Both the position numbers and the translations under genes were made by a program. Source: Pilimelia terevasa (GTDB lineage: Bacteria; Actinomycetota; Actinomycetes; Mycobacteriales; Micromonosporaceae). Taken from it: 64,000 bases of DNA. Position 1 is the stretch's first letter. Each line of letters starts with the position of its first letter. The stretch covers positions 124,001 through 188,000 of the forward strand of contig NZ_BMQC01000001.1 in the NCBI RefSeq assembly GCF_014647915.1, given 5' to 3'. The notes under the pieces were generated by a model, which worked only from the letters and a program-made list of their open reading frames with translations, was not told the origin of the DNA and did no database searches. Shown piece after piece: positions 1 through 64,000 of the stretch.

Positions 1-557
1 GCGCCGAGGTCGTTCTCCGCCGCGAGGTACAGCCGATCGTGCAGGGCGCCGATGCGCTCCGCCCGCAGCCGGACCTGGCTCACCGACTCCTCGCCGGAGA
101 CCACCAGGGCCGGCGACCCGGCGGACGCGGCCCACTGCTGCGCGACGTCGAGCAGCAGCGTCGACTTGCCGACGCCCGGCTCGCCGGCCAGCAGCACGAC
201 GGCGCCGGGCACGAGGCCGCCGCCCAGGACCCGGTCCAGTTCGTCCACGCCGGTCGGCCGGGCGGCCGCCGCCGCGGCGCTGATCGTGGCGATCGGCCGG
301 GCGGGCTCGCTCGGCGCCCGGCTGGCGACGGCGCGGCCGGCGACGACCGGTCCGGTCACGGTGCACTCGACCACGGAGCCCCACTCCTGGCACTCCGGGC
401 ACCGGCCGACCCACTTGGGGGGCTGGTGGCCGCAGGCGTCGCACTCGTACGCCGGCCGGGCCTCCTTCACCCCCCGCTGCCGCGCCGCCGCAGGCCGGCC
501 CGCACCCCGCGCCGGCCTGCCTCCCGTGACCTGCTCACCCGCCACCTGCCCACTCAC
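1..557 (-). CDS. radA: DNA repair protein RadA (C-terminal part outside window)
   Basis: RadA is a RecA-like branch-migration ATPase that acts in recombinational repair. The N-terminal four-cysteine zinc finger is visible (YECDACG then CPECQEWGS), followed by the Walker A loop GEPGVGKST and a SGEES stretch, which are typical of RadA/Sms. The gene runs off the left edge, so the KNRFG and Lon-like domains are not seen. I chose the GTG at 557 because a GGAG lies 5 to 10 nt upstream. A second in-frame GTG at 545 is possible, and the frame stays open upstream through a 20-nt repeat array. In mycobacteria radA neighbours lpqE and carD, which lie further right in this window. The identification is firm; only the exact start is uncertain. 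Confidence 0.93.
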   Translation of the reverse strand, partial: MSGQVAGEQVTGGRPARGAGRPAAARQRGVKEARPAYECDACGHQPPKWVGRCPECQEWGSVVECTVTGPVVAGRAVASRAPSEPARPIATISAAAAAARPTGVDELDRVLGGGLVPGAVVLLAGEPGVGKSTLLLDVAQQWAASAGSPALVVSGEESVSQVRLRAERIGALHDRLYLAAENDLG

Positions 558-572
558 GACCGCTCCACTCCC

Positions 573-653
573 GCCCTGCCCCGCTCCGCTGCTGCCCTGC
601 CCGCTCCGCTGTCGCCCTGCCCGCTCCGCTGTCGCCCTGCGCGCTCCGCTGGC
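573..653. repeat. Four tandem copies of a 20-nt repeat upstream of radA
   Basis: Four consecutive copies of GCCCTGCCCGCTCCGCTGTC start at 573, 594, 614 and 634. The first carries one extra C and the last has two changes. They occupy the gap between the radA start and the divergently transcribed phytoene synthase gene. The remainder of this roughly 320-base gap (654-874) shows no gene. The array could be a slippage-prone spacer or a set of protein-binding sites; the sequence alone does not decide. Confidence 0.8.
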
Positions 654-874
654 CCGGCGCCGGGCCGTGCGCCGACCCTAGCCGCGGCCTCCGACGTTCA
701 CCCCCGCCGCACACCCCGGGCGCCCGCGCGAGATCGGCGGCCGGCGGCGTCCGCCGCTAGGCTGGCGGCACGTCCCCGGACGCCGCCGCGGCCACCCGCG
801 GTCGGGCGGCTGGGCACGGCATCATGGGCACGGCAGTGCGGACGGGTACCGTACCGGCGCGGAGGGCGGGGGCG

Positions 875-1834
875 ATGAGCGACACGGTGACCCTGGCCGC
901 GTCGTACGCGCGGTGCCGGGAGGTCATGCGGCGACACGGCCGCTCGTACTACCTGGCCGCCCGCCTGCTGCCCGCGGACCGGCGGCGGCACGTGCACGCC
1001 CTGTACGCCTTCACCCGCCACGCCGACGACCTCGTCGACGTCGCCGGCACCCCGGCCGACCTGCGGGCCTGGGCCGCGGCCTTCACCGCCCGTCGCGCGG
1101 GCGCGCACCCGCTGCTGCCCGCCGTCTTCGACACCGTCGACCGCTGTGGCCAGGACCCAGCCGACTTCACGGCGTTCCTGGCCTCGATGGCGATGGACCT
1201 GCAGGTCACGGCGTACCCGACGTACGCCGACCTGCTCGGCTACATGGAGGGCTCGGCCGCGGTGATCGGCACCATGATGCTGCCGGTCCTCGACCCGCCC
1301 GACCCCGCCGCCGTCCGCGAGCCGGCCCGGCAGCTCGGGCTCGCCTTCCAGCTCACCAACTTCATCCGCGACGTCGGCGAGGACCTGGACCGGGGCCGGC
1401 TGTACCTGCCGCTGGCGGACCTCGACCGGTACGGCGTCACCCGGGCGGACCTCGCCGCCGCGCACCGGGCCGGCGGGCTGCCGGCGGCGCCGGCCGGCGA
1501 GCGGATCCGCGCCCTGATCGCCGCCGAGGTGGACCGGGCGCGGGAGCACTACGCCGCCGCCGAGCCGGGTATCCAGGGGCTGCGGGGCGCGTCGCGCACC
1601 TGCATCCGGGCGGCGCGGCGGTTGTACGGCGGGATCCTGGAGGAGGTCGTGGCGCGGCGGTACGACGTGTTCGCCGGGCGGGCCGTGGTGCCCCGCCGGC
1701 GCCGGCTGGCGGCGGTGCTGGCCACGGTGCTCAGCGCGGGGGCGCCGCCGCGGCCAGCGGGTCGGCGGGTCGGGCGGGGCGCGCCCGGCGCGGCCGGTAC
1801 TCCAGCGTCAGGGGGCCGGCCGGACGCAGCGTGA
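875..1834 (+). CDS. crtB: Phytoene/squalene synthase family protein (CrtB-like)
   Basis: This 319-residue enzyme is predicted to condense two prenyl diphosphates, most simply two GGPP to phytoene, the first committed carotenoid step. Both aspartate-rich Mg/diphosphate-binding motifs are present: DDLVD at about residues 51-55 and DVGED at 166-170, the latter preceded by QLTNFIRD, the family signature. ATG 875 has a purine-rich GGAGGGCGGGGG upstream and gives a normal family length. The tail is basic and Gly/Ala/Pro rich and overlaps the 3' end of the opposing P450 gene by about 100 bp. The adjacent carotenoid tailoring and cyclase genes on the other strand support a carotenoid role. GGPP synthase and phytoene desaturase are not in the window. 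A squalene/hopanoid role is the alternative. Confidence 0.88.
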   Translation: MSDTVTLAASYARCREVMRRHGRSYYLAARLLPADRRRHVHALYAFTRHADDLVDVAGTPADLRAWAAAFTARRAGAHPLLPAVFDTVDRCGQDPADFTAFLASMAMDLQVTAYPTYADLLGYMEGSAAVIGTMMLPVLDPPDPAAVREPARQLGLAFQLTNFIRDVGEDLDRGRLYLPLADLDRYGVTRADLAAAHRAGGLPAAPAGERIRALIAAEVDRAREHYAAAEPGIQGLRGASRTCIRAARRLYGGILEEVVARRYDVFAGRAVVPRRRRLAAVLATVLSAGAPPRPAGRRVGRGAPGAAGTPASGGRPDAA

Positions 1835-2891
1835 TGCCCGCCGCGGGCGCCGGGTCGCCGGCGGCGGCCCGCAGGTCGCCGGTACAGAACGGGCGCAGCG
1901 CCACCCGCAGCATCAACCGGGCCAGGTGCGCGCCGAGGCAGGTCCGCCGGCCCGCGCTGAACGGCAGGTAAGACCAGGCGGGCCGGCCGTCGGCGAAGCG
2001 CTCGGGACGGAACGCGTCCGGCTCCGGCCACTGGTCCGGGTCGCGGTGGGTGAGCAGCGGCGAGTACAGCACGAGCGTCCCCGCCGGAACCGGCACGCCG
2101 GCCACCACGCTCGCCCGGACCGCGCGCCGGCTGCCGATCCAGCCCGCCGGGTACAGCCGCAGGATCTCGTCGGTCACCGCCGGCAGCAGCTCCTCGGCGC
2201 GCCACCGCGGCGCCCCGGCCAGGTGCCACAGCGCCCAGGCCAGGGTGTGCGCGGTGGTGTCGTACCCGGCCGCCAGCGCGACCCGCAGCTCCGCGGCGGC
2301 GTCCGGCAGCCCGGCGACCGCGGCGGCCAGCGAGCCGGCCGGCGGCCGCGCGAGGACCGCCGCGATCGCCGCGTCCATCCGGCGGAACAGCCGCGGCCGC
2401 GGCAGCAGCGGCCAGGGCAGCGGCCGGTCCAGCGGGGTGAGGAACGCGGCCAGCAGCGCCGGGTCGCACCGGTCGCCGAACAGCGCCGCGTTCAGCATCC
2501 GGCGCACCGCCCCCGCCGCCCAGGACAGCGCCTCGAACGGGCCGTCGGGCGGCAGCACCACCGCGGCGAGCCGGTCCTCGTGCGGCAGCAGCGCCCGGCG
2601 GTGGAAGTGCGGGTTGAGGGCGTCGCGCCGGGCGGTGTGCCCCGGCACGTCGGCCGCGACGACGCCCGCGGCCAGGTACGGCGTCAGCCCGCTGAGGCTG
2701 CGGGCGCTGCGGAAGGTGTCGAGGTCGCCGAGGACGGCGCGGTTCCAGTCCGGGCGGTAGCCGACGACGGCCGGCCGCCACAGCCGCAGCCGGAACACCG
2801 GGCCGGCCGCGGCGCCGTCGCGCAGCAGCGCCAGCGGGTCGCGGGTCCACCGCCACAGGTGCGCGCCCGGGGGCGCGGGGAGCTGGTTCAC
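1731..2891 (-). CDS. Cytochrome P450, probable carotenoid hydroxylase
   Basis: A soluble class I P450 of 386 residues. The I-helix oxygen-binding motif AGYDTT is at 208-213, the ExxR-type helix lies at DEILR (241-245), PERF is at 296-299, and the heme loop FSAGRRTCLG places the thiolate ligand at Cys318. The GTG start overlaps the stop of the upstream glycosyltransferase gene (GTGA), so it is probably translationally coupled as the last gene of the crtYc-crtYd-acyltransferase-glycosyltransferase operon. In that context it most likely hydroxylates a carotenoid end group, providing the hydroxyl for glycosylation; this is inference. Electron partners (ferredoxin, reductase) are not encoded nearby. 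Its 3' end is antisense to the last ~100 bp of crtB. Confidence 0.9.
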   Translation of the reverse strand: MNQLPAPPGAHLWRWTRDPLALLRDGAAAGPVFRLRLWRPAVVGYRPDWNRAVLGDLDTFRSARSLSGLTPYLAAGVVAADVPGHTARRDALNPHFHRRALLPHEDRLAAVVLPPDGPFEALSWAAGAVRRMLNAALFGDRCDPALLAAFLTPLDRPLPWPLLPRPRLFRRMDAAIAAVLARPPAGSLAAAVAGLPDAAAELRVALAAGYDTTAHTLAWALWHLAGAPRWRAEELLPAVTDEILRLYPAGWIGSRRAVRASVVAGVPVPAGTLVLYSPLLTHRDPDQWPEPDAFRPERFADGRPAWSYLPFSAGRRTCLGAHLARLMLRVALRPFCTGDLRAAAGDPAPAAGITLRPAGPLTLEYRPRRARPARPADPLAAAAPPR

Positions 2892-3955
2892 CGGTACTCG
2901 CGGCCCTTCCAGCGGGCGGTCCGGCGCAGGGCCAGCGCGTACACCGGCAGCGCGGCGGGCGCGGTGACCGGTACCAGCGCCGCCTCGGCGTACGCGCCGC
3001 GGCCGGTCTTGGCGTTCACCAGCAGCCGCTCCGCCAGCCCCAGCAGGGCCGCCGCCCGCCAGGCGCCGCCGCGGTCCCAGCGCAGCCACGGCAGCGTGTA
3101 CGCCGCCAGGTGCCACGCGGCGGTGGCCGCGAGCGCCGCGTCCCGGTGCCCGTGCGCCGCGCGCAGGCTCTTGCCGACGCCGCGCACCGCCTCCCGATAC
3201 CCGCGGTACATCCGCGTCCCCACCAGGGCCCCGCCCAGCGCCAGGCCGAGCCGCAGCCCGCAGCGGCGGGTGCGCCGGGCCAGCGCCACGTCCTCGACGA
3301 TCTGGTCGGCGACCGCGGCGTGCCCGCCGACGGCGGCATAGGCCGCCCGGGTGAACGCCAGCACCTGGCCGTTGGCCGTGGCCGCGGCCGGTACCGGCGC
3401 GCGCAGCAGGGCGTGCGGCAGGAACGCCAGCAGCGTCTCGTCGATCAGCGGTACGAGCAGGCGCTCGCCGAGCGTGCCGGTGACCTGCCGCGGGAAGACG
3501 GAGAACACGTCGGCGCCCTGGCGGTCCCACTCGGCGTGCAGGGCGGCCAGCGCCCCGGGCCGCAGGGTGACGTCGGCGTCGCAGAAGACCAGGCGCTCAC
3601 CGGTCGCGGCGGCGGCGAGCTGGTGGCAGGCCCAGTTCTTGCCGATCCAGCCGTCCGGCGGCGGCGTGCCGGTGTGCAGGGCGACGCGCGGGTCGGGGCA
3701 CGCGCGCACGAGCGCCGCCGTGCCGTCGGCGGAGCCGTCGTCGAGGACGAGGATCTCGTCGGCGGGCTGCGCGCACAGCGCCGCCAGCGTCGCCGGCAGG
3801 TTGCGCTCCTCGTCCCGGGCCGGGACGAGCAGGGAGGTGCGCGGCCGGGGGCCGGCCGCCGGGTCCGGGCGCAGGGTCGGGAACTGGCGCAGGTTGGCCA
3901 GGATTCCGGCGATCTTCACCGCGTGGAAGCCGAGTACGAGCTTGTCCAGGCTCAC
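2888..3955 (-). CDS. Family 2 glycosyltransferase, carotenoid-associated (CruC/HpnB-like)
   Basis: A 355-residue GT-A fold glycosyltransferase. It has an N-terminal amphipathic segment, then TSLLVPARDEERN, EILVLDDGSADGT, and a DxD-like FCDADVT motif that binds the metal/nucleotide sugar. A QxxRW-type region is replaced by EDVALARRTR. Hydrophobic stretches in the C-terminal third suggest membrane association. A GGAGG lies directly against an upstream ATG (3964) but 9 nt before GTG 3955. GTG 3955, which also overlaps the preceding stop as GTGA, is therefore the better start. With the adjacent acyltransferase it resembles carotenoid glycosyltransferase/acyltransferase pairs that decorate hydroxylated carotenoids; the donor sugar is unknown. 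Confidence 0.85.
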   Translation of the reverse strand: MSLDKLVLGFHAVKIAGILANLRQFPTLRPDPAAGPRPRTSLLVPARDEERNLPATLAALCAQPADEILVLDDGSADGTAALVRACPDPRVALHTGTPPPDGWIGKNWACHQLAAAATGERLVFCDADVTLRPGALAALHAEWDRQGADVFSVFPRQVTGTLGERLLVPLIDETLLAFLPHALLRAPVPAAATANGQVLAFTRAAYAAVGGHAAVADQIVEDVALARRTRRCGLRLGLALGGALVGTRMYRGYREAVRGVGKSLRAAHGHRDAALAATAAWHLAAYTLPWLRWDRGGAWRAAALLGLAERLLVNAKTGRGAYAEAALVPVTAPAALPVYALALRRTARWKGREYR

Positions 3956-4617
3956 CGCGCCCATCCTCCGATCAACTCCTCGGTGCTGCGCCGGCCGGGG
4001 GCGGCCGGGCGGAAGTCCGGTACCGGCGCCCGCGGGTCGGTGCGCCGGATCAGCTCGTCGAGCGCGGCGAGGTCGGCGTCGAGCCGGCTGGCCAGGGCGG
4101 CCGTCGCGGCGGCGACCCGCGCGGGCCGCTCCGGCCGGGTCCGCGCGGCCGGGGCGTCGGCGACGGTCGACAACCGCACGTACGCCTCGGCGGACTGGTG
4201 CCCGCGCAGCACGATCCGGGTGGCCGCGGCGACCAGCGGCACCCCGCCGCGGTCGGCCAGCCAGGCGGCCCCGCGCGACAGCGGGCCGGGCGGCCCGGGG
4301 GGACGCAGCTCGCCCTCGGGGTAGACCACGAGGCTGCGGCCGGCGCGCAGCAGCGCCAGGCCGCGGCGCGGTTCGTCGGCGGCGAAGCCGCCGAGGGTGC
4401 GGACGAAGCGGTACCGGGCCGCGTTGGCCGGGCTGAGCATCGGGCTGCCGGGCCGGCCGAGCGCCGCCAGCGCGACGAACGGGTCCCACCAGCAGTGGTG
4501 GTTGGCCGCCCAGACGACGGGCCCCGCCGGTACCGCGCCGTGCAGCCAGATCCCGCGCAGCCCGCGCCGGACCATCCGCCGGGCGAGCCACCCGATCACG
4601 TCGGCGTCCTCACGCAC
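3952..4617 (-). CDS. PlsC-type acyltransferase, probable carotenoid glycoside acyltransferase
   Basis: A 221-residue lysophosphatidate-acyltransferase-fold protein. The catalytic HxxxxD motif is present as NHHCWWD (His40, Asp45), and a second block VYPEGELRPPG provides the PEG acceptor/phosphate motif. The GTG start overlaps the crtYd stop by 8 bp, and its own stop overlaps the glycosyltransferase start, so it is embedded in the carotenoid operon. By analogy with CruD-type enzymes it may acylate the sugar of a carotenoid glycoside. A general phospholipid acyltransferase is possible but less likely in this position. Confidence 0.8.
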   Translation of the reverse strand: MREDADVIGWLARRMVRRGLRGIWLHGAVPAGPVVWAANHHCWWDPFVALAALGRPGSPMLSPANAARYRFVRTLGGFAADEPRRGLALLRAGRSLVVYPEGELRPPGPPGPLSRGAAWLADRGGVPLVAAATRIVLRGHQSAEAYVRLSTVADAPAARTRPERPARVAAATAALASRLDADLAALDELIRRTDPRAPVPDFRPAAPGRRSTEELIGGWAR

Positions 4618-4924
4618 CGGCGTCCCGCCGCTGCCAGCGCCAGGCGAGCAGGACCGCGGTGACCAGCGCGTACCCGAACCCGAAGTCCTCCACCGGGATG
4701 TCGAACGGGCTGCGCACCCCGGAGATCGCCGCGGGGCTGTACAGGACCACCGGCGCCCGCGGGTGGGTCAGCCACCCGTCGACGGGGATCTGGAAGGCCA
4801 TGGTGATCGCGACGGTCGCCCAGTACCGGCCCTCGCGCAGCAGCCCCGTGCGCAGCACCACCAGTTCGAGGAGGACGACCGCCACCGGCGCCGCGACGGC
4901 CAGCAGCGTGTACTCACCGGTCAC
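4610..4924 (-). CDS. crtYd: Lycopene cyclase subunit CrtYd
   Basis: A 104-residue membrane protein with about three hydrophobic segments and the lycopene cyclase domain motif FDIPVEDFGFGYAL near residue 77. It is the second half of the heterodimeric lycopene cyclase found in actinobacteria, the partner of CrtYc encoded immediately upstream. It cyclises the ends of lycopene (beta) or, in C50 pathways, of elongated lycopene. The GTG start lies 11 bp inside crtYc, so the two subunits are translationally coupled. No lycopene elongase of the C50 type is adjacent, which favours a C40 product. Confidence 0.9.
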   Translation of the reverse strand: MTGEYTLLAVAAPVAVVLLELVVLRTGLLREGRYWATVAITMAFQIPVDGWLTHPRAPVVLYSPAAISGVRSPFDIPVEDFGFGYALVTAVLLAWRWQRRDAGA

Positions 4925-5234
4925 GGGACCCCCGCCGCGGCAGGCCGAGCGCCTCGTAGGTCAGCAGCGCGCAGACCGGTACGACGACGAAGAACAGCAG
5001 CTCCTCCACCGGCAGCCCGGCGACGGTCAGGCCGACGGTCCGGCCCGGCGCGAAGGACCAGTGGCCGCGCGCGAGGGCCACCAGGTCCCACACCACGAAG
5101 GGTGCCGTCGCGGCGAGCAGGACCAGCGCGAGCCGCCGCGGGCGCCGCAGCACGCGGGCGCCGAGGACGAACTCCAGCGGCAGGGTCACCAGCAGGCAGG
5201 CGACGAGCACCGCGAGGTAGCGCAGCGGCTCCAC
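4914..5234 (-). CDS. crtYc: Lycopene cyclase subunit CrtYc
   Basis: A 106-residue polytopic protein, first subunit of the heterodimeric lycopene cyclase. It carries the family motif GLPVEELLFFVVVP (the conserved PxEE) near the C-terminus and three hydrophobic helices. The GTG start is fixed by a strong GGAGGAGG six bases upstream. It is the first gene of the carotenoid operon crtYc-crtYd-acyltransferase-glycosyltransferase-P450, and all junctions overlap. The promoter should lie in the divergent gap shared with the patatin gene. Confidence 0.9.
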   Translation of the reverse strand: MEPLRYLAVLVACLLVTLPLEFVLGARVLRRPRRLALVLLAATAPFVVWDLVALARGHWSFAPGRTVGLTVAGLPVEELLFFVVVPVCALLTYEALGLPRRGSRDR

Positions 5235-5540
5235 GGGCGACCTCCTCCACTGCGGCCCGCCGGGGCGGGGGCGCCCGCCGGGCGCGGGGGCCGGGCGCGC
5301 GGGCCGCCGACGCGGGCGGCCCCGAGCTGATCTCGGACCCATGATGCACGCTACAAGGCCGATCCGCCGGTCGCCCGACCGCCGCCCCGACTCGCCCCGA
5401 CCGCGGCGCGGTCGGCGACGCGGCGTCGGCGGCGCGGCGTGGTCGGCGACGCTGCGCGGTTGGCGACGCTGCGCGGTTGGCGAAACGGCGCACGGGGCAT
5501 CTTCGGCTGGTCCGCCGCGCCGACAGCAGGGAGAGCGCCC
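5235..5540. promoter_or_regulatory. Divergent gap between crtYc operon and patatin gene
   Basis: About 300 bases without a gene. It should hold both the carotenoid operon promoter (minus) and the patatin promoter (plus). A relatively AT-rich stretch at 5330-5365 (containing ATGATGCACGCTACAAG) is the most promoter-like part, but no convincing -35/-10 pair could be assigned. The half nearer the patatin gene is occupied by a 17-nt repeat. Confidence 0.4.
5410..5491. repeat. 17-nt direct repeat ahead of the patatin gene
   Basis: Variants of GGTTGGCGACGCTGCGC start at 5410, 5441, 5458 and 5475. The last three are exactly head to tail at 17-nt spacing. The copies differ at one to four positions. 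They lie 50-130 bp upstream of the patatin start, in the spacing where regulator sites would be expected, but they may simply be expanded GC-rich sequence. Confidence 0.65.
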
Positions 5541-6413
5541 ATGGCCCGCCCCGCCCCCGACGCGGCACCCGACCCCGCCGGTACCGCGGTGGTGCTCGGG
5601 GCCGGCGGGGTGACCGGGATCGCCTGGTCGGTCGGCGTGGCGACCGGGCTGGCCGAGGCGGGCGTGGACCTGCGCGCCGCGGACCTGTTCGTCGGCACGT
5701 CGGCCGGGGCGTTCGTCGGCGCGTACCTCACCTCGGACATCCCGCTGCGCGAGTGGTACGCCCGGCAGCTCGCCCCGGAGCCGGGGCCCGCGCCGCCGGT
5801 GACGCCGCGGGTGGTCGCCGCCGCCCGCTTCGGCGTGCTGGCGTGGACCCTGCTGACCAGCGGCACGTCCCGGCGGTTCGGCGCCCGCCTCGGGGCGCTG
5901 GCCCGGCGGGCCCGGACCGTCAGCGAGCGGGACCGCCTGGCGGTCCTGGGCCGGAGCCTGCCGGCGGCCTGGCCGGACCCCCGGCTGCGGGTGACCGCCG
6001 TCGCCGCCGACACGGGTGAGTTCGCCGTCTTCGGGCCGGACAGCGGGGTGCCGCTGGTCGCGGCCGTCGCCGCCAGCAGCGCCGTGCCGACGGTGTTCCC
6101 CCCGACCACCCTGCGGGGCAGGCCGTACCTGGACGGGGGCGTGCGTTCGCCGGCCAACGCCGACCTGGCGGCCGGCTACCCGCGGGTGGTCGTACTCGCC
6201 CCGCTGCGCTGGGGTTTCGGGGTGCTGGCCGCGCCCGCCCGCCAGGTCCGCGCCCTGCGCGAGCGGGGCGCCGCGGTCACGCTGGTCACGCCCGACCGGG
6301 CGGCCCGCGCGGCGTTCGGCGGCAACTCCCTGGACACCCGCGGGCGCGCGCCCGCCGCCCGCGCCGGCCGCCGCCAGGGCCTCGCCGCCGCGGCCCGGGT
6401 CGGCCCCCTCTGA
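5541..6413 (+). CDS. Patatin-like phospholipase / serine esterase
   Basis: A 290-residue patatin-family hydrolase with all catalytic elements: oxyanion loop GAGGVTG (20-26), nucleophile elbow GTSAG with Ser54, and the catalytic Asp in DGG at 198-200. The substrate would be a membrane lipid or acyl ester. ATG 541 bases into this stretch is preceded by a GGGAGAG purine run. No signal peptide is visible, so it should be cytoplasmic or peripherally membrane bound. It lies back to back with the carotenoid operon, whose acyltransferase could share substrates, but no functional link is proven. Confidence 0.87.
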   Translation: MARPAPDAAPDPAGTAVVLGAGGVTGIAWSVGVATGLAEAGVDLRAADLFVGTSAGAFVGAYLTSDIPLREWYARQLAPEPGPAPPVTPRVVAAARFGVLAWTLLTSGTSRRFGARLGALARRARTVSERDRLAVLGRSLPAAWPDPRLRVTAVAADTGEFAVFGPDSGVPLVAAVAASSAVPTVFPPTTLRGRPYLDGGVRSPANADLAAGYPRVVVLAPLRWGFGVLAAPARQVRALRERGAAVTLVTPDRAARAAFGGNSLDTRGRAPAARAGRRQGLAAAARVGPL

Positions 6414-6518
6414 CGGGGCCGCCGCCCTCCGACCGGCCACGGCGCGACGGCGCGGCCGCGGGCGGAAAGCCCGGCCCGCCCTATGGACACGGCGGACGGC
6501 GCCGGGCGACCATTATTC

Positions 6519-8006
6519 ATGGACTCCCGTCGATTCGGCCCGCATCCCTACTCCGCCGGCCGGCGCACCCTGCTGGCCGGCGCGGTGACCGCCGCCGCGG
6601 CCGCGCCGCTGACCGGCCCGCTCGCCGCCCAGGCGGCCCCGCCCGCCGCCGGCCGCGGCCCCGGGCGCCCGCTCACCCCCCAGGAGCCCGACCCCGCCCT
6701 GCTCGCCCTGCTCAAGGAGGTGGACCCCGCGCGGATCGAGGCGACGGTACGGCGGCTGGTCGCCTTCGGCACCCGGCACACCATGTCGAGCCAGGACGAC
6801 CCGGTCCGCGGCATCGGCGCCGCCCGGGACTGGATCCACGCGGCACTGCGCGAGACCGCCGCGGCCTCCGGCGGGCGGATGACGGTGGAGCTCCAGTCGT
6901 TCATCCAGCCGGCCGGGCCGCGGCTGCCCGAGCCGACCCGGATCACGAACATCGTGGCGACCCTGCGCGGTACCGCCACGCCCGCTCGCACCTACGTCGT
7001 GTCCGGCCACTACGACTCCCGCGCCTCCGACGTCCTGGACGCGGTCAGCGACGCCCCCGGCGCCGACGACGACGCCTCGGGCGTCGCGGCCGTGCTGGAA
7101 CTGGCCCGGGTGTTCGCCACCCGCCCCGTGGAGGCGACGATCGTATTCTCGGTCGTGGCGGGCGAGGAGCAGGGACTGTTCGGGTCGGCGCACCTCGCCC
7201 GGCAGTTGCGTACCGGCGGCGTCGACGTGCAGGGGATGTTCAGCAACGACATCATCGGCGCCAGCGAGGGGTTCGACGGCACGCCGCCCGACCCGTACAC
7301 CGTGCGGCTGTTCGTCGAGGGCGTGCCGACCGCCGAGACGCCGGCGCAGGCCACCACGCGCCTGTCCACCGGCGGGGAGAACGACGGCCCGTCGCGCCAG
7401 CTCGGCCGGTTCGTCCGGGACGTGGCGGAGAACCCGCACACCGGGATGCGCGTGCGGGTGGTCTGGCGGCGGGACCGCTACCTGCGCGGCAGCGACCACA
7501 TCTCGTTCCTCCAGCAGGGGTACCCGGCCGCCCGGTTCACCGAGCCGCGGGAGAACTTCCACCACGAGCACCAGGACGTCCGGGTGGAGAACGGCATCCA
7601 GTACGGCGACCTGCCGCAGTTCTGCGACTTCCCCTACATCGCCCGGGTCGCCCGGGTGAACGCGGCCGCGCTGTGGTCCCTGGCCCAGGCCCCCGGTACC
7701 CCGCGCAACGTCGTGATCGTCACCTCCGGGCTGACCAACGACACCACCCTGCGCTGGCAGCGCGGCCCCGAGCCGGACCTGGCCGGGTACGAGGTGGTGT
7801 GGCGCGAGACCACCGAGCCGGAGTGGACGCACGTCCTGCCGGTCGGCGACGTCACCACGGCGACGATCGACCTCTCCAAGGACAACGTCCTGTTCGGCGT
7901 CCGGGCCCTCGACACCGCCGGGCACCGCAGCCCGGTGGCGGCGCCGCAGCCGGACCCGGGCAGGCGTGGCTCCCGCAGTCGGCCCGCGGGCGGGCCGGGC
8001 GCGTAG
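6519..8006 (+). CDS. Tat-exported M28-family aminopeptidase with C-terminal Fn3-like domain
   Basis: A secreted zinc aminopeptidase of 495 residues. The N-terminus carries a twin-arginine signal (GRRTLLAGA followed by an alanine-rich hydrophobic stretch ending near AQA). Zinc ligands of the M28 fold are recognisable: SGHYDSR (His), GADDDASG (bridging Asp), GEEQG (catalytic and ligand Glu), SNDIIG (Asp) and the late HHEHQD histidines. After about residue 405 a fibronectin-III-like beta domain follows (TLRWQRG, GYEVVW). An in-frame ATG 36 bases upstream is possible; the chosen start places the Tat motif at the usual distance. It probably trims peptides outside the cell. Confidence 0.88.
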   Translation: MDSRRFGPHPYSAGRRTLLAGAVTAAAAAPLTGPLAAQAAPPAAGRGPGRPLTPQEPDPALLALLKEVDPARIEATVRRLVAFGTRHTMSSQDDPVRGIGAARDWIHAALRETAAASGGRMTVELQSFIQPAGPRLPEPTRITNIVATLRGTATPARTYVVSGHYDSRASDVLDAVSDAPGADDDASGVAAVLELARVFATRPVEATIVFSVVAGEEQGLFGSAHLARQLRTGGVDVQGMFSNDIIGASEGFDGTPPDPYTVRLFVEGVPTAETPAQATTRLSTGGENDGPSRQLGRFVRDVAENPHTGMRVRVVWRRDRYLRGSDHISFLQQGYPAARFTEPRENFHHEHQDVRVENGIQYGDLPQFCDFPYIARVARVNAAALWSLAQAPGTPRNVVIVTSGLTNDTTLRWQRGPEPDLAGYEVVWRETTEPEWTHVLPVGDVTTATIDLSKDNVLFGVRALDTAGHRSPVAAPQPDPGRRGSRSRPAGGPGA

Positions 8007-8048
8007 CTGCTTCGGCCCCGCCGGAGTCGGGGACGGCGTCGGCGGCCG

Positions 8049-8843
8049 TCAGTGGGCCGGGGACTCGCCGTGGGCGGTCTCGCGCGGCAGCGGTGCCAGC
8101 GGCGAGCCGACCGGCGCGAGGACGGTGAGGACGACGCCGTTGCTGAAGGCGAACCGCAGGGGTACCGACATGCCGCCCTTGAGCGGCCCGGCGAGCCCGG
8201 CGAGTTCCAGGTACTGACCCTGGGTGGCGCCGAGGGTCAGCGAACCCCACGGCGCCAGCGGAAACGTCGCGGTGGGCGTCGCCGGCACCGGCCGGGTGCC
8301 GCCCGCCGCGGTGGCCGTAGGACCCGGCTCCGGTGTGCCGGTGGGCTGCGCCGGGGTCGGTTCCGCGCTCGCCGTCGGCGCGGGCTGCCCTGCCCCGGTA
8401 CCCCCGGCGTGGCCGGCCGCTCCCGCCCCCTCGGCGGGCGCGGGAGCCTCGGCGCCGTGCCCGCCGGTCGCCGGCTGCGGCGCGGTGAGCTTGGCCTTGA
8501 CGAGCTGGACGCCGTTGGCCGTCACGGTCTGGGCGCCCGCGGCGCCGGTGGGTGCCTGGTCGACGGTGACCGTCACGGTCACGGGGTCGGGCGTGTCGTT
8601 GAAGACCGCTCCGCCGACCGGCGCGGCGCCGCCCTTGAGGTAGCCCTTCACCGTGCCGTAGATGATCTGGACATCGCGCACGGACAGCTCACCGGTGCCG
8701 ACCTCGGACGTGGCGTTGGCGCCCGCCACCGCCGGTACCTTGCGGGCCGTCTCGGTCACCTGGCCGGCCGAGCAGCCGGCGAGCCCGAGCGCGGTGCCGG
8801 CGGCGAGCACGGCGGCGGCCCGGCGGTAGGTCGAGCGCGTCAC
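8049..8843 (-). CDS. lpqE: LpqE-like lipoprotein
   Basis: A 264-residue exported lipoprotein. It has a basic N-terminus, a hydrophobic core and the lipobox LAGC with lipidated Cys24. The core (SVRDVQIIYG, then VFNDTPDPVTVTVTV) matches the LpqE/PCuAC-like beta fold of actinobacteria. A Pro/Ala/Gly/Thr-rich low-complexity linker follows (about residues 125-190), then a second beta segment. GTG 8843 has AGGAGG six bases upstream. In M. tuberculosis lpqE sits between radA and carD; here the same genes flank it at a distance, which supports the assignment. Copper handling is suggested only by the fold. Confidence 0.75.
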   Translation of the reverse strand: MTRSTYRRAAAVLAAGTALGLAGCSAGQVTETARKVPAVAGANATSEVGTGELSVRDVQIIYGTVKGYLKGGAAPVGGAVFNDTPDPVTVTVTVDQAPTGAAGAQTVTANGVQLVKAKLTAPQPATGGHGAEAPAPAEGAGAAGHAGGTGAGQPAPTASAEPTPAQPTGTPEPGPTATAAGGTRPVPATPTATFPLAPWGSLTLGATQGQYLELAGLAGPLKGGMSVPLRFAFSNGVVLTVLAPVGSPLAPLPRETAHGESPAH

Positions 8844-8935
8844 GGCGGTCCTCCTGTTCGGGGCCGGCCCCGGGTCAGGGCGGCGATGCACCGCAGCCCA
8901 GCCTAGTGGCCCGCGATCGGTCGCGAGCGCGGACC

Positions 8936-9778
8936 CTAACCGAGCGCGTGGGCCCCGCCGACGAGCAGCGCGACATCCAGCACCGCCAGCCCGAGGACGG
9001 CCCGGAAGGCGTACACCTGCCGGCTGCCGCGGCGGGCGGCGCGCCGGTCGGCCAGGCCGCCGGCCGCCAGCGCGGCGGCCGCGGCGCCGAGCGCGGCCCA
9101 CCCCCACCAGGCCGGCGGGCCGGGCGGGCCGAGCGTCAGCGCCGCCGTGGCGCCGGCCAGCAGAAGCGCCCCCGCCGCCCGGGCGCCGCGCGGGCCGAGC
9201 CGCTGGGGCAGCCCGCGCACCCCGGTCAGCGCGTCGTCGGCCAGGTCGGGCAGGGCGTTGGCGAAGTGGGCGCCCGCGCCGAGCATGGCGCCCGCGGCGG
9301 GCAGCCAGAGCGGCGGCGGGTCGCCGTCGGGCGCGGCGAGCAGGACGAAGACCGGCAGGGCGCCGAACGAGAAGGCGTACGGCAGGACCGAGGCCGGCGT
9401 GCCCTTCAGCGGCCAGTCGTAGGCCAGCGCGCTCAGCAGCGCCGCGACCATGACCAGGCCGGGGCGCGGGCCGGTGCTCAGCGACAGCGCCACACACGCG
9501 AGCGCCGCGCCGGCCGCGGCCAGCGCGGCGGCCCGGACCGGCAGGTGGCCGGCGGCCACCGGCTTGTCCCGGCGGCCCGCCCGGGCGTCGCGGCGGGCGT
9601 CGACGGCGTCGTTCAGCCAGCCGACCGCGAGCTGGCTGGCCAGGACGGCGCCGCAGACGCGCAGCAGGGACGCCGGCGGATGCCCGCCGCCGTACGCCAG
9701 CAGCCCCGTGAGGGCGGTGACCGCGGCGGCGGGCTCAGGGTGGCTGGCGCGCAGGAACGCCCACCCGCGTCCGCGCAT
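8936..9778 (-). CDS. UbiA-family prenyltransferase
   Basis: A 280-residue integral membrane protein with about eight hydrophobic segments. It has the first prenyl-diphosphate motif NDAVDARRD (56-64) and a second acidic motif DLADD in the second half, both needed for Mg-diphosphate binding. UbiA enzymes attach a prenyl chain to an aromatic or quinone acceptor. It is divergent from the methyltransferase, flavoprotein and type III PKS genes, matching the composition of the Actinoplanes alkyl-dihydrogeranyl-methoxyhydroquinone pathway. Prenylation of a PKS-made resorcinol is therefore the likely job. Menaquinone or EboC-like roles are alternatives. Confidence 0.82.
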   Translation of the reverse strand: MRGRGWAFLRASHPEPAAAVTALTGLLAYGGGHPPASLLRVCGAVLASQLAVGWLNDAVDARRDARAGRRDKPVAAGHLPVRAAALAAAGAALACVALSLSTGPRPGLVMVAALLSALAYDWPLKGTPASVLPYAFSFGALPVFVLLAAPDGDPPPLWLPAAGAMLGAGAHFANALPDLADDALTGVRGLPQRLGPRGARAAGALLLAGATAALTLGPPGPPAWWGWAALGAAAAALAAGGLADRRAARRGSRQVYAFRAVLGLAVLDVALLVGGAHALG

Positions 9779-9977
9779 CGCCTACCCTGCCCGGCCGTGC
9801 CGGGACACGGCGTGGCGCTGCCGACCGTGCCGGGGCACAACTGAGTACGGCGACCGGGCCGTCGGCGAGGGGGTGCCCCGCCGGGACGGCAGCCGTGACA
9901 TGCCGGTCACAGTAGACCGCGGGTGCCCGGCCCGCCAGACCTGTTGTGCACGACAGATCCGTGCCAGTCTCTTTCCT
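9779..9977. promoter_or_regulatory. Divergent promoter region, UbiA gene / PKS operon
   Basis: A 199-bp gap between divergent starts. The part next to the methyltransferase gene is less GC-rich (TTGTGCACGACAG near 9952 and GTCTCTTTCCT just before the ATG) and carries no Shine-Dalgarno, so the plus-strand transcript may have a very short or no leader. No symmetrical operator was found. Confidence 0.4.
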
Positions 9978-10766
9978 ATGCGGACGGTAGCGGACGGCCC
10001 GATCGCGGACGGCCCGATCGCGGACGGCCCGGTCGATTCGCCCGCCGGGCGGCGGGCGGGGCTGCGGCGCAACGACCCCCGGCAGTACGACCTGCTCGCC
10101 GACCAGTGGTGGCGCCCCGGTGGCGCCTTCGCCGTCCTGCGCTGGCTGGCCGCGGCGCGGGCGGCGTTGGTACCCGCGGCCCGGCGCCCCGGCGCCCTGC
10201 TGCTCGACCTCGGCTGCGGCGGCGGCCTGCTCGCCCCGCACGTGGCGGGCCTCGGGTACCGCCACGTGGGCGTCGACGTGACCGGTTCGGCGCTGCGGCT
10301 GGCGGCCGGTCGGGGCGTGCGCCCTGTCCTCGCCGACGCCACGGCGCTGCCGCTGCCCGACGGGTGCGCCGACGTCGTCGTCGCCGGCGAGCTGTTCGAG
10401 CACGTCACGGACCTGCCGGCGGCGGTGGGCGAGGCGTGCCGGGTGCTCGCCCCCAGCGGCGTCCTGGTCCTGGACACCCTCAACGACACCCGGCTGAGCC
10501 GCTTCCTCACGGTGACCGTCGCCGAGCGCCTGCCGCGGGTGCCGGCCGGCCTGCACGACCCGGCCCGGTACGTCGACCCGCGGCGCCTCGGCGCCCTGTG
10601 CGCCCGGCACGGCGTCCGGCTGCGGGTCCGCGGCGCCCGGCCGACCACCTGGCCGACGCTGCGCTGGCTGCTCTGCGGCGACGACCGCGGCCGGGTGGTG
10701 CCGACCCGGTCCACGGCGGTGCTCTACCAGGGCGTCGGCGTCCGCTGGGACGGCCCCCGTGGCTGA
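9978..10766 (+). CDS. SAM-dependent O-methyltransferase, UbiG-like
   Basis: A 262-residue class I methyltransferase. SAM-binding motif I is LLLDLGCGGG, then VGVDVTGSAL (acidic residue for ribose) and the post-I motif VVVAGELFEHV. The last is typical of UbiG/Coq3-type methylation of a polyprenyl-hydroxyquinol. The first residues contain a threefold ADGPI repeat encoded by a perfect 15-nt DNA repeat. It is the first gene of a coupled operon with the flavoprotein and the type III PKS, so O-methylation of the hydroxylated PKS product is the inferred role. There is no clear ribosome site before the ATG. Confidence 0.82.
   Translation: MRTVADGPIADGPIADGPVDSPAGRRAGLRRNDPRQYDLLADQWWRPGGAFAVLRWLAAARAALVPAARRPGALLLDLGCGGGLLAPHVAGLGYRHVGVDVTGSALRLAAGRGVRPVLADATALPLPDGCADVVVAGELFEHVTDLPAAVGEACRVLAPSGVLVLDTLNDTRLSRFLTVTVAERLPRVPAGLHDPARYVDPRRLGALCARHGVRLRVRGARPTTWPTLRWLLCGDDRGRVVPTRSTAVLYQGVGVRWDGPRG
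9990..10034 (+). repeat. Three tandem 15-nt repeats coding ADGPI in the methyltransferase N-terminus
   Basis: GCGGACGGCCCGATC occurs twice exactly and once with a single change (ending GTC), in frame with the gene. The unit encodes Ala-Asp-Gly-Pro-Ile, giving an extended N-terminal tail ahead of the methyltransferase fold. It is a recent in-frame expansion by appearance and probably neutral. Confidence 0.9.
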
Positions 10767-11907
10767 CCCGGTCGCCGAGGCGGCGCGGCTGGCGCCCCGG
10801 TTCGCGGCCCGGGCGGCGGCGCACGACGCGGCGGGCAGCTTCCCGGCCGCCGACTTCGCCGACCTGGCCGCGGCGGGGCTGGGCGGCCTCATGGTGCCCG
10901 CCCGGCTCGGCGGCGGCGGCGCGGGCTTCGGCACGTATGTCGACGTGGCCCACGCGCTGGCCCGCGGCAGCGGCGCGACGGCGCTGGTCTACAACATGCA
11001 CGCCTCGGTCACCGGCGCGCTGGCCGCCCTCACCGAGGACCTCGCGCTGGACCTGGGGGTCGGCGACGCCGCCCTGGCCGCCCGGGACGCCGCGCTCGCG
11101 GACGCCGCGGCGGGCGCCTGGTACGCGGTGGCGATGAGCGAGCGGGGCGTCGGCTCCCGCCTGTCCCGCCTGCGCACCACCTACGCCCCGGCCCCCGGCG
11201 GGTACCGGATCACCGGCGCGAAGACGTTCTGCTCGGGCGCCGGCCACGCCGACGCCTACCTCGTCGCCGCCCGGGTGGACGACCGGGTCAGCCAGTTCCT
11301 GGTGCCGGCCGACACGCCCGGGCTCACCGTCCAGCGGACCTGGGACGCCCTGGGGATGCGGGCCACCTGCTCGCACGACCTGGCGATCGACGTCACCGTC
11401 CCGGCGCGCGCCCTGCTCGGCGGGGTCGAGGGGCTGGCCCTGGCTGTCGCCGCCCTGATGCCGCACTGGATGGTGGCCAGCTACGCCGCGGTGTACGCGG
11501 GGGTCGCCCGGGCGGCGGTCGACGCCGCCGCGGCGCAGGTCACCGCGTCCGGGCACGCCGACCTGCCCGCCGTGCGGGCGCGGCTGGGGCGGGCCGACGC
11601 GGCCGCGGCCGCGGCCCGGCAGGCGGTCCGGGAGGCGGCCCGCCGGGTCGACGCCGCGCCGGACGCCGCGGCGACCCGGCGCTGGGTGTGGCGGGCGAAG
11701 CTGCTGGCCGGGGACACCGCCGCCGAGGTCACCGCCTCGATGCTCGCCGCCGCGGGCACCTCGGCGACCCGCCGCGGCCACCCGCTGGAGCGGCTGTTCC
11801 GGGACGCCCGATGCGGCGCCCTGCAGCCGCCGACCTCCGACGTGTGCGCCGACTGGCTCGGCGCCGCCGCCCTGGACGCGGACCCCGACGCGGCGGACCG
11901 CTGGTGA
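10759..11907 (+). CDS. Acyl-CoA-dehydrogenase-fold flavoprotein, probable aromatic monooxygenase
   Basis: A 382-residue flavoprotein with the acyl-CoA dehydrogenase fold: helical N-terminal domain, beta domain (YRITGAKTFCSGAGHAD) and C-terminal helical bundle. The C-terminal segment that in true dehydrogenases carries the catalytic Glu (YEGTxEI-like) reads PTSDVCADW here, and the usual base is not recognisable. Group D two-component flavin hydroxylases share this fold and lack that Glu. Between a methyltransferase (8-bp overlap) and a type III PKS (GTGA overlap), hydroxylation of a resorcinol ring to a quinol is the best inference. A separate flavin reductase is not nearby. Confidence 0.72.
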   Translation: MADPVAEAARLAPRFAARAAAHDAAGSFPAADFADLAAAGLGGLMVPARLGGGGAGFGTYVDVAHALARGSGATALVYNMHASVTGALAALTEDLALDLGVGDAALAARDAALADAAAGAWYAVAMSERGVGSRLSRLRTTYAPAPGGYRITGAKTFCSGAGHADAYLVAARVDDRVSQFLVPADTPGLTVQRTWDALGMRATCSHDLAIDVTVPARALLGGVEGLALAVAALMPHWMVASYAAVYAGVARAAVDAAAAQVTASGHADLPAVRARLGRADAAAAAARQAVREAARRVDAAPDAAATRRWVWRAKLLAGDTAAEVTASMLAAAGTSATRRGHPLERLFRDARCGALQPPTSDVCADWLGAAALDADPDAADRW

Positions 11908-13007
11908 CCGCCCCGCCCGCGGAGCCCCCGCGCCCGCAGAATGGTGCCGCCCGGATCGCCGGGATCGGGGTGGCCATGCCGCCGCCGACGCGCCAGAGCG
12001 CGCTGTGGGAGGGCTTCTTCGCCGCGCACTTCGCCGGCCGGGTCCGGCCGCTGGCCGAGCGGATCTTCGCCAACGCCGGCGTGACCACCCGCCAGGCCGT
12101 CCTGAACCCGCTGGAGGAGGACGTCACCTCCTGGTCGACGGGCCGGCGGATGAGCCGGTTCGCGGTCGAGGTGCTGCCGCTGGGCGCCGCGGCGGTCAGC
12201 CGGGCGCTCGCCGACGCCGGCCTGGCGGCGGCCGACGTGGGCCTGCTGGCCGTGTGCTCGTGCACCGGCTACGCCACGCCGGGGCTGGACATCCTGCTCG
12301 CCCACCAGTTGGGCCTGGCGCCGTCGGCCCAGCGGCTGTTCGTCGGCCACATGGGCTGCTACGCGGCCCTGCCCGGCCTGGGTACCGCCGCGGACTTCGT
12401 CAGCGCCCGTCAGCGCCCGGCGGTGCTGCTCTGCGCCGAACTGACCAGCCTGCACGCGCAGCCCGCGACCTCCGACGCGCAGCAGATCGTGGCGCACGCG
12501 CTGTTCGCGGACGCCGCCGCGGCGGTGGTGCTGATGCCCGGGGCCGGCCCGGGGTACGCGGTGCGCGACGTGGTGTCGGTCACCGACACCGCGACGGCCG
12601 ACCTCATGACCTGGACGGTGACCGACCTCGGCTTCCGCATGGGCCTGTCACCGAAGGTGCCCGACGTCCTGGCCGTGCACGTGGCGGCGCTGGTGCGGGA
12701 CCTGCTGGGCGCGCACGGCCTCGCCGCGCCGGACGTCGGAGGCTGGGCCGTCCATCCGGGTGGCCCGCGCATCCTCCGGGTGGTGGAGGCCGAGCTGGGG
12801 CTGCCGGAGCCCGCGCTGGCGGCCTCGCGGGCGGTGCTGGACCGGTACGGCAACTGCTCCTCGCCCACGGTCCTGCTGATCCTCGACGCGCTGACCAGGC
12901 AGACGCCGCCGCCGCGGTACGTGGTGATGCTGGCGTTCGGCCCGGGACTCACGCTGTACGCGGCGCTCCTGGAGGCCGACGGGGAGCGCCGCTCGACGAG
13001 CGGGTGA
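11904..13007 (+). CDS. Type III polyketide synthase
   Basis: A 367-residue chalcone-synthase-fold enzyme. The catalytic triad is complete: Cys152 in GHMGCYAAL, His284 in WAVHPGGPRI and Asn317 in RYGNCSSP, with the C-terminal GFGPG-type loop present as AFGPGLT. It extends an acyl starter with malonyl units and cyclises the product. With the linked UbiA, O-methyltransferase and flavoprotein genes the expected product is an alkylresorcinol or related phenol that is hydroxylated, methylated and prenylated. The GTG start overlaps the preceding stop. RppA-type naphthalene synthesis is an alternative that the sequence alone cannot exclude. Confidence 0.9.
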   Translation: MTAPPAEPPRPQNGAARIAGIGVAMPPPTRQSALWEGFFAAHFAGRVRPLAERIFANAGVTTRQAVLNPLEEDVTSWSTGRRMSRFAVEVLPLGAAAVSRALADAGLAAADVGLLAVCSCTGYATPGLDILLAHQLGLAPSAQRLFVGHMGCYAALPGLGTAADFVSARQRPAVLLCAELTSLHAQPATSDAQQIVAHALFADAAAAVVLMPGAGPGYAVRDVVSVTDTATADLMTWTVTDLGFRMGLSPKVPDVLAVHVAALVRDLLGAHGLAAPDVGGWAVHPGGPRILRVVEAELGLPEPALAASRAVLDRYGNCSSPTVLLILDALTRQTPPPRYVVMLAFGPGLTLYAALLEADGERRSTSG

Positions 13008-13110
13008 CGCCGTGCGGCCGATGCGGATGAAGACGGCGCCTACCGCTTTTCCGACATCTGGCCGTTTCTGCTACTGATGGCTGCATTTTCCACGCGGCAG
13101 CCATATACCC

Positions 13111-13126
13111 CGGTAAACAGTTACCG
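13111..13126. promoter_or_regulatory. Palindrome CGGTAAACAGTTACCG upstream of carD
   Basis: Two perfect 6-bp arms around ACAG lie in an unusually AT-rich stretch (about 13040-13210) of the 284-bp gap between the PKS gene and carD. The symmetry and position suggest a transcription-factor operator or a promoter-proximal element. The rest of the gap has no gene. The segment GTGTTACCCTAGACAC (about 13256-13271), just before the purine-rich GAAAGGGG ribosome site, may hold the carD -10 element. Confidence 0.5.
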
Positions 13127-13291
13127 TGATGAATCCATTACGCTACGTTACGAAACGCGGTCGTGGTGCGCTTGTCAAGCGGTAGCAATGCGACTCACAT
13201 GTGCTCTGAGCTGCATATACGACCACTGTCGCGGGGGGACACCGGTCTCGGAGCGTGTTACCCTAGACACAGCGAAAGGGGTTTCGAACCT

Positions 13292-13777
13292 ATGGTTTTC
13301 AGTGTCGGCGAGACCGTTGTTTACCCCCACCACGGGGCCGCACTCATCGAGGCAATCGAGACCCGGGTCATCAAGGGCGAGGAGAAGCTCTACCTCGTCC
13401 TCAGGGTCGCGCAAGGTGACCTGACGGTCCGGGTCCCCGCGGAGAACGCCGAGATCGTGGGCGTGCGTGAGGTGGTGGGCGAGGAGGGCCTGAGCAAGGT
13501 CTTCGACGTGCTGCGCGCGCCGCACACCGAGGAGCCGACCAACTGGTCGCGCCGCTACAAGGCCAACCTCGAAAAGCTGGCCTCGGGCAACCCGCTCAAG
13601 GTCGCCGAGGTCGTCCGCGACCTGTGGCGCCGCGAGCGCGAGCGCGGCCTGTCGGCCGGCGAGAAGCGGATGCTCGCCAAGGCCCGCGACATCCTCGTCG
13701 GCGAGGTCGCCCTCGCCGAGAAGAGCACCAAGGACGAGGCGGAGATCCTGCTCGACAAGGTCCTGACCGAGGCCTGA
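13292..13777 (+). CDS. carD: CarD-family RNA polymerase-binding regulator
   Basis: A 161-residue CarD. The N-terminal RNAP-interaction domain ([17 protein letters not shown]) is followed by the helical DNA-binding domain with the conserved [13 protein letters not shown] segment, whose Trp wedges the promoter upstream fork, and [13 protein letters not shown]. It stabilises open complexes, especially at rRNA promoters, and is essential in mycobacteria. GAAAGGGG is about ten bases upstream of the ATG. Placement directly before ispD-ispF is conserved across actinobacteria. Confidence 0.97.
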
Positions 13778-13814
13778 GCCCCTTCGTCGATCTGTATCGT
13801 TCCGGGACCGCGAC

Positions 13815-14705
13815 GTGACCACGCAGCCAGTACTGCGCGGTGACGTCGCGGTCCTCGTTCCGGCAGCCGGTCTCGGCACCCGACTCGGTCCCGGAGCCCC
13901 GAAGGCACTGCGCACCCTGGGCGGCGTACCCATTCTCTGGCACGCCGTGCACCGGCTCGCCGCGGCGCCCAGCGTCGCGGCCGTGGTCGTGGCGGCGCCG
14001 CGGGGCCAGGTCGACCCGGTCCGCGCGCTGCTCGCCGATGCCATCGTCACCTCCGTCCGGTCCACGTCGGGATCGGTGCGCGGGGCCGCCGCCGGAGCGG
14101 GGGATGTCTCCGGGGCGGCCACCGCGGCACCGGGTTACCTATCCGACGCTCCTTCCCGGCTCCCCGTTCCCGCTCTGACCAGGGCAGTTGTGGCCGAGTC
14201 CGCGCGCGCGCCGGCCGCGGGCGGGGGTCGGTGCGGGCCGGCGCTGTACGTCGTGGAGGGCGGGGCGAGCCGGCAGGAGTCGGTCGCGGCCGCCCTCGCC
14301 GCCGTACCGGCGGGGCTGGACATCGTCGCCGTCCACGACGCCGCGCGCGCGCTCACGCCGCCGGAACTGGTCGAGCGGGTCGCCGCCGCGGTGCGCGCGG
14401 GCGCGCCGGCCGTGGTGCCCGTGCTGCCCGTGGTGGACACGGTGCGCGCCGTCGACGTCGCCGGGGCGCTGGCGGGCGTCGTCGACCGGGCCGGCCTGCG
14501 CCGGATCCAGACCCCGCAGGGGTTCCGCCGGTCCGTCCTCGTCGAGGCGCACGCCCGGTCCGGCCCCGCGCACACCGACGACGCGGGGCTGGTCGAGGCG
14601 TGGGGTGTGCCCGTCGCGGCGGTGGCCGGGGCGGAGGAGGCGTTCAAGATCACCACCCCCTACGACCTGGCCCTCGCCACGGCCCTGCTGACCGCGGCGC
14701 CGTAG
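13815..14705 (+). CDS. ispD: 2-C-methyl-D-erythritol 4-phosphate cytidylyltransferase, with internal insertion
   Basis: IspD catalyses CTP + MEP to CDP-ME in the non-mevalonate isoprenoid pathway. The CTP-binding loop [10 protein letters not shown] (16-25), the [12 protein letters not shown] block (146-157), VHDAARAL and the C-terminal [11 protein letters not shown] are all present. At 296 residues it is about 60 longer than typical IspD. The excess lies between residues about 76 and 141, a Gly/Ala/Ser-rich stretch lacking any IspD motif, at a surface position before the GGASRQ loop. GTG is the start. IspF follows after 10 bp. The isoprenoids made here feed the nearby carotenoid and prenylated-phenol cassettes. 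Confidence 0.95.
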
Positions 14706-14715
14706 GCTTTCCGGT

Positions 14716-15192
14716 GTGAACGCCCCCCGGATCGGCATCGGCACCGACGTGCACGCCTTCGACCCCGACCGGTCGTGCTGGGTCGCCGGCCTGCACTGGC
14801 CGGACGCCCCCGGCCTCGCCGGCCACTCCGACGGCGACGTCGCCGCCCACGCCGCGTGCGACGCGCTCCTGTCGGCCGCCGGGCTCGGCGACCTCGGCGC
14901 CAACTACGGGACCGACCGGCCCGAGTGGAGCGGCGCGGCCGGCGTGGCGCTGCTCGCCGAGACCGCCCGCCGGGTCCGCGCGGCGGGCTTCACCATCGGC
15001 AACGTGTCCGTCCAGGTCATCGGTGTGCGACCCAGGATCGGACCGCGGCGGGCCGAGGCGCAGGAGGCGCTGTCCGCGGCGGTCGGCGCTCCGGTCACCG
15101 TCGCGGGTACCACCACCGACGGCCTCGGGCTCACCGGCCGCGCCGAGGGGCTGGCGGCGGTCGCCGTGGCGCTGCTGCAGGCGGGCGGCTGA
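14716..15192 (+). CDS. ispF: 2-C-methyl-D-erythritol 2,4-cyclodiphosphate synthase
   Basis: IspF, 158 residues, cyclises CDP-ME 2-phosphate with release of CMP. The zinc ligands are visible: GTDVHAF (Asp and His near the N-terminus) and [16 protein letters not shown] (third His). The C-terminal substrate loop [17 protein letters not shown] is standard. The usual FPDTDPxWKGA stretch appears as [14 protein letters not shown] start; it is translated with ispD and almost abuts the following TPR gene. Confidence 0.96.
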
Positions 15193-15194
15193 CG

Positions 15195-16496
15195 GTGGAC
15201 GCGGCGGCCCGCGAGCGTGCGCTCCTGCTGGCGGCACTCGGCCACTACGACGAGGCACTCGCCGAACTGGCCCCGCCCGCGGGCGGAGCCGGGGCGGACC
15301 CCGTGCAGGGCGCGTCGCCAGGCGAGGTGGAGGCGGCCGGCGGTGGGGCGGTCGAGAGCCGGAGCGGCCCGGGTACCGCGGCTGAGGTCGATCCGGCGCT
15401 GGTGGTGCTGCGGGCGCAGATCGCGCTCGCGGCCGGCCGCGCGCCGCTGGCGCTGGAGTTCCTCACGGGCGCCCCGGCCGATGTCGCGGTCCTCGACACC
15501 CGGGCGATGGCCCTGGTCGACCTGCGCCGGTTCCGGGACGCGGCGCGGCTCGGCAGCGAGATCCTCGACGGCCGGGCGACCGACGTGGACGCGCTCTGCG
15601 CCGGGGCGGGCATCCTGGCGGTGGCGCGCAACGGCCCGCGCGCGCTGTCGGCGGCGTGGGACGCCGTCCGGCTCGCCCCGGAGCAGGCGCGCACCCACCT
15701 GGTGCTCGGCCTGGTCGCGGCGGGCCTGGGGCAGTACGAGCTGGCGGCGCGCGCGTACGCCGAGGCGCTGGACCGCGAGCCCGACCTGCAGAGCCTCGCC
15801 ACCGACCCCGGCGTGGGCCGCCTCGCCCTCCGCCGCCAGCACCAGGCTCTGGAGCACCTGCTGGGCCTCGCCGCATCCGGTACGTCCCTCAAGGCGGCCG
15901 CCGCGCGCGCACCGACGCCGCCGACGCACGACCGCGGTGAGACCGACCACGGCGATGCCGCCCGCGACCGCGGTGCGACCGACCGCGGCCGCGGCGGTGC
16001 GGGCCGTCGTGGCAAGGGCGAGGGCTCGGCGGAGGCGGGGCGGCGATTCGCGGCCTCCCGGCCGGCGGCTGATCGTCCCGCGGCGGCCGCGCCGCCGTCC
16101 GGAGCCGGGCCGCGGGCCGCCGCCACGCCGTCCGGGGGCGGGTATCCAGCCGCGGACGGCGGCGCGGCCGCGGCACCGGCGGGCGGGGCGGGCTTCGGGC
16201 GGCGCGTGTGCGGTACCGCCGGCGGTGCCGGGCTGGTGGTGCTGCTGGGGCTGCCGGTGCTGGACGGGGCCGCCCGGCTGCTGGCCGCGCTCGCCGCGCT
16301 CGTGGTCGTCGCCGCCGCGGCGGTGCTCTGGTGGCGGTCTGGTCGACAGCCGGCCCCCGGCCGGTACCGGCTCGCAGCCCTGGCCGGCGCCCTGCTCACG
16401 GCGGGGGCACTCGCCGCAGGGGCGGCCGGAGCCGGCTGGTGGCCGACCGCCGCGGCAACCGCCGCCGCGCTCCTGCTCGCCTGGCGTGCCCGCTAG
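15195..16496 (+). CDS. TPR-repeat membrane protein of unknown function
   Basis: A 433-residue protein. The first 230 residues are alanine-rich helical repeats resembling tetratricopeptides (THLVLGLVAAGLGQYELAAR, YAEALDREPD). Residues about 235-330 are a low-complexity Arg/Gly/Ala/Pro linker. The C-terminal 100 residues form about four hydrophobic helices. The topology suggests a cytoplasmic TPR scaffold tethered to the membrane. The GTG is two bases after the ispF stop, so it is probably co-transcribed with carD-ispD-ispF. I do not recognise a specific family. Confidence 0.75.
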   Translation: MDAAARERALLLAALGHYDEALAELAPPAGGAGADPVQGASPGEVEAAGGGAVESRSGPGTAAEVDPALVVLRAQIALAAGRAPLALEFLTGAPADVAVLDTRAMALVDLRRFRDAARLGSEILDGRATDVDALCAGAGILAVARNGPRALSAAWDAVRLAPEQARTHLVLGLVAAGLGQYELAARAYAEALDREPDLQSLATDPGVGRLALRRQHQALEHLLGLAASGTSLKAAAARAPTPPTHDRGETDHGDAARDRGATDRGRGGAGRRGKGEGSAEAGRRFAASRPAADRPAAAAPPSGAGPRAAATPSGGGYPAADGGAAAAPAGGAGFGRRVCGTAGGAGLVVLLGLPVLDGAARLLAALAALVVVAAAAVLWWRSGRQPAPGRYRLAALAGALLTAGALAAGAAGAGWWPTAAATAAALLLAWRAR

Positions 16497-16574
16497 CCCA
16501 CGCCCGTCCGGCGAAGGCGCCCCGGCTCCAGGCCGGCGGCCAAGCCCGACCATCCCGGCCGCAGGGTCGTCATC

Positions 16575-16640
16575 CCCGCTCACCCGTCGATCTCGGTCCC
16601 CGTTCTACCGGGGTAACGACGACATCGACGGGTGAGCGGG
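16575..16640. terminator. Branched hairpin between convergent genes
   Basis: Two 17-nt arms (16575-16591 and 16624-16640) are perfectly complementary. The 32-nt loop contains a second small hairpin CCCCGTTCTACCGGGG. There is no U-tract on either strand. It lies between the TPR gene (+) and an opposing lipoprotein gene (-) and probably ends both transcripts. Confidence 0.75.
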
Positions 16641-16644
16641 ACTG

Positions 16645-17070
16645 CTAGGCGGTTTCGGTGAAGGACGCGGTGACCTTGCCGGCGGTCAGGTAGACGTTCA
16701 CCCGGCCCGCGCGCAGGTCGAGGGTGACCGTGTAGCAGCGGTCGTCCGCGCCGATGACCCGGACCGGCGTGTTCGCGCCGACCTTGGTCTGGAGCTGGGC
16801 GACCGTGAGGCCGGCGTACGGCGTCGGCTTCGGGAACATCGCCGCCCGCTCCGCCGCCGTGCACGGCGTGCCGGACTGGTCCGGCGCCCCGCCCCGGGTG
16901 TCCGGCGGAGCCGCCGAGGGCGGCGCGAAGCCGTCCGGCGGCATCGAACCGGGCGCCGGGCTGGCCGGTGCGGCTTCGGGGGCGGCCGCGGGGTCGGCGC
17001 AGCCGGTGGTCAGGAAGGCGGTCAGGACGGCGGTGCCGAGCACCGCGGACCGGGTCAGGCGTGTGCGCAT
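16645..17070 (-). CDS. Lipoprotein with peptidase-inhibitor I78-like domain
   Basis: A 141-residue exported lipoprotein. The lipobox is TTGC with Cys24, followed by a Pro/Ala-rich linker. The C-terminal 60 residues (LQTKVGANTPVRVIG, then LDLRAGRVNVYLTAGKV) follow the I78 elastase-inhibitor pattern of VRVIxPG and RLNVxxDxxGxV. Two cysteines (PCTAAE and DRCYTV) could form the domain disulfide. It is tandem with a second, divergent I78-like gene and probably co-transcribed. Inhibition of an extracellular serine protease is the family expectation, not shown here. Confidence 0.68.
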   Translation of the reverse strand: MRTRLTRSAVLGTAVLTAFLTTGCADPAAAPEAAPASPAPGSMPPDGFAPPSAAPPDTRGGAPDQSGTPCTAAERAAMFPKPTPYAGLTVAQLQTKVGANTPVRVIGADDRCYTVTLDLRAGRVNVYLTAGKVTASFTETA

Positions 17071-17074
17071 GGTC

Positions 17075-17485
17075 TCATCCCATCGACGAGCGGACGACGA
17101 GGCCGTTCTCCAGGTAGAGGTTGGTGCGCTGGGGGCGGTAGTCCCGGGTGAGCGGCGTGCACCACCCATCCTCACCGACCACCCGTACGTCCGCACCGGC
17201 GCGGAGCCGCGCCCTCACCTGGCCGAGGGTCAGCCCGGCGTGGGTGGTACCGCCGCCGGCCAGCGCGTCGTCGGCCGTACACGGATGCGTGCCCGACGGG
17301 CCTTCGGGGGCGGGTTCGGCGGGGTCGGCGGGGGCGGTCCGGGCGGCCGCGCTGGGGGACATCGCGGGGGTGAACAGCGCGAACGCGGCACCTATCGCCA
17401 GGAGGGACGTGCCGGAGAGAAAGAGTCGGCGTCTGCCGCGCCGACGGTGCGACGCCGCGGCGGCGTCGGGTCCAGTGCTGTTCAT
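17075..17485 (-). CDS. Secreted I78-inhibitor-like protein, paralogue of its downstream neighbour
   Basis: A 136-residue protein with an arginine-rich N-terminus and a long hydrophobic segment (GRRRLFLSGTSLLAIGAAFA), consistent with Tat or Sec export. The mature part repeats the domain of the next gene: HPCTADDALAGG, LTLGQVRARLRAGADVRVVG, a second Cys, then RTNLYLENGLVV. An alternative ATG lies 36 bases upstream; neither start has a clear ribosome site. The stop is 4 bp before the neighbour's ATG, so the two form one operon. A hairpin upstream separates them from hmgA. Confidence 0.65.
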   Translation of the reverse strand: MNSTGPDAAAASHRRRGRRRLFLSGTSLLAIGAAFALFTPAMSPSAAARTAPADPAEPAPEGPSGTHPCTADDALAGGGTTHAGLTLGQVRARLRAGADVRVVGEDGWCTPLTRDYRPQRTNLYLENGLVVRSSMG

Positions 17486-17542
17486 GTCGGTACGACGCAA
17501 CCCGCCGTTCGGCGGATCCATCCTGACTCGGTAATAACCCGA

Positions 17543-17571
17543 ACGGGGGTGGTCGGCCCGACCACCCCCGT
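17543..17571 (-). terminator. Terminator of the homogentisate dioxygenase gene
   Basis: A perfect inverted repeat with arms ACGGGGGTGGTCGG and CCGACCACCCCCGT around a single C. It starts 10 bp after the hmgA stop and is followed in the minus direction by TTATTA. Confidence 0.85.
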
Positions 17572-17580
17572 GCTCGCGGC

Positions 17581-18747
17581 CTACGGCTGGCGGTTCCAGG
17601 TCCAGGCGTAGTTCTCGTCCTCGACGGCCAGCGCCGGCTCGCACAGGTCCAGGGGGCGGAACGTGTCGACCATCACGGCCAGCTCGTCGAAGTACTCGGC
17701 GCCGATCGACCGCTCGGCCGCACCCGGCTGCGGGCCGTGGGTGAAGCCGGACGGGTGCAGCGAGATCGACCCCTGCCCGATGCCCGAGCCGCGCCGGGCC
17801 TCGTAGTTGCCGCCGGTGTAGAACAGCACCTCGTCGGAGTCGACGTTGTGGTGGTTGTACGGCACCGGGATCGCCAGCGGGTGGTAGTCGACCTTGCGCG
17901 GGACGAACGAGCAGATGACGAAGTTCGGCCCCTGGAAGGTCTGGTGGGCCGGCGGCGGCTGGTGGATGCGGCCGGTGATCGGCTCGTAGTCGTGGATCGA
18001 GAAGATCCAGGGGTACTGCATCCCGTCCCAGCCCACGACGTCGAACGGGTGCCGGGCGTAGGTGTGCCGGGTCCAGCCGCGGCGGTGCTGGACGAGCACG
18101 TCCACGTCCGCGGCGTCCACGTGGATCAGCTCGTGCGGGCCGCGGATGTCGCGCTCGCAGTACGGGGCGTGCTCCAGGAACTGGCCGCGCACCGACAGGA
18201 ACCGCTTCGGCGGCCCGATGTGCCCGCTGGCCTCGATGACGAACAGGCGCACCGGCGCGTCGCCGGTGGGCACCACCCGGAAGATGACCGAAGTGGGGAT
18301 GAGGACGTAGTCGCCGGCCACGGCGTCGAGGACGCCGAAGGTGGTCTCGATCCGGGCGGCGCCGGCCTCGACGTACAGGCACTCGTCGCCGACGGCGTTG
18401 CGGTACAGCGGCGAGGGGGTGTCGGCCACGACGTAGGAGAGCCGGACGTCGTCGTTGGCCAGCAGGTGCTGCCGGCCGAGGACCGCGTCGGCGCCCGTGG
18501 TGTCCAGCTTGTGGGTGACGAGGTGACGCGGCTTGAGCGGCCGGTTCGGCTGGCGGCTCCAGGCCGGCGGGGTGTACGCCTCGGCGGCGACGATGGCCGT
18601 GGGGGCGTGGCGGTGGTACAGCAGGGACGAGTCGGAGGAGAAGCCCTCCTGGCCCATCAGCTCCTCGGCGTACAGGCCGCCGTCGGGCCTGCGGAACTGC
18701 GTGTGCCGCTTGCGCGGCACCTCGCCGAGGCTGCGGTAGTACGGCAT
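17581..18747 (-). CDS. hmgA: Homogentisate 1,2-dioxygenase
   Basis: A 388-residue cupin-fold iron enzyme opening the ring of homogentisate to maleylacetoacetate in tyrosine/phenylalanine breakdown. The C-terminal half carries the iron-site region: NHHNVDSDEVLFY (His and Glu ligands) and HPSGFTHGPQPG (last His), plus the family stretch VPRKVDYHP. Length is normal for bacterial HmgA. It is divergent from an unknown gene that precedes fumarylacetoacetase; the shared upstream gap contains a five-copy direct repeat that may be a regulator array. Confidence 0.95.
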   Translation of the reverse strand: MPYYRSLGEVPRKRHTQFRRPDGGLYAEELMGQEGFSSDSSLLYHRHAPTAIVAAEAYTPPAWSRQPNRPLKPRHLVTHKLDTTGADAVLGRQHLLANDDVRLSYVVADTPSPLYRNAVGDECLYVEAGAARIETTFGVLDAVAGDYVLIPTSVIFRVVPTGDAPVRLFVIEASGHIGPPKRFLSVRGQFLEHAPYCERDIRGPHELIHVDAADVDVLVQHRRGWTRHTYARHPFDVVGWDGMQYPWIFSIHDYEPITGRIHQPPPAHQTFQGPNFVICSFVPRKVDYHPLAIPVPYNHHNVDSDEVLFYTGGNYEARRGSGIGQGSISLHPSGFTHGPQPGAAERSIGAEYFDELAVMVDTFRPLDLCEPALAVEDENYAWTWNRQP

Positions 18748-18794
18748 GGTCGGCCTCCCGAGCGGTCCGTGGCGTGGGACGGGAGAGCGGCCGC

Positions 18795-18877
18795 GATCCG
18801 ACGACCCGAGGATCCAACGACCGGACGGCCCGGCGATCCGACGACCGGCGATCCGGTGACCCGATGATCTGGTGACC
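18795..18877. repeat. Five direct repeats GATCCGACGACC in the hmgA upstream gap
   Basis: Copies start at 18795, 18811, 18835, 18850 and 18866: GATCCGACGACC, GATCCAACGACC, GATCCGACGACC, GATCCGGTGACC and GATCTGGTGACC. Spacing is 15-16 nt except one 24-nt step. They sit 48-130 bp upstream of hmgA and 60-145 bp upstream of the divergent gene. This is an iteron-like arrangement suited to cooperative regulator binding to one DNA face every 1.5 turns. Confidence 0.8.
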
Positions 18878-18900
18878 TGCTGTCCGGTAATCGGACGTTG

Positions 18901-18938
18901 TTGTCCGCTCTCTGTAGCGTCCACTAGGTTGTGTGCTG
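18901..18938 (+). promoter_or_regulatory. Predicted leaderless promoter
   Basis: A -35-like TTGTCC (18901-18906) and a -10 TAGGTT (18925-18930) are 18 bp apart. The predicted start site seven bases after the -10 coincides with the GTG start codon at 18938. No Shine-Dalgarno is present, which fits a leaderless transcript, common in actinobacteria. Confidence 0.6.
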
Positions 18939-19834
18939 TGTCAACGCAGCAGTCCGCGCCCGCCGCCGCGCCGGGCCCCGCCGGGACCGCGCCGGCCGTC
19001 CCCGCCCTGTTCGCCGGGCTCGTCGACGACGCCGCGGTCTTCCCGCCCGGCAGCGCACCGCTGCCCGAGGCCGTGTCGGCCCACCGCACCCACCGCGCCG
19101 CCTGGTACGCCCCGATGGTCGGCCCGCTCCTGCTGCCCGCCTCCGCCCTGGCGGCCGCCGCGGACCTGCTCGGCGACGGGGAGCGGATGACCGCCGGGCT
19201 GATCGGCGACACCGGCGTCGCCGGCCTCCCGGCCGCCCTGGCGAAAGCCGACCCGCGCCTGGAGATCCGGCAGGCCGAGGTCGCGGTGGCCAAGCGCGGC
19301 GAGGACCCGCAGCCCGGCCTCGCGGCACTGGTCGGGCACTACCGGTCCCGCCCCCAGCTACGCGGCTATGCCGAGATTCCGCTGGCCGCCGGGCTGCTGG
19401 GCGCCCTCGACGCGGTGGCGCAGGCCCGCGCCGACGGGGTGTCCGTCGCGCCCAAGTTCCGCACCGGCGGGCTGGCCGCCGAGCTGTTCCCCACGCCCGT
19501 GGAGCTGGCCGCCGTGATCTGCGCCTGCCGGGACCGGGAGCTGCCGTTCAAGCTCACCGCGGGGCTGCACCGGGCCGTCCGGTACACGGACGCCGGTACC
19601 GGCTTCACCCACCACGGCTTCCTCAACGTCGTCGTGGCGGCGCTGGCCGCGGCGCGCGACGCCGAGGTCGACGAGACCGCCGCGCTGCTCGCCGCGACCG
19701 ACCCGGAGCCGCTGGTCGCCGCCGCCGCCGACCGGCTGACCGACGCGCGCCCGCTGTGGGTCGGGTACGGCTCGTGCAGCGTGGCCGAGCCACTGGAGGA
19801 CCTGGCCCGGCTCGGACTCATCCAGATCCCCTGA
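18938..19834 (+). CDS. Conserved protein of unknown function between hmgA and fumarylacetoacetase
   Basis: A 298-residue soluble, alanine-rich protein. I do not recognise the family. Visible features are a FAGLVDDAAVFPPGS motif near the start, APKFRTGG in the middle and LPFKLTAGLHRA followed by GFLNVVVA, an order reminiscent of alpha/beta-barrel strands with conserved Lys and His. It has no signal peptide or membrane segment. The next gene, fumarylacetoacetase, follows after 25 bp, so it is in the homogentisate operon. Position suggests a role between maleylacetoacetate and fumarate or in regulation, which is only inference. Confidence 0.7.
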   Translation: MSTQQSAPAAAPGPAGTAPAVPALFAGLVDDAAVFPPGSAPLPEAVSAHRTHRAAWYAPMVGPLLLPASALAAAADLLGDGERMTAGLIGDTGVAGLPAALAKADPRLEIRQAEVAVAKRGEDPQPGLAALVGHYRSRPQLRGYAEIPLAAGLLGALDAVAQARADGVSVAPKFRTGGLAAELFPTPVELAAVICACRDRELPFKLTAGLHRAVRYTDAGTGFTHHGFLNVVVAALAAARDAEVDETAALLAATDPEPLVAAAADRLTDARPLWVGYGSCSVAEPLEDLARLGLIQIP

Positions 19835-19859
19835 CCACCGCCCGCGCCGAGGAGTGCAC

Positions 19860-21044
19860 GTGCTTGACCTGACCGGACCGTTCGGCATCCACCACCTGCC
19901 CTACGGGGTGTTCACCTACGGCGGGGTCGCGCCGCGCGTCGGCGTCCGCGTCGGCGACGCGGTGCTCGACCTCGGCGGCGCCGAGGCCGCCGGCCTGATC
20001 GACGCCGGTGGCGCGTTCGGGCAGCCGACGCTCAACGCGCACCTCGCGCAGGGCCGGGCGGCCTGGACCGCGGCCCGGGACCGGATCACCACGCTGCTGC
20101 GCGACGAGTCCGCCACGCTCGACGGCCTGGTGTACCCGCTGACCGACGTCACGCTGCTGCTGCCCTTCGCCGTCGGCGACTACGTCGACTTCTACTCCTC
20201 GGAGCACCACGCCGCCAACGTCGGCGCGCTGTTCCGCCCGGGTTCGCCGCCGCTGCTGCCGAACTGGAAGCACCTGCCGATCGGGTACCACGGCCGCGCC
20301 GGCACGGTCGTCGTCTCCGGCACCGACGTCGTGCGCCCCTGCGGGCAGCGCAAGGCGCCCACGGCCGACGTCCCGACCTACGGCCCCACGGGCCGGCTGG
20401 ACATCGAGGCGGAGGTCGGGTTCGTCGTCGGCGCCGGCACCGCCCTCGGCGACCGGGTCGGCGTCGCCGACTTCGCCGACCACGTGTTCGGGGTGGTGCT
20501 GGTCAACGACTGGTCGGCCCGGGACATCCAGGCGTGGGAGTACCAGCCGCTCGGCCCGTTCCTCGGCAAGAGCTTCGCCACCTCGGTGAGCGCCTGGGTG
20601 ACGCCCCTGGCGGCGCTGGAGGCCGCCTGGGTGCCGGCGCCCGCGCAGGACCCGGCCGTGCTGCCGTACCTGTCCGGCGGCGGGCACCGGGGCCTGGACC
20701 TGGCGCTGGAGGTGGAGTGGAACGGCACGGTCGTCTCGCGGCCGCCGTTCGCGCCGATGTACTGGACGCCGGCCCAGCAGCTCGCGCACCTGACCGTCAA
20801 CGGCGCCTCGGTGCGCCCCGGCGACCTGTACGCCTCGGGCACCGTCTCCGGCCCCGAGCGGGACCAGACGGGCTCCTTCCTGGAGCTGACCTGGGGCGGC
20901 GCGGAGCCGGTGACGGTCGGCGACGCCAAGCGCACCTTCCTGGAGGACGGCGACACGGTCACCGTGCGCGCCACCGCCCCGGGCCGCGACGGCGCCGTGC
21001 TGGCCCTGGGGGAGGTCACCGCCACCGTCCTGCCGTCCCGCTGA
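19860..21044 (+). CDS. fahA: Fumarylacetoacetase
   Basis: A 394-residue FAH that hydrolyses fumarylacetoacetate to fumarate and acetoacetate. Family landmarks: DYVDFYSSEHHAANVG (catalytic His and metal Asp), LDIEAEVGFVVG (metal Glu pair), NDWSARDIQAWEY (metal Asp) and GKSFATS. The N-terminal SH3-like domain is present. Two in-frame GTG codons occur; the second (19860) is chosen because GAGGAG lies five bases before it. A strong hairpin follows the stop. Confidence 0.95.
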   Translation: MLDLTGPFGIHHLPYGVFTYGGVAPRVGVRVGDAVLDLGGAEAAGLIDAGGAFGQPTLNAHLAQGRAAWTAARDRITTLLRDESATLDGLVYPLTDVTLLLPFAVGDYVDFYSSEHHAANVGALFRPGSPPLLPNWKHLPIGYHGRAGTVVVSGTDVVRPCGQRKAPTADVPTYGPTGRLDIEAEVGFVVGAGTALGDRVGVADFADHVFGVVLVNDWSARDIQAWEYQPLGPFLGKSFATSVSAWVTPLAALEAAWVPAPAQDPAVLPYLSGGGHRGLDLALEVEWNGTVVSRPPFAPMYWTPAQQLAHLTVNGASVRPGDLYASGTVSGPERDQTGSFLELTWGGAEPVTVGDAKRTFLEDGDTVTVRATAPGRDGAVLALGEVTATVLPSR

Positions 21045-21090
21045 CCCCGCCTGCCTCCGCCCGGCGCTGTGCGGGCACGAGGCCGCCCTG

Positions 21091-21121
21091 TTTCCGCTGA
21101 TCCGACCTGGATCAGCGGAAA
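21091..21121 (+). terminator. Terminator after fumarylacetoacetase
   Basis: 13-bp perfect stem TTTCCGCTGATCC / GGATCAGCGGAAA with a five-base loop GACCT. It lies 47 bp after the stop codon. Confidence 0.85.
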
Positions 21122-21189
21122 TGACCGCGTCGCCGCGCGGGACCCGCCGCCCCACCCCGGCGGCGGGCTAGGTTGAGGGGTAACAGGGG

Positions 21190-21690
21190 GTGCGCGTGTC
21201 GACGATCACCGTGACGCAGCATGTGGCCGCGCCGGACGGGCTGGTCTGGGACCTGCTCGCCGACGTCGCGGGCCGGCGGGAGTGGCTGTCCACCGCGGGC
21301 GCGGTGGAGGCGCTGACGCCGCCGCCGTTCGCGGTCGGCACCCGGTGGCGCGAGACCCACCGGATGCCCGACGGCGAGCAGGTCGCGGAGGAGTACCGGG
21401 TGGACGAGTGCGTCCCCGGCCGGCGCTTCGTCATCACCTCGCCCGGCGACGGCGCCGCCTACCGCACCTCCTACACGATCACGCCCGTGACCAGCGGCCG
21501 GCACCTCGGCGAGACGCTCGTCACCGTCGCCCAGCACGGGCACGCCGAGGGCCGGCGGGCGCGGCTGCTGGAGGTCGTCCTCGGAGGGCTCGCCGTCCGC
21601 ACCGCGGAGGGCGCCCTGCGCCAGGAGCTGGCCGACCTCGCCGCCGCGGCGGCCCGCCGCCGGGACGACCCCGGCGCCCCGGCGGCCTAG
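21190..21690 (+). CDS. SRPBCC-family protein (polyketide cyclase/dehydratase fold)
   Basis: A 166-residue START/Bet v1-like protein. It opens with the family pattern STITVTQHVAAP, VWDLLADVAGRREW, and has the beta-strand series GTRWRETHRMPDG and RFVITSP. Such proteins bind hydrophobic ligands or act as stress-linked AHSA1-like proteins; no catalytic residue can be assigned. The GTG at 21190 and another at 21196 both have G-rich upstream sequence. It stands alone between two terminating units. Confidence 0.72.
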   Translation: MRVSTITVTQHVAAPDGLVWDLLADVAGRREWLSTAGAVEALTPPPFAVGTRWRETHRMPDGEQVAEEYRVDECVPGRRFVITSPGDGAAYRTSYTITPVTSGRHLGETLVTVAQHGHAEGRRARLLEVVLGGLAVRTAEGALRQELADLAAAAARRRDDPGAPAA

Positions 21691-21752
21691 CCCGCCCGCG
21701 GCGCCGGTCCGGGATACGGCGGGGGTGCCGCCGCTGGGTAGTGTGCAGCACC

Positions 21753-23198
21753 ATGGACGACGGCTCTACCGGTCGCCGCCCGCGGGTCCGCGGCCCGCTG
21801 GCTGTGCTCCTGGCGTGCGCGCTCCTCGCCGGGCTCGGCGCGCTCGCCGCGTACCGCACCCTGCGGCCCGCCGAGGTGCTCACGCTGGCCCGCGGCCCGT
21901 ACCCGGCCGGCCCGACGACGCCGCTGCGGGGGTACGGGCGGTTCGCCGACGCGCCGCTGTTCGTCGGCGAGCAGGTGCGGGTGTACGCGAACAAGTACCA
22001 GGTGAAGGCCGACGGGCCGGGCAACCAGCGGTTCCAGGCCAGTCCGTACTGGTCGCTGCGGCGCTGGCCGCAGCAGGTGCTCGGGGTGGTCGTGGCCGCC
22101 GGCCGGGCGGTGACCCGGTGGTCCGACGGGGAGCTGACGGCCACCGACGTGCGCTCCGGCGCGGTCGCCTGGCGCCAGCCCGGCCCGGCGGTCCCCGCCG
22201 GCGCGCGGTACACCGGGCGCCGCGACGGCGCCGGCAGCGTCTACGCCCCCGACGGGATGCACACCGCCGCGGACACCGTGATCGTCCGCGGGCGGACCGA
22301 GACGGTGGCCTACGACCCGGCGGGCGCGGTCCGCTGGCGGGAGCCGGCCGGCGCGTGCCCGGTGGAGAGCTTCACCACGACCGACGGCCGGTACGCGGTC
22401 GTCCGCGGCTGCGGGCCGGAGACCGTGGAGTTCCGGGACCCGCGGACCGGGCGGCTGCGGGACACCTGGGCGGCCGGCGGCGCGGTGACGCCGCTGGCCT
22501 GCGCGCCCGCCCGCTCGGCCTGCGTCGCCCTGCGCGTCGCCCGCCCCGGCGCGCCCGGCCCGCGGGGCGAGGGCTGGCTGCTCGCCGCGGGCCGGCCCGC
22601 CCGGGCCGCGGGGCTCGACAACCCCGGCGCGCTGGCGATGGCCGACGGCCGCGGGCAGGTGCTGGCGGCCACCCTCGCGGACGGTGCCGTCGTCGTCGGC
22701 CCCGCGGCCGGCGGCCCGGCGCTGTGGCGGTGGCGGGCGCCCGCGGTCCCGGTCCGGCCGGACCCCGCGACCGCGGCGCTGCTGGGGATTCCGCCGGGGG
22801 TCGGCGGACTGCGGCCCGGTACCCCGCTGCCCGGGATTCCGGCGGCGCCGCCCGGCCGCCCCGGCGCGCCGCGCGAACTGGTGGTACCGGGTGCGCCCGC
22901 CGTCCGGCACCTGCTCGCCAGCCACGCCGACAGCCTGTACGTCGTGACCGCGCAGAACCGGGTCGCCGAGCTGGACACCCGCACCGGCGCCCTGCGCGCC
23001 GGCTTCACCCTGGACCGCTCCGAGGCGGTCCGCACCTGGGTGCCCGGCTGGGCCGTGGCCGGGCCGCACCTGGTGGCGTTCGAGCAGCTCCGGGCCGGCG
23101 TGCCCGCGACCCGCGACGACGCCGAGTACTACCTCAGCGGCGAACCGGTGATCGTGGCCGGGCCGTTCTACAACCCCAAGTCCCGGCGGATCGAGTAG
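21753..23198 (+). CDS. Membrane-anchored PQQ-like beta-propeller protein
   Basis: A 481-residue protein with one N-terminal transmembrane anchor (about residues 14-34) and a long extracytoplasmic part of PQQ/WD-like blades. Repeated units include TATDVRSGAVAWRQPG, VAYDPAGAVRWREP and VAELDTRTGALRAGF. No cofactor-binding Trp-docking motifs are obvious, so it may be a scaffold rather than a dehydrogenase. It converges with fumarase six bases downstream. A shorter protein of the same architecture lies on the other side of fumarase, so they are probable paralogues. Confidence 0.72.
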   Translation: MDDGSTGRRPRVRGPLAVLLACALLAGLGALAAYRTLRPAEVLTLARGPYPAGPTTPLRGYGRFADAPLFVGEQVRVYANKYQVKADGPGNQRFQASPYWSLRRWPQQVLGVVVAAGRAVTRWSDGELTATDVRSGAVAWRQPGPAVPAGARYTGRRDGAGSVYAPDGMHTAADTVIVRGRTETVAYDPAGAVRWREPAGACPVESFTTTDGRYAVVRGCGPETVEFRDPRTGRLRDTWAAGGAVTPLACAPARSACVALRVARPGAPGPRGEGWLLAAGRPARAAGLDNPGALAMADGRGQVLAATLADGAVVVGPAAGGPALWRWRAPAVPVRPDPATAALLGIPPGVGGLRPGTPLPGIPAAPPGRPGAPRELVVPGAPAVRHLLASHADSLYVVTAQNRVAELDTRTGALRAGFTLDRSEAVRTWVPGWAVAGPHLVAFEQLRAGVPATRDDAEYYLSGEPVIVAGPFYNPKSRRIE

Positions 23199-23204
23199 CG
23201 GCGG

Positions 23205-24875
<1,671 letters not shown>

Positions 24876-24913
24876 AACTGGCCAGGGTAATCCCGGCCGC
24901 GGCTCCCGGGGCC

Positions 24914-26194
24914 TCAGGGGGAGTAGCGGGCGTAGCCGATGTCGCCGCCGTCGGCCAGCAGCACCCCGTGCGCCCCGACCGCGGCCACCTCGGCGGCCGA
25001 GCGCAGCGTGCGCAGCTCCTGGCCGGTGTCGGGCCGCAGGAGCGCCACCCGCCCGGCCGCGCGGTCGGCGACGACGGCGGCGTACGGGGTCAGGACGGCC
25101 GTGGCCGCGGCGCCGACCGGCCGGCGCCAGCCGGCCCCGCCCGCGCCGCCGAACGCCACGGCGTGCAGGACGCCGCCCTCGCGGACCAGCGCCCCCCGGT
25201 CGTCCACGGCCAGCGGCTCGCCGGGGCCGCGCCACAGGTCCCGGCCGTCGTGCGCGTCGACCAGGACGGCCGTCGCGCCATCGGCCGCGCGCAGGACGTT
25301 GCCGGCGCCGACCGGGTCGGCCGGCGCGCAGCCGGGCCGGGCGGCGCGCGGGTCCAGGTCGGCGCGCTGCCAGGTGGGCGCCGCGGCCACGGGGTCGGCG
25401 GCCGGGTCGGTGGCGGTGACGGTACCGCGGCAGGCGCCGCCCTCGGCCGCGGCGCGCAGCCACAGCAGCCGGCCGCCCGCCGCCACGACCCGCTCGCCGG
25501 ACGCGGGCGGCACGGTGCGGGCGAGCCGGCCGACGAGGGTGTCCACGACGTGCGTGCCGTCGGCCGCCGGTACCGCCAGCAGGGCCGGCATCGGCGCGGG
25601 GCCGCCCGCTTCGGCGCCGAGCGGGGTGGGGGCGCGCAGGCGGGGGTGGTCGCCGCGCAGCGCGAAGTCCGGCGCCGGTACGGGCACCCGCCACAGCGGT
25701 CGGCTGCCCCGCGGCGGCCAGGCGGTGAGCGCGCAGTCGGCGGGCGCGCCGCAGGCCAGGTCCAGGACCGCGTCCCGGTACGCCCACACGGCCACCGCGG
25801 CGCGCTCCTCCCGCAGGTGCCGCCCGCTGGCCGGGTCCCGGACCAGGTACCCGCGCCCCGACCGGTCGCCGGTGACCACGACCGCGTCGGCGCCGTCGCC
25901 GCCCACGGCGGACCAGGGGACCTCGTCGCGCCACAGCCGGCGCCCGTCGGCGAGCGCCCGCACCTCGGTGTGCGCCCGGTGCTCGGCCACCAGGACGTCC
26001 CCGGTGAGGGTCAGGTCGCGCGGGGCGCCGTCGAGGCGCTGCTGCCAGAGCAGCCCGCCGCCGGCCAGGTCCGGCCCGGCGACCAGGTGCCACAGCGGCG
26101 CGACCGGGTTCCAGACGCCGGTCGCGGCGAGGGCGACCAGGACGGCCGCCGCGAGCCCCAGCCAGCACGGGACGCAGGACCTGAGACGCGACAC
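24914..26194 (-). CDS. Membrane-anchored PQQ-like beta-propeller protein, paralogue
   Basis: A 426-residue protein with an N-terminal signal anchor (about residues 10-28) and propeller-like repeats: [43 protein letters not shown] and [13 protein letters not shown]. Cysteine pairs ([22 protein letters not shown]) are probably structural disulfides outside the membrane. The architecture matches the protein encoded at 21753-23198 on the other side of fumarase, implying duplication. GTG start. The function is unknown. Confidence 0.7.
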
Positions 26195-26248
26195 CCGAGC
26201 ACCGTACGCACCCGGCGGCGCCGGGCGCAGCGCGGCCCGGTCCGCCGC

Positions 26249-28161
<1,913 letters not shown>

Positions 28162-28282
28162 GACTGTCTGGGTGACAAACCCAGCAGAAACGGGCGACCT
28201 CGGCCCGGCCGGACGTCCGGCCGGGCCGACGGCCTGCCCCGCCGCCGTCCCGGCGGACCCCGAACGCGGCGAAGGTGAGCGC

Positions 28283-28846
28283 ATGACGGAACCGACCGAC
28301 CCCCGGCACCCCGCGGACGGGTACGGCCCGCCGCCGGTGCCGCGCAGCCCCGCCGGGCAGCCGCTGGCCGGGTTCGGCCCGCGGCTCGGCGCGTTCCTGA
28401 TCGACATTCTCGTCCTGGGCGCGGTGACCATGGCCGCGTTCCTGCCCGTCCTGCTGGCGGCCGTCCTGCTCGGGCTCGCCCTGAGCCCCGCGGAGGTGGA
28501 CGACGAGCGCGGTACGGCCCTGCTCGTCGTCGGCACGGTCCTGATGTACGGGGTGCTTTTTGCGCTGTCCGGGGGCCTGTCCTGGGTCTACTACGTGGAG
28601 ATGTGCCGCCGGACCGGCCAGACCCCCGGCCGCCGCGCCCTGGGCATCCGGGTCGTGCCGCTGGCGCCGGGCGCCGCGCTGACCCGCGGGATGCTCGGCC
28701 GGCGCTGGCTGCTGGCGTCGCTGGCGACCGGCTTCGTGCCCGGCCTGCTCCTGCTCGACGGCCTCTGGCAGCTCTGGGACAAGCCGTACCGGCAGTGCCT
28801 GCACGACAAGCTGGCCGACACCGTCGTCGTCGAGGACCCGCGGTGA
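28283..28846 (+). CDS. RDD-family membrane protein
   Basis: A 187-residue protein with a Pro-rich cytoplasmic N-terminus and an RDD domain: GPRLGAFLIDILVLG (the R..D pair), then a second and third hydrophobic helix, with TGQTPGRRALGIRVVP between. RDD proteins are small polytopic membrane proteins of mostly unknown function. The ATG at 28283 with GAAGGTGAG upstream is preferred over a GTG 111 bases earlier. It is coupled (GTGA) to a second RDD gene. Confidence 0.85.
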   Translation: MTEPTDPRHPADGYGPPPVPRSPAGQPLAGFGPRLGAFLIDILVLGAVTMAAFLPVLLAAVLLGLALSPAEVDDERGTALLVVGTVLMYGVLFALSGGLSWVYYVEMCRRTGQTPGRRALGIRVVPLAPGAALTRGMLGRRWLLASLATGFVPGLLLLDGLWQLWDKPYRQCLHDKLADTVVVEDPR

Positions 28847-29640
28847 CCCTGCCCCCCGGCTGGTACCCCGACCCCGCCGACCGCAGCACCCAGCGCTACT
28901 GGGACGGCGAGGGCTGGCTCGGCGCGCCCCTGCCCGCCGACGCCCCGCCGCCGGCCGGGCCGCCACCCCCGGCCCCGCCGCCGGCACCGGCCCCGCCCGC
29001 GGGCGGCCCGGCCGCGCCGCCGCACCCGGCCGGAGTGCCGCTCCCGCCCGGGGTGCCGGCGCTCGTCCACGGGCTGCCGATCGCGCCGCTGGGCGCCCGG
29101 CTCGTCGCCCGACTCGTCGACATCGCCGCCGTCGGGCTGCTCAGCCTGGTGGTGAACTCCTGGTTCCTGTGGAAGCTCGGCCAGGTCATGGCGCCGGCGG
29201 TCGGCGAGATCTGGGCGGCCTCGCGCCGCGGTGAGGTCGCCGACCCGCCCGCGACGCCCGACGCCGGCCGGTACCTCATCGCGGTCCTGGTGCTCACCGC
29301 CGCGATGTGGGCGGCGTACGAGATCCCGGCGCTGGCCCAGACCGGCCAGACCCCCGGCAAGCGGCTGGCCCACGTCCGGGTGGTCCGACTGGATCAGCCC
29401 GGGCCGCTCGGCGTCCGGCGGGCGATCATGCGATGGAACCCGCTGGGCCTCGCCACCGTCCTGTGGTGTTGGTGCATCGGTTTCGTGCTCCAGTTCGTGA
29501 GCTGCGCGGTGGCGCTGCTCGACCAGCCGCTGCGGCAGGCGCTGCACGACCGCGCCGCCCAGACCGTCGTGGTGGCCGCCGCGCCGCGGCAACCCGGCAC
29601 CGGCGCCGCCGGTCCGCACCTACCCGGAGGCAACCCGTGA
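28843..29640 (+). CDS. DUF2510-RDD membrane protein
   Basis: A 265-residue protein. The N-terminal DUF2510 motif is PPGWYPDP with YWDGEGW. A Pro/Ala-rich linker of about 45 residues follows, then an RDD domain (LGARLVARLVDIAAVG, TGQTPGKRLAHVRVVRLD). The start overlaps the stop of the preceding RDD gene, and its stop overlaps the aminotransferase start, so the three are translated together downstream of hppD. It may be a membrane partner of its RDD neighbour. Confidence 0.85.
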   Translation: MTLPPGWYPDPADRSTQRYWDGEGWLGAPLPADAPPPAGPPPPAPPPAPAPPAGGPAAPPHPAGVPLPPGVPALVHGLPIAPLGARLVARLVDIAAVGLLSLVVNSWFLWKLGQVMAPAVGEIWAASRRGEVADPPATPDAGRYLIAVLVLTAAMWAAYEIPALAQTGQTPGKRLAHVRVVRLDQPGPLGVRRAIMRWNPLGLATVLWCWCIGFVLQFVSCAVALLDQPLRQALHDRAAQTVVVAAAPRQPGTGAAGPHLPGGNP

Positions 29641-30710
29641 CCAAGCTGACCCGACCCGACCTCGACGCGCTGCCGCCCTACGTCCCCGGACGCAGCCCGG
29701 CCGACCTCGCCCGCGAGCTGGGGCTGCCCGAGGCGATCAAGCTCGCGTCCAACGAGGTGCCCTACGGTCCGCTGCCCGGCGTCGTGGAGGCCGTGACCGA
29801 GGCCGCCGCGACCGCGCACCGCTACCCCGACATGGGCGTCCTGGCGCTGCGCGCCGCGCTCGCCGAGCGGTACGGGGTCGCCGCCGACCGCATCGCCACC
29901 GGCTGCGGCTCGGTGGCGCTGGCCGAGTCGCTGGTCCGCGCGACCTGCCTGCCCGGCGACGAGGTCGTCTTCGCGTGGCGCTCGTTCGAGGCGTACCCGA
30001 TCATCGCCGCGACCTCGGGCGCCACCGCCGTCCGCGTGCCGAACACGGCGACCCACGCCCACGACCTGGCCGCGATGGCCGCGGCGGTCACCCCGCAGAC
30101 CCGCCTCGTGCTGCTCTGCAACCCGAACAACCCGACCGGTACCGCGCTGCGCCGCGCGGAGATCGACCGGTTCCTCGACGCGGTGCCCGCCGACGTGCTG
30201 GTCGTGCTCGACGAGGCGTACCGGGAGTTCGTCACCGACGCCGACGTGCCCGACGGCCTGACCTACGCCGACCGCCCCAACGTCGTCGTACTGCGCACGC
30301 TGTCCAAGGCGTGGGGCCTGGCGGGCCTGCGGATGGGCTTCCTGGTCGCCCAGCCCGAGGTCGCCGGGGCGATCCGCAAGGTCGTCACGCCGTTCTCGTC
30401 CAGCACGACCGCGCAGGCCGCGGCGCTGGCCGCGCTCGGCCAGGCCGACGAGATGCGGCGCCGCTGCGACCTCGTGATCGAGGAGCGGACCCGGCTGGCG
30501 GACCGCGTGCGGGTCCTGCTGCCGGAGGTACCCGAGACGCAGGCGAACTTCGTCTGGCTGCCGCTGGGCGAGCGGTCGGTGGAGTTCGCGCGGGCCTGCG
30601 AGGCCGAGGGCGTGATCGTGCGGCCGTTCGCCGGGGACGGCGTCCGCGTGACCGTCGGCACGCCGGCCGAGAACGACGCCTTCCTCAAGATCGCCGACAC
30701 CGTCCTGTAG
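29637..30710 (+). CDS. Histidinol-phosphate/aromatic aminotransferase
   Basis: A 357-residue fold-type I PLP enzyme of the HisC/Pat family. The PLP lysine is Lys224 in TLSKAWGLAGLRMGF; CNPNNPTGT and VVLDEAYREF are the other PLP-contact motifs. Pat-type members transaminate phenylalanine and tyrosine. The position at the end of the hppD operon suggests tyrosine to 4-hydroxyphenylpyruvate, the step before HppD. A primary histidine role is possible, but no other his genes are here. GTG start in a GTGA overlap. Confidence 0.88.
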   Translation: MTKLTRPDLDALPPYVPGRSPADLARELGLPEAIKLASNEVPYGPLPGVVEAVTEAAATAHRYPDMGVLALRAALAERYGVAADRIATGCGSVALAESLVRATCLPGDEVVFAWRSFEAYPIIAATSGATAVRVPNTATHAHDLAAMAAAVTPQTRLVLLCNPNNPTGTALRRAEIDRFLDAVPADVLVVLDEAYREFVTDADVPDGLTYADRPNVVVLRTLSKAWGLAGLRMGFLVAQPEVAGAIRKVVTPFSSSTTAQAAALAALGQADEMRRRCDLVIEERTRLADRVRVLLPEVPETQANFVWLPLGERSVEFARACEAEGVIVRPFAGDGVRVTVGTPAENDAFLKIADTVL

Positions 30711-30794
30711 GGGTCCGCCCGCATCGACGGGGGTCGGTATCGTCTCCTGTCGACGCAGGCGCGGACGGCGCGCCGCGCACACGGGGAGGACCAC

Positions 30795-31850
30795 ATGACA
30801 CGCACGGGGGCAGTCACCCGCGGCTCGGGGAGGGTCGCGCTCGCCTGCGCGCTGCTGTACGGCGGTGCGGTCGCCGCGCCCGCCACGGCCGCGCCGCCGC
30901 CGGCCGCGCCGGGCGGCGGGGAGCGCGAGGACATCGTCTGCGACGAGAAGGTGGACGACCGGGACCCCTTCTACCCGGGCAAGTCCGGCTCGGCCCGGTA
31001 CGACGGGCTGTTCCGCCAGGGCGCGCGGGTACCGGACAGCCAGCTCGACGCCGTGACGCCTCAGGGCGTCGCGGTCTGGTACGGGTGGAACGGCGGCCGG
31101 GACCTCCTGGTCGTCTCCGCCTACCGCGACGACCCGGGTCCGGGCGTCCGCGCCCGGGACGAGGACGCCCGGCTGATCGGCATCGACGCCGCCAGCGGGC
31201 AGCACGTCGGCACGCTGCGGATCGCCCCCACGCACGCGGGCGGCATCGCCATCGCGCGCGGCTGGGCGTTCGTGCAGGGTCGCCGCGAGAACGGCAGCGA
31301 GACCGTGCGGCGGTACGCCCCGGCGAAGCTGCGGGAGGCGTTCCTGAAGGGGGTGCGCGAGGGCGCCTCCGAGGCGTTCCCCTTCGTCGCCGCGGACGGC
31401 GCGGCCGAGCGGGTGTACAGCGCCGACTTCCTGTCCGCGTACGAGGGGCACCTCTACGCCGGGCAGTTCAACGAGGCGGATCACGACGTCATGTACACCT
31501 ACGCGATCAAGGACGACGGCACGCTGGGTGAACGGGGCACCAGGACCGAGGTGCCGAAGAAGACGCAGGGGGCGCTGGTCACCGGCGACCGGTTCATCTA
31601 CAGCACCTCGTACGGCCGCGACAAGCGCAGCAACATCTACGTCACCCGGCGCGGCCCGGTGCTCGATCCCGGGAAACTGAGCTGCTTCCGGGCCCCGAGC
31701 ATGAGCGAGGGCCTCGCGCTGTACCGCGGCGACGTCCTGGCCCTCTACGAGTCGGGCGCGTGGAAGTACCGGTCGGACCCGAAGACGCGCAACGTCATCG
31801 CGCACCTGCACATGGCGCCGTTGAGCCGGCTGACGGCGCTGGTCGGCTGA
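30795..31850 (+). CDS. Secreted protein of unknown function
   Basis: A 351-residue exported protein with a Sec-type signal (VALACALLYGGAVAAPATAAP, cleavage near residue 33). The mature part is propeller-like in flavour, with recurring short strands (RLIGIDAASGQHVGTL, LYAGQFNEADHDVMYTYAI, RFIYSTSYGRDKRSNIYVTR). Two cysteines (IVCDEK and LSCFRAP) could form a disulfide. GGGGAGGACC precedes the ATG. No enzymatic motif is evident. A strong terminator follows. Confidence 0.65.
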   Translation: MTRTGAVTRGSGRVALACALLYGGAVAAPATAAPPPAAPGGGEREDIVCDEKVDDRDPFYPGKSGSARYDGLFRQGARVPDSQLDAVTPQGVAVWYGWNGGRDLLVVSAYRDDPGPGVRARDEDARLIGIDAASGQHVGTLRIAPTHAGGIAIARGWAFVQGRRENGSETVRRYAPAKLREAFLKGVREGASEAFPFVAADGAAERVYSADFLSAYEGHLYAGQFNEADHDVMYTYAIKDDGTLGERGTRTEVPKKTQGALVTGDRFIYSTSYGRDKRSNIYVTRRGPVLDPGKLSCFRAPSMSEGLALYRGDVLALYESGAWKYRSDPKTRNVIAHLHMAPLSRLTALVG

Positions 31851-31855
31851 TCGCC

Positions 31856-31888
31856 CTCTCCCGGGGCGGCCACGCCGCCCCGGGAGAG
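31856..31888 (+). terminator. Strong hairpin after the secreted protein gene
   Basis: 14-bp perfect stem CTCTCCCGGGGCGG / CCGCCCCGGGAGAG with a five-base loop, starting six bases after the stop codon. Confidence 0.88.
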
Positions 31889-31969
31889 CGCGCCGCCGTC
31901 GCTCCGCCCATGGACCGTTGTCGTTTCGATTGACACCGCGTCCGGCCCGGACCTAGGCTTGGCAGCGAT

Positions 31970-32089
31970 ATCCATCAAGACCGGCTAAGGGACAGGCCCG
32001 ATGACGCCGGGGCAGCCGCCGTCGAGGTAACTCGACGGAATGGTGCCAACTCCTGCGGGGACCTTCGTCGGGTCCGCCGGTAGATGGAT
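31970..32089 (+). ncRNA. SAM-I (S-box) riboswitch
   Basis: P1 is formed by ATCCATC (31970-31976) with GATGGAT (32083-32089). Inside it are the S-box landmarks in order: ATCAAGA kink-turn strand, AGGGACAGGCCCGATGA, a GGGGCAGCC J3/4 segment, a P4-type hairpin CCGTCGAG..CTCGACGG and GGTGCCAACTCCTGC. It lies upstream of metX-metB-homoserine dehydrogenase and should switch them off when S-adenosylmethionine is plentiful. A small ACAGCC-GCCA-GGCTGT hairpin at 32101-32116 could belong to the expression platform. Confidence 0.92.
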
Positions 32090-32216
32090 CGCTGGAGACG
32101 ACAGCCGCCAGGCTGTCCGCCGCCAGGCGATACGTGCACTGGATCACCGCAGGTATTTGACACCGCCCCGCCGGGTGTGGCCCTTGGCCCCCGGCCATCG
32201 CGGAGCAGTGACCAGT

Positions 32217-33215
32217 ATGGAAGCCCCCAGCGCCCCCCGGGTCGACGATCGTGCCGCGCGGTCCTCCGCCCGGCGCACGGCGCTGGTCGCCGACCTGGAC
32301 CTGCGCCACGCCGGCCGCCGCACGGTCACCCTGCGCGCCGAGGTGCAGGGCCGCCCCGGCGCCCCGGTCGTCGTCGTGGCCGGCGGGATCTCCGCCGACC
32401 GGCACGCCGCCGCCAGCCCCGTCTACCCGGAGAAGGGCTGGTGGGACGCCCAGATCGGCCCCGGCCGCCCGCTGGACCCCGACACCCACCAGATCCTCGC
32501 CATGGACTGGCTGGGCGCCGACGGCCGCCTCGACGGCCCCGTCGACAGCGCCGACCAGGCCGACGCGCTGGCCCTGGTCTGCGACCACCTGGGCGTGGCG
32601 CGGCTGGCCGCGTTCGTCGGCAGCTCGTACGGCGCGATGACCGGCCTGCAGTTCGCGGCCCGCCACGGCGACCGCCTCGACCGGCTCGTCGCGATCAGCG
32701 GCGCCGACCGGCCGCACCCGTACGCCAGCGCGCTGCGCGCCGTCCAGCGGCAGATCGTCGCCCTCGGCCAGCGCGGGGGCCAGCCCGACGCCGGCCTGGC
32801 GCTGGCCCGCCAGCTCGCCATGCTCACCTACCGCACGCCCGAGGAGTTCGCCGCCCGCTTCGCCGACCCCGTCGCGGTCGTCGACGGCCGCGCCCGCGCG
32901 GCCTCGGCCGACTACCTCGAACACTGCGGCGCCCGGTACGCCGGGCGGACCACCCCGGAGGCGTTCCGCTGCCTGTCGGAGTCCATCGACCTGCACCGGG
33001 TGGACGCCGCCGCCGTGCGCACCCCGACCTTCCTGGTCGCCGTCGTCGAGGACCAACTGGTCCCCGCGACCCTCGTCGCCGACCTGGCCCGCCGCCTGGC
33101 CGGCCCGGTCCGGTACACCGCCATCAGCTCGTTGACCGGCCACGACGCCTTTCTCACCGAACCCGACCGCATCGGCGCCGTGCTGCGCGCCGCGTTCACC
33201 GGAGGTCCCGCATGA
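32217..33215 (+). CDS. metX: Homoserine O-acyltransferase, MetX-like
   Basis: A 332-residue alpha/beta hydrolase that activates homoserine (acetyl or succinyl donor) in methionine synthesis. The nucleophile is Ser137 in VGSSYGAM, the acid is in VVEDQLVP and the base in LTGHDAFL. It is somewhat shorter than typical MetX (about 370). Upstream in-frame codons run through the riboswitch and are unlikely to be translated; ATG 32217 is the best start, with a GGAG eleven bases before. The stop overlaps metB (ATGA). Confidence 0.9.
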   Translation: MEAPSAPRVDDRAARSSARRTALVADLDLRHAGRRTVTLRAEVQGRPGAPVVVVAGGISADRHAAASPVYPEKGWWDAQIGPGRPLDPDTHQILAMDWLGADGRLDGPVDSADQADALALVCDHLGVARLAAFVGSSYGAMTGLQFAARHGDRLDRLVAISGADRPHPYASALRAVQRQIVALGQRGGQPDAGLALARQLAMLTYRTPEEFAARFADPVAVVDGRARAASADYLEHCGARYAGRTTPEAFRCLSESIDLHRVDAAAVRTPTFLVAVVEDQLVPATLVADLARRLAGPVRYTAISSLTGHDAFLTEPDRIGAVLRAAFTGGPA

Positions 33216-34423
33216 CCGACCTGTCCCCGACGACGCGCGCGGTGCGCGCCGGCATCGACACCGACCCGACGTTCGGCGCCGTGGTGCCGCCGGTCGTGCT
33301 CTCCACCAACTTCACCTTCGCCGGCTTCGACGACAAGCGGCGCTACGACTACACGCGCAGCGGCAACCCGACCCGGGACGTGCTCGCCGACGCGCTGAGC
33401 ACGCTGGAGGGCGGCGCGGGGGCGGTCATCACCGCGACGGGCATGGGAGCGATCACCACGGCGCTGCACGCGCTGCTGGGCCCCGGGGACACGCTGGTGG
33501 TGCCGCACGACTGCTACGGCGGGAGCTGGCGGCTGTTCGACGCGCTGGCCGGCAAGGGGCTGTTCCGGCTGGTCACGGTCGACTTCACCGACCCGGCCGC
33601 CGTGGCGGGCGCCCTGGCCCACGAGCCGACGGTCGTCTGGCTGGAGACCCCGTCCAACCCGCTGCTGCGGATCACCGACATCCGGGCGGTCGCCGACGCC
33701 GCGCACCGGGCGGGCGCGACCGTCGTGGCCGACAACACGTTCCTGTCCCCGGCCCTGGCCCAGCCGCTGGCCCTGGGCGCGGACCTGGTCGTCCACTCGA
33801 CCACCAAGTACATCAACGGCCACAGCGACGTCGTCGGCGGCGCGGTCGTCGCCGGCTGCGCCGAGCTGGCCGAGCGGGTCGCCTGGTGGGCGAACTGCCT
33901 GGGGGTCACCGGCAGCCCGTTCGACAGCTACCTGACCAGCCGCGGCCTGCGGACCCTGCCGGCGCGGATGCGCGCCCACCTGGAGAACGCCGAGGCCGTC
34001 GTGGCGGCCCTCGTGGACCACCCGGCCGTCGCCGCGGTGCACTACCCGGGCCTGCCCACGCACCCCGGCCACGACATCGCCGCCCGGCAGTTCACCGGCT
34101 TCGGCGCGATCGTGAGCGTGGACCTGGCCGGCGGGGTGCCGGCGGTGCGGGCGTTCCTGGAGGGCCTGCGCTGCTTCAGCCTCGCCGAGTCGCTGGGCGG
34201 GGTGGAGAGCCTGGTCGCCCACCCGGCGACGATGACCCACGCCGCGATGTCGCCGCAGGCCCGAGCGGTCGCCGGGATCGGCGACGGCCTGCTGCGGCTG
34301 TCGGTGGGCATCGAGGACGCCGCCGACCTCGTCGCCGACCTGGCCGCGGCGCTGGACCGGGCCGGCGCGGCGGGGCTCCCGGATGTCGCGGCCGCCCCGG
34401 CGCTGGCCGGCGCGGCCCGATGA
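33212..34423 (+). CDS. metB: Cystathionine gamma-synthase / Cys-Met metabolism PLP enzyme
   Basis: A 403-residue PLP enzyme. The PLP lysine is Lys199 in VVHSTTKYINGHSDVVGG, with the substrate/PLP segments YDYTRSGNPTRDVL and LETPSNPLL. The C-terminal LSVGIEDAADLVADL is the family signature. It joins O-acylhomoserine with cysteine (MetB) or, less likely, sulfide (MetY). GGAGGTCCCGC precedes the ATG. It is the middle gene of the S-box-controlled operon. Confidence 0.92.
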   Translation: MTDLSPTTRAVRAGIDTDPTFGAVVPPVVLSTNFTFAGFDDKRRYDYTRSGNPTRDVLADALSTLEGGAGAVITATGMGAITTALHALLGPGDTLVVPHDCYGGSWRLFDALAGKGLFRLVTVDFTDPAAVAGALAHEPTVVWLETPSNPLLRITDIRAVADAAHRAGATVVADNTFLSPALAQPLALGADLVVHSTTKYINGHSDVVGGAVVAGCAELAERVAWWANCLGVTGSPFDSYLTSRGLRTLPARMRAHLENAEAVVAALVDHPAVAAVHYPGLPTHPGHDIAARQFTGFGAIVSVDLAGGVPAVRAFLEGLRCFSLAESLGGVESLVAHPATMTHAAMSPQARAVAGIGDGLLRLSVGIEDAADLVADLAAALDRAGAAGLPDVAAAPALAGAAR

Positions 34424-35490
34424 GCACGGTCGCCGCCCCGCCCGCGGTGCGCACCCGGGTCACGCACGTGGTCCTGCTGGGTACCGGCGTCGTGGGCAGC
34501 GCGTTCCTCGACCGGCTGGCCCGGCTGCGGCACAAGGGGATCGGTACGCACCTGCGGCTCGTCCAGGTGGCCAACTCCCGGCGGCGCGTCGCCGCCACCG
34601 ACGGGCTCGACCCGCGGGTGGTGGCCCAGCTCCTGCCCGACGGCCGGGTCCAGCGGCTGGACAGCGTGGCCTCGGCGCTCGGCGCGACCGGCGTCGTCGT
34701 GGACGCCACGGCGAGCGAGGACGTCGCGTCCTGGCACGCCCGCTGGCTGCGCTCGGGGCTGGCCGTGGCCACCGCGAACAAGGCCGGCATCGGCGGCGAA
34801 CTGGCCCGGTACCGGGCGATCGACGCGCACGCCGACCGGTACGGCGACGCCGCCACGGTCGGCGCCGGGCTGCCGCTGCTGCGGGCACTGGCCCGGCTGC
34901 GGGCCGGCGGGGACCGGATCCACGCCCTCGCCGGCGTGCTGTCCGGTTCGCTGGCCTGGCTGCTGGACGCGTACGACGGCGAGGGGTCGTTCGCGGATCT
35001 GGTCCGGCAGGCGCGCAAGCTCGGTTACGCCGAGCCGGACCCGCGGGTCGACCTGTCCGGGGTGGACGTGCTGCGCAAGCTGCTCATCCTCGCCCGGCGC
35101 TCGGGGACGCCGCTGCCCTCCTCGGCGGTGCGGGTGGAGTCCCTGCTGCCGCCCGCGCTGGCCCGGGCGGGCCTGGCGGAGGTCGACGCCGCGCTGGACG
35201 GGCTGGACGCGCCGATGGCCGCCCGGTACGCCACCGCGGCGCAGGCGGGCCGGCGGCTGCGGTACGTGGCCCGGCTCGCCGCGGACGGCACCGCGACCGT
35301 CGGGCTGGAGGCGCTGGCGGTGGCCGACCCGCTGGCCGGGGGCGGTGGCTGCGACAACCGGGTGACGATCCTCAGCGACCGGTACCCGGACCGGCCGCTG
35401 GTGATCCAGGGTCCGGGGGCGGGGGCGGAGGTCACCGCGGCGGCCCTGCTGGACGACGTGCTGCGGCTCGCGGAGGCACCCGCGCCCTAG
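34420..35490 (+). CDS. Homoserine dehydrogenase
   Basis: A 356-residue NAD(P)-dependent oxidoreductase producing homoserine from aspartate semialdehyde. The Rossmann loop is VVLLGTGVVGSAF; ATANKAG and AGVLSGSLAWLLDAY are homoserine dehydrogenase motifs, with catalytic Lys and Asp in RQARKLGYAEPDPRVDLSG. It has neither an aspartokinase domain nor a C-terminal ACT domain, so it should escape threonine feedback. Being under the SAM riboswitch with metX-metB, it appears to be a methionine-dedicated isozyme. Confidence 0.93.
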   Translation: MSTVAAPPAVRTRVTHVVLLGTGVVGSAFLDRLARLRHKGIGTHLRLVQVANSRRRVAATDGLDPRVVAQLLPDGRVQRLDSVASALGATGVVVDATASEDVASWHARWLRSGLAVATANKAGIGGELARYRAIDAHADRYGDAATVGAGLPLLRALARLRAGGDRIHALAGVLSGSLAWLLDAYDGEGSFADLVRQARKLGYAEPDPRVDLSGVDVLRKLLILARRSGTPLPSSAVRVESLLPPALARAGLAEVDAALDGLDAPMAARYATAAQAGRRLRYVARLAADGTATVGLEALAVADPLAGGGGCDNRVTILSDRYPDRPLVIQGPGAGAEVTAAALLDDVLRLAEAPAP

Positions 35491-35537
35491 CCGGCCGCCG
35501 GGTGGTGCGGCACGTCCCGGAGTCCCGGGACCCGGCG

Positions 35538-35578
35538 GCGCAGGGGGGCGGGCGCGAATCGCGCCCGCCCCCCTGCGC
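35538..35578. terminator. Perfect 18-bp hairpin between converging operons
   Basis: Arms GCGCAGGGGGGCGGGCGC and GCGCCCGCCCCCCTGCGC flank a GAATC loop. It lies 48 bp after the homoserine dehydrogenase stop and 25 bp from the opposing S15 hydrolase stop, and should serve both strands. Confidence 0.9.
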
Positions 35579-35602
35579 GTGCCTACCGGAACCGCGCGGC
35601 CG

Positions 35603-37576
35603 TCACGGCGCGAGCAGCCGGGTCGGGGGCAGCACCGGCGGCGGGCCGTACGTCACCGGTACGGTCACCGCGGACGCCGGCCGGATGTCGGCCGCCTGGC
35701 CGGTCGGCAGGTTCAGCCGCGACCGGGCCAGGTCGATGTCGACCGTGGCCCCGCGGCTGCGGCCGTCCATCTTGAGCTGGTCGGAGAGCAGCAGCGACAG
35801 CCCGAGCTGGTGCCCGGCGCGGACGAGCTGGTCGGTACCCATGATCGGGATGGTGACCTCGGTCCACTCGCCGGTCTTCAGCGGGGTCCGGCTGTTCAGC
35901 GACAGCCGGTGCTCGGCACTGAGCCAGCCGCGGCCGAACACGGCGTAGCCGGCGTTGCGGGTGGTGGCCGGCCGGGGCGTGTAGCAGCCGTCGTCGGTGG
36001 CGATCCGGCCGCCGAAGCACTCCTCGCCGCTGCCCTTGCCCATCCCGGCGAACACCTTGCGGTTGCCGTAGTCGACGAGCCGGGCGACCAGCGGCGTCTG
36101 CGGCTTGTCCGATCTGATGGTGAGGGTCACCGAGGGGTGGCCGCTGATCCGCACGTCCCTGGCGACCGGCGCCGAGAGGAACACCTTGCGGTACGCCTGC
36201 TCGCCGGTCGGCTTGCCCGACACCTGGTCCTCGTCGCTCACCGCCTGGTCCCGGATGGTGACCGTGCCGCTGCCGGTACCGGCGCCGTCGAGGCCGCCGC
36301 GGGCCAGCCCGACCGGGACGTTCCTGGCCAGCGGCCAGGAGGCGTCCTGCTGCCAGGTCTCGTTCTCGAACTCCACGTCGGACAGCGGCTTCTTCATCAC
36401 GCCGTTGTCCAGGCCCATCAGCCAGTGGTCGAACCACTCGTGGAGCTGCCGGACCCACTCCTTGCGCCGGTAGTCGAACGGGTCGGCGTGGTCGGACCGG
36501 GCCAGCCAGATCTTGCGCGGCACGTGGTGCTGCTCCAGCGCCTGCCACCACGCGCTGAAGTTGACCGGGACGACGTTCATGTCCTCCTGGCCGTGCACCA
36601 CGAACACGGCGGACCGGACCTTCGCCGCGTCCTTGACGTGGTCGCGGGCGGCCCAGAGCGCGTTGTAGTTGCCGGTGCCGTCCTCGGCCTGCTGGTCCAG
36701 CTTGTTGAACCGGCTGGTGCAGACGCCGTTGTTGTTGCCGACGTAGGTGCCCAGGTACGACAGGTAGTTCTTCTTCGTCACCATGCCGGCGTACCGGGTG
36801 TAGTTGTACCAGGAGGAGATGCCCACGATCGGCACGACCGTCTTCAGGCCCTCGACGCCGGTGGTGGCGGCGCCGTTGGGCACGGTGCCGTCGTAGGACT
36901 TGCCGAGCATCCCGACCGAGCCGGTGGACCAGTCGGCCTTGGCGGCCCCGCCGCCGACGTGGGTGGCGGTGTTGCGGCCGTTGAGCCAGTCGACCACCAG
37001 CGTCGCCGACGCGATGTCGTCCCGGCCCCCGACGTCGCCGCAGCCGGTGGAGCGGGACGTGCCGATGAGGTCCAGGGCGGCCACGGCGTACCCGTACTCG
37101 ACGAAGTAGTTGTCGTAGAACTGCGGCATGTGGTTGTGCACGCCGTTGCTGCCGTACTGCTTCTTCTCGCTGTCCGCGCCGCGCCCGCAGCAGGAGTAGT
37201 ACGGCGACGGGTCGATGATCACCGGGATCCGCACGTTGTCCCGGACCGCCTCGGCCGGCCGGACGATGTCCACGGCGATGACGTCGTTCTTGCCGTTGCC
37301 GTCAGAGTCGATCTTCGTGTCGACGCGGACCGACTCGCGGATCGCCTTGCTGTAGTCGTACTTGCGGACGGTCCGGTTGCCCTCGACGAACGGGCCGCTG
37401 ACCGGGGGCGGCGGGGCGATCTGCGCCGCGGGGGGCGGGGCGGAGGCGGCGGCGGGGCCGACTGCCACGGCGATGCCGCTGGCCAGCAGCGCCGCCGCGA
37501 GTCCGCCCGCGAGGCCGGAGCGGGGGATGTAGTTGCCCCGGCGGCGGGCCGGGTGCGCACTGGGGTGGGGTGCCAT
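35603..37576 (-). CDS. Secreted S15/CocE-type X-Pro dipeptidyl-peptidase-like hydrolase
   Basis: A 657-residue exported protein with a basic N-terminus and a hydrophobic signal ending near AAASA. The alpha/beta-hydrolase domain has Ser227 in LGKSYDGTVP and the late His in SDHADPF. The C-terminal jelly-roll domain typical of S15 enzymes follows. Residues 90-98 (DSDGNGKND) match an EF-hand-like Ca loop just after the mature N-terminus. TATTCT (37587-37582) five bases before the ATG, without a ribosome site, hints at a leaderless transcript. A paralogue lies at 50.7-52.5 kb. Confidence 0.88.
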   Translation of the reverse strand: MAPHPSAHPARRRGNYIPRSGLAGGLAAALLASGIAVAVGPAAASAPPPAAQIAPPPPVSGPFVEGNRTVRKYDYSKAIRESVRVDTKIDSDGNGKNDVIAVDIVRPAEAVRDNVRIPVIIDPSPYYSCCGRGADSEKKQYGSNGVHNHMPQFYDNYFVEYGYAVAALDLIGTSRSTGCGDVGGRDDIASATLVVDWLNGRNTATHVGGGAAKADWSTGSVGMLGKSYDGTVPNGAATTGVEGLKTVVPIVGISSWYNYTRYAGMVTKKNYLSYLGTYVGNNNGVCTSRFNKLDQQAEDGTGNYNALWAARDHVKDAAKVRSAVFVVHGQEDMNVVPVNFSAWWQALEQHHVPRKIWLARSDHADPFDYRRKEWVRQLHEWFDHWLMGLDNGVMKKPLSDVEFENETWQQDASWPLARNVPVGLARGGLDGAGTGSGTVTIRDQAVSDEDQVSGKPTGEQAYRKVFLSAPVARDVRISGHPSVTLTIRSDKPQTPLVARLVDYGNRKVFAGMGKGSGEECFGGRIATDDGCYTPRPATTRNAGYAVFGRGWLSAEHRLSLNSRTPLKTGEWTEVTIPIMGTDQLVRAGHQLGLSLLLSDQLKMDGRSRGATVDIDLARSRLNLPTGQAADIRPASAVTVPVTYGPPPVLPPTRLLAP

Positions 37577-37625
37577 GCCCCAGAATATGCACGGACATCG
37601 ATGAAAAGGAAGCCTCTGGGCACTG

Positions 37626-37650
37626 CCGCCCGGCCGACCGGCCCGGGCGG
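37626..37650 (-). terminator. Hairpin after the thioesterase gene
   Basis: CCGCCCGG and CCGGGCGG arms with a nine-base loop, directly downstream (minus direction) of the acyl-CoA thioesterase stop. Confidence 0.55.
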
Positions 37651-37657
37651 GTACCGG

Positions 37658-38206
37658 TCAGGCGGCCGACTGGGTGCCGCGCAGGTCCTCGCGCAGCGTG
37701 AGCCGGTGCCGGCGGCGGATCTCGGCCTGCTGGTAGTGCCGCTGCTCCTCCTCGGTCTGCGGCACCAGCGGCGGGACCGGGCGCGGCCGCCGGGCGTCGT
37801 CGACCGCGACCATCACCAGGTGCGCGGTGGCCACCGTCGTCTGCGGGCCGCTGCTGTCCCACCGGTCGGCCCGCGCGGTCACCGACACCTCCATCGAGGT
37901 GCGGCCCGCCCAGGTGCACACCGCGTCGACGTGCAGGACATCGCCGACCCGGACCGGGGCCAGGAACGCCACCTCGTCCATGAACGCGGTGACCGCCGGC
38001 CCCTCGCTGTGCCGCGCGGCGACGACCCCGGCGACGCTGTCGACCAGCTTGAGGATCTCGCCGCCGTGCACGGTGCCCAGCAGGTTGGTGTCGTGGTCGT
38101 CCATGATCTGGCCCAGCGTCAGCCGGGACTCCGAGGGGGACTTGCCGATCTCGGTGGCTCCGCCCTGACTCGCGCGGGCGTGGGCGTTGCTCGGGGCGAC
38201 AGACAT
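37658..38206 (-). CDS. Acyl-CoA thioesterase, hotdog fold (YciA/BACH-like)
   Basis: A 182-residue hotdog-fold thioesterase. The family segment MDDHDTNLLGTVHGGEILKL (catalytic Asp with the HGG helix), then FMDEVAFLAPVRVGD and WAGRTSMEV, match acyl-CoA thioesterases releasing CoA from medium or long acyl chains. The C-terminal 30 residues are a charged Gln/Arg helix. GAGGAG six bases before ATG 38206 fixes the start over an upstream in-frame ATG. It is cytoplasmic and the gene is monocistronic by its flanking sequences. Confidence 0.88.
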   Translation of the reverse strand: MSVAPSNAHARASQGGATEIGKSPSESRLTLGQIMDDHDTNLLGTVHGGEILKLVDSVAGVVAARHSEGPAVTAFMDEVAFLAPVRVGDVLHVDAVCTWAGRTSMEVSVTARADRWDSSGPQTTVATAHLVMVAVDDARRPRPVPPLVPQTEEEQRHYQQAEIRRRHRLTLREDLRGTQSAA

Positions 38207-38875
38207 GGGGGTACTCCTCGCGGTGCGGCGCACCGTTCGCCGGGTGTTCTCCCATGATCAAGGGCTGGCCCGCCTCCGCGCCACCGAACGTGGTGGCCGA
38301 CACCGTGACCCCGCGCACGGAGGTGCGTCCACAAACTGCGGTGGGTAATTGTCTGCTGACTCTAGCGTGGGCGGCGTCACCTTTGAAAGGATAAGTCTGT
38401 TTCACCGTCGCCACCACGGAGAGTGGCTGGCGCCGACTGGTGGCCTACAGCCCGGACCTAAGTCCGATTACGCACAGTTGCCCGATAAGCGAATATTATT
38501 AGCAGCAACGACACAGCGTGCCGGCGCGCAACGGGGGGTCCTCCGCGCGCCGCGCGCAGGCCGACCACGACGACCGAGTGAAGGGACGGACACGGTGCCC
38601 GGATTCCGCAGTCACGACCCCGGCATCCGCCCGCGTGCGTCCGCAAGGCCGACCCCGACCGCGGGGGTCCGTCCGTCGCGAAAAGCGAACGACCGGCGCG
38701 CCCTGGCCTCGTAGGCCACGGCGCCGTACCGCCCCGGGTCCCCACGCCCCGGCCCCGGCACCACCGGCAGCACGCGTACGCCACCACCGCACGGTCCACC
38801 GGCCCTCACCGCCCCGTCCCGCCGCGCCCCGCGCGTGCGGTCGACGAGCGTGCCCTGATGCGAACGGAGTTCCGC
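38207..38875. other. 670-bp intergenic region
   Basis: No convincing gene is found on either strand. Two AT-richer stretches (about 38330-38420 with TTGAAAGGATAAG, and 38455-38510 with GAATATTATTAGC) look like promoter or regulatory DNA for the divergent thioesterase and arginine decarboxylase genes. No clean -35/-10 pair at 17-bp spacing could be assigned. The remaining 350 bp before the decarboxylase is GC-rich and featureless, leaving room for a long leader. Confidence 0.5.
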
Positions 38876-39379
38876 ATGTCGAGCTCAGCCGTCTACGCCA
38901 CCATCCCCGTCGTCGCCGCCACCGGTGCCGGCGGCACCACCCTCTCCGCCTTCCACGACGCCCTGGTCCAGGTCAACCTCGGCCACTACAACCTGATCCG
39001 GCTCTCCAGCGTCGTCCCGCCGCAGACCCGGGTGGACGCCAGCGGCGCCGCCGCCGTCCCGGTCGGCCAGTGGGGCGACAAGATGTACTGCGTCTACGCC
39101 GCCCAGTGGGCCACCGAGCCGGGCGAGGAGGCCTGGGCGGGGATCGGCTGGGTCCAGCGCCGCGACGGCAAGGGCGGCCTGTTCGTCGAGCACGAGGGCA
39201 CCAGCGAGCGGTTCGTCCGCAAGGCGATCCTGACCAGCCTCGCCGACCTGGTCCGGGGCCGCGAGGACGAGTTCGCGGAGCCGGAGCTGACCATGCGGGG
39301 CGCGGTCTGCGACGACGGGCCGCTGTGCGTCCTGGTCATCGCGCCCTACGAGGCCGCGGCGTGGGCAGGCGACCGATGA
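38876..39379 (+). CDS. Pyruvoyl-dependent arginine decarboxylase (PvlArgDC)
   Basis: A 167-residue proenzyme of the PvlArgDC family, which makes agmatine and CO2 from arginine. The self-cleavage site is visible as YNLIRLSSVVPP, predicting cleavage between Ser44 and Ser45 to create the pyruvoyl group. Conserved GAGGTTLSAFHDAL (N-terminal), GWVQRRDGKGGLFVEHEG and the glutamate-rich central region also fit. ATG 38876 is preferred over one 18 bases upstream because GGAG lies six bases before it. The stop overlaps the ATG of a GNAT gene, suggesting a coupled two-enzyme step. Confidence 0.88.
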   Translation: MSSSAVYATIPVVAATGAGGTTLSAFHDALVQVNLGHYNLIRLSSVVPPQTRVDASGAAAVPVGQWGDKMYCVYAAQWATEPGEEAWAGIGWVQRRDGKGGLFVEHEGTSERFVRKAILTSLADLVRGREDEFAEPELTMRGAVCDDGPLCVLVIAPYEAAAWAGDR

Positions 39380-39909
39380 GCCTCACGATCACCGTCGAGC
39401 AGGTGCTCCCGGCCGCGCGCGTGGCCGACTTCTACGCCCTGTACCGGGCGGCCTTCGGGCCCCTGCTGCGCGCAGCGGCGGCGCGGCACATGCTCTCGGC
39501 GGAGGAGTTCGCCGAGGAGATGGCCGACCCGCGCATCATCAAGCACGTCGCCTGGTCCGACGGCGAGCCGGTCGCGCTGACCACCGTCACCACCGACCTG
39601 GACGCCGTGGCCTGGATCAGCCCGGAGTTCTACGCCGCCCGCTACCCGCAGTACGCGGCCCGGAAGGCGATCTTCTATCTGGGCTACACCCTGATCCGGC
39701 CCGAGTACCAGAACTCCGGCCTGTACCAGCGCTTCAACATCCGCATCGGCGCCCAGGCCAAGCGCGCCGACGGCATCCTGGCGATGGACGTCTGCGGCTT
39801 CAACGCCGCACGCCGGCTCCCCGAGGGCGTGGCCGCGATGGCCCGGCAGTTCGGCGGGGCGCTGACCCAGGTCGACACCCAGAGTTACTACGTGGTAGCC
39901 CCTGTCTGA
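39376..39909 (+). CDS. GNAT-like acyltransferase coupled to arginine decarboxylase
   Basis: A 177-residue protein. The segment IFYLGYTLIRPEYQNSGLYQ carries a degenerate acetyl-CoA pyrophosphate loop of the GNAT fold (usual RxxGxG/A), and the N-terminus is helical with strand ITVEQVLPA. The tail is LTQVDTQSYYVV. The ATGA overlap with the PvlArgDC gene implies the amine product or arginine as acceptor, which is inference. The weak acetyl-CoA motif makes the enzymatic class less certain. Confidence 0.68.
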   Translation: MSLTITVEQVLPAARVADFYALYRAAFGPLLRAAAARHMLSAEEFAEEMADPRIIKHVAWSDGEPVALTTVTTDLDAVAWISPEFYAARYPQYAARKAIFYLGYTLIRPEYQNSGLYQRFNIRIGAQAKRADGILAMDVCGFNAARRLPEGVAAMARQFGGALTQVDTQSYYVVAPV

Positions 39910-39942
39910 TCCGTCCCGCTTACCGACCGCCTCCCCCCGGAC

Positions 39943-39978
39943 GCGTCGGGTGCCCGTCCCGCCGACGGCGCCCGACGC
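39943..39978 (+). terminator. Hairpin after the arginine decarboxylase-GNAT pair
   Basis: GCGTCGGG (39943-39950) pairs with CCCGACGC (39971-39978) around a 20-base GC-rich loop, 34 bp after the GNAT stop. No U-tract. Confidence 0.55.
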
Positions 39979-40080
39979 ACCCGACCGGCCTGCCGGAGCA
40001 CTTCAACTCAGGGCAAATCTTCCGATAAGGAGTAAGTCGGGAGCGCTGAGGTGGCGTACTGGCACAGAGGAGGTGTCGGC

Positions 40081-42432
40081 ATGGGGTCGTCGCAGGGTGC
40101 GTCCGCCGCTGCCGCGCGCGCGTCCTGGGCCTTCGCCGGCGGGACCGGCCTGGCCCTGCTCGCGTACTGCACCGGGCTGCCCGCCGTCCAGCTCGCCGTC
40201 TTCGTCGTGATCTCGGCCGGCGCGATCGCCGCCGTGGTCCTCGGGCTGCGCCGGTACCGGCTCAGCCCCGCCGACGCCCGCCCCTGGTGGTACGTCGTCG
40301 GCGCGATGAGCGCCTTCGTCGTCGGCTCCGTCCTGCGCCAGGCGAACCCGCCCGGCCACCAGCTCACCCTCGCCGCGTTCGCCCCCGACCTCGCGGTCGT
40401 CCCGGGGTACCTGCTGCTGCTCGCCGGCTTCGGCCGCCTGCTCGCCCGCCGCCGGGCGGCCGAGAACGACCCGGCCCGCGCCGACGCCGTCCTCATCGGC
40501 ATCGGCGCCACCCTGGCCACCTGGTCGCTGCTGATCGTCCCGATCCTGGCCCAGGCCGGCGACGGCGCGGTCCTGTACGTGCTCGGCGCGGCGTTCCCGA
40601 TCCTCGACGTCGTGCTGCTCGCCATGGCCGCGCAGCTCCTGTTCGCCGACGGCCGGCGCGAACCGGTGCTGTGGTTCGTCACGTTCGCGGCGGTCTCGAT
40701 GCTGTTCGGCGACCTGGCGTTCGCGCTGCGCCAGATCGGCCGGATGCCCGAGGCCGTCACCGACCTCCAGATCGAGGTCGTGTTCCTGGCCGGCTTCGCC
40801 GCGATCGGCGCCGCCGCGCTGCACCCGAGCATGGTCCGGCTGACCATCCCGCACCCGGCCGTCCTGCGCCGGCTCGGCATCGGCCGCGTCGTCGGCATCG
40901 CCGCGGTCCTGCTGGTGCCGACCGTCGCCGCGAGCTGGGTGCCGCCGGTCAACGGCGCGGACTCGCTGGTCCGCATCGGCCTGACCGTGATCCTGACCGT
41001 GGCGATCCTGGTCCGCATCGTGCGCGCCCACGACGCCCGGATCGTGGCCCAGCAGGCCGCCCACGAGGCGGAGCTGGCCGAGCGCCGCCGCGCCACCCAC
41101 GACCCCCTGACCGACCTGCCCAACCGGGAACTGCTCACCGAGACGCTGACGCGCTGGAGCGCGCGCGCCGCCGCCGACGGCGCCGAGATCAGCCTGCTGT
41201 TCCTGGACCTGGACCGGTTCAAGATGGTCAACGACAACTGGGGCCACCAGGTCGGCGACGAACTGCTCGTGGCGGTGGCCGGCCGGCTCAGCGGCATGGT
41301 CCGCGCCGAGGACCTGGTGTGCCGGATCGGCGGCGACGAGTTCGTCCTGGCGCTCGCCTCGCACGCCCCGGCCAAGCTGGCCGAGTCGCTGGCGGCCCGG
41401 ATCGTCGCCGAGTTCGCCCGGCCGTTCCCGCTGTCGGTCGGCGACGTCGTGGTCACGCCCTCGATCGGCGTCGTGCGGGCCGCGGGCGGGACCGAGGCGC
41501 TGGCGCTGCTGCGCGACGCCGACATCGCCATGTACCAGGCCAAGGACGCCGGCCGGAACTCGTTCGCCCTGTTCGACCAGAAGCTGCGCGCCTCCACCCG
41601 GCACCGCGTCGACCTGGAGCAGGCGCTGCGCGGGGCGCTCGCGCGCGGCGAACTGTCCCTGCACTACCAGCCCATCGTGGATCTCCAGCGCGGCGGGCTG
41701 ACCGGGTTCGAGGCGCTGCTGCGCTGGGAGCACCCGGTGCACGGCCGGGTGTCGCCGGTCGACTTCATCCCGATCGCCGAGGACACCGGCCTGATCGTGC
41801 CGATCGGCGACTGGATCCTGCACGAGGCCGCCGCGCAGCTCCAGCAGTGGCGGCAGGCCCGCCCGGCGGACGCCCCGGAACTGCACGTCTCCGTCAACGT
41901 CGCCGTGCGCCAGCTCCGCGGGGACCGCCTGCTCGACACCGTGCGGCGGGTCCTGGCCGACACCGGGCTGCCCGCGTCCGCGCTCTGGCTGGAGATCACC
42001 GAGTCCGGCGCGATGGAGGACCTGGACAGCGCCCTGGCGACGATGCGCGTCCTGCACGGGCTGGGCATCACGATCTGCATCGACGACTTCGGCACCGGCT
42101 ACTCGTCGCTGAGCTACCTGCGGATGCTGCCCGCCGAGATCGTGAAGATCGACCGGTCGTTCGTCCAGGGCATGGACGAGGAGGACGGCGACGAGGCGAT
42201 CGTCCGCACCGTCGTGGCGATGGCGCACGCCCTGGGCCGCCGGGTCGTGGCCGAGGGCGTGGAGACGGAAGCCCAGCGGGACCGGCTCCGGGCGCTGGAC
42301 TGCGACCTCGCCCAGGGGTACCTGTTCGGCGCCCCCCGTCCGCCGTCGGCCGACACGGCCTGGCTGACCCTGCCGACGCCGGCACCGGTGTCCGCCGTGT
42401 CCGCGGCGGGCGCCGCGCACCTGCCCCGCTGA
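40081..42432 (+). CDS. Membrane GGDEF-EAL cyclic-di-GMP enzyme
   Basis: A 783-residue protein with about nine to ten N-terminal transmembrane helices (1-315), a GGDEF domain and an EAL domain. The cyclase signature GGDEF (417-421) is intact, and RAED five residues before it forms the inhibitory I-site. The phosphodiesterase signature EALLR (544-548), DDFGTGYSSL and EGVE are also intact. Both synthesis and breakdown of c-di-GMP are therefore possible. In streptomycetes c-di-GMP controls development through BldD. GAGGAGG seven bases before ATG 40081 fixes the start over an upstream GTG. Confidence 0.95.
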   Translation: MGSSQGASAAAARASWAFAGGTGLALLAYCTGLPAVQLAVFVVISAGAIAAVVLGLRRYRLSPADARPWWYVVGAMSAFVVGSVLRQANPPGHQLTLAAFAPDLAVVPGYLLLLAGFGRLLARRRAAENDPARADAVLIGIGATLATWSLLIVPILAQAGDGAVLYVLGAAFPILDVVLLAMAAQLLFADGRREPVLWFVTFAAVSMLFGDLAFALRQIGRMPEAVTDLQIEVVFLAGFAAIGAAALHPSMVRLTIPHPAVLRRLGIGRVVGIAAVLLVPTVAASWVPPVNGADSLVRIGLTVILTVAILVRIVRAHDARIVAQQAAHEAELAERRRATHDPLTDLPNRELLTETLTRWSARAAADGAEISLLFLDLDRFKMVNDNWGHQVGDELLVAVAGRLSGMVRAEDLVCRIGGDEFVLALASHAPAKLAESLAARIVAEFARPFPLSVGDVVVTPSIGVVRAAGGTEALALLRDADIAMYQAKDAGRNSFALFDQKLRASTRHRVDLEQALRGALARGELSLHYQPIVDLQRGGLTGFEALLRWEHPVHGRVSPVDFIPIAEDTGLIVPIGDWILHEAAAQLQQWRQARPADAPELHVSVNVAVRQLRGDRLLDTVRRVLADTGLPASALWLEITESGAMEDLDSALATMRVLHGLGITICIDDFGTGYSSLSYLRMLPAEIVKIDRSFVQGMDEEDGDEAIVRTVVAMAHALGRRVVAEGVETEAQRDRLRALDCDLAQGYLFGAPRPPSADTAWLTLPTPAPVSAVSAAGAAHLPR

Positions 42433-42442
42433 CCCGGCGCGG

Positions 42443-43192
42443 TCAGCCGCGGCGCCAGGGGATGCGGCGGCGGGCCACCAGCTCCACGGTCGCGGCGACC
42501 GCGACGGTCTGCACGGCGAGCAGGCCGACGAGCACCAGGAGCTGCGCGGCGCCGGCCTCCACCGGCGAGGCGCCGCCGAGCAGGACCCCCACGAACGCCC
42601 CCGGCAGCGTCACCAGGCCCACCGTGCGGGTCTGGTCCAGCCCGGGAAGCAGCGCCTCGGCCGCCCGCGCCCGGCACACCTCCAGCGCCGCGTGCCGGGA
42701 GGTCAGGCCCAGCGCCAGGGCCGCCTCGTACTCGCCGAACCGGTCCTCCAGCGCGTCCAGCGCCCGCCGCCCGGCCAGCGAGGTCGACGTCATCGCGCCG
42801 CCGATGAGGATCCCGGCCACGGGTACCACCGCGACCGGCGCCCGCGGAACCACGCCGGTGGCCAGCAGCACGCCCAGGACCGGGGCCGTGCCCACAGCCA
42901 GCGGCACGGCCACCCACCAGGCCGGCCGGCCCTCGCCGACCCGCCGGGCGGAGGTGGCCGCGGCGATGGCCAGCATGGCGGCGACGAACAGGGCGGTGTA
43001 CCCCGCCGACCGCAGCACCGCGACGATGACCACCGACACGACGGCGAGCTGGGCCACCGCGCGGGCGCTGGCGGTGAGGATCTGCCGGCCCACGCCGAGC
43101 CGGGTCGCGCGCGCGAGGACGGCGGTGGCGACCGCCAGCGCGGCGAGGACGACGGCGTACCCGAGATCCGGCCTGATCGTCGCCCCGTCCAC
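42443..43192 (-). CDS. FetB/YbbM-type ABC transporter permease
   Basis: A 249-residue protein with seven hydrophobic helices. The conserved UPF0014/FetB segments are VAGILIGGAMTSTSLAGRRA, EALLPGLDQTRTVGLVTLPG and AFVGVLLGGASP. In E. coli FetAB exports iron. The partner ATPase FetA is not encoded next to it, so it may use an ATPase elsewhere. It converges with the GGDEF-EAL gene (10-bp gap). GTG start. Confidence 0.88.
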   Translation of the reverse strand: MDGATIRPDLGYAVVLAALAVATAVLARATRLGVGRQILTASARAVAQLAVVSVVIVAVLRSAGYTALFVAAMLAIAAATSARRVGEGRPAWWVAVPLAVGTAPVLGVLLATGVVPRAPVAVVPVAGILIGGAMTSTSLAGRRALDALEDRFGEYEAALALGLTSRHAALEVCRARAAEALLPGLDQTRTVGLVTLPGAFVGVLLGGASPVEAGAAQLLVLVGLLAVQTVAVAATVELVARRRIPWRRG

Positions 43193-43218
43193 GCGGGCAG
43201 CCTAGCGGGCGGCCCCCG

Positions 43219-43239
43219 CCGTCGGTCTCCGGCCGACGG
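43219..43239 (-). terminator. Hairpin after the peptide transporter operon
   Basis: CCGTCGG / CCGACGG with a seven-base loop, 13 bp past the stop of the last ABC transporter gene. Confidence 0.5.
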
Positions 43240-43251
43240 GCGCCCCGCGGA

Positions 43252-44307
43252 TCAGGCGACCTCCAGCCAGCTCGGGTCGAGGCGCTCGGGGAAGTGGCAG
43301 GCGGTGTTCAGGCCGGCGGCGGTCGGCGTCAGGGTCGGCTCGGTGGTGGCGCACCGGTCCTCGGCCCGCCAGCAGCGGGTGCGGAAGCGGCAGCCGGTGG
43401 GCGGGTCGACGGGGCTGGGCACGTCCCCGACCAGCCGGATCCGGGCGCGCGGCGGCGCGCCGCGCGTGGTCGCCAGGTTCGGCGCCGCCGACAGCAGCGC
43501 CTGGGCGTACGGGTGCATCGGCGTGCCGTACAGCGCGTCGCGGCTCCCGCTCTCCACTACCTTGCCGAGGTACATGACCGCCACCCGGTCGCAGAACTGC
43601 CGTACCACGCCCAGGTCGTGGGCGATGAAGACGAACGCGATGCCGAACTCCCGGCGCAGCTTCTCCAGCAGGTTCATCACCTGCGCCTGGATGGAGACGT
43701 CCAGTGCGGACACCGGCTCGTCGGCGACGATCACCTTCGGCCGGACGGCGAGCGCCCGGGCGATCCCGATCCGCTGCCGCTGCCCGCCGGAGAACTCGTG
43801 CGGGTACCGCCCGTGGTGGTCCGGGTCGAGGCCGACGATCTCCAGCAGTTCCTGCACCCGGGCGACCTCCCGGTGCGGCGGGACGATCCGGTGGGTGCGC
43901 AGCGCGGTACCGATGATCGTGCCGACGGTGTGCCGGGGGTTCAGTGACGAGACCGGGTCCTGGAAGATGAGCTGGATCTCCCGCCGGTACGGCCGCAGCT
44001 TCCGCGTGCTCAGGTGCGCGATGTCCACGCCCCGGTAGAGGATCTGCCCGCCGGTCGGCTCCAGCAGCCGCGCGATCAGCCGGGCGGTGGTGGACTTGCC
44101 GCAGCCGGACTCGCCGACCAGCCCGAGCGTCTGGCCCGCGTGCAGGGTCAGCGACACGCCGTCGACGGCCTTGACCGTGCGCGGCGCGGCGCGGGTCCCG
44201 CCGGCCGCGGGGAAGTGCATCCGCACGTCGCGGAGCGCGAGCAGCGGCTCACCCGGGACCGCGGGCACCTGCGGGCGGGCGCGGTGGCTCGTGGCGGACA
44301 GGGTCAT
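43252..44307 (-). CDS. dppF: Oligopeptide ABC transporter ATPase (OppF/DppF)
   Basis: A 351-residue ATPase. Walker A GESGCGKST, signature HEFSGGQRQRIGIA, Walker B VIVADEPVSALD and the H-loop FIAHDLG are all present. The C-terminal oligopeptide extension has the cysteines of the Fe-S-type tail (TGCRFRTRCWRAEDRC..CHF). It is the last gene of the five-gene operon permease C, binding protein, permease B, ATPase D, ATPase F. It powers import of peptides together with DppD. Confidence 0.93.
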   Translation of the reverse strand: MTLSATSHRARPQVPAVPGEPLLALRDVRMHFPAAGGTRAAPRTVKAVDGVSLTLHAGQTLGLVGESGCGKSTTARLIARLLEPTGGQILYRGVDIAHLSTRKLRPYRREIQLIFQDPVSSLNPRHTVGTIIGTALRTHRIVPPHREVARVQELLEIVGLDPDHHGRYPHEFSGGQRQRIGIARALAVRPKVIVADEPVSALDVSIQAQVMNLLEKLRREFGIAFVFIAHDLGVVRQFCDRVAVMYLGKVVESGSRDALYGTPMHPYAQALLSAAPNLATTRGAPPRARIRLVGDVPSPVDPPTGCRFRTRCWRAEDRCATTEPTLTPTAAGLNTACHFPERLDPSWLEVA

Positions 44308-44316
44308 GCCAACTCC

Positions 44317-45363
44317 TCAGGGCAGCCGCGGCAGGATCTCCTGCACGAAGATCAGTTCGGGGTGGGACAGGTGGCAGCGGGACAGCCGCCCCTGCTCGCT
44401 GCTGCGCGGGGCCAGGTCGGGCGCCTCGCTCGCGCAGCGCCCGTGGAGCACCCGCTCGCGCTGGCCGCAGCGCGGGTGGAAGGCGCAGCCGCCGGGCAGG
44501 TCGGTGAGGCGCGGCGGGAGCCCGGGGATCGGGCGCAGGGGGACCGGGTCGCCGGTCAGGGCCGGGATCGACTCCAGCAGGCCCCAGGCGTACGGGTGCA
44601 GGGGTCGGGCGAGGACCTGGTCGGCGGTGCCGTACTCCACGGCCCGGCCCGCGTACATCACCAGCACGTCGTCGGCGACCTCGGACACCACGCCCAGGTC
44701 GTGGGTGATGAAGACGACCGCGGAGCCGAACTCCTGCTGGAGGTCCCCGATCAGGTCCAGGATCTGGGCCTGCACGGTGACGTCCAGCGCGGTCGTCGGC
44801 TCGTCGGCGATGAGCAGTTTCGGGTCGTTGGCCAGCGCCATCGCGATCATGACGCGCTGGCGCATCCCGCCGGAGAACTGGTGCGGGTACTCGTCCAGCC
44901 GCGCCCGCGGGCGGGGGATGCCGACCCGGTCGAGCAGCTCCGCCGCCCGCGCCCGGGCCGGCCCGCGCCCGACCCGGTGGTGCGCCCGGTACGCCTCGGC
45001 GATCTGGTCGCCGACCGTGAAGTACGGGTGCAGCGCCGACAGCGGGTCCTGGAAGATCATCGCGGCCCGCGCGCCGCGCACCCTGCGCAGCGCCGACTCC
45101 GGGGCGCCGACGATCTCCTGGCCGCCCAGGGTGACCGAGCCGCCGACCCGGGTGCGCCGCGGGTCGTGCAGGCCCATCACGGCCAGGCTCGACACGCTCT
45201 TGCCCGAGCCGGACTCGCCGACGATCGCCAGCGTCCGCCCCAGCGGCACCGAGTAGGACAGCCCGCGGACGGCCTCCACCGGCCCGGCCGCCGTCGGGAA
45301 GCTGACCCTCAGGTCGCGTACCACCAGGTACGGCTCGTCGTGGGCCGAGGTCTCGTAGGACAT
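44317..45363 (-). CDS. dppD: Oligopeptide ABC transporter ATPase (OppD/DppD)
   Basis: A 348-residue ATPase with Walker A GESGSGKSV, Q-loop IFQDPLSALHP, signature HQFSGGMRQRVMIAMALA, Walker B LLIADEPTTALD and H-loop FITHDLG. The C-terminal tail has the GCAFHPRC..RC..CHLSHPE cysteine pattern of the family. It starts two bases before the permease B stop (in gene order) and is followed by dppF after nine bases. Confidence 0.93.
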   Translation of the reverse strand: MSYETSAHDEPYLVVRDLRVSFPTAAGPVEAVRGLSYSVPLGRTLAIVGESGSGKSVSSLAVMGLHDPRRTRVGGSVTLGGQEIVGAPESALRRVRGARAAMIFQDPLSALHPYFTVGDQIAEAYRAHHRVGRGPARARAAELLDRVGIPRPRARLDEYPHQFSGGMRQRVMIAMALANDPKLLIADEPTTALDVTVQAQILDLIGDLQQEFGSAVVFITHDLGVVSEVADDVLVMYAGRAVEYGTADQVLARPLHPYAWGLLESIPALTGDPVPLRPIPGLPPRLTDLPGGCAFHPRCGQRERVLHGRCASEAPDLAPRSSEQGRLSRCHLSHPELIFVQEILPRLP

Positions 45364-45365
45364 GC

Positions 45366-46349
45366 TCACCCCAGCCGGACGCGCGGGTCGAGGACGGTGT
45401 ACATCAGGTCGACCGCCAGGTTCAGCGTCACCAGCAGCACGGCGCCGACCAGCACGCTGCCCATGATCACCGGCATGTCGTTCTGCGCGAACGCGTTCAG
45501 CGTCAGCGTCCCCAGCCCCGGCAGGCCGAAGATCCGCTCCGTGAAGATCGCGCCGGTGAGCTGGGCCGCCAGGTCGATGCCGAAGATCGTCGTGACCGGG
45601 CCGAGCGCCGCGCGCAGGGCGTGCCGGTACACCACCCGGCGCTCGCTGATCCCCTTGCCGCGCGCGGTGCGGACGAAGTCCTCGCCCAGCGCCTCGATCA
45701 TCGAGGCGCGCGAGTACCGGGTGTAGGCCGCGGCGTTGACCAGCCCCAGCGTGATCCACGCCGCCAGCAGGCCGCTGGCCCAGCCCAGCGGGGAGGCCAG
45801 CGGCGAGGTGTACTGCGAGGGCGGCAGGACCCGCCCGGCCACGTACAGCGCGAAGACGAGCGCCACCACGAAGTACGGGACCGAGCTGAGCACCAGCGTC
45901 CCGCCGACGGTGAGCCGGTCCAGCGCGCTGCCCCGTCGCCGCGCGGCGACGACGCCGTTGGCGACGCCGACGACCAGGTACACCAGCGCCGCGCCCAGCA
46001 CGATCGAGAACGTCACCGGGGCGGCGTCGGCGATCAGGGCGGTCACCGGCTGGCCGAGCTTGTACGAGTAGCCCAGGCAGGGGACCGCGCACTCCACCGT
46101 GGTCCCCCCGCTGGTGATCGTCCGCCCGGCCACGATGCCCCACGCGTACTGCCCGAACTGGCTCGGCACCGGGTCGTCCAGGTGCAGGCTCGCGGCGATC
46201 TCCGCGGCGCGCTCCGGCGGGCACTTCGCGCCGCAGACGGCCCCCACCGGGTCCCTGGGCGCCACGAAGAACAGCACGAAGCTGATCAGCAGGGTCGCCA
46301 CCACCACCGCGACGGCGCTGGCCACCCGCCTCAGTACGTACCTGCGCAC
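45366..46349 (-). CDS. dppB: Oligopeptide ABC transporter permease (OppB/DppB)
   Basis: A 327-residue permease with six membrane helices. The EAA-type loop contacting the ATPases is VRTARGKGISERRVVYRHAL. N-terminal MRRYVLRRV and the first periplasmic loop with GAKCPPERA fit the DppB family; two cysteine pairs in that loop (CGAKC, CAVPC) may form disulfides. GTG start three bases after the binding-protein stop. Confidence 0.93.
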   Translation of the reverse strand: MRRYVLRRVASAVAVVVATLLISFVLFFVAPRDPVGAVCGAKCPPERAAEIAASLHLDDPVPSQFGQYAWGIVAGRTITSGGTTVECAVPCLGYSYKLGQPVTALIADAAPVTFSIVLGAALVYLVVGVANGVVAARRRGSALDRLTVGGTLVLSSVPYFVVALVFALYVAGRVLPPSQYTSPLASPLGWASGLLAAWITLGLVNAAAYTRYSRASMIEALGEDFVRTARGKGISERRVVYRHALRAALGPVTTIFGIDLAAQLTGAIFTERIFGLPGLGTLTLNAFAQNDMPVIMGSVLVGAVLLVTLNLAVDLMYTVLDPRVRLG

Positions 46350-46352
46350 GCG

Positions 46353-48086
46353 CTACTTCTTCAGGAACATGGTCGGCAGGAACGGCATCCCCATCGTCGG
46401 GTCGGCCTCGCAGCCGCCGACGTTGCTGCCCGCGACGATCGCGGTCTTGTCGTAGTAGTGGGGCAGGAAGACGTACTTCTTCATGATCTCCTCGTCGAGC
46501 GCCGCCCACTTCTCCTCGGACTCCTCGGCCGGCAGCTTGGCGAGCTTGTTGATCTTCTTGTCGAGCTTCTTCTCGCCCAACATTCCCCAGCTCTGCCCCT
46601 CCCCGATGCTCTGCGTGCGGAACAGCACCGGGAACCAGCTCCCGCCGGTCGGCCAGTCCGAGCACCAGCCGCCGGGGGACTGGCCCATGTTCACCGGGGC
46701 GTCGTAGTCGGACTTCTTGGCCCGCAGCTCGGCCGAGGAGACGCCGATCGGCTTGACCGTGAAGCCGGCCTGCTCCAGCGCGTCGGCCCGGACCTGGCTG
46801 ACCTGCTGGGTCAGCGGCTGCTGGTTGTCGTAGTACCAGCTCAGCGCGAAGCCCTCGGCGTCCGCCTCCCTCAGCAGCGCGCGGGCGCCCTCGGGGTCGC
46901 CGGTGCCGGTGCCGTCGAGGTCCTCGACCGGGGTGTACCGCGCGAAGCCGGGGACGCTGGGCGGCAGGATGGTCGAGGACCGCTCCGCGGAGACGTCGGT
47001 CAGGCCGGAGGCCTTGCGCACCTGGTCGTACGGGTACGCCTTGGCGATCGCCCGGCGCACCGCCAGCGGCACCTTGCGGCTGTCGATCTGCACGCCGATG
47101 CTGCACGGGCTGTCGCCCTTGACCAACTGCGCCGACCGCGCGCCGGTCGCCTCGGCCAGCACGGAGGCGTCCACGTTGGCGTAGTCGACGGCGTTGGCGT
47201 CCTCGCCGTTGCTGGCCAGCACCTGCTTCTGCGTCTTCACCGGGTCCGCGCCCCAGCGGAACCGCCAGCCGTCCACGTACTGGTGCCGCACCGGGTCGGT
47301 CTCCGGCGCCCAGTTCGGGTTGCGGGTCAGGTTCAGCTCCGAGCCGGGGGTGAAGCTCTCGAACCGGTACGGCCCGGTCGCCAGCGGCCGGTTCTTGTAC
47401 TCCTGCTTGCTGTCGCTGGCCTTCGGGATGGGCGTGAACATCGGGAAGGACAGGTAGAACGGCAGGTCGGCGAACGGCTTGTCGAGCTTGATGATCAGCT
47501 TGTCGCCGCGGGTCTGGACCCCCGCGTAGTCCTCGCCGTCGCGGTACGGGCCCTTGTACTTCTTGCCGTCCTTGAAGTAGGTGAGCTGGTAGGTGGGGCC
47601 GTTGCGGTAGATGTCGTGGGCGAACGAGCGCTTGATCGCGTACGCCAGGTCCTCGACCCGGATGTCGTTGCCGTCCTCGTACCTGCCGCCCTTGAACGTG
47701 AATGTCCAGGTCAGCTTGTCGTCGGAGACCTTGCCGACGTCGGTGAGGTCCGGTACGAGCACCGGCTTGCCGGCGCGCACGTCGAACTGGGTCGGCGTGC
47801 GGAACAGCAGCTTGCCGATCTCGTTGCTGTCCACGAAGTAGATGTCGGTCGGGTCGAAGGTGTCCGGCGGGTTCTGGCCGTACACGGTCAGCACGCCGCC
47901 CTGGCGGGCGCCGGGCACCTCCCGCGCCGGCCCGGTGGCGTCGGGGTCGATGCTGTTGGTCTGGATGTCGATGTCCGAGGGCGCCGACGCCTGCGGGGTC
48001 GCCGACGGGGGCGTGCGGACACCGCAGCCGGCGGTGCCGAGGGCGGCGGCGGCCACGACGGCGACGGTGCGTTTCCAACGCTTCAC
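46353..48086 (-). CDS. dppA: Family 5 peptide-binding lipoprotein
   Basis: A 577-residue lipoprotein with lipobox GTAGC (Cys21) and a Ser/Pro/Asp-rich linker. The SBP_bac_5 core follows: LTVYGQNPPDTFDPTDIY, LTWTFTFKGGRYEDG and RPLATGPYRFES. The substrate is expected to be a peptide or similarly sized solute. It is the second gene of the operon, after the permease C gene. GTG start with GGAG five bases upstream. Confidence 0.93.
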   Translation of the reverse strand: MKRWKRTVAVVAAAALGTAGCGVRTPPSATPQASAPSDIDIQTNSIDPDATGPAREVPGARQGGVLTVYGQNPPDTFDPTDIYFVDSNEIGKLLFRTPTQFDVRAGKPVLVPDLTDVGKVSDDKLTWTFTFKGGRYEDGNDIRVEDLAYAIKRSFAHDIYRNGPTYQLTYFKDGKKYKGPYRDGEDYAGVQTRGDKLIIKLDKPFADLPFYLSFPMFTPIPKASDSKQEYKNRPLATGPYRFESFTPGSELNLTRNPNWAPETDPVRHQYVDGWRFRWGADPVKTQKQVLASNGEDANAVDYANVDASVLAEATGARSAQLVKGDSPCSIGVQIDSRKVPLAVRRAIAKAYPYDQVRKASGLTDVSAERSSTILPPSVPGFARYTPVEDLDGTGTGDPEGARALLREADAEGFALSWYYDNQQPLTQQVSQVRADALEQAGFTVKPIGVSSAELRAKKSDYDAPVNMGQSPGGWCSDWPTGGSWFPVLFRTQSIGEGQSWGMLGEKKLDKKINKLAKLPAEESEEKWAALDEEIMKKYVFLPHYYDKTAIVAGSNVGGCEADPTMGMPFLPTMFLKK

Positions 48087-48112
48087 GACAGCTCCGTTTC
48101 GGGGTGGGCGGA

Positions 48113-49078
48113 TCACCGGCGGGTCTTCGGGTCGAAGGCGTCGCGGACCGCGTCGCCCAGCAGGCTCAGCGCCAGCACCAGCGCGGTCACGCTGAGCACC
48201 GGGATCCACAGGTAGTGCGGCACGGACTCGTACGCGCTGACGGCGGACGCGATCGTCACGCCCCACGAGGGGGTGGGCTCGGTGAGTCCGACGCCGAGGA
48301 AGGTGAGCCCCGCCTCGGCGACGACGTAGCCGGGCAGCGCCATGGAGACCGACACGACGATCGGCGCGACCAGGTTGGGCAGCAGCTCCCGGGTGAGCAC
48401 CCGGCGCGTCGGTACGCCGAGGACCCGCGCGGCGGCGATGAACTCGCGTTCGCGCAGCGAGAGCACCTCGCCGCGGATGAGCCGGGCCAGGCCCGCCCAG
48501 CCGAAGGTCGAGAGCACGATGATCAGTGAGTAGAACCGGATCTCGGAGACCACCGAGGGCTCCGCGTCGTCGGGCGTCAGCCCGACCACCGCCATCAGGG
48601 TCGCCGGGGTGGCGATGGCGAACAGCAGGTACGGCAGGCTGAGCACGAGGTCGACCAGCCAGGAGAGCACCCGGTCGACCCGGCCGCCGACGAAGCCCGC
48701 GACCAGGCCCACGGTGACGCCGACCAGGGTGCTCACCGTGGTGGCGACGGCGGCCACCAACAGCGAGGGCCGCGCCCCGAACGCCCACCGCGCGAACAGG
48801 TCCCGGCCGAGCCGGGGCTCCACGCCGAACCAGTGCTCGGGGGTCATCCCGACCAGCGGCAGGCTGGTCCCGTCGTCGATCAGCTCGAAGTGGTGCGTCA
48901 GCGGGTCCTGTCCGGCCAGGGCGGCGAGCAGGGGGGCGAAGACCGCGACGAGGACGAAGAACAGCACGGTACCGGCGCACAGCAGCGCCGTCGGGTCGCG
49001 GCGCAGCCGCCGCAGCGCGATCCGGGTCGGCGACCCTGTCTCGGGCGTCTGGGCACGTACCCGGGCGACCGGCTCCAC
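48113..49078 (-). CDS. dppC: Oligopeptide ABC transporter permease (OppC/DppC)
   Basis: A 321-residue permease with six hydrophobic helices. It has the N-terminal OppC_N segment (LRRLRRDPTALLCAGTVLFF), the EAA loop FIAAARVLGVPTRRVLTREL and the ending LLGDAVRDAFDPKTRR typical of DppC. GAGGAGG directly upstream supports GTG 49078 as start. It leads the operon; the promoter should lie in the 331-bp gap upstream. Confidence 0.93.
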   Translation of the reverse strand: MEPVARVRAQTPETGSPTRIALRRLRRDPTALLCAGTVLFFVLVAVFAPLLAALAGQDPLTHHFELIDDGTSLPLVGMTPEHWFGVEPRLGRDLFARWAFGARPSLLVAAVATTVSTLVGVTVGLVAGFVGGRVDRVLSWLVDLVLSLPYLLFAIATPATLMAVVGLTPDDAEPSVVSEIRFYSLIIVLSTFGWAGLARLIRGEVLSLREREFIAAARVLGVPTRRVLTRELLPNLVAPIVVSVSMALPGYVVAEAGLTFLGVGLTEPTPSWGVTIASAVSAYESVPHYLWIPVLSVTALVLALSLLGDAVRDAFDPKTRR

Positions 49079-49409
49079 CGCACCTCCTCGGTGCCCCGCG
49101 CGTCGGAAATGGCGCGAGACGTATTCACGTACTGCGATGCGCTTGACGCTAATCGGCGGCGGACGATCTCCGATATAGCCGGACGGCGATCTTTTCGTGC
49201 GTCCGGCGCGATGGCCGCGGCCGCCGGGACATCGCTGTGGATCAATCGGCTGACCTGGGCAAACGCCCGTTCGGCGCGGCGGGCGCCCGCGGGCGCAAAC
49301 CCCTGCCCGGCGTTGCGCAAAGCGCCGCGCGCGGCCGGCGCCCCGGCGTAGCGTCGCGGGCGGGGAGGCCGCGGCGGGCCGGCGTCGGGCTGGGCGAGCG
49401 GGAGGTGCC
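49079..49409. promoter_or_regulatory. Divergent gap upstream of the peptide transporter operon
   Basis: 331 bp without a gene. An AT-richer stretch at about 49105-49200 (containing GATATAGC and GATCTTTTCG) is the likely promoter of the transporter operon on the minus strand. The half near the plus-strand gene is GC-rich. A GGGAGG precedes that gene's ATG. No operator symmetry was found. Confidence 0.45.
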
Positions 49410-50015
49410 ATGTTCGTACAGGTGATCATCGGACGGGTGGCGGACGCCGAGGACCTGCGGCACTCGATGCGGCGGTGGACCACCGACCTCGCCCCGGGGG
49501 CGACCGGCTGGCTCGGCAGCACCGCCGGCCTGACCGCCGACCGGACCTTCCTCTGCCTCGCCCGGTTCGCCTCCGCCGAGGCGGCCCGGCGCAACAGCGA
49601 CCGCCCCGAGCAGCACCAGTGGTGGATGGAGACGGCCAAGGCGTTCGAGGCCGAGCCCGCCTTCCACGACTGCGACCGGCCGATGACGTTCCTCGGCGGG
49701 CCGAGCGAGCGCGCCGGCTTCGTCCAGGTCGTCCAGGGCCACACCACGGCGCCCGAGCGGCTGCGCGAACTCAGCGAGCACACCGTCGACCACCTGGCCC
49801 GGCTGCGGCCGGACCTGATCGGCGGGTTGGTGGCGATCGCCGGGGACGGCACGGTCCACCGGGCGGTGTACTTCACCTCGGAGGCCGCGGCCCGCCGCGG
49901 CGAGCGGATCCCGCCGCCGCCGGAGGTGGCGGCGCAGATGAGCCGGTACGTCGAGCTGGTCCCGACCGAGACCTTCCACGACCTCGCCGAACCCTGGCAC
50001 TTCACGACCCGCTGA
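49410..50015 (+). CDS. Internally duplicated protein with two ABM-like ferredoxin-fold halves
   Basis: A 201-residue cytoplasmic protein. The two halves start with near-identical patterns, FVQVIIGRVADAEDLR (2-17) and FVQVVQGHTTAPERLR (about 104-119), each followed by a GWLG/GGLVAI strand and a strand with ARFAS or VYFTS. This is consistent with a fused dimer of antibiotic-biosynthesis-monooxygenase-like (dimeric alpha/beta-barrel) domains. No catalytic residue can be assigned. The function is unknown. Confidence 0.68.
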   Translation: MFVQVIIGRVADAEDLRHSMRRWTTDLAPGATGWLGSTAGLTADRTFLCLARFASAEAARRNSDRPEQHQWWMETAKAFEAEPAFHDCDRPMTFLGGPSERAGFVQVVQGHTTAPERLRELSEHTVDHLARLRPDLIGGLVAIAGDGTVHRAVYFTSEAAARRGERIPPPPEVAAQMSRYVELVPTETFHDLAEPWHFTTR

Positions 50016-50033
50016 CCGGCCCCGCCCCTTGGA

Positions 50034-50582
50034 TCAGGGGCGGTCGGCGGGGAGCGCGGCCCAGCGGGAGCGGGTCAGGACGTACTCGACCTCGCCGTGC
50101 TCGCTGCCGGGCAGCGGGGCGTCGAAGTGGGGGTGGAAGGTGCGGGTGTGCCGGAAGCCGAGCCGGGCCAGGACGGCGCGGGAGCGGGCGTTGACCGCCA
50201 TCGTCTCGGCGTAGACGGCCGAGGTGGCCGGGTCGGCGAAGGCGTGCGCCAGGAGCGCCCGGCCGCCCTCGGTCGCGTACCCCCGGCCCCACGCGGCCCG
50301 CGCGAGCCGGTACCCCAGCTCCAGCTCGCCCGGCCGGGCCGGCTCTGGCCGCAGCGCGAACCAGCCGGCGAACCGGCCCGCCGCCTCGGCCGCCCAGTAG
50401 CCGAACCCGGTCCCGTCGTACGCCCGCATCCGCGGCAGGGTCGCCTCGGCGACCTGTGCGCGGGTCGGCGGCGCGCCGCCGAGGAACCGGCGCACCTCGG
50501 GGTCGCCGTCGAGCAGTCGGAGGTCCTCGACGTCGCCGTCGGTGAGGCGCCGCAGCCGCAGCCGCGCGGTGGCCAGTTCCAT
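50034..50582 (-). CDS. GNAT acetyltransferase, RimJ/RimL type
   Basis: A 182-residue acetyltransferase. It begins with the RimJ-like ARLRLRRLTDGDVEDL. The acetyl-CoA motif is GYRLARAAWGRGYATEGGRA, and the C-terminal half has VNARSRAVLARLGF, the usual NxxSxxxxxKLGF signature. It probably acetylates an amine of a small molecule or a protein N-terminus. It converges on the preceding gene with 18 bp between. Confidence 0.9.
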   Translation of the reverse strand: MELATARLRLRRLTDGDVEDLRLLDGDPEVRRFLGGAPPTRAQVAEATLPRMRAYDGTGFGYWAAEAAGRFAGWFALRPEPARPGELELGYRLARAAWGRGYATEGGRALLAHAFADPATSAVYAETMAVNARSRAVLARLGFRHTRTFHPHFDAPLPGSEHGEVEYVLTRSRWAALPADRP

Positions 50583-50674
50583 CCGTCGATTGTCGGCCGG
50601 GCCCGCCGCCGCGGGCAGCCGAATATCCCCGGGGGCGCCGTGCGCGCCGCGCCGGGTCGCGGTACCCCGGACGC

Positions 50675-50710
50675 GAGTGTGGCCCGCGGGCGACGCCGCG
50701 GGCCACACTC
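50675..50710 (-). terminator. Terminator of the second S15 hydrolase gene
   Basis: 15-bp perfect stem GAGTGTGGCCCGCGG / CCGCGGGCCACACTC with a six-base loop, 43 bp past the hydrolase stop and upstream of the GNAT gene. Confidence 0.85.
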
Positions 50711-50752
50711 ACGTGCTGTTGAAAGGGCGGATCGGTCGGTCTCGCGGGCGGG

Positions 50753-52480
50753 TCAGTTGTTCGCGAGGCGGACGGTCAGCGAGCCGCCCGGGTCGACGCG
50801 CAGCTTGGTGCCGCCCGGCGGGCGCAGCGTGTACTCGCTGTCCGTGGACATGATCACCAGGCCGATCCGCCGGCCGGCGGCGATGGCCCGGTCCTGCGGC
50901 TCCAGGTTGAAGGTCACCGTGACGGCCTTGCCCGGCGTCAGCGGCGTGCCCTTCTCCAGGCTGGCCGCGTTCTGCGGGTCGGCCCAGCCCCGGCTGATGT
51001 GCGTACCGGCGCCGCTGCTGTCGTAGGAGACCAGGACCGCGGTGAGGTTCGCCGCCGTCTTGTTCTCCACCGCGACGTTGAGCGTGACCCGCGCGGTGCC
51101 GGTGAACCGGCTGTTGGCCTTCAGCGGCTCGCTCAGGTAGACCAGCCGCCCGTCCTTGGGCTTGGTGCCGTCGGCGATGAGGGTGCCCACCTTGGCGGAC
51201 CTGCCCAGGTCGGTGAAGGCCTGCGGCTGCCTGCCGGTCGGCTCGGACTCGGTCAGCGAACCCGGGCTCGTGCCGTCGCGCGCGCCGAGCTGGTAGGTGA
51301 CCTCCCTGGCCCCGGGGTCCGGCCAGTCGGCGAACTTCTTCCAGGTGCCGTCGACGTCGACGTCGGCCCGGGGCTCCCGGTCGATGCCGTTGTCGATCCC
51401 CTTGAGGTACCGGTCCCACCAGCGGCTCACCATCGTGCGCCACTGCGGGTGGTTGGGGACCCCGTGGCCGCCCCGGTGCAGCACGATCTTGCGGGGCTTG
51501 TCGGCCTTGGCCAGCGCCTGGTACCACTTGGCGTAGTTGGTGCCCTTGACGTTCCAGTCGCCCATGCCGTGGCCCACCAGGACCGCCGCCCGGACCTTGG
51601 ACGCCTTGTCGGTGAAGTCCCGGTCCTTCCAGAACTGGGTGTAGTCGCCGTGCTCGCGGCCCTGCTGCTGGGTGAGCTTGTTGATCTGCGCCGCGCAGCC
51701 GCCGCCCTTCTTCACGACGGCCTTGGCCAGGATGTCGGCGTCCTCGCCCTGGTAGCCGCCCGGCGCCACGACCAGGCCGTTGGCCCGGTAGTAGTCGTAC
51801 CAGTCGGCGATCGCGGCGATCGGCACGATGGCCTCCAGGCCCTCGACACCGGTGGCGGCGGCCATGTTCGGCAGGGTGCCGTTGTACGAGACGCCGGTCA
51901 TGCCCACCTTGCCCGTGGACCAGTCGGCCCGGACCTCGCCGCCGCTGGCGTTGAAGCCCTTCGCGCGGCCGTTGAGCCAGTCGACGATGGCGACGGCGCC
52001 CATCGCCTCCTGCATGTCGCCGCTGGTCGGGCAGCCGTCGCTGCCGGAGGTGCCGATGCTCTGGCCGGCGATGGTGGCGTACCCGTCGGCGAGCAGCTCG
52101 TCGAACATGAGGCCGCGCAGGTTGCTCTTGCGGATCGGCTTGGGGCGCAGCGGCACCTCGCCGTCCACGAAGGAGGTCTCCTGCGGCAGCTTGCCGACGT
52201 CGACGTTGTGGTTGGCGGCGTCGTTGAGGCCGTCCTTGTACGGGGTGTGCTCCAGGACGACGGGGACCTTGCCGCTCGCCGGCCGGTTGATGTCGATCGC
52301 GACCCGGTCCTTGCGGCCGTTGCCGTCGCTGTCGACCTGCGTCTCGACGAAGACGCGCTCGGCGAGGTACGGCGCGGCGGCGGCGGCGGACGGTACGGCG
52401 AGGACGGCCGCGGGCACGAGGACGGCCGTGAGGGCGCCGACGGCGGTCAGCGCGAGGGGCGGGCGCCGGAGACCGGCCAT
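50753..52480 (-). CDS. Secreted S15/CocE-type hydrolase, paralogue
   Basis: A 575-residue exported protein with a Sec signal ending near AAAAAP. The early motif VDSDGNGRKDRVAIDI repeats the Ca-loop-like segment of the 35.6-kb paralogue. The hydrolase core has GMTGVSYNGTLPN (nucleophile Ser), DWSTGKVG shared with the paralogue, and GGHGVPN as probable His site. The C-terminal jelly-roll domain is present. AAAGGAG lies nine bases before the ATG. It probably cleaves proline-containing peptides or esters outside the cell. Confidence 0.87.
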   Translation of the reverse strand: MAGLRRPPLALTAVGALTAVLVPAAVLAVPSAAAAAPYLAERVFVETQVDSDGNGRKDRVAIDINRPASGKVPVVLEHTPYKDGLNDAANHNVDVGKLPQETSFVDGEVPLRPKPIRKSNLRGLMFDELLADGYATIAGQSIGTSGSDGCPTSGDMQEAMGAVAIVDWLNGRAKGFNASGGEVRADWSTGKVGMTGVSYNGTLPNMAAATGVEGLEAIVPIAAIADWYDYYRANGLVVAPGGYQGEDADILAKAVVKKGGGCAAQINKLTQQQGREHGDYTQFWKDRDFTDKASKVRAAVLVGHGMGDWNVKGTNYAKWYQALAKADKPRKIVLHRGGHGVPNHPQWRTMVSRWWDRYLKGIDNGIDREPRADVDVDGTWKKFADWPDPGAREVTYQLGARDGTSPGSLTESEPTGRQPQAFTDLGRSAKVGTLIADGTKPKDGRLVYLSEPLKANSRFTGTARVTLNVAVENKTAANLTAVLVSYDSSGAGTHISRGWADPQNAASLEKGTPLTPGKAVTVTFNLEPQDRAIAAGRRIGLVIMSTDSEYTLRPPGGTKLRVDPGGSLTVRLANN

Positions 52481-53402
52481 GAGGAGGTGCTCCTTTCATC
52501 GCGCCCCCCGCCAGCGGCGGAGGGGCGTGCGCGGCGGGCGGCGGGGCCGCACATTCACGCATGTCGTTGCGTGGGGGGAAGGTTGTCACGAACGGCCGCC
52601 CAGGTCCAGACCTTGGTCCCGGGTGACTTCGACGTTTGTCCCTGATGTGGGTCTTCGCCCGCCGACTAGCGTCGGCGCGTGCACATCGCGGCGGGCGCGG
52701 GGGTCCGGCGGCGGCGGGGCGGGGGTCCGGGCGGCGGCGGCCGGCCCGGGCGCGGGACGCGGGGCGGGGGTGATCTGCGTGACGCCTCTCACGTCGCCCG
52801 CGTGCCGTTTTCGTCGCCGCGGCGTTGGTCCGACGGGCGGTCTCGCGGCGGTGCGGCGCACGCCCTGTCCGCGTGAGATCGCGGTGCGTGGTGGAATGAC
52901 GGTGTACCAGGAGGTCGCGGCACCGACTTCGTGACTGCAAGTGATGCGTTGTGGACGCTGCGCGTCGTAAGGGGTGCCATGGTGTGCGGGCTGACGCCAG
53001 TCAACCGTCGGATTTCTGACAGTTCCCTGTTCAACACGACAACTGCTTGTAATCTAGCTCACACGGTAAACACATCTTTCGATGGAGGTACCGCTGCGTA
53101 TCCAAAGCGGACAGTATGCGGGGGGATACGTAGCGATGTCGCATGATCGCCCGCCAGCCGGACATCCGCCGGCCGTACATCCCTCGGCAGGCGCCCGCGA
53201 AGGGAGGCTCCCCCCACCCGGCTGCTGAATCGGCGGCAGTCGGAGCGCGCTCCGGTTCCGTCGTCCACCGGATGGCAACCCTCTCCCCGACCACGACGGT
53301 TGCAGTGGTCGCCCGGCCGCGCCCCGGCGCGCCGGGGCGCCGACGTGCCGCCCGCGGCGGAATAGTCAGCGGGCGCGCACGAGAACCGCGAAACGGAAGT
53401 CA
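52481..53402. other. 920-bp intergenic region
   Basis: No supportable gene is present. From the left it holds the S15 gene leader, a stretch of dense G-runs at about 52695-52775, then an AT-rich island at 52930-53150. That island carries a -10-like TAATCT at 53050-53055 and an inverted pair CGTATCC (53097-53103) / GGATACG (53124-53130). A 48-codon reading frame starts at the ATG at about 53082 but has no ribosome site. The AT-rich island is the likely promoter of the kinase-regulator pair, implying a long leader. Confidence 0.5.
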
Positions 53403-54059
53403 ATGAGTGAAACCACGGTCGCCGTCCTCCTCGACCGCCTCCACCGCTGCCAGGTGGACGAACGTCGGCGGATCGCCCGCGAGCTGCACGACGTCATCGC
53501 CCCGACGCTCGCGGTGGTACTGCACGACCTCGAACTGTTCGGCGCCCTCCGGCATTCGTCCCCGGCGCGTGCCGAGGCCAAGCTCGAAGCGGCGGCCGCC
53601 CACCTGCGCGCGGCCCTCGACCAGCTCCGCGGCGTGACGGCCGCCCTGCGCCGCGACCCGGGCACCGGCGCGCTGGGCGACGAGCTGCGCGCGTACCTCG
53701 ACGTCGCCGGCTTCTCTGCCCCCACCCGGCTGCACCTGCCCGACAGCGAGCCGCCGCTGCCCCGCCCGGTCCGCGGCGAGCTGTTCCTGATCCTGCGCGA
53801 GGCGCTGCGCAACGCCCACCGGCACGGCCGGCCCACCGTCGTCGACGTGACCATCACCGCCGACGACGGGCAGGTGCTGGCGCGGGTGCGCGACGACGGC
53901 GCCGGGTTCGACCCGGCGGCGGTCCCCGCGTCCGGGATCGGCATCGTCTCCATGCGCGAACGGGCTGCCGCCTGCGGCGGCACGCTGGTCATCCGGCCCC
54001 GGTCCGGCGGGGGCACCGAGGTAGCGGTCGCGGTACCGCTCAGCGAGGGGGACGGATGA
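53403..54059 (+). CDS. Sensorless NarL-type histidine kinase
   Basis: A 218-residue kinase made only of the HisKA_3 dimerisation helix and an HATPase domain. The phosphoacceptor is His29 in RRRIARELHDVIAPTL. N-box LREALRNAHRHG, G1 DDGAGFDP and G2 GIGIVSMRERA are intact. There is no transmembrane or sensor region, so the signal must come from a partner or a cytoplasmic cue. The stop overlaps the ATG of the response regulator gene. Confidence 0.9.
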   Translation: MSETTVAVLLDRLHRCQVDERRRIARELHDVIAPTLAVVLHDLELFGALRHSSPARAEAKLEAAAAHLRAALDQLRGVTAALRRDPGTGALGDELRAYLDVAGFSAPTRLHLPDSEPPLPRPVRGELFLILREALRNAHRHGRPTVVDVTITADDGQVLARVRDDGAGFDPAAVPASGIGIVSMRERAAACGGTLVIRPRSGGGTEVAVAVPLSEGDG

Positions 54060-54727
54060 GCGCCACGCTCGCCGAGGCGCCCGGCGTGCACGTCGGCACC
54101 GACTGGCTGCGGCTCATGCTGGTCGACGACCACACGCTGTTCCGGGAGGGCCTGGCCGAGCTGCTCGGCATCGAGGCCGACGTGCGGGTGGTGGCGCAGG
54201 CCGCCGACAGCGAGACCGCCGTCCGGCTCGCCGCCGCGGCGCGGCCCGACGCCGTCCTGCTCGACGTCGAGATGCCGTTCGCGCCGGTCCAGGAGACGAT
54301 CGCGCGGCTGCACGACGTCTGCCCGACCGTCCGGGTACTGATCCTGACCATGCACGACGACCCGCTGCTGGCCACGCAGGTCATCGAGGCGGGGGCCCAC
54401 GGGCTGCTGGCCAAGAGCATCACCCGCCAGCAGCTCATGCACGCGGTGCGCGCGGTCGCCTACCGCGACGAGCTGGTACCGCCGCCCCTGCGCCGCCCCG
54501 GCGACTCCGGCCCGCCGCCGACCGTCCTCAGCCCCCGCGAGCGGCAGGTCCTCGAACTGGCCGGGCAGGCCCTCAGCAACGCCCAGATCGGCGCCCGCCT
54601 GTTCATCACCGAGGGCACCGTCAAGCGCCACCTCACCAACATCTACGCCAAGCTCGGCGCCGTCTCCCGGCTCGACGCCGTGAACAAGGCGGCCGCGCTG
54701 CGCTGGATCCGCCCCCGCGTCCCCTGA
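54056..54727 (+). CDS. NarL/LuxR-family response regulator
   Basis: A 223-residue regulator. The receiver domain has MLVDDHTLFREGL and phosphoacceptor Asp70 in VLLDVEMP, with Lys in LLAKSI. The LuxR-type HTH is LSPRERQVLELAGQALSNAQ followed by EGTVKRHLTNIYAKLG. It is the cognate partner of the coupled upstream kinase. Targets are unknown; the long gap upstream of the kinase gene could be autoregulated. Confidence 0.93.
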   Translation: MSATLAEAPGVHVGTDWLRLMLVDDHTLFREGLAELLGIEADVRVVAQAADSETAVRLAAAARPDAVLLDVEMPFAPVQETIARLHDVCPTVRVLILTMHDDPLLATQVIEAGAHGLLAKSITRQQLMHAVRAVAYRDELVPPPLRRPGDSGPPPTVLSPRERQVLELAGQALSNAQIGARLFITEGTVKRHLTNIYAKLGAVSRLDAVNKAAALRWIRPRVP

Positions 54728-54839
54728 GCCTGTCGGCCGGCCGGCCCCCGCCCGGCCCTGCCCGTCGCCGATCCGGGCCGCGCCGCCCGTGGCCGGCGCC
54801 CGGGCGCGGATTAGCATCGAGGCAGGCAGGGGGTGGGGC

Positions 54840-55094
54840 GTGAAGCTGGTGCTGGATCTGCACGACGTCTTCAACCGGGGGCAGGAGATCGACCGCGCGC
54901 TGCGCGGGATCATCGACGAGGCGGTCGCCCGGAAGGCGCCGCTGGTCGAGATCATCCCGGGGAAGGGCTCCGGCCAGTTGAAGAAGCGGGTGCTGCGCTT
55001 CCTCGACCAGAAGGAGGTCAAGGCGCTGTACCACCGCGTCGAGAAGGACTCCAGGAACTTCGGCCGGATCTTCGTCCACTTCCGGTGGCGCTGA
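54840..55094 (+). CDS. Smr-domain protein
   Basis: An 84-residue single-domain Smr protein. The landmarks are LDLHDVF (LDLHG in the family) and VEIIPGKGSGQLKKRV (IIHGKG-like), ending in GRIFVHFRWR. Stand-alone Smr domains bind or nick branched DNA or RNA. The usual H in IIHGKG is P here, so nuclease activity may be altered. GTG start after a G-rich ribosome-site-like run. Monocistronic by spacing. Confidence 0.85.
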   Translation: MKLVLDLHDVFNRGQEIDRALRGIIDEAVARKAPLVEIIPGKGSGQLKKRVLRFLDQKEVKALYHRVEKDSRNFGRIFVHFRWR

Positions 55095-55243
55095 CGTCCC
55101 CGTACCGGGGGCGCGGCCCCGCGGCTTTCCGCCGTGCGGGCGCCGCCGCAGGTCGGCAGGATGACCTGTCCGCCCGCCGGGGCCGGTACCCTCGTGGCGC
55201 ACCCGGCCCGATCCAGGACCGCCGCAAGAGGAGGCGTGCCGTG

Positions 55244-56439
55244 ATGACTGACCCGTCGACCGCCTTGCGGGCGGCCGCGCCGCCGGTGACCCGCCGGCTG
55301 ACCGTGCTGCTCGTGGAGGACGACGTCAGCGACGCCTTCCTCGTCCGGGAACTGCTCGGCGAGGTGGACGCGCAGATCGACCTCGCGGTCGCCACGACCC
55401 TGGCCGAGGCGCGCGACCGGATCAACGACGTGGACTGCGTGCTGCTCGACCTCGGCCTGCCCGACAGCCACGGGCTGGCCGGCCTGCGCTCGATGCTCGG
55501 GCTCGCGCGGCGGCCCGCCGTGTGCGTGCTGACCGGGCTGCACGACGAGCACCTGGGCGAGGCGGCGCTCGCCGAGGGGGCCCAGGACTACCTGGTCAAG
55601 GGCCAGGTCGACGGGGTGCTGCTGAGCCGCGCCGTCCGGTACGCCGTCGAGCGCAAGCGGGCCGACGACAACGCCCGCCGCCTCGGCGAGGCCGACCTGC
55701 GGCAGGCCGAGTCCGCCCGGCTGGAGCGCGGCCTGCTGCCCCAGCCGCTGATGGACACCGACCAGATCGACGTCCGCTCCTTCTACCGCTCGGGCCGCCA
55801 GCGGGGCCTGATCGGCGGCGACTTCTACGACGTCGTCCAGACCGGGCCGGACCGGCTGCACCTGATGGTCGGCGACGTCTGCGGGCACAGCGTCGAGGAG
55901 GCGGCGCTCGGCGTCGAGCTGCGCGTGGCGTGGCGGGCGCTGACGCTGGCGGGCGTCGCGGACGACGACGTGCTGCCCGCCGTCGAGCAGGTCCTGATGA
56001 GCGAGCGCCGGGCACCGGAGATCTTCGCCACCGTCGCGACGGTCGCCCTCGACCTGCACGCCGGGCGGGCGACGGTCCGCCTCGCCGGACACCCGCCGCC
56101 GCTGCTCATCGACGGCGGCGCCGCGACCCCGCTGCCGGCGCCCTCGGGGCGGCTCCTGGGCGTCGTACCGCGGCGGCCCGACCCGTTCACCTTCGACCTG
56201 CCGCCGGCCTGGTCCCTGCTGATGTACACCGACGGCCTGATCGAGGGCCGCACCGGCGTCGCCGACGAGCGGCTGGACGTCGGCGGGCTGTGCGCCGTCC
56301 TCGCCGAGCCCGAGCGGTTCGGGGTCGCGGCCCCGGCGCTGCCCGCCTGGCTGGTCGGGCGGGCGGAGCGGGCCAACGGCGGCCCGCTGGCCGACGACGT
56401 CGCCATCCTGCTGGCCGCGGCCGCGGCCGCGGAGCAGGC

Positions 56440-56443
<4 letters not shown>
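55244..56443 (+). CDS. Receiver-SpoIIE (PP2C) phosphatase
   Basis: A 399-residue protein. Residues about 18-140 form a receiver domain (LLVEDDVSDAFLV, Asp69 in LLDLGLPDS, Lys in YLVKGQ). A short coiled linker follows, then a PP2C/SpoIIE phosphatase with metal-binding GGDFYDV, VGDVCGHS and YTDGLIEGR. Such RsbU-like proteins dephosphorylate anti-sigma-factor antagonists. AGGAGG is six bases from GTG 55241 and nine from ATG 55244, so either could start. GTGA overlap with the kinase gene downstream makes that its probable phosphodonor. Confidence 0.93.
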
Positions 56444-57993
<1,550 letters not shown>

Positions 57994-57996
57994 GGA

Positions 57997-58036
57997 CGGG
58001 AGGCGGCGCCGCCCCGGGGGACAGCGCCGCCTCCCG
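57997..58036. terminator. Bidirectional terminator
   Basis: 13-bp perfect stem CGGGAGGCGGCGC / GCGCCGCCTCCCG with a 14-base loop, between the converging kinase and NlpC/P60 genes. Confidence 0.85.
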
Positions 58037-58053
58037 CGGTGCGGTGCCGGCGG

Positions 58054-59052
58054 CTACGGGCGGCCGAACGAGTGGATCGGCGCGTAGGTCAGCGAGTCGA
58101 TGTGGACATTCTCGCCGTACGTCGGGGCGTGGATGATCCGGCCGCCGCCGATGTAGAGCGCGACGTGCGACAGGTCGCCGTAGTAGAACACCAGGTCGCC
58201 GGGGCGCAGGTCGCTGCGGCCGATGTCGCGGACCACGCCGCGCTGGCCGGCCGCGTTGTGCGGCAGGTTGCGCCCGGCGGCCGTCCAGGCCGCCTTGATC
58301 AGGCCGGAGCAGTCGTACCCGTCGGGGCCGGAGCCGCCGAACCGGTACGGGGTGCCGATCTGGCTGTACGCGAAGCGGACCGCGCGGCCGGCGGCCCCGG
58401 TGATCCCGGCCGGCGCCGGTACCCCGTCGGTGTCGACGGCGCCGCCCCGCGGGCGGTTCGGGTCGGGCCGGGGGGTGCCCCGGTCCGCGGCGTCGTCGAT
58501 GAGCTGCCGGAGCCGGTAGATCTCGCCCTCGACGTGCTGGCGCTTCGCGGTGAGCTGCGCGCGCTGCTTGTACTGCGAGGCTGCCAGCATGGCGAGCGCC
58601 TGCTGCGCCTTGCGGTAGTGGTGGTTGGCCTGGTCCAGGTTGGCGACGGCCTTCTGCTGGTTGTCGGCGAGCCGGGTGACGACCAGGATGCGGTCGGTGA
58701 GCTGGTGCGGGCCGTTGGCGGTCAGCAGCATCCCGACCTTGTAGCTGGCCGCGACGCGGTACGCCCCGGCGGCGATGGCGCCGACCTTGCCGCGCTGCTG
58801 CTCGACGGCGCGCCGCATCGGTCCCAGCCGCGGCGTCAGCTCGGCGAGCTGCGTCTCGGTGGAGGCCAGGTCGGCGCGGATCTGGTTGTACTCCTCCACG
58901 ACGGCGTCGAGCTGGTGCCGGGCGCGCTGGAGCTGGACGTCGAGCGGGGTGGCGGCCGCGGCGGGGCTCGGCTGCGGGAGGAGCGTGGCGCCGATTGCGG
59001 TGACGAGGGTGAGGCGACCGGCGCGCCGGCCAGCCACGGTAGGAAAGGACAC
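58054..59052 (-). CDS. NlpC/P60 cell-wall endopeptidase (RipA-like)
   Basis: A 332-residue secreted peptidoglycan hydrolase. A signal peptide (to about AAAA-TP) is followed by a long coiled-coil (38-190), a short Pro-rich linker and an NlpC/P60 domain from about 220. The catalytic residues are Cys248 (GYDCSGLIKAAW), His296 (LSHVALYIGGG) and a third polar residue at His308 (IIHAP). It should cut D-iGlu-mDAP bonds in the stem peptide during septation or growth. GTG start. The 179-bp upstream gap has AT-rich promoter-like DNA (59060-59130). Confidence 0.93.
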   Translation of the reverse strand: MSFPTVAGRRAGRLTLVTAIGATLLPQPSPAAAATPLDVQLQRARHQLDAVVEEYNQIRADLASTETQLAELTPRLGPMRRAVEQQRGKVGAIAAGAYRVAASYKVGMLLTANGPHQLTDRILVVTRLADNQQKAVANLDQANHHYRKAQQALAMLAASQYKQRAQLTAKRQHVEGEIYRLRQLIDDAADRGTPRPDPNRPRGGAVDTDGVPAPAGITGAAGRAVRFAYSQIGTPYRFGGSGPDGYDCSGLIKAAWTAAGRNLPHNAAGQRGVVRDIGRSDLRPGDLVFYYGDLSHVALYIGGGRIIHAPTYGENVHIDSLTYAPIHSFGRP

Positions 59053-59231
59053 GCCCTGCTAACGAGGTAATTCTGGCAAAGGACTCGTAAATCTTCTTTG
59101 TAGTGAAAATGCCACAAATACCCCTCATGCGGACGGAGTAGGCCGTCGCGCGTCGGAGTCGGACCCGGCGCCCCGCGCCGACCGCCTCACCGCGACGCCG
59201 CGCGACGACCACGCCCGGTTACGCTCGGTCC

Positions 59232-60227
59232 GTGGCAACAGCATCCGGGCCCGGCCCGACCGAGCCCCCGTCGGCCGACCCCGGCAGCGCGGCGCCCGCC
59301 GCGGCCGCGGCCGCCCGGGCCCCCGCCGACCGCGCGGCGCTGCGCATGGCCGGCATCGTCGGCGGCCTGATCGTCGCCCTGCTGGGCGGCTTCGGCCTCG
59401 GACGTGCCGCCACCCAGCCCGCGACCGCGCCGCCGGTCGGCGCCTCCCACGTCGACGTGCCCGGCGCCCCCCAGCACGGGCACGGCGGCACCGCGGGCGT
59501 CAACGGCGAGTCCGTGGTCGGCGGCGTCGCCAACGGCCTGGCCGCCGTCGCCGTCGGCTACCGGATCGTGCCCGGCGCCACCGTCCTGCCGCCCGGCGCG
59601 GCGCGGCCCTTCACGTTCCGGATCCTGGACGCCGCGGGTGCGACCGTGACCCGGTTCATCGACAACCACGAGCGCAAGCTGCACCTCATCGTCCTGCGCC
59701 GGGACGTCACCGGCTTCCAGCACCTGCACCCGGTGATGGCCCCCGACGGCACGTGGAGCATTCCGCTGCGGCTGCCGGCGCCCGGGATCTGGCACGCCTA
59801 CGCGGACTTCATCGCCGCCGACGCCGCCGGCCGGCAGACGCCGGTCACGCTCGGCGTGGACCTGACCGCCCCCGGCGCGTACGCCCCGGCGCCGCTGCCC
59901 GCCCCGGCGGCGGCGGTCGCGGTCGGCGGCTACCGGGTGGCGCTGGAGGGCAGCGCCCGGGCCGGCGCGATCCAGCCCGTCCGGTTCCGGGTGACCCGCG
60001 GCGGCGACCCGGCCCCGCTGGACCGGTACCTGGGCGCGTACGGCCACCTCGTCGTCATCCGCACCAGCGACCTCGGGTACGTGCACGTGCACGCCGACGT
60101 CACGATGGCGGCCGACGCGGTCCAGTTCTGGCTGTCCCCGCCGAGCCCGGGGACCTACCGCGCCTTCCTCGACTTCTCCACCGGCGGCGCCGTCCGCACG
60201 GCACCCTTCACGCTGAACGTCACCTGA
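59232..60227 (+). CDS. Membrane-anchored His-rich beta-sandwich protein, possible metal binding
   Basis: A 331-residue protein. An Ala/Pro-rich cytoplasmic N-terminus is followed by one transmembrane helix (about 38-58) and a large extracytoplasmic region of beta strands. Histidine clusters HGHGG, HLIVLRRDVTGFQHLHP and YVHVHADV resemble copper-responsive proteins of the cupredoxin/FixH kind. The middle and C-terminal halves look related, suggesting two domains. Metal binding is inference; no known operon partners are adjacent. GTG start. The stop overlaps the end of the opposing methyltransferase by 8 bp. Confidence 0.65.
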   Translation: MATASGPGPTEPPSADPGSAAPAAAAAARAPADRAALRMAGIVGGLIVALLGGFGLGRAATQPATAPPVGASHVDVPGAPQHGHGGTAGVNGESVVGGVANGLAAVAVGYRIVPGATVLPPGAARPFTFRILDAAGATVTRFIDNHERKLHLIVLRRDVTGFQHLHPVMAPDGTWSIPLRLPAPGIWHAYADFIAADAAGRQTPVTLGVDLTAPGAYAPAPLPAPAAAVAVGGYRVALEGSARAGAIQPVRFRVTRGGDPAPLDRYLGAYGHLVVIRTSDLGYVHVHADVTMAADAVQFWLSPPSPGTYRAFLDFSTGGAVRTAPFTLNVT

Positions 60228-61377
60228 GCCCCGGCGCGGACCCGCCGCCGGCTCCGGCTGCGCCCAGCATGGCGGCCAGGGCCGGGTTGACGCCGTACGC
60301 GGCCGCCAGCCCCGCCGCCTCCGCCGGGCGCGCGCCCGCGGCGCGCCGGCAGCGCAGCAGGGTGTTGCGCGGGGTGTGCGCCGAGTCGACGAACTCGACC
60401 ACGTCGACCGCGTAGCCGCGCTCGCGCAGCAGCGCCGCCCGCAGCGCGTCGGTGAGCGTGTCGGCGAGCCGCTCGCGCAGGATCCCGTCGCGGGTCAGCG
60501 GCCCGGCCGGCGCGCGACGTAGCTGGGCCGCCACGTCGTGGTGGCAGCAGGGCGCGGCGAGGATCCAGCGCGCCTGCCAGGCCACGGCGCGGGCGAGCGC
60601 CTCGTCGGTGGCCGTGTCGCAGGCGTGCAGGGCCAGCACGACGTGCGGGGGGTCGAGGTCGGCGGCGGCGATGGTACCGGCGACGAAGCGGACCTGCCCG
60701 GCGCAGCCGAGCGCCGCGGCCAGCGCGGTGTTGCGCTCCCGCTGGTCCTCCCGCACGTCGACCCCGGTCACCTCGGCGGCGATGCCGCGGGCGTGCAGGT
60801 ACCGGTACGCGGCGAAGGTCAGGTAGGCGTTGCCGCAGCCGAGGTCGACCACCCGCAGCGGCGTCGGCAGCCCCTCGGCCGGCAGCGTGGCGTCGAGGGC
60901 CCGCAGGAACGCGTCCACCTGGCGCCGCTTGGCCGCGCCGCCGCCGACGACCGCGAACAGCGGGTCGCCCGGGTCCAGCAGGTGGCGGCTGGCCCGGTCG
61001 TGCGCGGCCGGCTCCGCGGACACCGGCGCGCGGGCGTCCCGGTGCACCTGCGCCTCGCCCTTCTTGGTCACCCGCACCTGCAGGACCGTGTCGGCGGTCT
61101 CCACGTGCCAGTTGCCGTAGGGCTGGGCGAGCAGCGCGTCGACCGCGGCGGCGGCGTCGGCCCCGGGCGCGACGTTGCGGGTGTGCGGGCGTACCCCGTC
61201 GGTGCCGACGACCTGGAGCCGCGCCCCGGCCTTGAGCGCGACGGGGCGGACCTGCGCGCGCGCCGGGTCCGGGAGCGGCTGCCCGCGCCGGCGGCCGGCG
61301 GCCACCGCCCGGACCAGGGCGGGGTGCAGCAGCGCGGCGCGGACCTCGGTCAGCGCCGCGTCCAGCGACTGCGGCAC
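60220..61377 (-). CDS. Class I SAM methyltransferase (Methyltransf_32-like)
   Basis: A 385-residue protein with an Arg/Ala-rich N-terminal domain and a C-terminal methyltransferase. The SAM loop is RVVDLGCGNAYLTFAAY, the acidic residue is in VTGVDVRED, and LALHACDTATDEAL and ILAAPCCHHDVA are the hallmark motifs of the Methyltransf_32/GSTCD type, suspected RNA-modifying enzymes. GTG 61377 begins just after the helicase stop on the same strand, so the two are likely co-transcribed, in line with an RNA substrate. Confidence 0.83.
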   Translation of the reverse strand: MPQSLDAALTEVRAALLHPALVRAVAAGRRRGQPLPDPARAQVRPVALKAGARLQVVGTDGVRPHTRNVAPGADAAAAVDALLAQPYGNWHVETADTVLQVRVTKKGEAQVHRDARAPVSAEPAAHDRASRHLLDPGDPLFAVVGGGAAKRRQVDAFLRALDATLPAEGLPTPLRVVDLGCGNAYLTFAAYRYLHARGIAAEVTGVDVREDQRERNTALAAALGCAGQVRFVAGTIAAADLDPPHVVLALHACDTATDEALARAVAWQARWILAAPCCHHDVAAQLRRAPAGPLTRDGILRERLADTLTDALRAALLRERGYAVDVVEFVDSAHTPRNTLLRCRRAAGARPAEAAGLAAAYGVNPALAAMLGAAGAGGGSAPGLR

Positions 61378-61379
61378 GG

Positions 61380-63098
61380 TCAGCCGGCGGCCGGTGCGGC
61401 GCTGTCCCGACCCGCGCCCCCGCGCCCGGACCGGCGTCGGCGCCGGGCGGGCTTGCGGGCCTCGTCGGCGGCCTCGCCGTTGTCGGTGCGGGCCGCCTCG
61501 CGGCCCTGCGGCGCGCGGGCGGTCTCGGCGCCGGTCGTCTCCGCGCCGAGGTCGGCGCCGTTGCGCCGGCGCCGCCGCTGCCGCGGGGACCGGGTCGACT
61601 CGCCGTTCTCCCCGGGGGGCGGCGCGGACTCGGCCGCGCGGTCGTCGGCCGCCCGGCCGCCGCGGGCGCCGCCGTCGCGGGCGCCGCGGTCGCGGCCGCT
61701 CTCCCGGCCGCCGCCGTCGCGCCGGTCGCCGTCGCGCCGGTCGCCGTCGCGCCCGCGGCCGGGACGGCCCCGGCCGCCGTCGCGCCCGCCGCCGCTGTCG
61801 CGCCCGCGCGGCGGCCGGCCGCCGAGGTCCTCCTCGACCTCGGCCGAGAGGCCGGCGCGGGTCCGGTCGGCGCTGGGCAGGGTGCCCGTGACGTCGGTGG
61901 GGATGTCGAGGTCGGCGTACAGCCACTCCGACGTGTGGTACGTCTCCGGCGGCTCCGGCATGGACAGGCCAAGGTTCCGGTTGATGATCGTCCAGCGCGG
62001 GGCGTCCTCCCAGTCGACGAACGTCACGGCGACGCCCGTCGCCCCGGCCCGGCCGGTGCGGCCGATCCGGTGGGTGTAGGTCGCCTCGTCCTCGGGGCAG
62101 TCGTAGTTGACGACGTGGGTGACGCCGGAGACGTCCAGCCCGCGGGCCGCGACGTCGGTGGCGACCAGTACGTCGATCTTGCCCGTCCGGAAGGCGCGCA
62201 GCGCCCGCTCGCGGGCGCCCTGGCCGAGGTCGCCGTGGACGGCGGCGGCGGCGAAGCCGCGGAAGTCCAGGTCCTCGGCGACCCGGTCGGCGGCCCGCTT
62301 GGTCCGGGTGAAGATCATGGTCAGGCCGCGGTCCTGCGCCTGGAGGATCCGCGCCAGTACCTCGATCTTGTTCATCGAGTGGGTCCGGTAGACCACCTGG
62401 GTGGTCAGCGGCGACGGTCCGGTCTCGGCGGTGTGGCCGGCGTGGATCGTCACCGGGTGGTGCAGGAAGCGGCGGGACAGGGCGACGATCGGGTCCGGCA
62501 TGGTGGCCGAGAACAGCATCGTCTGCCGCTGCTCGGGCAGCATCGCCAGGATCCGCTCGACGTCGTCGAGGAAGCCCAGGTCGAGCATCCGGTCGGCCTC
62601 GTCCAGGACGAGGTGCCGGACCTGGTCGAGCTTGAGCTTCTTCTGCTTGCACAGGTCGAGCAGGCGGCCCGGCGTGCCGACGAGGATCTCGATGCCGGTG
62701 GTCAGGGCCTCGATCTGCGGCTCGTAGGCGACGCCGCCGTAGATGGACAGGACCCGCACGCCGCGCACCTTGCCCGCCGTGGCGAGGTCGGTGGCGACCT
62801 GGAGGCCCAGCTCGCGGGTCGGGACGACGACGAGCGCCTGCGGCGCGCCGCTCCCGCCCTCGTGCGGGGCCAGCACGCGGTCGATGAGGGGGATGCCGAA
62901 GCCGAGCGTCTTCCCGGTGCCGGTGGGCGCCTGCCCGATGAGGTCGGAGCCGCGCAGGGCGATCGGGAGCGCGTACTCCTGGATCGCGAACGCGTGCGTG
63001 ATGCCGGCCGCGGCGAGTGCCTCGACGGTCTCCGGGCGCGCGCCGAGTTCTGCGAACGTCGGGCTGGCGGGACGGTCGTGGGTGTGCAGATCAGTCAT
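61380..63098 (-). CDS. DEAD-box ATP-dependent RNA helicase
   Basis: A 572-residue DEAD-box helicase. Motifs in order: Q motif (FAIQEYALPI), I APTGTGKT, Ia PTRELG, II VLDEADR, III SATMP, IV FTRTKRAAD, V ATDVAARGLDVSG and VI HRIGRTGRAG. After about residue 430 the tail is a long Arg/Gly/Asp-rich disordered region (RDGGRGRPGRGRDGDRRDG, then Arg-rich) suited to RNA binding or condensate formation. In M. tuberculosis rhlE lies close to the DUF3107 gene as here. A 520-bp gap upstream suggests a long leader. Confidence 0.95.
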   Translation of the reverse strand: MTDLHTHDRPASPTFAELGARPETVEALAAAGITHAFAIQEYALPIALRGSDLIGQAPTGTGKTLGFGIPLIDRVLAPHEGGSGAPQALVVVPTRELGLQVATDLATAGKVRGVRVLSIYGGVAYEPQIEALTTGIEILVGTPGRLLDLCKQKKLKLDQVRHLVLDEADRMLDLGFLDDVERILAMLPEQRQTMLFSATMPDPIVALSRRFLHHPVTIHAGHTAETGPSPLTTQVVYRTHSMNKIEVLARILQAQDRGLTMIFTRTKRAADRVAEDLDFRGFAAAAVHGDLGQGARERALRAFRTGKIDVLVATDVAARGLDVSGVTHVVNYDCPEDEATYTHRIGRTGRAGATGVAVTFVDWEDAPRWTIINRNLGLSMPEPPETYHTSEWLYADLDIPTDVTGTLPSADRTRAGLSAEVEEDLGGRPPRGRDSGGGRDGGRGRPGRGRDGDRRDGDRRDGGGRESGRDRGARDGGARGGRAADDRAAESAPPPGENGESTRSPRQRRRRRNGADLGAETTGAETARAPQGREAARTDNGEAADEARKPARRRRRSGRGGAGRDSAAPAAG

Positions 63099-63567
63099 GG
63101 GGTTTCTCGGGGTGCCCTCTCGTGGGTGCGCCCCGGCTGTCGGAGGGCGCGGCTGTGTGGGTCGGCGGGCCGCGCGCGGATCACTCCGCGGGCCGCGCCT
63201 CGCTGTCGGTGCTCGGGTGTCGGTCGCCGCCGCGTCTGTCACCGCGGCGGCACGCGACGCGTGGTGCGCGGCGGACTCTGGCCGCCCGGTCGCTCCGCGC
63301 TCGCGGGTGCCGCCGGTCTCCCGCGTCCGGCGCCGGGGCGCCGTCCTCGATGCCGGTGGCCGCGCCTGACGCCGGCCGCGATGACGGCGGGTCGGGTGCG
63401 CCGCACCGGCGGAGCCGCGGTCGCGGTGGCACTGGACGTGGGCCGCCACCGGCGGCTCGCGGGTCCATCGTACCCGACCACGGCGGCTCCGCCCTGGTCA
63501 GCGGCCGGCCCCGACGATATTTCCGACAATTAGTCATGTCTCGGGCGGCCGGCGGTGCCGGACGCGC
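63099..63567. other. Upstream region of the helicase gene
   Basis: About 470 bp without a supported gene. Reading frames here are Arg/Pro-rich noise. The only AT-rich spot (63518-63540, on the minus strand TAATTGTCGGAAATATC) is the probable helicase promoter, giving a leader of about 400 nt, as seen for cold-inducible helicase mRNAs in other bacteria. No riboswitch class was recognised. Confidence 0.45.
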
Positions 63568-63602
63568 GACGACCGGCCGGGCGGATCGCCGGGCCGGTCG
63601 TC
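63568..63602 (-). terminator. Terminator of the DUF3107 gene
   Basis: 11-bp perfect stem GACGACCGGCC / GGCCGGTCGTC with a 13-base loop, 19 bp past the stop. Confidence 0.75.
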
Positions 63603-63621
63603 GGGGGTGTCCGGGAGGACG

Positions 63622-63849
63622 TCAGCGGGCGGCGAAGCCGACCGAGCGGGCCGTCGCCTCGGCGATCTCCACGTACGCCAGCTTGGTCGCCGGGACGAGC
63701 AGCCGGCGGCCCTTCTCGTCGGTCAGGCTGAGCACCCCGGAGTCGCCGCCGATGGCGTCGGTGACCAGCTTCTCGACGTCCTCGGGCGACTGATCGCTCT
63801 CGATGACGAGCTCCCGACCCGCGTACTGCACGCCGATCTTGACCTCCAC
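63622..63849 (-). CDS. DUF3107 family small protein
   Basis: A 75-residue protein of the actinobacterial DUF3107 family (VKIGVQYAGRELVIESDQSP, LVTDAIGGDSGVLSLTDEKG, VPATKLAYVEIAEATARSVGF). It is small, acidic and cytoplasmic; the function is unknown. In M. tuberculosis the homologue (TB9.4) lies near rhlE, matching the neighbour here. GTG 63849 has GGGAGG six bases upstream. Confidence 0.9.
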   Translation of the reverse strand: MEVKIGVQYAGRELVIESDQSPEDVEKLVTDAIGGDSGVLSLTDEKGRRLLVPATKLAYVEIAEATARSVGFAAR

Positions 63850-63941
63850 GTGGAACCTCCCGCTCGTCGTCTCCGGTACTGAAGCCTCACCGCAGCCTAC
63901 CCGGCCCGGCAGCCGCGGACCGCCGGCACGCGGCGCCCGGG

Positions 63942-64000
63942 TCAGCCGGCGTCGGCCTCGTCCTGGCGCGGGAACGCGGCGATCCCGCGCCACGCCAGCG
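63942..64000 (-). CDS. C-terminal end of an unidentified gene
   Basis: The last 18 codons before a TGA at the right edge (…LAWRGIAAFPRQDEADAG) form an open frame that continues out of the window. The codon pattern is consistent with coding. The next gene in comparable actinobacterial loci is often a ferritin-like or TetR protein; the fragment is too short to choose. Confidence 0.4.
   Translation of the reverse strand, partial: LAWRGIAAFPRQDEADAG

Follow-up and report, generated by a model that had tools for sequence, protein, structure and literature searches.

The spacer between an hmgA-like gene and its divergent neighbour contains a degenerate octanucleotide array, which is probably a neutral, lineage-specific 8-bp expansion, control of the locus most likely lying in an adjacent three-box element, to which a predicted HmgR-like protein, P0004, would bind. 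The array, its absence from the relatives examined, the conservation of the operator and its co-occurrence with P0004 can be read from the sequences themselves. We propose that a single lineage acquired a degenerate 8-bp repeat, or expanded one in place, in the spacer that separates the operator from the ribosome-binding site of hmgA, presumably by replication slippage or by a repeat-spreading process. The spacer appears tolerant of changes in length and sequence, and the array would most likely have no regulatory role beyond its length. A neutral expansion would explain why the period is that of an octamer, why the units have decayed and why relatives lack the array, and would also fit the parallel case in another genome, which is described below.

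Structure and setting of the array

In the window, the 64,000-nucleotide stretch of DNA that was analysed, the hmgA-like gene (17581..18747, minus strand) encodes 388 amino acids, carries the Pfam domains HgmA_N and HgmA_C above cut-off, and is matched by its relatives from residue 1. Its product (P0001) scores 47.8 bits against the NCBIfam hmgA equivalog, below the cut-off of 510.75, and we class the window's HmgA as a divergent type. The divergent gene (18938..19834, plus strand, 298 amino acids) is the first of a predicted fah operon and is followed by the fumarylacetoacetase gene fahA (19854..21044, plus strand; Pfam FAA_hydrolase and FAA_hydrolase_N). No family was found for the product of the divergent gene in Pfam and NCBIfam; the gene itself stands divergently to hmgA in each of the 80 named relatives. 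These relatives, the best 80 of the 432 relatives found and thus a set biased toward close ones, belong to other genera than the source genome, and the family, Micromonosporaceae, is taken from the named nearest HmgA relatives. In one genome (G001:C1:6193731-6194905) hmgA was found as two pieces.

The array (18795..18881, no strand assigned) consists of 11 head-to-tail units with the consensus GAYCCGRY, one of them of 7 bp and none skipped. Parsed as octamers, it reads GATCCGAC GACCCGAG GATCCAAC GACCGGAC GGCCCGGC GATCCGAC, directly followed by GACCGGC (the 7-bp unit), GATCCGGT GACCCGAT GATCTGGT GACCTGCT, and the last unit ends immediately before the first base of the conserved palindrome. Adjacent units are nowhere identical. 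The preliminary description had seen five copies of the 12-mer GATCCGACGACC, recurring every 15-16 bp with one skipped position. The five copies are indeed present, at 18795, 18811, 18835, 18850 and 18866 (with 0, 1, 0, 2 and 3 mismatches, respectively), but the real steps are 16, 24, 15 and 16 bp, and the basic unit is 8 bp. The 24-bp gap corresponds to one and a half 16-bp steps, and is therefore not a skipped 16-bp position, while the 16-bp step itself results from the third base of the units, at which T and C tend to alternate unit by unit.

The array is real and non-random. Self-identity over 18787-18881 peaks at lag 8 (0.62), lag 16 (0.59) and lag 24 (0.55). Neither the lag-8 nor the lag-16 value was attained by any of 5000 dinucleotide shuffles, which means that the 8-bp period exceeds chance. 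Measured in 88 bp, the lag-8 identity of the array (0.64) is above anything in a 464-kb sample of its genome, where the maximum is 0.59; measured in 56 bp, the array is exceeded by one coding stretch (strong ORF) and equalled by another stretch that lies in no strong ORF. Tandem repeats in general are frequent in this genome: the Tandem Repeats Finder (TRF) score of the array is 70, in a background (the window and twenty 20-kb stretches of the genome) of 200 merged arrays of various periods with a score of at least 50, 69 of them with at least 70. The 12-mer, at up to three mismatches, is not enriched in the window (157 matches vs a shuffle mean of 150.6), and it is the clustering of its copies, not their frequency, that is unusual.

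The array was also considered as coding sequence, and this was rejected. A minus-strand frame is open through the array and a plus-strand frame ends inside it. The ORF filter placed the array inside a strong minus-strand ORF, which we read as the hmgA frame staying open upstream, since the start residue is the same in relatives and a unit of 8 bp changes the reading frame.

Distribution of octamer arrays in the family

Octanucleotide tandem repeats are a general kind of repeat in bacterial intergenic DNA. The array resembles them in its degenerate, lineage-specific, head-to-tail 8-bp units, and GC-rich arrays of this kind occur in other genomes of the family; it differs from them in its position, within a short regulatory spacer adjoining a conserved operator. 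The array itself is probably ordinary.

Conservation in relatives had been named as a check of the preliminary description, and its outcome was negative: the unit and spacing of the array are missing from all 80 named orthologous hmgA promoters. Octamer periodicity is likewise absent from these loci (lag-8 identity of at most 0.39 in 64 bp, vs 0.64 here), and the distance from the operator to the hmgA start is 17-58 bp in all 80, vs 134 bp here. Among the BLAST matches listed for 354 genomes of the family, many fall at query positions 139-211, which comprise the operator and promoter, and the alignments of this conserved part start at query 139-143, which is the palindrome. Eleven of the matches listed fall on other parts of the query, chiefly the array. 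When these places were taken with roughly 5 kb of flanking sequence in either direction, or as far as a contig end, none of them matched hmgA, the divergent gene or fahA. Plasmid records gave two partial matches, under features named homogentisate 1,2-dioxygenase and fahA.

Within this genome, a 32-bp pattern made up of four units has three matches at up to three mismatches, all at the hmgA locus, and the idea that the array is dispersed through the genome was rejected on this result. A looser 16-bp pattern, also at up to three mismatches, gave 440 and 433 matches, where its reversed control gave 182 and 198. Four places outside the array match the 16-bp pattern with one mismatch; their lag-8 identity is 0.42-0.56 in 48 bp, vs 0.67 here, and none of them is a long octamer array. 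Across the family, the four-unit pattern occurs (at up to three mismatches) in 72 of the 354 genomes and its reversed control in about 41, as counted by eye, and the notion of a special unit was dropped on this comparison. When 20 four-unit loci were taken, one per genome, 18 had no strong ORF over the array by the codon-position GC filter, and the 1.6-3 kb of sequence taken at each locus contained no hmgA, no divergent gene and no fahA. Similar GC-rich octamer arrays in the family thus sit at unrelated, mostly non-coding places.

A different octamer array is found in the hmgA spacer of genome G012, of genus g13 (L019:2678-2766), with words such as TTGTYCAA or YTGTYCAA and their reverse complements. 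In three congeners of G012 the spacer has no 8-bp periodicity and the operator offsets are 76, 76 and 57 bp; the operator is perfect in all four species of the genus. The G012 word pattern has 75 and 72 matches in G012 (147 in total), but eight other genomes, among them the three congeners, have no match, and its reversed control has none at all. The hmgA spacer has thus taken in or grown extra sequence on at least two occasions, apparently independently, with the operator and promoter left intact.

The G012 element is built of 8-bp words, is roughly 50-90 bp long as judged by eye, and is dispersed through the genome, the array in the hmgA spacer being one of its copies. The 20 element loci taken (L262-L281) represent 16 distinct places, 15 of which are outside a strong ORF, and four G012 loci tried in Rfam (L019 among them) gave no match at the gathering threshold. 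That two genera have an octamer array in this one spacer might point to something beyond chance. One may imagine a class of Micromonosporaceae intergenic elements that are composed of 8-bp words particular to each genome and that spread or grow, in which case G012 would hold an amplified example and the window a single-copy one, both in the same spacer next to the hmgA operator; we regard such a class as unlikely.

Alternative readings of the array

The preliminary description suggested that the array is an iteron-like platform, bound cooperatively by a regulator of homogentisate catabolism. The tandem copies are non-random and lie in a promoter region, as such a platform would, but the orthologous promoters examined have no array, the three matches of the 32-bp pattern in this genome are all at the hmgA locus, and GC-rich octamer arrays are found at unrelated places in the family. 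In addition, neither 8 nor 16 bp makes a whole number of helical turns, and the copies do not lie on one face of the helix. Iteron arrays at plasmid and phage origins are direct repeats within a short region, which is also true of this array, whereas the array is not conserved, is not helically phased and is situated between catabolic genes. With the unit and spacing in none of the 80 orthologous promoters and no helical phasing, cooperative binding is not supported, and we consider it very unlikely.

A second alternative is that the array consists of expanded, degenerate IclR half-sites, which titrate or tune the regulator at the neighbouring operator. The minus-strand heptamer GTCCGGT (18820) is identical to the left half of the operator of this genome, and two copies of GTCGGAT are also present. 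The array has three half-site-like matches above 40% of the maximum score, vs 0.11 per background window, and none of about 2000 background windows equals this (0.1% of the windows do so at a cut-off of 30%, and 6% at 50%). The unit GATCCGAC matches six of the seven half-site bases in some rotation and strand, which is equalled or bettered by 376 of 20000 random octamers, i.e. about 2%. However, the matches repeat a few units (two of the three are copies of one unit) and are hence not independent, the array has no full palindrome within three mismatches, and its half-sites are direct, not inverted. We give this reading little credence. Of the points that the neutral reading leaves unsettled, the likeness of the units to the half-site is the chief one.

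It is similarly improbable that the array varies strongly in copy number, as a hypervariable repeat that shifts the promoter spacing and thereby switches expression. A tandem repeat does sit between the operator and the gene, and the spacer length differs between species, but adjacent units are never identical, for which reason slippage should be rare. A role of the array as RNA, in a structured hmgA leader or attenuator, where it would lie if transcription starts near the operator, is extremely improbable, since its fold z-scores (0.65 for the leader and 0.39 for the plus strand) are no better than those of shuffles, the array is not conserved, and Rfam gave no match at the gathering threshold in the 3.2-kb array locus (L127), nor at any of the five loci tried, L127 and L019 included.

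The conserved putative operator and a candidate IclR-family regulator

If the array is a neutral expansion, control most likely lies in the three-box element beside it, formed by the palindrome (18882-18896) and an external half-site (18901-18907). P0004, an HmgR-like member of the IclR family, would bind this element, repressing or activating both divergent transcripts, and would respond to an intermediate of the pathway.

The palindrome, GTCCGGTAATCGGAC (18882..18896, no strand assigned), which the preliminary description leaves out, is a predicted IclR-family operator with the consensus GTCCGATAATCGGAC in relatives, and agrees with the PobR-type IclR motif given in PMC8222616. It fits the type TGTYCRY-W3-RYGRACA, the relatives having GTCCGATNATCGGAC, from which the window departs by one mismatch. 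At all 80 named loci the operator is present within two mismatches (70 perfect, nine with one mismatch and one with two). The consensus of 55 distinct relatives, one of which (L031) is probably a chance match away from the operator place, is GTCCGATaATCGGACgctgTTGTCCGcTccttGTAGCGTCCcnTA, and the window reads GTCCGGTAATCGGACGTTGTTGTCCGCTCTCTGTAGCGTCCACTA from 18882. The third box, the external direct half-site TTGTCCG (18901..18907, plus strand), stands at a constant distance, with each of its bases conserved in 80% or more of the 55 distinct sequences, and overlaps a predicted -35 at 18901. A predicted -10, TAGGTT (18925..18930, plus strand), ends 7 bp before the GTG start at 18938, and a similar hexamer is seen by eye at about the same place in relatives. 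The spacing and conservation of these elements suggest a leaderless transcript, and the divergent gene is probably leaderless. A scan for the sigma-70 consensus returned no promoter, and the single terminator-like match was the palindrome itself.

No other site within one mismatch of the palindrome was found in this genome. Elsewhere in the window it has three matches, all with three mismatches and at chance level, and none at the hppD-like gene (26824-28161), to which an Lrp/AsnC-family gene (26249-26779) is divergent. The earlier suggestion that the two ends of the pathway are controlled differently is plausible in this respect, with an operator at hmgA, none within three mismatches at hppD and the Lrp/AsnC gene there, but not by way of the array: the hmgA and hppD ends may differ in control through the palindrome.

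A search of this genome for the IclR ligand domain found two genes, one of which is P0004 (G000:C7:5575-6222). P0004 has the IclR helix-turn-helix (HTH), with the ligand domain matched in part, and is assigned to the IclR family only, because its score against TIGR02431 (NCBIfam PcaR/PcaU/PobR), 42.5 bits, is below the cut-off of 284.75. The gene adjoins one that was recognised by eye as cysS.

Of the 23 relatives from the same family that have hmgA, 15 carry an orthologue of P0004 (53-75% identity), and these same 15 have the palindrome before hmgA, counting G003, whose site has two mismatches that keep the palindrome. The other eight have no P0004 match above 38% identity among the matches listed, and no site within three mismatches before hmgA. 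Over the 24 genomes with hmgA, the source genome included, 16 have both regulator and operator and eight have neither (Fisher 1.4e-6, with shared ancestry ignored); the count leaves out G005, which is 69% complete and in which no hmgA was found. In G019 and G021 the orthologue was seen in pieces, and in G016 (G016:C40:11475-12098) it has one internal TAG stop, with the operator intact. The distance between the orthologue and hmgA is about 13-26 kb in eight relatives and about 60 kb in G020, and in the other six the orthologue is on a separate contig. In two genomes from other families of the order, G030 and G035, the genes stand in the order IclR, fahA, hmgA, with 1.3-1.4 kb from IclR to hmgA and a fahA that is 63 and 55% identical, respectively, to that of the window; in G038 the P0004 orthologue is 2.2 kb from hmgA. 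A weaker palindrome is present in G035 (three mismatches) and G038 (two mismatches), and half-sites only were seen in G030. From this distribution we predict that P0004 is an HmgR-like regulator acting on the hmgA operator. Among the titles and abstract openings covered, no paper on this system was recognised, and none turned up that combines Micromonospora with homogentisate and IclR.

According to PMC8222616, IclR-family three-box sites carry an external direct half-site, as in PobR, PcaU and the HmgR of P. putida, and the motif of Acinetobacter PobR is TTGTCCGATSATCGGACAR. The element described here, as distinct from the array, is like these operators in combining a palindrome of the TGTCCGAT-N-ATCGGACA type with an external direct half-site and in having a target in aromatic catabolism, and P0004 has the IclR HTH and part of the ligand domain. 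Unlike in the systems of that paper, the regulator gene is encoded elsewhere in the genome and P0004 falls under the NCBIfam PcaR/PcaU/PobR cut-off; the operator sequence is nearer to the PobR motif given there than to the HmgR motif.

The useful result is the prediction that many Micromonosporaceae have an operator and an IclR-family regulator for their homogentisate catabolism, both of which are open to a direct test by binding and deletion. It also carries a caution, in that a conspicuous repeat may distract from the short conserved site that matters. Second sites of the GTCCGATSATCGGAA type were observed in three genera (G009:C3:170448, G017:C34:189656 and G019:C232:895), and possibly mark another member of the same regulon.
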